Positions 1 through 33,797 of a stretch of 33,797 nt of DNA are shown here, piece after piece (within the stretch, counting starts at the first letter, position 1; the number at the start of each line of letters is the position of its first letter). The notes under the pieces are model-generated. The model saw only the letters and a list, made by a program, of their open reading frames with translations, had not been told where the DNA came from and did no database searches. The position numbers and the translations under genes were made by a program. The DNA is from Candidatus Nealsoniibacteriota bacterium (GTDB lineage Bacteria > Patescibacteriota > Minisyncoccia > Minisyncoccales > PWPS01), in the NCBI GenBank assembly GCA_003560665.1, contig PWKK01000003.1:1-33797 (forward strand), given 5' to 3'.

Positions 1-188
1 GCTTTATCTCCAATCAAAACAACGGGAACTCCCATCTGTCCCGTTTTTTCTTTCATTTTCTCCATTTCATTGGCGTCACTACTAACATCAATCTCTTCGT
101 ACCCTACCCCCTTCTCATCTAGAAATTTTTTAACCAGAGAACAAAAAGCGCATACTGGTGTCGTGTATACGATAATTTTTTTATTCAT
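1..188 (-). CDS. Glutaredoxin-like protein, partial (runs off left edge)
   Basis: Minus-strand reading from ATG at 188: MNKKIIVYTTPVCAFCSLVKKFLDEKGVGYEEIDVSSDANEMEKMKEKTGQMGVPVVLIGDK; CxxC (CAFC) after the first beta strand and a cis-Pro GVPVV motif typical of glutaredoxins. Confidence 0.85.
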   Translation of the reverse strand, partial: MNKKIIVYTTPVCAFCSLVKKFLDEKGVGYEEIDVSSDANEMEKMKEKTGQMGVPVVLIGDK

Positions 189-208
189 AATTTTAAATAA
201 TTAAAAGC

Positions 209-1354
209 TTATACCCAGGGCAAGTAATAGATTGCAAGATACAAAAGAACCAACGCTCCAAGGAAAGTAATCCAAGTAATCGCCTTCGATCCTGCAAACC
301 AGATGTTTTTTGTTAAGATAGCTCCGACAAAGATCACGATCTCTATAAGCATATAGAAAAAAAGGAATATCAAGATATAGAAAACATAAGAAAGAAGAGG
401 GATGTCCGCTCCGGCAAGTATCCCGGAAAAGGTAAGAGGAATTCCTACAGAACAAGGAAGTTCCACGATAGTAATTATTCCAGCAAAAGAGACCACAGAA
501 AGCGCTAAATAGAACATTCCTCTTTTGGGGTCCTCAAAAGATTTTCTCAACTTCTCCGTTGCCCCTTTGGCCAAAAAGGAATCCGAAGATTTACAAGTTG
601 GTCCGTACTTGAAAAACCTCCAAAACTCTTTAAAGAAGTAAATGGAACCTGCAAGCGCAGCAAATCCTATTATCATTCTTAGCGTCTCCTGCTCTCCAAT
701 CAACATCTCAAGAAGCCATCCCCAAACAAAAACCAAAGATCCATAAACCGCAACGGTAGTGAAAATAAAAAGACCCCCGAAAAAGAGCATCTTTTTTCGA
801 GAATCGAGAGCAAGAACAATGGTCAATATCAAAATGAGAGCGCCTATCGAGCACACATTAAAGCCGTCAATTATGCCAAGACCCATGGCTGCAACACCTA
901 GTGATAACTCGCTTGTATCCATCTCTATACCCAAAATAGGGACCCTTACAACACAGCAATCTCTTTCCACTGCCTCTCCCTCAATAGCACTCAAAATCTT
1001 TTCTTCTTGATTAGAAGAAAATTCCGTAAACTGTAGAAAGCTTTCTCCGATAAAAATTGTCGGTGCCATCACGTAATAATCCTCTACTCCGTGTTCTTTT
1101 GCAATTTCCCTCAGTTTATCCGTATCACTTATCTGATAAATGTTTAAGTCTATCCGCTTGTCATCTTCCGCTCTTTTCTGGAGAAAATCTTTTGCATCCG
1201 CACACACCGGACACAATCTATCGTCAAAATAGTGAATGGTCACTTCTTCCGTTTCATCGACACCGACCTCTTCAACTAAATTCTCAATGGCAAGTGAAGA
1301 GCTTGCTGTAAACAGAAAAGCAAAGAAGAGTAAGAGAAAAAATACTTTTTTCAT
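209..1354 (-). CDS. Signal peptide + thioredoxin-like domain (CPVC) fused to CcdA/DsbD-like membrane domain
   Basis: N-terminal signal, HYFDDRLCPVCADAKDFL, then multi-TM region with DGFNVCSIGALILIL and VELPCSVGIPLTFSGIL, resembling the paired Cys-containing TM helices of CcdA/DsbD. Confidence 0.75.
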   Translation of the reverse strand: MKKVFFLLLFFAFLFTASSSLAIENLVEEVGVDETEEVTIHYFDDRLCPVCADAKDFLQKRAEDDKRIDLNIYQISDTDKLREIAKEHGVEDYYVMAPTIFIGESFLQFTEFSSNQEEKILSAIEGEAVERDCCVVRVPILGIEMDTSELSLGVAAMGLGIIDGFNVCSIGALILILTIVLALDSRKKMLFFGGLFIFTTVAVYGSLVFVWGWLLEMLIGEQETLRMIIGFAALAGSIYFFKEFWRFFKYGPTCKSSDSFLAKGATEKLRKSFEDPKRGMFYLALSVVSFAGIITIVELPCSVGIPLTFSGILAGADIPLLSYVFYILIFLFFYMLIEIVIFVGAILTKNIWFAGSKAITWITFLGALVLLYLAIYYLPWV

Positions 1355-1375
1355 CGTACCGATAAATTTTTAAAT

Positions 1376-1807
1376 TTATAACTCACAACCGACCTCTTCT
1401 GCTAGATTTTCCGGAGACCCCCAATCATCGAAAACTTCTCCTTTTATTTGCACTTCAGGAACAAAGTTTGTTTTCATTTCACTTCTACATCTTTCTGTTT
1501 CTTCCACGGTACCAAGTCCCGAACAGTCCAGATAAATAGGTGCTACTACTTCGTATCCACCATACTCCTCTTCTAATCGATTGCAGGCTGGACAAGTACT
1601 ACTGCCATAAATTACCACGCCAGCATCTGCCAAACAATCAATAAAAGAAGAGTCAACGATCACTTCTTCCCCGTTTTGATTCTTGTCTTCATTGACTTCT
1701 TCCTCCGGCGGCAGTTCGTTGTTTTCGTCGGCAACTTCCGTTAAAAACAGAAGGGCGCCCCCTCCTATCAAAGCAAGAACCGCGACTATTAATATTGTTT
1801 TACTCAT
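1376..1807 (-). CDS. Membrane-anchored thioredoxin-fold protein (CPAC)
   Basis: ORF 1376..1816; the upstream 'M' of the ORF call is a TTG, so ATG at 1807 (MSKTILIV...) is preferred. N-terminal TM, acidic linker, then FIDCLADAGVVIYGSSTCPACNRLEEEYGGYEVVAPIYLDC...FVPEVQIKGE. Confidence 0.75.
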   Translation of the reverse strand: MSKTILIVAVLALIGGGALLFLTEVADENNELPPEEEVNEDKNQNGEEVIVDSSFIDCLADAGVVIYGSSTCPACNRLEEEYGGYEVVAPIYLDCSGLGTVEETERCRSEMKTNFVPEVQIKGEVFDDWGSPENLAEEVGCEL

Positions 1808-2123
1808 AGATTTCAAGAAATTTATTTAACAATTTTATACTATTTTTTACCTTCTTGCCATTTAGTTTATAAAAAACTTTTACTCCCCTTTTCTCCCAAG
1901 ACACAACCCCCTCTCTCTCCAAACATTTTAAATGATAGGAAGCAAGGTTTTGTGATAATTCTAAATATTTATAAATTTCACAAACATACCTCTCGTCCAA
2001 ACCAAGCATGCAAATAATTCTAAGCCTATTTTTATCTGAAATCAACCCTAAAAACTCGCTCAACTCATTTATCTGTCTTTTTGAAAAGTTGCTTTTACAA
2101 AAATTTGATTTTTTTTCTCTCAT
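1800..2123 (-). CDS. ArsR-family winged-helix transcriptional regulator
   Basis: LGLISDKNRLRIICMLGLDERYVCEIYKYLELSQNLASYHLKCLEREGVVSWEKRGVKVFYKLN; classic ArsR wHTH including a VCEI cysteine in the alpha-3-like position; overlaps the following CDS (ATGAGTAA). Confidence 0.85.
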   Translation of the reverse strand: MREKKSNFCKSNFSKRQINELSEFLGLISDKNRLRIICMLGLDERYVCEIYKYLELSQNLASYHLKCLEREGVVSWEKRGVKVFYKLNGKKVKNSIKLLNKFLEIYE

Positions 2124-2136
2124 CTCTTAGAAATAT

Positions 2137-2184
2137 ATCAATAATGATTGATTCGATGCTAATATAATGAAGAGTTTCTGTCAA
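2137..2184 (-). promoter_or_regulatory. Candidate promoter and operator for the redox operon
   Basis: Minus strand: TTGACA (2179-2184), 17-nt spacer, TAGCAT (2156-2161); perfect inverted repeat ATCAAT-AATG-ATTGAT at 2137-2152 near the expected start site, upstream of the ArsR-type gene. Confidence 0.45.
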
Positions 2185-2392
2185 GACAAATAATACACCT
2201 CTTCGGGCAAAGGCCTATAATTGAAGACAATAAATTCTTTTTAAGATATTTGTTGTGTGATGGTACATTTATGGTATGATTACTAGCAGATGGTCTTTGT
2301 CGTATCATACCCTGCTCTATATTCCCGCTTACAATCGAGCACGTTGTATTACAATGCAGGACACCATTTCAATCAATTTTTAACATGTTCTA

Positions 2393-2420
2393 TTGAAATA
2401 GACCATGTATTGTTTATAAT
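2393..2420 (+). promoter_or_regulatory. Sigma70-like promoter for the 1064-aa gene
   Basis: TTGAAA (2393-2398), 16-nt spacer, TATAAT (2415-2420), 6 nt before ATG at 2427. Confidence 0.6.
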
Positions 2421-2426
2421 GACCTA

Positions 2427-5400
2427 ATGAAAAAAACAGCTCTTACAATTGGATTGCTTTTTTTCCTCCTCATAATTCCCCTTTTTGCCGCCGCTCAAAC
2501 GGAAGTTACTTATCCTGCAATTCCCGGAGTTCTTTCTCCGCAAGAGATTATCGAGACGGCGGAAACCGAAGCGGACATTCTCCCCCTTTTTATTGCCTAT
2601 CTTCTCCGCCTTCTTCTCGTTGTTTCTGTTGCCGTTGTTGTCCTCACTATTATTTATGGAGGATTTCTCCATTTTCTCTCTGAAGATGATATAGAAAAGA
2701 AAAAAGCGGCAAAAAGTTGGATTTTAAGTGCTTTGCACGGAGCGCTTATCATTTTCTTTTCCTATTCCATCCTCCACGCTATCAGCCCGAGGCTTGCCGT
2801 TTTCCAACTGACCGATTTAACAGAAAGAGAAAGAGGAACACAAGTCGATCTCGAGTGGAGGCTGAGAGACACTTACTTTCAAGTACCGCTGGGTCTCCTG
2901 GTAGAAAACGCTGCCTTGAACGTAAACGCAAGAGATAAAATTTACGATGTTCTTGATGCTGTAGACGACGCAGAAAACGTAGCGAATGTTATTGTAGATG
3001 GTGGAGAGCAACTTCTGGAAATCATAGAAGAGTGTCCCGAGGGAATGAGTTGTGATTGTGACGAACCTTACTTCTACCCTAGTCCAATACCTTTCTTCCC
3101 CCGCTTTCCACATATGAGACCATCAAACACTCTCATAATACCCGAGGATATAGATCGAAGATCTGTGATGCCATCTGACGCTCCTCACGGACTACACATT
3201 GTTTTGATGGAAAAAGCCATTGAGAAAATAAAAACCGAGATTGAGATTACAGGGGAAAACGAATTTACAAGAGAACTGAAAATAGTTGTTGAAAAACTGG
3301 AAGCATTGTTGGACGCAAATCCGACAACCGAATCTCTCAGGGATATAAGAGAAGAACTGGACAATCTCCTTCAAAAACACAAAATAAGAGTAAAAAATCT
3401 CAACAAAGAAACAAAGAATGCTCTAGAAGGACTGTTAAGCGCCCTTCCTTTGTCGAGAACCGGCTTTAACGACAGCACTTATTACGCTCAATTTGAAAAC
3501 CCGTGGGGGCCTATGCCCTTTGGAAGAACCTCTACTTTCGCAAACGCAGGATGTTACGTTGTTTCGGTAGCTATGGTGATAGATACCCTTCTCGATCAAA
3601 AAGTAACCCCCATCGACGTCCGTAATTACTCTCTTCCCTATATCGTAAACGGTACCACTTACGGTGTAGTCCAAAACGCAGCCAATCAGTATCCGGAACT
3701 GGAAGCAGAAAAACTGCCCACTATAGAAGCAATTTTGGGAGCATTAGATCAAGGACATATGGTTATTATGGGAGGTACAGGCCCTCCTCACAATATTTCA
3801 AGATCCGGAGGTGGTCACGCTTATGTCTTTACCGGAATCGACCGGGATAAGGGAGTGGTATACCGAAGCGATCCGGGTCAACCCTACTGGCAAACCCTAC
3901 CGATTCACGAATTTAAGAGAAACAATCCCACGATGGCAGACACTATTTACAGAAGAAGTGGAGCAGAGCAAGAAGACGATTTTCTCTACGCTACTTTAAG
4001 TAATCTGAAAAATTTTCTTCTTCCCATTGCAGAAGAAAGAATAAATTTTCTTTTCTCGCTTTTTGCAGAAATATTTAAAACGGAAGAAGTCCAAGCTTCT
4101 TGCTGCCCGCCGTGTCCTGAAATTTCTCCAGCCGTCCGAATGAAAATCGGAGAAATTAGAGCTTATATGGGGCTGTTTAGATATCACCTTTTAAAATTAA
4201 TTGACACTAAGGCACCTTTTGAAGAAAATCTTTTCCAGCTTTACAAGACAAGCATGATAAAAACCTTGGGGGCAAAAAATCTCGTTACATACACCACTCT
4301 TCTTTTAAACCGAAGGCACCACGAAAGAGAGGAGATAGACATCACCACCTACGAAGAATCAAAAGAAATTGTCTCTTATTACTGGAATTTGTGGTATTAC
4401 TGGGATTGGAGAAAATGGATTGAAGATACTATTTATAAAGTAAAAATAGAGGGAGAAATCGTGGAAGAAAACGATCCGGTCAGTTTTTATCTGGAAACCC
4501 CAAGACACGAGAAAATTATAAGAGATGCCGAAAGATTGGCAAGAAGAGAAAACTGGGAAACAAGGAGAAGTATTCCCCCTTACGTCTGGTGGTATTTTAA
4601 CAGATTTACTGAACTCCCCCCGATATTACCCTTCAACGCCCGCCAAGATAAAAGGGAAATTCCTCCATTTATCTGGTGGGCTATTGTAGAAAAACCGATG
4701 TCCATCGGTCCTGACGAAGGAAGATACCCTCCTTGTCCGTGTCCCGAACACCCCCCCTGTCCCACTTGGCCTTTAACAAGCGGATTAATTGATAAAGAAA
4801 GTCCTCTTTACGCCTTACGGCAAAGCGCTGAAAAAATGATAGAAGATCTTTCCCAAGGAATGGTTGCCGATTACGTAACTGCTACCGAAAACATTCCTCA
4901 AGACATCTCTCCTGAAGAATTCGAAGAAATGTTCGACTCCCCCGCCGAGTTTTTAACCTGTGGAATGGAAATTCCTGTTGGAGAGCCGATCGATATTATT
5001 TGGAATTATTACACTGAGCTTTTGGACACTATTGACGATTATCTTGTGGCCGGAGTATGTTTTTATGAACTACAAGAAATAATGAACCGGCTCGCAGAAG
5101 GGTGCTCTTGCCCGTGTAGTTCTTGTAGTGGTTGTGACGAAGATCCTCCTTACTGCGGAAATTGTGTGCTAACCTGCGATAAAGAGGAGATATACAGAGC
5201 TTACGAAGACGTCTTGGCTCAAAGAGAGGTCTTAGCGGAAATTAGAGATAAAATTGCGTATCTGGTTACGGGCTATTTCAACATTGAAACGGAAAACGTA
5301 TGCCACCCCTTAAATCAAGATATAAGGAGCGAGGGAGAAAAGGCAGTCTGTGCTGGAGGAGGAAGTGTAACCATAACCAAACACGAACTGATAACCAGAA

Positions 5401-5621
5401 AACTGAATTACTCAAGAGCCGAGCTCGACGCATGCGTGACAAGGCCCGAGCACTTTGAAGATACTCTTGAAGGAAAAAGAGCGGGAAAAATTCCATTATT
5501 CGGGCCGATTGTTGAAGAAGAGGATCTTCCTCGTTACACAAAAACAAAAAGAGACGGTGCTGTTGTTAACACACACGATCTTAACTGGTTTTGTTGTTCC
5601 TACACCTCGTTGGAAGAATAA
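2427..5621 (+). CDS. Large exported protein: signal peptide, T4SS-pilin-like TM pair, internal C39-like cysteine peptidase domain, Cys-rich C-terminal part
   Basis: TM module LLRLLLVVSVAVVVLTIIYGGFLHFLSEDDIEKKKAAKSWILSALHGALIIFFSYSIL; peptidase-like YYAQFENPWG...NAGCYVVSVAMVID...GGHAYVFTGIDRDKGVVYRSDPGQP; Cys clusters SCCPPCPE, PPCPCPEHPPCP and CSCPCSSCSGCDEDPPYCGNCVLTC. Confidence 0.7.
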   Translation: MKKTALTIGLLFFLLIIPLFAAAQTEVTYPAIPGVLSPQEIIETAETEADILPLFIAYLLRLLLVVSVAVVVLTIIYGGFLHFLSEDDIEKKKAAKSWILSALHGALIIFFSYSILHAISPRLAVFQLTDLTERERGTQVDLEWRLRDTYFQVPLGLLVENAALNVNARDKIYDVLDAVDDAENVANVIVDGGEQLLEIIEECPEGMSCDCDEPYFYPSPIPFFPRFPHMRPSNTLIIPEDIDRRSVMPSDAPHGLHIVLMEKAIEKIKTEIEITGENEFTRELKIVVEKLEALLDANPTTESLRDIREELDNLLQKHKIRVKNLNKETKNALEGLLSALPLSRTGFNDSTYYAQFENPWGPMPFGRTSTFANAGCYVVSVAMVIDTLLDQKVTPIDVRNYSLPYIVNGTTYGVVQNAANQYPELEAEKLPTIEAILGALDQGHMVIMGGTGPPHNISRSGGGHAYVFTGIDRDKGVVYRSDPGQPYWQTLPIHEFKRNNPTMADTIYRRSGAEQEDDFLYATLSNLKNFLLPIAEERINFLFSLFAEIFKTEEVQASCCPPCPEISPAVRMKIGEIRAYMGLFRYHLLKLIDTKAPFEENLFQLYKTSMIKTLGAKNLVTYTTLLLNRRHHEREEIDITTYEESKEIVSYYWNLWYYWDWRKWIEDTIYKVKIEGEIVEENDPVSFYLETPRHEKIIRDAERLARRENWETRRSIPPYVWWYFNRFTELPPILPFNARQDKREIPPFIWWAIVEKPMSIGPDEGRYPPCPCPEHPPCPTWPLTSGLIDKESPLYALRQSAEKMIEDLSQGMVADYVTATENIPQDISPEEFEEMFDSPAEFLTCGMEIPVGEPIDIIWNYYTELLDTIDDYLVAGVCFYELQEIMNRLAEGCSCPCSSCSGCDEDPPYCGNCVLTCDKEEIYRAYEDVLAQREVLAEIRDKIAYLVTGYFNIETENVCHPLNQDIRSEGEKAVCAGGGSVTITKHELITRKLNYSRAELDACVTRPEHFEDTLEGKRAGKIPLFGPIVEEEDLPRYTKTKRDGAVVNTHDLNWFCCSYTSLEE

Positions 5622-5634
5622 CTTCATTCTTCTT

Positions 5635-6705
5635 ATGCAGAAAATTTACATTTTTATCTTTCTTTTTCTACTATCGCTTGTCGGACCGATAGGTTTTGTA
5701 GGTGGAGAAGAAACTATTACATTGAATAATTATTCAGACATAGAAAAAATGAGTTCCCTGGCCCTTGAAACGGGATCTTTTCCCACTTACATTCTATACA
5801 TTACATATCTTTTGATAGCCGTTGGGATAGCAGTTTCCATTATTTCTCTTATTGGGGGTGGTTTAGCATGGATGACATCCGTTGGAAACCCCATCAAAAC
5901 AAAAGAAGGAAAAGAGCGTATCATCTCCGCTATCATTGGCCTTGTCATCGTTCTTTCTTCTTTTCTTTTTCTTTCCGCTATCAATCCAGAGTTAATAGAG
6001 ATTGAAGAACCAGATGTTGTCGAAACTGTGGAGTTCTTTCCTCCGGGAATTTATCTTTCAAAGAAAGAAACAATCCCGGATATCACGGGAAAAGAGGATT
6101 TGGAAAAGTTCGAAGAAGATATCCATCGAACAACTTTTTCCTTAAGAAATTTGGAAGAAAAGGGCGTTGGAGTCAAAACGCTCCGCATTGCCAATCATCT
6201 TGATGAAAAAGGAAATATTCTTAACTATTATTACGGTGTAGTCTTGCATGAAGATCGCGCCTTTCGAGGAAGGTGTGAGTTCTTCCTGAACGACACCCCG
6301 AAGCCTATTGATTTTTCCGTAAGTGGAGAAAACATTTCTTCTGTTACTGTCATGCGAATAAATAAAAATCCCTCAATGGAAGGTTATGTAGACGTGTATG
6401 AAAAACCTGATTTTGACGACAACTTTTCTTTTGAGAGTCTTGATCTTTTTACAAATGATTTTCTACGCCTTTCCGTTCCTGAGGTCTGGTCAATAGACAT
6501 TAAAGGAAACTACGGGATTATATTGTCTTCGGGGGGGACGTGGGAACAAGCAAACAATGGGTGTGGTGTATTTTTAGATTTTAAGCCGATACCCGATCTG
6601 AAGGGTCACCATATGAACAAATGTTCGTTATGGAGTGGGCCACCTTGGTTTTCCTCATATAAGTCATGTGCCACGCACTACGCCGTTTTCCCTCTTCTTA
6701 GATAA
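5635..6705 (+). CDS. Exported protein with T4SS-pilin-like TM module and C-terminal extracytoplasmic domain
   Basis: Preferred ATG at 5635 (MQKIYIFIFLFLLSLVGPIGFVGGEE, signal-like) rather than the ORF-call start at 5455; TM pair YITYLLIAVGIAVSIISLIGGGLAWMTSVGNPIKTKEGKERIISAIIGLVIVLSSFLFLSAINPEL. Confidence 0.65.
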   Translation: MQKIYIFIFLFLLSLVGPIGFVGGEETITLNNYSDIEKMSSLALETGSFPTYILYITYLLIAVGIAVSIISLIGGGLAWMTSVGNPIKTKEGKERIISAIIGLVIVLSSFLFLSAINPELIEIEEPDVVETVEFFPPGIYLSKKETIPDITGKEDLEKFEEDIHRTTFSLRNLEEKGVGVKTLRIANHLDEKGNILNYYYGVVLHEDRAFRGRCEFFLNDTPKPIDFSVSGENISSVTVMRINKNPSMEGYVDVYEKPDFDDNFSFESLDLFTNDFLRLSVPEVWSIDIKGNYGIILSSGGTWEQANNGCGVFLDFKPIPDLKGHHMNKCSLWSGPPWFSSYKSCATHYAVFPLLR

Positions 6706-6710
6706 GTTGT

Positions 6711-7583
6711 TCATTCAAGGTTTATTTTCCACCTATTGTCTGAAACCACTTCCAAAAAAGCCGTATCCCGGGGAATCTGAACCGTTCCTTCGTAGACATC
6801 GGTTGTCCTCACAAGAGACTGATACTGGTGATTAATGGCGTTGACTTCAAAATTCTTGGGTTCATGACCCACCTCCAGGTTGCCGCGAATAACTGCTTTT
6901 TCCGAATCTCCTTCGATTCGCAGAACCTCTCCCCTTACACCCTCTACTTCTCCGGGTACCTCGATTACCCTCGCAGAATTTAAAGAAAGCACTTCAACTT
7001 TCCAAGGACCTTCAGCTTCGATCTCCAGCTTTCTTGTCCTTCCACCAGGATCCAGTAGAATTCCTTCATAAGAAGAAAACGTATTCACAAATATGCGCGT
7101 AAGCTCACCTCCCCCCCAAAAAGTATGTGCTTCTGTATACCCCGTAACCCGAAAATGCTTTTCCTCCTCGTTTCCTTGGATATAAAAAAGGGTGTGTCTT
7201 TCGCCTAATCCCTCTACTCTCATTTCTTGAGTGTCTCTACCCGTATAGACAATAACATCGTACTCTTTTCCTGTTTCCGGATTTGTTTTTCTTTCTCTCT
7301 CTCCTTTTATTATTTTATCAAGAAAATCGTCTACTGTTTCGTCTTCATTGTCTTCCCAGCTGTCAAGGTCATCCTCTTCTTCTGTATCTTCTACGTCTTC
7401 TCTGTCATTGATATCAGTTGTTTCGTGATCGTCATCGGGTAGAGGGGGCTCTTCTTCAATACCGCTTTGAAAAAGAAAAAAAAGTAAAATCACCACCAAA
7501 AACCCCATACCAGCAATTAAATACTTTCCCTTGTCAGAATCAATTAACTTTCTAATTGAGTTAAAAAGGTTTTTGTTTTCCAT
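6711..7583 (-). CDS. Membrane-anchored protein with acidic linker and two related C-terminal beta-rich repeats
   Basis: Single N-terminal TM (YLIAGMGFLVVILLFFLF), long D/E-rich linker, then two segments sharing YEG...LE(I/V)....WK(V/I). Confidence 0.55.
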   Translation of the reverse strand: MENKNLFNSIRKLIDSDKGKYLIAGMGFLVVILLFFLFQSGIEEEPPLPDDDHETTDINDREDVEDTEEEDDLDSWEDNEDETVDDFLDKIIKGERERKTNPETGKEYDVIVYTGRDTQEMRVEGLGERHTLFYIQGNEEEKHFRVTGYTEAHTFWGGGELTRIFVNTFSSYEGILLDPGGRTRKLEIEAEGPWKVEVLSLNSARVIEVPGEVEGVRGEVLRIEGDSEKAVIRGNLEVGHEPKNFEVNAINHQYQSLVRTTDVYEGTVQIPRDTAFLEVVSDNRWKINLE

Positions 7584-7618
7584 AAAATTTTCTTTTTATT
7601 TTACTCTTATTTTAATTG

Positions 7619-7647
7619 AGTATAACACAAGGAAAACGACAAGACAA
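7619..7647 (-). promoter_or_regulatory. Promoter for the 290-aa membrane protein
   Basis: Minus strand TTGTCT (7642-7647), 17-nt spacer, TGT-TATACT extended -10 (hexamer 7619-7624). Confidence 0.5.
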
Positions 7648-7680
7648 ACTCCAGCTTTCCATTTATAATTTTACTTTAAA

Positions 7681-8862
7681 TTACAAAAAATGCTTTTTCC
7701 TAATCTTTTTGTGATAGCTTAGTGCAAATCTGTGTGCTTCATGCTGCACGCGAAGTAAAACGTCTCTCTCAAATCCTTTAATATCCCCTGTAATCTTCTC
7801 TTTTCTCCCACGCCCCCTCCTTCCGACGCCCACTACGGGAATATCAAAACCTTTTTCGTTTAAAGCCTCTTTGGTTGTACTTACCTGCCCCTTCCCTCCA
7901 TCGATAACCATTAGAGAGGGCAACGGCCAACTTTTCTGAAGTCTTCTTTGAATTATTTCTCGAATCATCTTCGTGTCATCTGACCTTGTAACCTCTTTTA
8001 TTTTAAAAAGCCTATACTGCTCCTTTTGCGGAAAGCTTCCTTTAAAGACGACCATCGACCCCACCGAAAAATTTCCTGCAATATTTGAAACATCATACCC
8101 CTCTACTCTTATAGAAGATACTTCCTCTTTTTTCTTTCCGATAAGCGCTGTTTCTTGGATATAGGAGAGAGCGTCTATTTTTCTTTTAATATCTTTTGCT
8201 TTTTCGTATTCTAACTTTTCGCTTTTCTCTCGCATTTGTCTCTCAAGCTCCAGTATGATTTTCTTTTTTCCTCCTTTGAAAAAAAGTTCGATATTCTCAA
8301 TATTTTTGATGTAATCCTTCTTACTGACTTTGCCGACACACGTTCCCGGACAAAGTCCTATCTGGTAATGAAAACAGGCGACCCCTTTCTTTATTTCTTT
8401 TTTTGTATGAGTAGAATAAGGAAAAATTTTTCTTATTATCTTAAGAGCTTCTCTTATTTCCGCAGAGTAAACAAAGGGACCAAAAACACTTTTTTTTTCT
8501 TCTTCCTCTAACTTTTTTCCTCTCCTAAGAATCACTCTTGGATAATCTTCTTTTGTAATGACTACATGCAAAAAACTTCGGTCATCGTTTTCCTTTATGT
8601 TGTAAAAAGGTTTTTTTTCTTTGATAAGTTCCGCTTCTCTGATTAACGCTTCAATAACCGTCTCTTTTGTTTCATAGTTTATACTCTTCGTATCACCAAT
8701 AATCCCTCTGCTTTTTTTATCCTTTCCGATAAAATAGCTTTGAACTCTTCTTTGAAGATTGGCCGCCTTGCCGATGTAAATCGCATCACCTTCCTTGTTC
8801 TGAAAGATATAAACACCGGGGGTTTTCGGTATTTTTTTTATTTCATCTTTTATTCTTTTCAT
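7681..8862 (-). CDS. uvrC: Excinuclease ABC subunit C (short form)
   Basis: GIY-YIG (TPGVYIFQNKEGDAIYIGKAANLQRRVQSYF), UVR motif (LEYEKAKDIKRKIDAL), endonuclease motifs VEGYDVSNIAG, VIDGGKGQ and HEAHRFALSYH; ends directly after the last, 393 aa. Confidence 0.9.
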   Translation of the reverse strand: MKRIKDEIKKIPKTPGVYIFQNKEGDAIYIGKAANLQRRVQSYFIGKDKKSRGIIGDTKSINYETKETVIEALIREAELIKEKKPFYNIKENDDRSFLHVVITKEDYPRVILRRGKKLEEEEKKSVFGPFVYSAEIREALKIIRKIFPYSTHTKKEIKKGVACFHYQIGLCPGTCVGKVSKKDYIKNIENIELFFKGGKKKIILELERQMREKSEKLEYEKAKDIKRKIDALSYIQETALIGKKKEEVSSIRVEGYDVSNIAGNFSVGSMVVFKGSFPQKEQYRLFKIKEVTRSDDTKMIREIIQRRLQKSWPLPSLMVIDGGKGQVSTTKEALNEKGFDIPVVGVGRRGRGRKEKITGDIKGFERDVLLRVQHEAHRFALSYHKKIRKKHFL

Positions 8863-8865
8863 AAT

Positions 8866-11364
8866 TTAAAAAATATTTCTTAAATACTTCCCGGTGAAAC
8901 TTTCCTTTTTTTTAGAGATTTCCCGAGGGTTGCCGGTTGCAATTACTTTTCCTCCTTTTTCTCCGCCACGCGGCCCCAGATCGATTACATAATCGGCATT
9001 TTTTATCACATCGAGATGATGTTCTATCAAAACAACCGTGTTTCCTCTGTTTACCAAGAACTGCAAAACTTCTATTAGTTTCTTGACATCTTCGTAATGG
9101 AGACCTACCGTGGGTTCATCTAAAATATAGACCGTATTACGCGTATCGGGTTTTGCCAGTTCGGCAGAAAGTTTTATCCTTTGCGCCTCCCCTCCAGAGA
9201 GTGTGGTAGCCGATTGCCCTAAAGAAAGATAACCAAGACCAACGTCTTGCAGTATTTTAAGTTTTCTTTTAATCCAAGGGGTATCTTTAAAAAATAAAAA
9301 AGCTTCATCGACTGTCATATTTAGAACTTCGAATATACTCTTTCCCCTGTATTTGATTTCCAAGGTTTCTCTGTTAAACCTTTTTCCCTTGCAAACCGGA
9401 CAAGTAACAAAAATCGTTGGTAAGAAGTGCATTTCTATCGCATTGTATCCGTATCCGTTACAGTTCTCGCACCTGCCCCCGGGAACATTAAAGCTAAATC
9501 TCCCCGGTTTCCATCCTCTGATCTTTGCCTCTTCGACATAAGAAAAAATTTCTCTTATGTCGGTAAAAGCCCCTACATAAGTAACAGGCGTGGAGCGTGG
9601 CGTTTTTCCAATAGGTGTCTGACTGATATTTATTACTTTATCCACGTACTCTGCCCCAAGAAACTTCTTGCAATTAATTTCCTCTACCTTTCTTCTGTTT
9701 ATTTTCCCAAAAAGTCCCTTATAGAGAATGTCATAGACTAAAGTGCTTTTCCCGGAACCGGAAACTCCGGTGACTGCTACAAACCTGGACAGAGGAAGAT
9801 CCACATTAATTCCTTTCAGATTGTGTGCTCTTGCCCCTCTTATTTTTAACAAAAGAGTAGACGATTTAATCTTCCTCCATTTTTCGGGAAGTGGTATTTT
9901 CCGTTCTCCACGGAGATAGTCTAGTGTAAGAGAGTTGATTGAATTATCCTTTATGATATCGGGAATTTTTCCGGAAGCAATCACCCGTCCTCCATTCACC
10001 CCGGCACCGGGACCAAAGTCCACCAAGTAATCAGATGAAAAAATTGTTTTTTCATCATGCTCTACCACAATAATGGTGTTGCCAATGTCACGGAGACTTT
10101 GCAGGGTTTTTATAAGGCGTTCGTTATCTTCTTGGTGAAGCCCGATGGTGGGTTCATCTAGGATATAGAGCGTTCCGACAAGACGCAAACCCACCTGCGT
10201 GGCAAGCTTTATCCTTTGCGCCTCTCCCCCCGAAAGAGTGTGTGATGCTCTATCCAGTGTTAAGTATTCAAGGCCGATATCCGAAAGAAAACCAACTCTA
10301 TCTTTAATCTCCCTTAGGGGAGCTTGCGCTACTTCCCTGTCATAATCACTTAACTCTTCTTCGAGTGTATAAAAAAAGTCAACACTGTCTGAAATAAACA
10401 TCTCAACTACTTCACTAATGTTCTTTCCGTTGACCAAAACATGTAGCGCTTCTTCTCTCAAGCGTCTTCCGTTACAACTCTTGCAAAGCTCCTCGGAAAA
10501 CACCTCTTTTTTCCCCAAACCGTTACAATCGGGACAAGCTCCATAGGGGCTGTTAAAAGAGAAAAGCCTCGGCTCTATCTCGGGGTAGGAAAAATTATCC
10601 CTTGGGCAGGAAAGTTTCTCGGAAAACTTTCTTTCTCCTTCGGATGTAATCGCCTCTAAGAATCCGTTTCCTTTTTTTAAGGCAACTTCTACCGCTTCAG
10701 ATAACCTCTCTCTTTTTTCCTTAAATTTTTCCTTTCCTGATATCTCATCGACCACGACCGAGATGTCATGCCTTTCATAGCGGGGCATTACAATTCTCTC
10801 TCTTAGAGAATAAAAACTCCCGTCAATGCGCACTTTTTTAAAGCCGTCGTTTAAAAGGTTGTAGAGAAGTTGATAGTACTCCCCTTTTCTACCCCTAACC
10901 ACCGGTGACAAGATGGTAATTTTTTCTTTTTCTTTCGTTTCGAGAATAACATCGACAATCTGATCCACGCCAAGAGAAGTTATCTCTTCTCCACACTCCG
11001 GACAGTGTGGTTTTCCTATTCTTGCAAACAAAACTCTTAAAAAATCATATATTTCAGTAACAGTAGCCACTGTAGAGCGTGGATTGTGAGATTTTGCCTT
11101 TTGATCAATAGATATTGCCGGTGAAAGGCCCTCTATTTCGTCCACTTCCGGCTTATCGGTCTTGCTTAGGAATTGTCTCGCATATGAGGAAAGAGACTCC
11201 ACATAACGCCTTTGTCCTTCGGCAAAAATAGTATCAAAAGCCAATGATGTTTTCCCGGACCCGGAAATCCCCGTAAAAACCGTCATTTTTCCTCGCGGAA
11301 TATCTACATCAACATTTTTTAGGTTGTGTTCTTTAGCTCCTTTAATTGATATTTTTTCTTTCAT
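8866..11364 (-). CDS. uvrA: Excinuclease ABC subunit A (short form)
   Basis: Two Walker A ([29 protein letters not shown]), two [11 protein letters not shown] signatures, UvrA Cys motifs; 832 aa. Confidence 0.95.
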
Positions 11365-11375
11365 CTTGAAGTGTT

Positions 11376-13346
11376 TTAATTTTCGGAAACCCTCTTTTTT
11401 AATTCCTTTATCTCATCGCGCAACACGGCGGCAAGCTCAAAGTCCAAATCATGCGCCGCCTGTCTCATCTCTTTCTCCTTTTCTTTGATAAACTTTTTCA
11501 TCTCTTTCTCAGATTTCGGCAGTGGTTTCGTTTCAATGTCAAGGGTTTTTTCGGTGGGGATAATGTCGCCAATCTCCTTTTCTATCGTCCGTGGAACGAT
11601 GTCGTGCTTTTTATTATGCTCTATTTGTATCTTCCTTCTTCTTTCCGTCTCGCCAACTGCCCGCTCTATCGATCCGGTAATTTTGTCGGCATATATCAAA
11701 ACCTCTCCCTCTACATTCCGTGCCGCACGCCCAATGGTTTGAATCAGTGAAGTCTCACTGCGCAAAAACCCTTCTTTATCGGCGTCCAGTATTGCAACCA
11801 GAGAAACTTCCGGAAGGTCTAATCCTTCTCGTAAAAGATTTACTCCCACCACCACATCTATCTCCCCTTTTCGAAGAGAAGTAAGAACTTTGATTCTTTC
11901 AAGTGACTTAACGTCGCTGTGCAGATAAGATATCTTTACTTTTTTCTCTTTGAGGTATTCTGTAAGGTCTTCGGCCATTTTTTTAGTAAGAGTTGTAACA
12001 AGTGTTCTCTGCTTTCTTTTCTTTCTTTCATCTATTCTACCTAAAAGATCTTTTATCTGCCCTTTGCAGGGAAGAATTGTAACCTTCGGGTCGACGAGTC
12101 CGGTAGGTCTTATTATCTGCTCTACAACTTGCCTGCTTTTCTTTTTTTCATATTCGGCCGGAGTGGCAGAAATGTATATTGATTGATTGGTGCTTTCTTC
12201 AAACTCTTCAAAGGTGAGTGGTCTGTTATCCATTGCCGAAGGGAGACGAAATCCGTGTTTTATCAAAGATTCTTTTCTCGACTTGTTCCCGTAATACATA
12301 GCTCCTATCTGAGGAAGAGTAATGTGTGACTCATCAATAATCGTTAAAAAATCCTCATTAAAATAATCAAGAAGTGAGGAGGGAGACTCTCCCGGCTTTC
12401 TATTTGACAGGTGTCGGGAGTAATTCTCGATACCGTGACAATACCCCATCTCTCTTAATCTCGCTATGTCGTTTCTCGTAATTTGTTCTATCCTCTCTGC
12501 CTCAAGAGGCATACTCCTTTTTTCAAAATAATCAATTCGCTCTTTAAGCTCTTTTTCTATTTTTAAAATAGCTTCTTCTGTTCCTTTTTCTTCGGCAAGA
12601 AAGTGCCTGACGGGAGAGATGACCACTTCTTCTATCTCCGGTGTCTCTCCGGGAACAAAACCTTGAATCGGATCTACAGAAAAAATCTTTTCCACTTTTT
12701 TTTCAGAAAGTTCTACCTGATAAATAATATCTTCATTTACCGGAGCGATCTGTAGTACATCTCCTTGTACCCTGAACCTCCCTCGCTCTAAAACCGAAGG
12801 GGTCCTTGTAAGGTGCATTTTAACAAGTGACTTTATAATCTCCTTTCGAGTCTTCTTCTCTCCTTTTTTAATCCGAAAAATATTTTTTTTATAGACCGTA
12901 GGCAAACCCAGATCGTAAATACAAGACACAGAAGCCACTACAACAACATCTGAACGGGTTAAAAGAGCTGTAGTAGCGCCATGCCTTAGCTTGTCTATCT
13001 CCTCGTTAATAAGAGCCTCTTTTCTTATGTAGGTATCGGTTTGTTTTATGTAAGCTTCCGGCTGGTAATAATCGTAATAAGAAACAAAATAATGAACGGA
13101 GTTGTTCGGAAAAAAATGCCTGAATTCATTGCAAAGCTGAGCCGCAAGTGTCTTGTTGTGACTTATGACAAGCGCTGGTTTTTGAACTTTTTCAATTACT
13201 TTTGCAACGCTATACGTTTTGCCCGAACCGGTAACCCCAAGTAAAGTTTGATAGTCAAACCTCTTTTTTATTCCCTTCACCAGTTTTTCTATCGCTTTGG
13301 GCTGATCCCCAGCGGGATCAAAGTTCGCTCTTAAAGTAAATTCCAT
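11376..13346 (-). CDS. uvrB: Excinuclease ABC subunit B
   Basis: [95 protein letters not shown]-terminal UVR domain. Confidence 0.97.
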
Positions 13347-13355
13347 GGTAAAACT

Positions 13356-13382
13356 CCCCTCCTTTTTGCTTGTCAGGAGGGG
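13356..13382 (-). promoter_or_regulatory. 5'-UTR hairpin sequestering the uvrB Shine-Dalgarno
   Basis: Minus-strand RNA CCCCUCCU-(11-nt loop GACAAGCAAAA)-AGGAGGGG, 8-bp perfect stem whose 3' arm is the SD (AGGAGG), 9 nt before the ATG. Confidence 0.6.
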
Positions 13383-13403
13383 GTTAATTTTTATTACCTT
13401 CTG

Positions 13404-13431
13404 ATTATAACATGTAATGTCTCAAATTCAA
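13404..13431 (-). promoter_or_regulatory. Promoter for uvrB-uvrA-uvrC
   Basis: Minus strand TTGAAT (13426-13431), 16-nt spacer, extended TGT-TATAAT (hexamer 13404-13409). Confidence 0.6.
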
Positions 13432-13467
13432 CAAACACCTAATTTGGGTAGACTGCCCCGAATACAT

Positions 13468-13498
13468 AAAAAAGAGGGCAAATGCCCCCTTCTTTTTA
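13468..13498 (-). terminator. Rho-independent terminator downstream of mraZ-like gene
   Basis: Minus strand AAAAAGAAGGGGGCATTTGCCCTCTTTTTT: GC-rich stem with one mismatch followed by a T run. Confidence 0.7.
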
Positions 13499-13511
13499 AG
13501 TAAATTTCGGT

Positions 13512-13838
13512 CTATTGACTTTCTTCTTCAGAGTCAACTAGTTCAGTTTTTATATGATTCTTACAACCAACAAAACGTATTTTACAGGAACGGAAAAATG
13601 TTTTCTCCCTTAACTCTTTGGGAATAACAACTCTTCCTTGCCGATCCACTTTTTTCTCGTAAATGTAACGACTGTCATCATCCCCAAAATCCTCTATTGA
13701 AGGATATAAGTAGATCTCTATTTTCTTTTCATCGATCAGATAAAAATAAACATATTTTCCCGTCAAACCAAAGCTTCCCGGTAAACTTACTCTTCCTTTT
13801 TTGTCTATTCTACGGACAAAACTCCCATAAAATTTCAT
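13512..13838 (-). CDS. mraZ: MraZ-like SpoVT/AbrB double-domain DNA-binding protein
   Basis: Two characteristic motifs, RRIDKKGRVSLPGSF and KKVDRQGRVVIPKELRE; 108 aa, short for MraZ. Confidence 0.75.
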   Translation of the reverse strand: MKFYGSFVRRIDKKGRVSLPGSFGLTGKYVYFYLIDEKKIEIYLYPSIEDFGDDDSRYIYEKKVDRQGRVVIPKELREKTFFRSCKIRFVGCKNHIKTELVDSEEESQ

Positions 13839-13888
13839 CTCAAATCCCTCCCTTTTTTATTAACCTCCTTTATCTTCTACTAATACAA

Positions 13889-13917
13889 ATTATACAATAA
13901 ATCTGAATAAAAAGCAA
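13889..13917 (-). promoter_or_regulatory. Promoter of mraZ-like gene
   Basis: Minus strand TTGCTT (13912-13917), 17-nt spacer, TATAAT (13889-13894), followed by GGAGG-containing leader. Confidence 0.6.
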
Positions 13918-13999
13918 AAAATCATTTTAGATCTCTACCAAAAAAACGATAAATAATTTCTTTGAGAAAGCTTTTTTTCTTTATTGAGCCACAGTGGAC

Positions 14000-14032
14000 A
14001 AAAAAAATCCCATGCTTAGATGAGCTGGGATT
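14000..14032 (-). terminator. Rho-independent terminator downstream of response regulator
   Basis: Minus strand AATCCCAGCTCATCTAAGCATGGGATTTTTTTT: AATCCCA/TGGGATT stem plus T run. Confidence 0.7.
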
Positions 14033-14123
14033 CGATTTAAAATTAAAGAAAATAGAAATGGTTAAATCATTCGTGGAAAGTACTTTACACCCTCTCTTTA
14101 TTTGTAGTATCTAGATTATTTCA

Positions 14124-14516
14124 CTAAAGATCCAGAAGATTTTTTGCCTTCATTAATACTTCTTTTGGCTCAATAGAGGTTTTTATAAAATAATATGATG
14201 GTTTGTATTTTTGAATTACGGTTAAAATATGGTCGCTGGAATCAAGATTCGTTAGCATGATGATTGGCACATTTTTCCCCCACTCTTCATCTTCACGAAT
14301 TTCTTTTAATACTTCTGTGCCCTCCTTTTTTGGAAGCAAAACATCCAGAATTATGATATCTGGCTTTTTCAAAAAAGCCTTCTTTATTCCCTTTTCTCCG
14401 TCATCGGCAACAAAAACCTCAAACCCCTCATAAGAGAAAAAATCACTATACATCTCAGACAACATAGCTTCATCTTCGATAATGAGCACTTTTTTGTTGT
14501 TTGTCTTTTTTTCCAT
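14124..14516 (-). CDS. CheY-like single-domain response regulator
   Basis: KKVLIIEDEAML, phosphoacceptor IIILDVLLPKKEG, IIMLTNL, YYFIKTS; no output domain. Confidence 0.9.
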   Translation of the reverse strand: MEKKTNNKKVLIIEDEAMLSEMYSDFFSYEGFEVFVADDGEKGIKKAFLKKPDIIILDVLLPKKEGTEVLKEIREDEEWGKNVPIIMLTNLDSSDHILTVIQKYKPSYYFIKTSIEPKEVLMKAKNLLDL

Positions 14517-14653
14517 AAATTTTAAAATTTTTTTTAATTATAGTGTAAAGAATAAAAAAAACAACTGTTAATCGCTTGTAAGCAGAATTAGAAAAAATAT
14601 AACACACCTATGCATCCTAAAAGTCCGTTTTTTAAAAATAAATTTAACTTTTC

Positions 14654-15235
14654 CTAATTCTCACTTTTCATCTTCTCTTTGAGAGCTTCAAGAAATAAAA
14701 TATTTTGCTGGTAAAGTCCCCTATACTCTTCAGCATCGCCCAACCCCAGTGTTTCCCAAATCTGTGCTCTTTCTTCTATTTGTGGCATATCCTCCTCTTT
14801 TTCCTGATAAAATTCAAACAACGTCCTAGCGAGTAAATCTTCAATTTCTTCTGGGGGAAGTGCTTTTTCAGCATTATCTTCTGGAAAAAAATCTTCTACC
14901 AACTCATTTTCTTTTAAATTTTCTTTGGGCTCATAATCAATATTTACCGTAGAAAAAAGATTGAAATAATCCTCTTTTGTCATCTCTTGGACAATTCTTT
15001 CGTCTTCTGCCCACCTCTCCAGCACCCTTGAGTATTTTTGCTGATTAATCTCAACAACTGGACTTTCGTGAAATCGCTTTTGTTGTGTCATGAAAAAATA
15101 AAATAAAGAAAGAAAAATACAGAAAATAATAATCAAGAACAAAACCATTACCGGATTTCCAATTAAATGCCAAAAAAATTTCTGGAGACGAAGTAATATT
15201 TTTTTAATAATGTAAATCGCTTTTTCTTCTTGCAT
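14654..15235 (-). CDS. Single-TM acidic membrane protein at the end of the pilus operon
   Basis: TM NPVMVLFLIIIFCIFLSLFYFF; lies 2 bp after the pilO-like gene; no recognised domain. Confidence 0.5.
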   Translation of the reverse strand: MQEEKAIYIIKKILLRLQKFFWHLIGNPVMVLFLIIIFCIFLSLFYFFMTQQKRFHESPVVEINQQKYSRVLERWAEDERIVQEMTKEDYFNLFSTVNIDYEPKENLKENELVEDFFPEDNAEKALPPEEIEDLLARTLFEFYQEKEEDMPQIEERAQIWETLGLGDAEEYRGLYQQNILFLEALKEKMKSEN

Positions 15236-15237
15236 TT

Positions 15238-15759
15238 TTATTCTTTGTAAAAAATTTTTAGTGACATTGTTGCGTTTATTTCATTTCGCTCATCATTTTT
15301 TCTAATATAAGTTTCGCTTATTCTTATCAATAATTTATTTGAATCAACCTCCTTCAAAAACTTAAAAAAACTATTAGGTTCTCCAAATACCAATAAATTA
15401 ATATTTAGGTAGGGCCAGCTTTCTTCAGAAGATTCCGCTAACTGTATTGACTTTACCTCGTGCTCCAGTTCATGTTTTTTTACTAATTCTCTTAAAAAAA
15501 CAGCTGCTCCTATGGTTTCCTGGCTAGAGATAAACAAATCTTCTATCGTTTCCGTAAATTGATGTAGCTCTTCATAATCATCTTTAGGGGCTTCTGTTTT
15601 TGCGATTAGTTGATCGATCGCAATTCTTGTGCCAACCAGGTTTTCAGAGTTATTTTTAATTTCCCTAAGCAGAGGAGAAACAAAATAAAAAATTATAATT
15701 ATTCCTGCTCCAATAATCAATGAAACTGTAAGCACTTTTATCTGTGTTTCTTTCTTCAT
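15238..15759 (-). CDS. pilO: PilO-like inner-membrane pilus assembly protein
   Basis: N-terminal TM, coiled-coil, LNINLLVFGEPNSFFKFLKEVDSNKLLIRISE resembles PilO C-terminal domain; follows pilN with 4-bp overlap. Confidence 0.7.
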   Translation of the reverse strand: MKKETQIKVLTVSLIIGAGIIIIFYFVSPLLREIKNNSENLVGTRIAIDQLIAKTEAPKDDYEELHQFTETIEDLFISSQETIGAAVFLRELVKKHELEHEVKSIQLAESSEESWPYLNINLLVFGEPNSFFKFLKEVDSNKLLIRISETYIRKNDERNEINATMSLKIFYKE

Positions 15760-16280
15760 AAGTCAAAGGTTATTTTAAAATTAACCCCGGAAACTTCATT
15801 CCATGATCCCAGAGAAAGATCTACGTTATCAAAATTATTTTTAAGATTCTCTTCGATTTTCAACAAATCTTCTAAATCAACGGTTTGTCCATTTAAAACG
15901 ACACTGCCTTTTCCTTGACCGTTCTCTGTGAAGTGAAAACTTTCAATATACGAATTTTCAGAAAATGATTCGTAGATTTTTCGCAAGACATCTGAGATAC
16001 GTACTTTTTTTTGATAATAAGAATCAATCTTGGGGAGCACTTGGTTAATTTCTGTGATCTTTCTTTCTCTTCTTTCAATGTCAGAAAATTCTATTTTCTT
16101 TTCTCGAAAAGCAAGATTTTCTTTTTCCAGAAGATTTTTGGAAAATAAATTCAGAAAATACAATGTCCCACAAAAAAGGACTAGAAAAATTAAAAAGTAA
16201 ATAAGCAAAATAAGCAAAACTCTGTAATTTCTCTCTCCCTTTATCTCTTTATTTTGTTCCTCGGGTAATAAATTTATCAT
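15756..16280 (-). CDS. pilN: PilN-like pilus assembly protein
   Basis: MINLLPEEQNKE N-terminal motif followed by TM, characteristic of PilN; between pilM and pilO. Confidence 0.8.
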   Translation of the reverse strand: MINLLPEEQNKEIKGERNYRVLLILLIYFLIFLVLFCGTLYFLNLFSKNLLEKENLAFREKKIEFSDIERRERKITEINQVLPKIDSYYQKKVRISDVLRKIYESFSENSYIESFHFTENGQGKGSVVLNGQTVDLEDLLKIEENLKNNFDNVDLSLGSWNEVSGVNFKITFDL

Positions 16281-16282
16281 AT

Positions 16283-17242
16283 TTAAACTTTGTATCCTCT
16301 TAGAGCAGCTCCGATTACGTTAGCGTAAATTAGTTTTTTATCAACAGACGGCACCAAGTCATCATCTATTTTAGAGAGAGGGTCACCTTCACTAACATCC
16401 TTTTTTAATTTTTTAGAAAGATTTTCAACCAAATTCTCTTCTTTACTTAAATCGCCGAAGATAATAATTTTTTTAATTTTATCCGTTCCGTAAGAAAAGT
16501 TCTCTGAATGGTAATCTAAATGTTTCTGGATTTCTTGAGAAAATGCATCAGTATAACTTAATTCATTTTCTTCCAAAAAATTAGAATTTAGCGCGATTGA
16601 ACTGGAAAATTGAACAACACCTCCAAAAAAAATAATAAAGGTTTTTTTATCTCCTCTGACATCAACAAATAATATTGATTCTTTTTCCTTGTCTTCTTTA
16701 GTGAGAGCTCTCACTGCCGAAAAGGGGTTGGTTTCAATGAGAATTGGAACAAGATTGCTTTTTTTAAGAACTGCTATATATCCTTCGATAATTTCTTTTG
16801 GCATTGCAACAAGCAAAACACTGATGGGTTTTTCGCCTTCATTTATCGACGAAACAACTTTAAAATCTAAATAGAAGTCATTTAATGGGGGCGGAAAATG
16901 GTTTTCTGCTTCGTATTTAATTGCCGATGACAAGTCCCCTTTCTTCATTTTCGGCATTTTTATTATTTTAAGAAAAGACTTCTCTTCCGAAAGAGAAAGT
17001 TTGACATGTTTTGTCTTTATTTTTTTACCATCCACCCCACCAAGAAGCTTTTCCAAGGTGTCCGTTAAAACATTTTCGTTTTCTATTTTTCCACGGCAAA
17101 TACATCTTTCGTTAACCGGTTCACTCCCGAGAGAAACCAAAGAAATTTTATTTTTCTTTTTTTCTACCTTTGCCAATTTTAAACCGGCTTCTGATATATC
17201 AAGCCCAAAGAAATCAATTTCTATATTAAAAAAACTATGCAT
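16283..17242 (-). CDS. pilM: PilM-like actin-fold pilus assembly ATPase
   Basis: FFGLDISEAGLKLAKVEKK, AIKYEAENHFPPPLNDFYLDFKVV, position before pilN. Confidence 0.85.
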   Translation of the reverse strand: MHSFFNIEIDFFGLDISEAGLKLAKVEKKKNKISLVSLGSEPVNERCICRGKIENENVLTDTLEKLLGGVDGKKIKTKHVKLSLSEEKSFLKIIKMPKMKKGDLSSAIKYEAENHFPPPLNDFYLDFKVVSSINEGEKPISVLLVAMPKEIIEGYIAVLKKSNLVPILIETNPFSAVRALTKEDKEKESILFVDVRGDKKTFIIFFGGVVQFSSSIALNSNFLEENELSYTDAFSQEIQKHLDYHSENFSYGTDKIKKIIIFGDLSKEENLVENLSKKLKKDVSEGDPLSKIDDDLVPSVDKKLIYANVIGAALRGYKV

Positions 17243-17272
17243 ATTTTTCTATATTTTAACAAAATAAAAAAA

Positions 17273-18634
17273 TTAATACACCTCTTCCCAGTGATTTATC
17301 TGAATTACCGGAGAAACTTCGATTTCTTCAAAATAATACTCTTCTCCATCAACATCTATAATATAACCGAGTCCTCTGAGGATTTTTTCGCTATCTAAAA
17401 TAATGTCCACTTCTGCATTCTTTACATTAACTTTTCGACCCAACATGGCACCCTCAATTGTTATTTTGTAAGAAGAATCAATTATATTTAATACATCGTA
17501 TGCATATACTACTCCCTGAATCAGCGTTTCCTCGCTCAAAGATGCAGAATTAAAATCAATGCCTCCTTTGGCAAGAATACCTGATGCCTTGCCCGGTCCA
17601 GGCTCTGTAACACGAATGTGAGAATTTTTATCTTGTCTTCTTCCAAAAACAACATCACCACTAACAACCAAAATGCCTTCTATCTCGAGCCAAACTCCTT
17701 TTTCAACAGAAATATTCCCATCAACATATGTAATTTCGTTTTCTAAAGAAACCCTTCCTTCTTCCCCCGCCGAATTTAAAATATCATTAAAGTCAGAAGA
17801 CGATAAAACACACTTCTCTTTGTGGTTAACATAATCACCTCCCATACAGCTTTCATAGTTAGCACCTATTTTCATCTCACAGATAATATTACACTTATTA
17901 TCTTCTTCCAACTTTACAGCTCTACTTAAAAAAGAATATTCTCCTTCGTCGAAATTTACCTTGGGGGGGTTGGCCTCAGAAGGTGGACACTCCTCGCATT
18001 CACCCCTAATGCACACCGAACCGGAACAGATCCCTTTAGCATTTATCTGGCTGCCTTGTAGTTCCTGAACTTGTTCTGAAATAATCTCTCCGGTTACTTC
18101 TGATGTGCTTTTTTTAAAGGCCAGTACGTTCCCACCCCGAAGATTTCCGCCAGTAACCGTTATTTTTGCACTATCAATATCAATGTTCTCCGAAGGATGC
18201 TGAGATCCGGTAAATATGCCTGCGTCATAAACTGGACTACCTATCGCACGAAAAACAGTTGCTTTTATCTCTCTTCTTGCAATTTTATCAAGGAAAGGAG
18301 TTTCTCCGACAGAAGATATCTCGACATATCCCGGAGCTATATTGTTAACTGTCACAAAGTAAGAACTTCCTTTCACGTCACCTTCGAAAGTGCTTGAATG
18401 GCCATTGATCAAAAAATGATCATCCCAATCACCATCTTCATTCTCTTGAATTCTCCATAGCGCTTCGTTAACACCCCCTTCAGCGACATAATATGCTCTA
18501 CTGGCAGCTCCGATACTCTCCGTAATCATTTTTTCTGCAACAGTGCTATTTAAGAGGTATCCTCCAAGTGTAAAAATTATTGCCACGGCAACCACTGCGA
18601 TAATAATAGCCACTCCCCTTTCTCTTTTTTTCAT
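17273..18634 (-). CDS. PilX/GspK-like pseudopilin with large Cys-containing C-terminal domain
   Basis: MKKRERGVAIIIAVVAVAIIFTLGGYLLNSTV...AYYVAEGGVNEALWRI (PilX/GspK N-terminus, no Glu5); C-terminal repetitive beta-rich region with 8 Cys. Confidence 0.7.
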   Translation of the reverse strand: MKKRERGVAIIIAVVAVAIIFTLGGYLLNSTVAEKMITESIGAASRAYYVAEGGVNEALWRIQENEDGDWDDHFLINGHSSTFEGDVKGSSYFVTVNNIAPGYVEISSVGETPFLDKIARREIKATVFRAIGSPVYDAGIFTGSQHPSENIDIDSAKITVTGGNLRGGNVLAFKKSTSEVTGEIISEQVQELQGSQINAKGICSGSVCIRGECEECPPSEANPPKVNFDEGEYSFLSRAVKLEEDNKCNIICEMKIGANYESCMGGDYVNHKEKCVLSSSDFNDILNSAGEEGRVSLENEITYVDGNISVEKGVWLEIEGILVVSGDVVFGRRQDKNSHIRVTEPGPGKASGILAKGGIDFNSASLSEETLIQGVVYAYDVLNIIDSSYKITIEGAMLGRKVNVKNAEVDIILDSEKILRGLGYIIDVDGEEYYFEEIEVSPVIQINHWEEVY

Positions 18635-19155
18635 ATGTTCCTTGAAAAAACCATATTAAATAATTGTATTTTTTTGCTGTCTTTCTCAATCTTTATAAAA
18701 ATGCTTATCGGGCGAGAACCCCAAAACTTAATCTTGCTCACATGTTCTCCAATCACACTCTCCGTTTCCGGATTTACTCCCTCCGGAAAAGAAAAATTTT
18801 CATCTTCTAAAAATTCATTTCTTTTTAGTCTTCCTTCTTCCCCTTCAATGTACTGTATATAGTAATAGTGAGCTTCTCCATCTATATAAACCGCATCTCT
18901 GTGTCCATCTTGAAAAATTATTTCTCTTGATGCTTCTTCCTTGTTTTCAGAAAGGTTTGTTACAATTCTTCTTGCCTGTCGCACTTCTCTCGAAATTGCG
19001 TCCATCGCCACTCTTCCGTTTTGCAAAACTTCAGTTGAGTTTTTCTTTTGCAGGTAAACACTGCTACTTAAAAACACGACATTGGTGACAATTAGAGCAA
19101 TTGTCATCAGAATTACTGTCACGACTACAATTTCTACTAAAGTAAATCCTTTCAT
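18631..19155 (-). CDS. PilW/GspJ-like minor pseudopilin
   Basis: Class III prepilin signal MKGFTLVEIVVVTVILMTIALIVTNVVF; 4-bp overlaps with neighbours. Confidence 0.75.
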   Translation of the reverse strand: MKGFTLVEIVVVTVILMTIALIVTNVVFLSSSVYLQKKNSTEVLQNGRVAMDAISREVRQARRIVTNLSENKEEASREIIFQDGHRDAVYIDGEAHYYYIQYIEGEEGRLKRNEFLEDENFSFPEGVNPETESVIGEHVSKIKFWGSRPISIFIKIEKDSKKIQLFNMVFSRNI

Positions 19156-19532
19156 TTTTTAGTAATAACTGTTGTAAGCTCAACACTGTCGCTCTCTTTT
19201 ATTCCGGTAAAAACCTCCACGGTGATTTCTTTCATTCCCGTATCTTCTGTACAATCTCCCTCCGGATGAAAACAATCAATATTGACTTCTATTTTATAGT
19301 TTTCGAATTCAGTAATCTCTTCTTTGAAAAAACTTCCTTTTTCATGTTCATCATAATCTGCAGCAATCAAATTTTCCATAGTGGCTGTTGCTAAAAACAA
19401 AGCTGTATTATTTATTTCGTTTTCATAGGTTAAGCGAACAACCAGCGGGAAAGCCATCACTACAAAAAGCACCCCAAGGGAAATAATTGTCATTCCAATT
19501 AAAGATTCAATTAACGTCAATCCTTTCGACAT
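19152..19532 (-). CDS. PilV/GspI-like minor pseudopilin
   Basis: MSKGLTLIESLIGMTIISLGVLFVVMAF prepilin N-terminus. Confidence 0.75.
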   Translation of the reverse strand: MSKGLTLIESLIGMTIISLGVLFVVMAFPLVVRLTYENEINNTALFLATATMENLIAADYDEHEKGSFFKEEITEFENYKIEVNIDCFHPEGDCTEDTGMKEITVEVFTGIKESDSVELTTVITKK

Positions 19533-19950
19533 GAATGAAGCCTGACGGCTTTATGCTAATAATCTTTTCGTCAGAATTTTTTACTGCTTTTACTTCTCCA
19601 CTTTTAAAAACTGCCCCAAAAAATGTAAACTTTGCCTCTTGGTAATTATCAATATCAAATATGCTTACACCATGGGAAAAATTTTTACTTTTGACCTTTT
19701 CTACTGAATCATTAATGTACTTTATGACAGAATATCCATTGTCAACATAGTCAAATTTTATCGCATAATGTTTTTGTTCGGTAATTGACATTTGTTTTGC
19801 ATAATGTAGATCATCAATTAATTCGTTTACTTCTGTTGAAAAATGATAATATTCATAGTGTCGCTGTATCCCTAAAGAGGCAGCCCCAAAAAGAACCAAA
19901 AAAATAGCAACAACCATCAAAAGCTCTATTAATGTAATTCCATTTTTCAT
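19507..19950 (-). CDS. FimT/GspH-like minor pseudopilin
   Basis: MKNGITLIELLMVVAIFLVLFGAASLGI plus GspH-like body; overlaps next gene by 26 bp. Confidence 0.75.
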   Translation of the reverse strand: MKNGITLIELLMVVAIFLVLFGAASLGIQRHYEYYHFSTEVNELIDDLHYAKQMSITEQKHYAIKFDYVDNGYSVIKYINDSVEKVKSKNFSHGVSIFDIDNYQEAKFTFFGAVFKSGEVKAVKNSDEKIISIKPSGFIHVERIDVN

Positions 19951-21164
19951 TATATATAATCTAGCATTGAGTATATCGGCATAATTACAGCAAAAGCAAA
20001 AATACCAATAGCGGTACCGATAAGTATCATTAGAATTGGTTCCAGTGTGGTTGCCAAATTCTTTGTTAAATTCACAACTTCTTCTTCTAAAAATTCAGCG
20101 GTTCTAAGAAGCATATCCGTTGTTTTTCCCGTCTCCTCTCCCACTTCAAGCATTTGAATTACCATTGATCCGTAAAGACTTGTATATGGTAGGAATGCCT
20201 TTGACAGTTTTCCTCCTTTTTCAACTATCTTTATGGCATCAGTTATTGATTCCGCAAAATAAATATTAGACACACTTCTCGAGAGAATTTTCATACTTTT
20301 CATCATTGGAACTCCAGAGATTAAAAGTGAAGCCATTGTTTTTACAACATATGCCGCATTACTCTTCCGAACAATGGTCGAGATAATGGGAAACTTAAGC
20401 AGAAAACCATCAATCATCTTCTTTCCCTTTTTGTTTTTCGAAAGAAACCGTAAAAAATAAATCAGGGCAATGACAAAAAAGAGCATTATATACCATTTTT
20501 CAGACAAAAAGTTTCCCACGACAATAATAATTCTTGTAAAAATCGGAAGATCAGCACCCATGCCCTCAAAGGTTGCTGCAAGCTGAGGAACAAGTATGGT
20601 CAGAAATATAACTCCTATTCCAAGCATCGCAAAAACAACTATTGATGGATAAATCAAAGCTCCCTTGACCGATGACTTTAACTTATATTCACTTTCAAGT
20701 TGCTCAGTCAATGTTTCCAGTGTTTCTTCAAGAGTGCCCGCTTCTTCCGCAAGTCTTATCATGTTACACAAAATCTCCGGAAAAACTCCCGGGTGTTTCT
20801 CTAAAGATTGTGCAAAAGTATTGCCTTTATTTACTTCGTCGCGAATGTCTAGAATAATTTCTTTGAATCTTTTATTTCGCGTCTGTTCTGAGAGAACTTG
20901 AAGAGATCTTGAGAAAGAAAGTCCTCCGGACAACATAGCCCGAAGGTTTCGTGTAAACATAATGCGCTCTAGAAGAGATATCTTTTTAGAAAAGCTAAGA
21001 GCAGTAATATTTTTCCTTTTTTGGTCGACCTCTTCTGCTTCAATTAGAAAAAAACCTTTTTTTCTTAAGTCTTTCGCTAGCTCACTTTTACTTGAGATGT
21101 TGATTTTTCCTTCTATTTTCTCATCTCTCTTTTCCGATTTTGCAATATATTTATAATTTGGCAT
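19950..21164 (-). CDS. pilC: Type IV pilus inner-membrane platform protein PilC/GspF
   Basis: Two GspF-type repeats (MLSGGLSFSRSLQVLSEQTRNK..., LLISGVPMMKSMKILSRSVSN...), MIRLAEEAGTLEETL, MLEVGEETGKTTDMLLR. Confidence 0.92.
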   Translation of the reverse strand: MPNYKYIAKSEKRDEKIEGKINISSKSELAKDLRKKGFFLIEAEEVDQKRKNITALSFSKKISLLERIMFTRNLRAMLSGGLSFSRSLQVLSEQTRNKRFKEIILDIRDEVNKGNTFAQSLEKHPGVFPEILCNMIRLAEEAGTLEETLETLTEQLESEYKLKSSVKGALIYPSIVVFAMLGIGVIFLTILVPQLAATFEGMGADLPIFTRIIIVVGNFLSEKWYIMLFFVIALIYFLRFLSKNKKGKKMIDGFLLKFPIISTIVRKSNAAYVVKTMASLLISGVPMMKSMKILSRSVSNIYFAESITDAIKIVEKGGKLSKAFLPYTSLYGSMVIQMLEVGEETGKTTDMLLRTAEFLEEEVVNLTKNLATTLEPILMILIGTAIGIFAFAVIMPIYSMLDYI

Positions 21165-21165
21165 T

Positions 21166-22914
21166 TTATTCGATTGTGACTCTTAAAACCTCTTCAATTG
21201 ATGTTATTCCCTGAGCCGCTTTGATGAAGCCATCCTCAAGCATCGTTATCATTCCTTCTTCACGGGCCTGCTCTCTAATTTTGTTAGAGCTGGATTTTTT
21301 AACAATAAGCTCTCTTATCGATTCGCTAATTAACATTACCTCATATATCCCAACCCTTCCATGATATCCGTCAGGAAACTCTTTCGTCTTTACCGGTTTA
21401 AAAAACTCTACATCATGTATTGTCTGCTTTTTATCTGCTATTTTCATTTCCTTTAACAAAGATACTAATTTTTCTATGTCGCAAATGTTCTTTAAGCTAG
21501 CCACCTCTTCCTCATTTAAGAAATAAGGCTCTTTTTTGTCAGATAGTTTTCTTAGAAGCCTTTGCCCGATAACAATATTTAAAGTAGAAGATATTAAAAA
21601 TGGTTCAATTTTCATATCAATCATTCTCGAAACCGCCCCGGAAGCATCAGTAGTGTGCAGTGTCGAAAAAACCAAATGTCCAGTCAGTGCGGCATTGGTC
21701 GCCAGGTGTGCCGTTTCGTTGTCTCTGATTTCTCCTACCATGATAACATCTGGGTCCTGCCTTACCAAAGAGCGAAGACCCGATGCAAAAGTAAGCCCAA
21801 CTTTTGTGTTTACTTGTGTTTGACTAATCCGAGAAATATCATACTCAACAGGGTCTTCAATTGTAGAAATATTAACCTCCGGTGTATTTAAGATTTGCAA
21901 AAGAGAATAAAGAGTAGTGGTTTTTCCAGAACCGGTTGGTCCTGTAACTAAAACCATCCCGGAAGTTTTCTTTAAGCACTGTCTAACTTTTTTTAAGGAG
22001 TCTCCCATTAATCCAATTTCTTCTAAATCCATCGCTCTTTCTGTTTCCGGGAGTAATCGCATAACTAATTTTTCCCCGTACGTTACCGGAAGAACTGAAA
22101 TTCTCAAAGAGTATTTATAGTTATTCGTTTCTATCTTAAATTTTCCGTCTTGAGGAAGACGGTGTTCATCTAACTTCAGATTTGCAAGAATCTTTATTCT
22201 GGCAACAATCCCGGTAGCAAGGTTAATCGGTAAAATCATTGCATCGTGCAAAATTCCATCAATTCTATAGCGAACAATTATCTCTTTTTCATAGGGCTCA
22301 ATATGAATATCAGAAGATTTTTGTAAAATAGCGTGTTTGATAAGAGTATCAACTATTTTTATTGTTGGTGCTTCTTTTGCAACTTTTTCTAGATCATCTT
22401 TTTCTTCCTCATCATGCTCTTGAGATATCTCTCTTATACCTTTTTCGTCGCTCTTTAAAATTTCTTCAAATTCAGACTCTAAACTTTCCTGGTATTGCTG
22501 TAAGGCCTCTCTTATGCTTGAGGTTGTTGTTAATCGAGGAAGAACATTCATTTCAGTAGTTTTTTTAATAAAATCAATAGCTCTTAAGTCTTCGGGGTTA
22601 AGCATTGCCACTTCAAGCTCATTTCCATTTTTCCGATAAGGAACGGTGTTATTCATTCTTGCAATATGTTCCGGAACAATCATTAGAACGTCAAGAGGTA
22701 TCTTGCTGCCTTCAAGATTAACAAAAGGGATGCCGGCAATATTCGCTTTTATTATTGTCAAATTTTCTTCGGTAATAAAATTTTGATCAACCAAAAGATT
22801 TTCAACGTTCTGGTTATTTTTTTTAGCCTCCTCAGATATTTTTTTTAATTCTTCTTCGGTAACAATATCTGAGTCGAGTAGATATTTTTTCAATTTAGAG
22901 AAACTTATTTGCAT
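21166..22914 (-). CDS. pilB: Type IV pilus extension ATPase PilB/GspE
   Basis: Walker A VTGPTGSGKTTTLY, Asp box, LVRQDPDVIMVGEIRDNETAHLATNAALTGHLVFSTLHTTDA; N-terminal GspE/MshEN domain. Confidence 0.95.
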   Translation of the reverse strand: MQISFSKLKKYLLDSDIVTEEELKKISEEAKKNNQNVENLLVDQNFITEENLTIIKANIAGIPFVNLEGSKIPLDVLMIVPEHIARMNNTVPYRKNGNELEVAMLNPEDLRAIDFIKKTTEMNVLPRLTTTSSIREALQQYQESLESEFEEILKSDEKGIREISQEHDEEEKDDLEKVAKEAPTIKIVDTLIKHAILQKSSDIHIEPYEKEIIVRYRIDGILHDAMILPINLATGIVARIKILANLKLDEHRLPQDGKFKIETNNYKYSLRISVLPVTYGEKLVMRLLPETERAMDLEEIGLMGDSLKKVRQCLKKTSGMVLVTGPTGSGKTTTLYSLLQILNTPEVNISTIEDPVEYDISRISQTQVNTKVGLTFASGLRSLVRQDPDVIMVGEIRDNETAHLATNAALTGHLVFSTLHTTDASGAVSRMIDMKIEPFLISSTLNIVIGQRLLRKLSDKKEPYFLNEEEVASLKNICDIEKLVSLLKEMKIADKKQTIHDVEFFKPVKTKEFPDGYHGRVGIYEVMLISESIRELIVKKSSSNKIREQAREEGMITMLEDGFIKAAQGITSIEEVLRVTIE

Positions 22915-22942
22915 TTTTTTATGGCATTAATTTTATTTTTCC

Positions 22943-22971
22943 ATTCTATCAAAAATAAAACAAACATTCAA
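22943..22971 (-). promoter_or_regulatory. Promoter of pilB operon
   Basis: Minus strand TTGAAT (22966-22971), 17-nt spacer, TAGAAT (22943-22948). Confidence 0.5.
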
Positions 22972-23277
22972 TTAAAAACAAAAAAGCTGCTCTGTCATCA
23001 AAATCTTATTCTCCTTTTTTCTTTTTAATTGAAAACAGACCACTTTAAAGCAGTAAGGAGACAGCTCTTTAGCTTAGAGCTACATCTAACATAACTGCAT
23101 ATTGGTCACTCCTATAGATTTCTTCTGAGCATCGTGCTCGCTAAATATTTTAATTGCCGCGCCTTTTGAATAATTTATCAGAATATTCCAATCTTTTTTT
23201 TCTGGTGCAATGACCAAAGTTATTTTCTAATTTTTTCATAATAATATTTTCATAGTATTTCTCAGATTTTTGATTTG

Positions 23278-23286
23278 TGATATAAT
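23278..23286 (+). promoter_or_regulatory. Extended -10 (TGATATAAT) upstream of cohesin-like gene
   Basis: TGa-TATAAT at 23278-23286, about 44 nt before the candidate ATG at 23330. Confidence 0.45.
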
Positions 23287-23329
23287 TCAACAATAAAGAA
23301 ATGGCAAAAATATGTAGTTAGTGATTCTT

Positions 23330-24415
23330 ATGGGGAAATACCGTAAAAAAGAGTCAAAATTAAACGTAAAACAGATACGAAAAGTTGGCATTATTTTAAT
23401 TTTTCTATTTAGCTTCATTTTGGCATTCTTGCCTCTTACGACGATAAATGCGGCGACCCTACATATATCGCCATCTTCCGGTGATTATAATATTGACCAA
23501 ACCTTCCAAGCAGAAGTGCTTGTCTCTTCTTCTAATCGACCGGTTAGCACTTATTCGAGTGTCATATCTTTCCCCCAAGAAAATATTGAAGTTGTTTCTA
23601 TCTCTCGCTCAGGATCAATCGTTGATTCTTGGTCTCAGGGACCAAATTTTTCCAATTCTCTTGGGGAAATATCTTTTAAGGGGAAAACTTTTGGCTCCGG
23701 TTTTCAGGGAACAGATGGAAGAATTATTACTCTCACCCTCCGTACAAAAGAAATTGGGACTGCCATCCTTAGACCCACAAAAAGTGCCATACTCGCTCAC
23801 GACGGAACAGATGCAAATATTTTGCATTTTGCTTACGATGCTAGATATGATATTAAAATGGTTTCAGGAACAGAGCCAGAGCCAACTCCAGAGCCGACTC
23901 CAGAGCCAGAGCCAACTCCAGAGCCGACTCCAGAGCCAGAGCCAACTCCAGAGCCGAGTCCAGAGCCAACTCCAGAGCCGAGTCCAGATCTAGAGCCAGA
24001 GCCAACTCCAGAGCCGAGTCCAGGGCCAACTCCAGAGCCGAGCACAGATCTAGAGCCAGAGCCAGAGCCAACTCCAGAGCCGAGTCCAGATCTAGAGCCA
24101 GAACTAGAAACAGATCCGAGCACAGAGTTGGTAGACAGCCCCCCATCATCGCCAGCGTTTTTTCCAACAATTGATTCTGAGCAACAAGTATTATTTATCG
24201 GTAATATAACGATAGATTATACAATTCTGATATTTGCTATGGTTGCATTATTTGTGGTAATCATAGTATTCATTTTTTACCGTTGGGCCAGAGTTAATCT
24301 TTGGCAAAAAAGACTAAAGTTCAAGAACAAAAAAACAGACGAGCCTGTTCCCAAAGCACTTAAAGAATTACGCGAAGAACTTGAAGAGCAGAGGCGGAAA
24401 AGACTACAAGGGTAA
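23330..24415 (+). CDS. Cohesin-domain-like surface protein with Pro/Glu/Thr/Ser-rich stalk and C-terminal TM
   Basis: Signal peptide, [55 protein letters not shown] (cohesin-like fold pattern), EPTPEP repeats, TM then basic tail. The GTG at 23321 is the ORF-call start; ATG at 23330 preferred. Confidence 0.7.
23873..24124 (+). repeat. Short tandem repeats (GAGCCA/ACTCCA units) encoding an [10 protein letters not shown] stalk
   Basis: Degenerate repetition of gagccaactccagagccg... visible directly. Confidence 0.9.
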
Positions 24416-24586
24416 AATTGAAGAAGTCTCCCAGCCACCTTTCAGAAGTTTTTAGGGTGTTGTGCGAAGAAATTAAAAAAAGTCCAGTAAATTGTTGACC
24501 ACAGTTGACGAAGTTAGAACCAGCTTAATGAACTAAATATAATAAAAATATGTTAAAATTGCTTTAAATTTAGATGAACTACATTT

Positions 24587-25324
24587 ATGAATTTCGACTA
24601 TTCTATTACGGTTGAAAGCACTCTCTATTTATGGGGTTCTCTTTTGTTGCTTCCTCTTTGGTTGTATGGATTTATTAGAAATAAAGATTCAAGAAAGGAG
24701 ATGGTTGTTTGTGGGTTCCTTTTCGGTGTTGCCGCAGTAATTATTGGATACGCTTATGCCCTTCATGATTACTGGAATCCATCCTACATATTTGATAACT
24801 TCCTGCACATAGAAGATTTTATTTACGGTTTCCTTTTTGGATGTATTGCTTCTGAAATATTTGAAATAGTCCTTCCATATAAAAGTGTAAAGAAAAAACA
24901 AAGATCACGAAAAAAAATCTTAATAATTTTTGCAACAATCACAGGGCTTTGTTTTTTTATATTTGTTGATTTGTTGAACTATAATTCCATCATTGCTCAT
25001 ATAGTCCCTCCTCTTATTGTCGGTATTTTCTGTGTTGTTTATAGGAAAGATTTCATTACTCCAACATTGCTTTCCGGAATTATCTTATTAATTATTACTT
25101 TTATTTGGCAAAGTATAATACTTTTAATATATCCCAGCGCGATATCTGAGGTGTGGATGGTTGAAAACTTAAGTGGTTTTTTCATTAACGGAATTCCTAT
25201 TGAAGAACTAATTTTTGCTTTTTCTTTGGGATTTGGAGCGTCTTGTTTTTATGAACTTGTTATGGGCTATGAATATGTCGATAAAAAAAGCGGGGGTTTG
25301 TTAGCCCCTCGCCTAAAACAGTAA
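24587..25324 (+). CDS. Multi-TM protein, lycopene-cyclase-domain-like
   Basis: Multiple TM helices; NGIPIEELIFAFSLGFGASCFYEL resembles the PxEE motif of CrtYc/d-type lycopene cyclase domains. Confidence 0.5.
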   Translation: MNFDYSITVESTLYLWGSLLLLPLWLYGFIRNKDSRKEMVVCGFLFGVAAVIIGYAYALHDYWNPSYIFDNFLHIEDFIYGFLFGCIASEIFEIVLPYKSVKKKQRSRKKILIIFATITGLCFFIFVDLLNYNSIIAHIVPPLIVGIFCVVYRKDFITPTLLSGIILLIITFIWQSIILLIYPSAISEVWMVENLSGFFINGIPIEELIFAFSLGFGASCFYELVMGYEYVDKKSGGLLAPRLKQ

Positions 25325-25347
25325 TAATGAAAGAACTTTTAATGCTT

Positions 25348-25680
25348 TCAATTAGAGTCCTCGAGCCATCCGCCTGGTCTTCCGGCTTTTTCCCACTCCT
25401 CACATGCTATTTGATATTCTGATTGCCATTTAAAATTCTTTTCCTTTCTTTTTTTATTTTCAAGAATTTCTTTCTGTGCCTTCTTCTCTAGCCATTTCAT
25501 CCGAGATCCAGGCTTGTTTAGAATAAAGTATATAGAGTCAATTATAATTCTTTTAAGCAAAACTGTTGGAATCATAACTAACAGGAAAAATAATAGAAAT
25601 AACAGAAGCACCACACCTATCCTTACGAAAAATAAGAACTCTTGTGTGTAATACTTAATTTCTTTTGTCACATTATTCAC
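25348..25680 (-). CDS. Small membrane protein of unknown function
   Basis: ORF with one strong TM (GVVLLLFLLFFLLVMIPTVLL) and charged C-terminus. Confidence 0.4.
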   Translation of the reverse strand: MNNVTKEIKYYTQEFLFFVRIGVVLLLFLLFFLLVMIPTVLLKRIIIDSIYFILNKPGSRMKWLEKKAQKEILENKKRKEKNFKWQSEYQIACEEWEKAGRPGGWLEDSN

Positions 25681-25799
25681 CCCCTTTCACTATATGCTTT
25701 AAAGTAAATAGTACACAGCCAAAAACTCATTTCTGTTCAATTTTTAATGTTCTTCTATTGCCTCCTTCTCGATGATATTCACTATACAACAAAAAAATT

Positions 25800-26040
25800 A
25801 AAAAACAAGCCCGAGAGATTATCCCAAGGTAATTTGCTGAGTGTCGTAGATGGCGCTAAAACTAAAATTATAAAAAAGCACAAAAACAAAGAGAATATAA
25901 AAGATAATTGATGGGAGCCAGTTAACAATCTCTCACAAAAGATGTCCAATGTGCTTGCCATAAAAGCCTTTGGCAACAAGCCCTACCCAAAATCATATCA
26001 ATTGCCCAAAAAACAGGAAGAGTAATTAAGAAATCTTTAA
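25800..26040 (-). pseudogene. Degraded DUF2177-like membrane protein
   Basis: Minus strand, two frames: FKDFLITLPVFWAIDMI then (shifted) WVGLVAKGFYGKHIGHLL-TGA-EIVNWLPSIIFYILFVFVLFYNFSFSAIYDTQQITLG-stop. Confidence 0.6.
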
Positions 26041-26168
26041 AAGGGAGAATATAATTCAATTAGTTATTGCTAATTTTATATTACAACAACTACGTAAAAA
26101 AGAATTGAAATGTAAATGAATTCTTCCGAGATGGAACCTCGAAATATTCAGAATTTAAGAAATAAAAG

Positions 26169-26194
26169 GGCCTTGTTATTTTTTAAACAAGGCC
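26169..26194 (-). terminator. Rho-independent terminator abutting the stop codon of the 108-aa gene
   Basis: GGCCTTGTT-ATTTTTTA-AACAAGGCC, 9-bp perfect stem, followed on the minus strand by CTTTTATTT. Confidence 0.75.
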
Positions 26195-26521
26195 TCAAAT
26201 TTTACCCTCAAGTTTATCCAAAAGATTAATAATTTGAATCCGAAGAAAATCTCCTGGATGTTCGTCTGTCTGAAGAGAGTCTAGATTTTCTGTTGCCCAT
26301 TCATCCCAAGGTAAGCTACAATCGTCTTCTCCATCCCAAGAAAACCACCCATTTCCCCCTTTAGGGCGAATTAAAATGACCAACTTGGAAAATTTTCTTT
26401 TTCTTCCTTTTCCTTTACTAAAAGAGCAGAACCTCCTAACTTCAAATGCATTGACAATCGGATCTTCTTTTAGAAGTTCATTCTCTACCTCTTTCAACGC
26501 TACTCTCTCCCAATATTCCAC
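26195..26521 (-). CDS. Hypothetical cytoplasmic protein
   Basis: GTG start with AAGGAGGG SD at good spacing, own terminator immediately after stop. Confidence 0.6.
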   Translation of the reverse strand: MEYWERVALKEVENELLKEDPIVNAFEVRRFCSFSKGKGRKRKFSKLVILIRPKGGNGWFSWDGEDDCSLPWDEWATENLDSLQTDEHPGDFLRIQIINLLDKLEGKI

Positions 26522-26711
26522 TAAATGACCCTCCTTTTTTTGATGCTTGCATTATAACAAAACAAACAAGATAAAAAAAGAGTGGTTTTTTATTCTTTAG
26601 TTAGAACTCCTAGTGTTTTATTTTTCATATTCACTCCCCTATTAATTGAAGTTTTTTTGTCTTGATAATTTTTTTATTTGAATCTCTCTTTGAAGTGCTT
26701 TTGATTTTGTT

Positions 26712-27404
26712 TTACAAATAAAAATCATACTCTATGGTAATTTTTTCTTCTTGAACTGGCTCTACTGGTTTAGAATGAGGAGGCACTATTTCTATATTTA
26801 CATCAGGCAACCCTCCATTATCTATTTCTCTCAAAACACACTCTCCCTTATCATATACGCAATTATACTTATAATTAATACATTTCACCAAAGGACATAT
26901 TTGCTCTGGGTATATTTCAACACAATCACAACCACACCAACCACATTGCTTTGTTTCTATTTTTAGCCCTTCTTTTGGTTGTTCTTTTTCTCTTATTTCT
27001 TGCTCTCTATCTCTTATTTCTTGGATTACTTTTTGTAACCATTCTTTTGATATTTCTTTTGATTTTTGTTCTTCGTTTACTATTCCTAGTTTTTCTTTAA
27101 GACTTCTAATCATCTCTTCTAGTTCTTTTTTTCTTTTTTCTTCTTCCCTTTCTTTTATTCTATTTTTTATTCTTTCTTTAATAGAATCCATTTTACTCGA
27201 CACTTCCCTTAAAGCCCTTTCTATTATTTCTTTTTGGTCAGATTTTTCGGCTAATACAAAGAAAGAAGATATTATTGTCCTCATTTGCTCTATTCTTGTT
27301 TTTTGACCTCTTAAATCATCAAGACTCATTTCTTGAGAAGCTTCAGTAATTGAAATCGAAAAAAATGCAAATGTGAATATTGCTAATAAGAGTACTTTTT
27401 TCAT
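26712..27404 (-). CDS. Exported coiled-coil protein with Cys-rich C-terminal module
   Basis: Signal peptide MKKVLLLAIFTFAFFSISITEA, K/E-rich coiled coil, then KQCGWCGCDCVEIYPEQICPLVKCINYKYNCVYDKGEC. Confidence 0.6.
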   Translation of the reverse strand: MKKVLLLAIFTFAFFSISITEASQEMSLDDLRGQKTRIEQMRTIISSFFVLAEKSDQKEIIERALREVSSKMDSIKERIKNRIKEREEEKRKKELEEMIRSLKEKLGIVNEEQKSKEISKEWLQKVIQEIRDREQEIREKEQPKEGLKIETKQCGWCGCDCVEIYPEQICPLVKCINYKYNCVYDKGECVLREIDNGGLPDVNIEIVPPHSKPVEPVQEEKITIEYDFYL

Positions 27405-27508
27405 ATTTTCACATTCCCCTATTTGAGAAGTTTTTTAGCCGAAGGTAAACATCAACAAACTTTTTGTGATTTTTATTCTTTAATAGTCCAAAATAAACTA
27501 AGAAATTC

Positions 27509-28460
27509 TTACCATGAACATCCTGTCGCCCTTGCAAGCCCGCCGGGCGTTCTCTCTCCTCTATAAAGATCGCCCCTTATTTGAATTTCTGGAACATACC
27601 CTGTTTTCTTTGCTCTTTCACACAGCCTCGCTTCTTCTACGCAATCTACGTATATTGGTTCTATTCTGTCGTATCCACCAAAAATTTCCGCCAACTCAAT
27701 ACAAGCCGGGCACGTTTTATTACTATAGATTACAACTTCTCTGTCTGCCAAACAGTCAATAAAATCCGTTGTTGTGAAAGTTTCAATATCACCGTATGCT
27801 CTTCCCGCAATGTTGTCAGCAACAAACCTGTAGTAATATTTTGTATCAGGTTCTAAGTTATGCGCATCAATGCTACTCGAGATGTAGGCAGGGCTTGTAT
27901 AGGTTCTTCGAGTCGTTCTTTCTCCCAATTCTCTTGTTTTCCCGTACTCAAAACGAGCAGTCACATACTCGTCTCCACCAAGATCTATTATTCTTCCTCT
28001 AAAAGAAGGTTTTCTCACCACATCACTATCACGAAAAATTTGTGGACGAGTTTCTATCTCTGCCTTCTCGATCTCATCATTAAGAATGATATGGGTTGTA
28101 TTTCCTGACGCGCTTTTTCCCGACTCTCTATTCGTAGCAGTCACAGAAATGCGATATCTTCCCGGAGACTCATCGGAAGGAATATCAACCTCCATTTCTA
28201 CTTCTTGAGTTTCTCCGGGCCTGATTCTTCTTGCGGAAGAACTCAAATCACAATCCCATCCGGATGGACAGTTGGCAGTAAAATCAAATACTGCAACATC
28301 ACAATTTAACGAGTCATTGTTTTCTACGCTGACTACATAGCTTTCTCCTGATTCTTGAGTTCTAATAATAAGGGTCTACTTCATCAGCTGGCCCTAAAAA
28401 AAGAAAAATTGTTATAACAACCAAAAGAAGTAAGGCTACTATGACGTAAATATTTTTCAT
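27509..28460 (-). pseudogene. Frameshifted exported protein: TM anchor, NEW3-like and FN3-like beta domains, C-terminal thioredoxin-fold (CPAC) domain
   Basis: ATG at 28460 gives MKNIYVIVALLLLVVITIFLFLGPADEVDPYY*; shifting by one base near 28372-28380 gives ...LIIRTQESGESYVVSVENNDSLNCDVAVFDFTANCPSGWDCDLSSSARRIRPGETQ..., continuous with ORF 27509..28246. Confidence 0.6.
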
Positions 28461-28555
28461 GTTTTTTATTTATAAAATTTTTATAATCTATCCCCTTGTA
28501 TATTATCTTATTCTAGCACAGAATAAAAACCGAACCAATATTCGAATTACCCGTC

Positions 28556-28768
28556 TCAATCACTAGCACAAGACTGCTGGTCACTATCAATCACAAAATC
28601 AGCATTCGAATTTTTTAGTTCTGTTTTATCATAAATTCCCGTAGTAATCCCAATTGTAGTAATTCCTGCACCATAACCAGCATTCATATCCTGTGGATTA
28701 TCTCCAAAAAGAAAAACGATTTTCAAGATAAAGTCCTTGACGAAACACTTTATTTGTACTACTCTCAT
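28556..28768 (-). pseudogene. C-terminal remnant of a HAD-superfamily hydrolase
   Basis: VFLFGDNPQDMNAGYGAGITTIGITTGIYDKTELKNSNADFVIDS matches HAD motif-IV region (GDxxxDxxxxxxAGxxTIGVxxG...ADxVID); N-terminal motifs absent. Confidence 0.6.
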
Positions 28769-28882
28769 TTTTGTCTAAATTATTTTTTAACCACTTAACT
28801 AGAATAGTTAGGTTATCAGAACTCGAGCCTACTTTGTGTCATCTTTGTTGACCTCCTCAGGAAATCGGGTTACCAAAAAAAC

Positions 28883-30151
28883 ATGACACAATTAAACACC
28901 GAACATCTGTTCGGAAAACTAGGCGTTGACAAGAGAATTCTTGCCATACTTAAAAACAATCACTTTAGTACGCCAACTCCAATCCAAACTCAGTGCGTTC
29001 CAGAATCTCTCAAGGGAAGAGATGTTGTTGGTATTGCTCAAACCGGAACAGGTAAAACCCTTGCCTTTATTCTTCCACTAGTGCAAAGCATTGTAAAAGG
29101 AAAAGACCAAGCATTAGTTATCGCCCCCACGAGAGAACTTGCCATTCAAGCAAATGAGATGTTCGGAAAAATTGGAATGCCCCTTGGCTTAAAAGGAGTT
29201 GTTTTAATTGGAGGTGATCCAATATATCGTCAAATTAAAGATGTAAGAAGAAATCCTGATGTTATTATCGCTACCCCTGGACGATTAATTGATCATCTAG
29301 AAAAAAGGACTCTGAACCTAAACAAAATCAAGATTGTTGTTTTAGATGAAGCAGATCATATGTTTGATATCGGATTTCTTCCAGACATTAAAAAAATACT
29401 ATCTTTAGCTCCAAAAAAACGTCAAACACTCCTTTTCTCGGCAACAATGCCCACTGCTATTGTTCAAGTAATTACCAATTACATGAGACTTCCTGTGCGC
29501 ATTGAAGTTGCTCCATCTGGAACAGCTGCTGCCGGAATTACACAAGAGCTCTTTATAATTAACCGTCACTCTAAAATTCTTCTTTTAGAAAGAATCCTCA
29601 ATGAAAATGATGGAAAAATATTAATCTTTCTCCGTACGAAAAACAGTGTAAAAAAAATTACGGAGGCTATTAACATTATGAATCACTCTGCTGTAGAAAT
29701 ACACTCTGATAGGTCTCTTCAACAAAGAAAAAAGGCAATGAGTGGTTTTAAAGACGGGAAGTACAGGGTTCTCGTTGCAACCGATATTGCTGCTCGAGGA
29801 ATTAATGTCTCCAATATCTCCATTGTAATAAACTACGACTTGCCACAAAATTCAGAAGACTACGTTCATCGCATCGGAAGAACAGCAAGAGCAGGAGCTA
29901 CTGGAAAGGCAGTATCTTTTGTTACTCCAGACCAAAGAGGAAATGTAAAGCAGATTGAAAGATTAATGAAAAAAACTATTAGTGTAAAAGAACTTCCCCC
30001 TTTGGCACCATCTGCCCACAAGATAACAACTACCGTTCTTTCTAAAAAAGATAAAAAACGCTATCAGAAACCATCAAGAGGATCTCGACACGCATTCAAG
30101 GAGAAAAGAAAAAACAATCAACGTAATAACTTTTACAAGAAAAGAAGGTAA
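28883..30151 (+). CDS. DEAD-box ATP-dependent RNA helicase
   Basis: AQTGTGKT, PTRELA, VLDEADHMFD, FSATMP, ATDIAARGINV, YVHRIGRTARAG; basic C-terminal tail. Confidence 0.95.
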   Translation: MTQLNTEHLFGKLGVDKRILAILKNNHFSTPTPIQTQCVPESLKGRDVVGIAQTGTGKTLAFILPLVQSIVKGKDQALVIAPTRELAIQANEMFGKIGMPLGLKGVVLIGGDPIYRQIKDVRRNPDVIIATPGRLIDHLEKRTLNLNKIKIVVLDEADHMFDIGFLPDIKKILSLAPKKRQTLLFSATMPTAIVQVITNYMRLPVRIEVAPSGTAAAGITQELFIINRHSKILLLERILNENDGKILIFLRTKNSVKKITEAINIMNHSAVEIHSDRSLQQRKKAMSGFKDGKYRVLVATDIAARGINVSNISIVINYDLPQNSEDYVHRIGRTARAGATGKAVSFVTPDQRGNVKQIERLMKKTISVKELPPLAPSAHKITTTVLSKKDKKRYQKPSRGSRHAFKEKRKNNQRNNFYKKRR

Positions 30152-30152
30152 A

Positions 30153-31922
30153 ATGAACATCCGAAATATTGCAATTATTGCTCATGTTGATCATGGCAAA
30201 ACAACGCTTGTTGATACTCTTCTCTACAAATCAAATACCAAACTCTCAAAAGAGTTATCCGGGAATCATCTTTTAATGGATTCTGACGATATGGAAAAGG
30301 AGAGAGGAATTACTATTTTTTCTAAAAATGCTTCTGTCGTTTGGGAAGGGATCAAGATAAACATCATCGATACCCCTGGCCATGCGGACTTTGGTGGAGA
30401 AGTAGAAAGAGTTCTTTCTATGGCTGATGGATGCCTCTTGCTCGTAGACGCTAAAGAGGGACCAATGCCTCAAACAAGATTTGTGCTCAGAAAAGCTCTT
30501 TCCTTTAAAATACCAATTATTATTGTTATTAATAAAATTGATAAACCAGACGCAAATCCAGAAAAAGCGGTTAATAAAACTTTTGATCTTTTTCTAGAGC
30601 TTGGTGCTAATGAAGATTTTCTAGACTTTCCCGTTGTTTACGCAAGCTCTAAAGAGGGCAAGGCCGGATTACAACCAGATCTAGAAAAAATGGTGGACGT
30701 CTCCCCTCTTTTTGATGTTATCTTAGAAAAAATTCCATCACCAACTGGAAGTGAAAAAAATCCTTTGCAAATTCATATCACTTCTCTTGCGCAAGACTCT
30801 TTCAAGGGGAAAATAGGCATCGGAAAGGTTTACAACGGAACTGCAAAAAAGGGGAAAGAAGTTTCCTATATCAACCGAAATAATGAAATCAGTGTTCTCA
30901 AAATTACTTCCTTGATGACTTTTGTTGGACTTGAAAAACAGGAAACAGAACAAGTTTCTACGGGAGATATTATTGCCGTTGCGGGTATTCCAGATATCAC
31001 TATTGGTGAAACCATCGCCGATAAAAACGATCCTGAAGCACTCCCAACTTTAGAAGTTGACCGACCAACAATGAAGATGCAGTTCCTCCCAAACAATTCA
31101 CCATTCTCAGGAAAGGAAGGAATCTTTAGTACTTCTCGGCAGCTAAGAGAAAGGCTCTATAAAGAACTACAGACCGACGTTGCTTTACGTATTGAAGACG
31201 GAGAAGGAGAGTCATGGATCGTTTCAGGGAGAGGAGAATTACACCTCGCAATATTAATTGAACGTATACGCCGTGAAGGATACGAGTTACAAGTTGGTAG
31301 ACCCCGAGTGATTACAAAAGAAGAAGATGAAAAGACTCTTGTCCCCTACGAAAAAGTTTCTATTGAGGTTCCAGAAGAGTATTCGGGAGTAGTTATTGAA
31401 AAACTAGGAAGAAAAAATGGTGTTGTAAAAAACATGTACTCTGAAGCAAACATCACCTTCATGGAAATTCTAATTCCTACGCGTGGTCTTTTCGGATACC
31501 GAGGAGAGTTTTTAACTGATACTAAAGGGTTAGGAATAATGAACAGTGTTTTTCTCGAGTATGCACTTGATGCAAAAAATTGGAAAGAAAGAGAACAAGG
31601 ATCACTGGTCTCTTTAACCACAGGACAAACCAATCTCTATGGCCTGGTAAACATACAAAAAAGAGGAGTTCTTTTTCTAGGGCCCGCCGTCTCTGTCTAT
31701 CGGGGACAAGTAATCGGACAACACTCACGCGGTGGAGATTTAAAAGTTAACCCGTGTAAAACCAAAAAACTTAGCAATATGAGATCAAAAGGAGAGGGGG
31801 TTTCTGACCACTTTAACACTCCAAAAACTATTGATCTAGAGGCCGCACTTCTCTATATCGGAGACGATGAGTTAGTTGAAGTTACTCCTAAATCAATTCG
31901 CATTCGTAAAATTGAAATATAA
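30153..31922 (+). CDS. typA: Ribosome-associated GTPase TypA/BipA
   Basis: RNIAIIAHVDHGKTTLVDTLL, DTPGHADFGGEVERVLSMADG, NKIDKPDA, SGRGELHLAILIERIRREGYELQVGRPRVI, PTRGLFGYRGEFLTDTKG. Confidence 0.97.
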   Translation: MNIRNIAIIAHVDHGKTTLVDTLLYKSNTKLSKELSGNHLLMDSDDMEKERGITIFSKNASVVWEGIKINIIDTPGHADFGGEVERVLSMADGCLLLVDAKEGPMPQTRFVLRKALSFKIPIIIVINKIDKPDANPEKAVNKTFDLFLELGANEDFLDFPVVYASSKEGKAGLQPDLEKMVDVSPLFDVILEKIPSPTGSEKNPLQIHITSLAQDSFKGKIGIGKVYNGTAKKGKEVSYINRNNEISVLKITSLMTFVGLEKQETEQVSTGDIIAVAGIPDITIGETIADKNDPEALPTLEVDRPTMKMQFLPNNSPFSGKEGIFSTSRQLRERLYKELQTDVALRIEDGEGESWIVSGRGELHLAILIERIRREGYELQVGRPRVITKEEDEKTLVPYEKVSIEVPEEYSGVVIEKLGRKNGVVKNMYSEANITFMEILIPTRGLFGYRGEFLTDTKGLGIMNSVFLEYALDAKNWKEREQGSLVSLTTGQTNLYGLVNIQKRGVLFLGPAVSVYRGQVIGQHSRGGDLKVNPCKTKKLSNMRSKGEGVSDHFNTPKTIDLEAALLYIGDDELVEVTPKSIRIRKIEI

Positions 31923-32090
31923 AACAACCAGAAGGTGAGATAAAAAATATCATTAAAGGACAAAAAGACAACCTTCAAATAAAAACACTAACATTTTCAT
32001 GTTAATGCTTTTCTTCTTCTTAATAGTATTCTTGATAACTTTCTTTTCCTGTTCATTGCCTTTTGATTTCCTTTGTTTTAATACAAAAAA

Positions 32091-32118
32091 AACTGCCAAT
32101 AGTTAGCAGTTCTTTTTG
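32091..32118 (+). terminator. Rho-independent terminator downstream of typA
   Basis: AACTGC-CAATAGTTA-GCAGTT followed by CTTTTT. Confidence 0.6.
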
Positions 32119-32310
32119 GAGATAATGACCCTTTTAGATCACAATACTTTCCGTTATGGCTGGCTGACCCGGTCTAGAACCGAGTTTTGTGGGGCAAAAT
32201 AAGGGCTTCCCATAATGCGCAATTTACCCGTCTCGGTCGGGGTGTTTTTAACTTAAAATGAAACACTATATAGAAGTATTTCTTGTGTTTTATTCTTTGG
32301 CAGTAAGTTT

Positions 32311-32350
32311 TAAAAAAAAATCCCTCATGAACAAAAGCAGCTCTGAGGGA
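32311..32350 (-). terminator. Rho-independent terminator of the 208-aa gene
   Basis: Minus strand TCCCTCA...TGAGGGA followed by TTTTTTTTT. Confidence 0.7.
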
Positions 32351-32372
32351 GGCTTGAATGTGCTTCCACATG

Positions 32373-32999
32373 TTAGGTTTTAAATATTTGCTGCTGAATC
32401 GTAATCTCGAGCATTGGGGGCACGTACTGCGATACTTGGCGAATAGAATCTCTTATTCCTTGACTCAATGATCCGAAAGCCTTATGACCTTTTTCGAGAC
32501 ACTGTAGTCGGACATTCCCAATTGGATGGGTAGTATCCGGGCACTGCAGCAGCCCATCAACGCCCCAGTGAAGAACAAAGTTACTCATCCGCCATGATTC
32601 TAGTAGCGTGCGGTGTTCACGCGGCAAGAAGCTTCTCAGCACTGCTTCCCTAAAAGCACTATCTAGTCCCGGATTATCTTGAAATGTTTTCCAAAGTACT
32701 TCCCAGGTGAAGTGTTGTAGGTTTTCTATCCAATCCAAACGTTCTGGATCCGGAGGAACAATATATTTCTTAGTCAAGGCTGCAATAATGCCACCGGCAA
32801 CGGCAAAAGATACCCATATTCCAGCTGTTGGACACCTGTGCTCACCAATCCCTTTGGCGATGAGAGCTTGTTCGCAATTAAGGTCAGAGTACGCATCGTA
32901 TTCCTTATCAAACCATAACTCGCTATCCCAACACGTTGGAGCCTCACGCTCCAGTTTATCCGGCAATACTAACCTGTTCTTTTCCGTTAACTTAATCAT
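32373..32999 (-). CDS. Hypothetical protein, compositionally atypical (higher GC)
   Basis: Long ORF with strong AAAGGAGAA SD before ATG and its own terminator; no domain recognised. Confidence 0.6.
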   Translation of the reverse strand: MIKLTEKNRLVLPDKLEREAPTCWDSELWFDKEYDAYSDLNCEQALIAKGIGEHRCPTAGIWVSFAVAGGIIAALTKKYIVPPDPERLDWIENLQHFTWEVLWKTFQDNPGLDSAFREAVLRSFLPREHRTLLESWRMSNFVLHWGVDGLLQCPDTTHPIGNVRLQCLEKGHKAFGSLSQGIRDSIRQVSQYVPPMLEITIQQQIFKT

Positions 33000-33189
33000 G
33001 TGATTCTCCTTTCATTTTTTTAGAGAGCAAAGAAACAGAGATATTATCCCTGTCCTCCTTTAATCATATGATACTATAATTTCAAAAAAAGTAAACTTAA
33101 GAAATGTTTCAGATTATTAATAGAAAAAAATTAGAAATTTGCTCTGGGGAATGAACTATTTTGAAAACTATTTAATAGAATAACAATAT

Positions 33190-33696
33190 TTATTTACTAT
33201 CCTTATTGTATTCTATGTCATCTTCATTTTTTCCTTTGAGTATTTTATCTACCATTTCAATTTCCTCCAAAAGTCCCTCTACTAAATCATATCCCTTTGC
33301 CTCTTCATAACTTACCCAAGCATATTTTGTATTCTCCTCTTCTTGTAATTTTATTTCTCCTGACTTATAGGGACAATAAAAGCTTAAAATAATAGTTGGG
33401 ATGCCATCTGGTCTAATAAAAGCTATATCAATAAGATATTTCATCTTTCCTGCCTCTAGATTACACTCTTCTTTTATTTCTCTACGAAGAGACTTTTCAA
33501 TAGCAAAATACCAGTGATCTTTTGTTGTTTTCGGAGTGTTAACATAGTCGTCAACTTCAACACCTCCTCCCGGCACCGTCCATTGCCCCGGAAATGCTTT
33601 TTTCTTTAGATTCCTTTTTAGCAAAAGATACTTGCTGTTTTTATAGATAATCGCAGTTGATGTAATTCTATGTAATTCTTTGTTTTTTATCTCCAT
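33190..33696 (-). CDS. Nudix hydrolase with an insertion in the Nudix box
   Basis: FPGQWTVPGGGVEVDDYVNTPKTTKDHWYFAIEKSLRREIKEECNLEAG. Confidence 0.85.
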   Translation of the reverse strand: MEIKNKELHRITSTAIIYKNSKYLLLKRNLKKKAFPGQWTVPGGGVEVDDYVNTPKTTKDHWYFAIEKSLRREIKEECNLEAGKMKYLIDIAFIRPDGIPTIILSFYCPYKSGEIKLQEEENTKYAWVSYEEAKGYDLVEGLLEEIEMVDKILKGKNEDDIEYNKDSK

Positions 33697-33740
33697 AATT
33701 ATATTTCTATTTTATATTGTTCAAATATACCACAAAACAA

Positions 33741-33764
33741 AAAACCGAGCAAATACTCGGTTTT
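33741..33764 (-). terminator. Terminator of a minus-strand gene entering from the right edge
   Basis: AAAACCGAG-CAAATA-CTCGGTTTT 9-bp stem; T run on minus strand. Confidence 0.6.
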
Positions 33765-33797
33765 AATGATCTCGGTCACTATCTCAAGACTGTTGCC

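Follow-up and report, generated by a model that had tools for sequence, protein, structure and literature searches.

What would a tiny bacterium that probably depends on a host do with an exported protein that joins a secretion-pilin module to a peptidase and an abundance of cysteines? The question is raised by A-B, a 1064-amino-acid ORF with an ATG start (2427..5621; plus strand, like the other features of the window given below) in the window, the 33,797-nucleotide stretch analysed here, which represents contig C11 of the 679-kb genome of a Ca. Nealsonbacteria-like Patescibacterium. Most of the named relatives recovered by a search with the C-terminal domain were Candidatus Nealsonbacteria MAGs bearing the labels B1Sed10 or CSSed10, which we take to be soda-lake sediments. 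A first-pass annotation of the DNA had credited the protein with a signal peptide, a T4SS-pilin-like TM pair, a C39-like domain and about 25 cysteines, all of which were borne out by hydrophobicity analysis, Pfam and a count of exactly 25 cysteines.

Three hydrophobic segments open the protein (residues 1–29, 47–86, and 98–117). The first, with its end ...FAAAQT, contains a predicted signal peptide (residues 1–23; 2427..2495; cleavage site judged by eye), and the last two form a VirB2/T4SS-pilin-like TM pair with a lysine-rich loop in between (residues 47–117; 2565..2777). The only further segment over the hydrophobicity threshold (371–389) is the catalytic-helix region of the C39 domain. The T4SS_pilin family (PF18895) scored 18.6 bits against A-B, below its cut-off of 26.6; residues 1–218 are 52% identical to a paralogue on contig C13 whose pilin module exceeds this cut-off. 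Behind the module, alignments and an N-terminal profile delineated a conserved region (residues 118–210; 2778..3056) with a (V/I)PxG motif and the first Cys pair. Downstream of the peptidase, after the motif SCCPPCPE, lies a helical middle domain (residues 551–709; 4077..4553) that is 47–49% identical to both paralogues and conserved in its profile, and the protein ends with a Cys-rich domain (4941..5600; 56–58% identity to the paralogues) containing CSCPCSSCSGCDEDPPYCGNCVLTC. This last domain is the equivalent of a separate gene B, as related families have two neighbouring genes, A and B, where the window has A-B. Cysteine makes up 2.35% of A-B versus a mean of 0.78% in 275 unrelated ORFs from the same loci, and 24 of the 25 cysteines lie outside the C39 domain. 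As to a metal or heme protein, inspection of A-B by eye turned up neither a heme CxxCH nor a known cluster motif.

The peptidase domain (residues 334–512; 3426..3962) was delimited by Pfam, profile, structural and conservation evidence. Pfam assigned residues 351–483 to Peptidase_C39_2 (29.9 bits, above the cut-off of 24; E 9.7e-7), the sole C39_2 match in the whole genome. The Gln-Cys-His-Asp order that the first-pass annotation had read from four motifs was recovered: YAQFENPWG, NAGCYVVSVAM, GGHAYVFTGID, and RSDPG supply Gln355 (oxyanion-hole position; 3489..3491), Cys376 (predicted nucleophile and the only cysteine of the domain; 3552..3554), His464 (predicted general base; 3816..3818), and Asp482 (third triad member; 3870..3872). 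Gln, Cys, and His were invariant in all nine homologues compared, down to 16% identity, and the fourth residue was Asp in the alignment—Asn in one homologue. A single-sequence phmmer search of the PDB with this domain gave a chance match only and a nine-sequence profile was required, which matched the C39-like structure 3erv (4e-7), the PCAT protease domain (2e-4), phytochelatin synthase, and AvrRpt2. Although the AF2 model is of low confidence (pLDDT 58; three sequences), its top Foldseek matches were papain-like/C39 (prob 1.00, E 3e-4) and included secreted papain-like toxins and the PCAT/ComA leader peptidases; the independent profile matches to solved C39 structures agree with them. Of the two findings that the first-pass annotation named as refuting it, a structure that is not papain-like and a catalytic Cys/His that orthologs do not conserve, neither was obtained, the first as far as a low-confidence model can show. 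Judged from these comparisons, the domain belongs to the papain-like C39 family and is a putative cysteine peptidase.

Compared with its 70%-identical orthologue in genome G004, A-B had a dN/dS of 0.15 over the whole gene, 0.12 in the C39 domain, 0.07 in the C-terminal domain, and 0.36 in the linker (residues 210–335), all rough values with synonymous sites near saturation. Because of the low ratios for the gene and its C39 domain, we consider that neither the ORF nor the domain is due to chance and that both are under purifying selection. Neither A-B nor this orthologue adjoins T4SS genes; by the same substitution patterns, the window copy is maintained despite its distance from them.

The genome holds three copies of the A-B/C gene pair, in the window, on contig C13, and on contig C20. 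Their scaffolds share N-terminal, middle, and C-terminal parts that are 47–58% identical (the N-terminal part was compared for C13 only; C20 is truncated there). The C13 copy (C13:4009-8097; 1362 aa) is separated by 96 bp from virB4, which precedes it and encodes an ATPase with a TraG P-loop match (E 4e-28); further upstream are prgI and a virB4-N gene. The C20 copy (C20:3023-5914), cut by the contig end, sits beside jag-yidC, and each of these two copies is followed by a homologue of partner gene C. In place of C39, both carry Peptidase_M23 (E 1e-19 and 1e-26, respectively) with intact metal-ligand motifs (HxxxD, HxH), accounting for two of the three confident M23 domains in the genome. The hydrolase is thus one of several interchangeable domains and not what defines the protein. 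Its position varies as well: the catalytic domain precedes the middle domain in the window, G003, and C13 copies and follows it in those of C20, G004-C19, and G002. Since the insertion points on the scaffold differ, we describe the C39/M23 exchange as one at protein level and not of an exact cassette. This pattern suggests that, in these microbes, interchangeable wall-cutting enzymes may be carried on secretion-machine parts.

Within the genus, the exchange can be followed at a single locus, yidC-jag: M23 is found there in G000, G002, and G004 and C39 in G003. A tree of gene C grouped the yidC-jag partners of these four genomes (support 95/90), and only this partner gene resolved the clade, trees of the N-terminal or C-terminal domain alone being largely unresolved. 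In the tree of C39 domains, G003 grouped with the window (98/86), arguing either for transfer between paralogues or for an ancestral C39 that was later replaced. The C39 domains of ORF-A proteins formed no single supported clade in the tree.

The gene that follows A-B, gene C (5635..6705; 356 aa), had been proposed as its companion, and a homologue indeed recurs downstream of gene A in related genomes (see below); what the first reading missed is its pilin-crystallin identity. The protein begins with a T4SS_pilin-like TM pair (residues 48–121; 5776..5997) that passes the Pfam threshold (28.1 bits; cut-off 26.6) and continues into a pair of beta/gamma-crystallin-like domains (residues 120–356; 5992..6702). 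The AF2 model of this C-terminal part reached a pLDDT of 79, and the 50 PDB fold matches listed were crystallins or crystallin-derived. The gene C profile matched Protein S (4e-4), and PF00030 was detected in five of 25 gene-C homologues (best E 4e-5) and not in the window's gene C itself. Its dN/dS against G004 was 0.08, again a rough figure with synonymous sites near saturation. On the strength of the model and profiles, gene C is a pilin-crystallin protein with a predicted double Greek-key fold. This fold and profile place it with the microbial beta/gamma-crystallins Protein S and spherulin 3a, from which it differs by its fusion to a T4SS pilin module. We know of no earlier link between a crystallin domain and a T4SS, and a full-text literature search—whose search word also matches ‘crystalline’—found none.

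How these proteins are arranged across the order was surveyed in relatives, 76 of 100 of which had matches, mostly to the N-terminal region. The survey profiles were iterated on a small set and remote assignments are therefore less certain than Pfam ones. Across 40 neighbourhoods, a recurring gene order emerged: a virB6-like gene, a small gene, prgI, virB4-N, and virB4 are followed, in many cases after a small membrane protein, by genes A, B, and C and then by jag-yidC on the opposite strand. A and C each have a pilin module, which in C is joined to a C-terminal domain, and both A and B are rich in cysteine. A and B are usually fused in the window's genus. In 21 of 41 cases, an A-type protein was preceded on its own strand by virB4 at a distance of at most 1.5 kb; a gene-C homologue lay downstream in 28 of 41, a count that leaves out the window itself owing to an ORF start call. 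Mean Cys content was 3.4% in A and 6.0% in B proteins versus a background of 0.8%. The C-terminal profile also matched the region behind the pilin module in many A proteins, for which reason we suspect a repeated helical Cys motif in them.

Among 40 A proteins, Pfam detected T4SS_pilin in 35 (E<=0.01), M23 in eight, C39_2 in seven, LTD in two, and SLT_3, weakly (E 0.0027), in one; no A protein of the surveyed neighbourhoods had both C39 and M23. More than half of the 40 had no recognised hydrolase, which, like the distance of the window pair from T4SS genes, counts against a role for these proteins as machine-linked wall peptidases. By eye, we suspected the A protein of L077 to be lysozyme-like and an M15-like HYGG...HxH motif in L078, L088, and L085; Pfam confirmed neither and both were left uncounted. 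The ORF-B proteins gave no informative Pfam match save for one separate M23 gene in the set. C39-bearing A proteins lie within virB4 operons of other families (L068, L079, L081), and a pilin-C39 protein of the same genus (G005) is encoded in a cluster beside virB6-prgI-virB4. Hence, the association with VirB4/VirB6 homologues that the first-pass annotation had proposed to look for was seen in relatives, with PrgI as well, and, with VirB4 and PrgI, in the C13 paralogue, and not for the window pair itself. Because the same type of protein adjoins such T4SS genes in relatives and paralogue, its broader idea of a secretion-linked surface protein acting on a wall or on a partner substrate is supported, the substrate being presumptive; no evidence places the A-B/C pair in the secretion channel, as it had also proposed.

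The machine in question is already known. It is the MPF_FATA-like T4SS of Patescibacteria (Quinonero-Coronel et al. 2025, PMC12102498), with PrgI, VirB4, VirB6, and PF18895 pilins, and its TrsD-like component is probably our virB4-N gene. The main text of that report describes VirB1 homologues near virB4 in Paceibacteria, some with M23, as well as VirB2-like pilins and arrays; pilin-hydrolase fusions, Cys-rich A/B proteins, C39 variants, and pilin-crystallin partners are not described in it. Within the literature examined, which includes this main text, we found no description of the fusion, the domain exchange, or the crystallin partner. Among the closest known systems are the VirB1 proteins of Gram-positive bacteria, which are membrane-anchored and carry SLT/MUR, CHAP, and LytM domains (PMC12857230). 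PrgK (pCF10), TraG (pIP501), and Orf14 (Tn916) expose wall-hydrolase domains (LytM/M23, CHAP) extracellularly from a membrane anchor and belong to a VirB4/PrgI-type machine (PMC12857230), a layout that A-B would share. A-B differs in its pilin-like TM-pair anchor, its cysteine richness, a catalytic domain that varies between paralogues, and C39 instead of CHAP. Pfam found no SLT/muramidase, CHAP, or NlpC/P60 domain in it, and for want of SLT we did not file it under VirB1.

From these comparisons, we think it reasonably probable that A-B is a membrane-tethered, T4SS-linked cell-wall peptidase that does a VirB1-like job with a pilin-fused, non-VirB1 architecture. The A-B/C pair would then be an accessory module of the Patescibacterial T4SS, and we infer its physical association with the machine. 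Both proteins would be exported and held in the membrane via their VirB2/T4SS-pilin-like TM pairs and would expose their long C-terminal parts to the exterior. A-B would form a stalk or scaffold, presumably rich in disulfides, that displays the papain-like C39-family peptidase, and gene C would display a beta domain of crystallin type that probably serves to bind surfaces or to confer stability. The peptidase itself would most likely cleave a cell wall—its own, where the machine crosses, or that of a contacted partner—at stem-peptide or cross-link bonds and so do the job of the M23 (LytM) domains in the sister copies and of VirB1-type proteins in Gram-positive T4SSs. We propose a wall substrate because M23 is the alternative on the same scaffold, because relatives in the class carry C39_2 on a PcsB-like coiled coil, a wall-hydrolase chassis, and because pseudomurein is hydrolysed by the viral enzyme PeiR, which has a C39 domain. 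The sub-threshold pilin match of A-B, the pLDDT of its C39 model, and the differing insertion points count against this reading.

In PcsB/EnvC-type hydrolases, as proposed for A-B, an exported chassis bears a wall-hydrolase domain that is terminal and can be interchanged; they differ in having a coiled coil instead of a pilin anchor; PcsB-like C39_2 proteins exist in other families of the class, and none of the T4SS genes modelled were found beside the two that we examined. PeiR, from the Methanobrevibacter provirus phi-mru (PMC6189367), likewise combines a C39-family peptidase domain with action on a cell wall; it is a viral lysin with pseudomurein-binding repeats, is described by its authors as a distant relative within C39 (PMC6189367), and is set beside A-B by description.

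The best-studied C39 enzymes, the bacteriocin-leader peptidases, cut proteins at a double glycine and not peptidoglycan, which counts against the wall reading. A-B shares the Gln-Cys-His-Asp order and, as predicted, a papain-like fold with the C39 domains of PCAT and ComA (6mpz, 3k8u) and with 3erv, and the leader peptidases are among its nearest solved relatives by both profile and fold. As A-B is also tethered to the membrane amid other exported pilin-module proteins, its C39 domain could be a protein-processing peptidase of the machine that matures pilin-like subunits or other exported proteins, much as PCAT C39 acts on bacteriocin leaders. We consider this unlikely. Unlike PCAT/ComA, A-B is exported and has no fused ABC transporter (Pfam found no ABC domain in its 1064 residues), and its substrate is probably different; the peptidase is placed extracellularly and not on the cytoplasmic side. 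Neither a double-glycine leader gene nor an ABC transporter was seen beside the pair, and in most flanking ORFs the only ABC domains detected by Pfam were the ABC ATPase domains of UvrA. Moreover, the paralogues carry M23, a wall-peptidase family, on the same scaffold, and C39 recurs on the PcsB-like chassis.

The peptidase might alternatively be aimed at another organism, with the exposed domain cleaving surface proteins or the wall of a partner during attachment, independently of channel assembly. Methanogenic archaea have been put forward as hosts of Nealsonbacteria. The window copy, being an extra copy away from T4SS genes, would suit such a role, as would the secreted papain-like toxins among the fold matches, and methanogen-parasitising Paceibacteria highly express extracellular proteins that include T4SS-pilin-domain ones (PMC10936435). 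However, M23 and C39 variants also occupy the virB4-adjacent copy in other families, which suits housekeeping of the machine, and no immunity gene was recognised; we therefore hold a host-directed protease to be distinctly improbable. Least credible of all is a catalytically silent C39 domain that would merely bind, in the manner of an adhesin—a role suggested for certain inactive VirB1 homologues (PMC12857230) and in keeping with the non-enzymatic crystallin domain of gene C—given the invariant Gln, Cys, and His and the Asp or Asn fourth residue in nine diverse homologues, the low dN/dS of the domain, and the intact M23 metal ligands of the paralogues.

A wider and decidedly tentative reading, which we rate as doubtful, may be considered for the order: the Patescibacterial T4SS would be a display platform, whose pilin-type subunits bear extracellular modules that can be exchanged (M23, C39, lamin-tail, crystallin, and Cys-rich domains of unknown kind) and that, assembled on the cell surface, would open the host wall or grip it. 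In the literature examined, we found no description of a T4SS that combines pilin, wall hydrolase, and adhesin.

The T4SS is essential in the sole species of Patescibacteria tested (PMC12102498, PMC11665869). Most Patescibacteria with VirB2-like pilins seem to have no VirB1, and pilin-hydrolase fusions are a candidate answer to how these bacteria open their own or a host's wall. From the exchange of M23 for C39 comes a prediction that can be tested for a C39 family that is otherwise anonymous, and with the pilin-crystallin partner there is another module on display. Should this hold, the way in which episymbionts breach their partners, or hold on to them, would in part be reducible to an assay with a purified enzyme.

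Across genomes surveyed at class level, exported coiled-coil proteins from several families of the class end in a C-terminal C39_2 domain (L136–L148), and one of them gave a PcsB-type match slightly below the Pfam cut-off. In these proteins C39_2 occupies the position of the usual wall hydrolase.

Among the T4SS pilin-module, Cys-rich proteins (gene A), the aggregate Pfam count gave two members with a lamin-tail domain (LTD); inspection of the sequences by eye assigned them to the gene A proteins of L074 and L075. The C13 paralogue (L026:4009–8097), an M23-bearing copy in the window's own genome, harbors acidic tandem repeats of type FIDSPWWDRDDDDDD between its pilin module and M23 domain. At 23321–24415 on the plus strand, the window encodes a repetitive protein that matches trypanosome PARP-type acidic repeats at a score below threshold. 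In L084:1036–4002 (G036:C3), an intein with a LAGLIDADG endonuclease (PF14890 match in Pfam, E 3.8e-20) splits the VirB4 gene near the P-loop.

The Nealsonbacteria-type Cys-rich C-terminal domain was present on two contigs titled Chloroflexi and Diapherotrites (L100, L101), which are probably mis-binned.

Upstream of the Cys-rich genes, the minus strand (window 212–2123) carries a gene cluster that may serve oxidative folding of the Cys-rich neighbours. Its products are a membrane thiol protein that is exported and has a CPVC motif, a DsbA-like protein with CPAC, and a regulator of the ArsR type.
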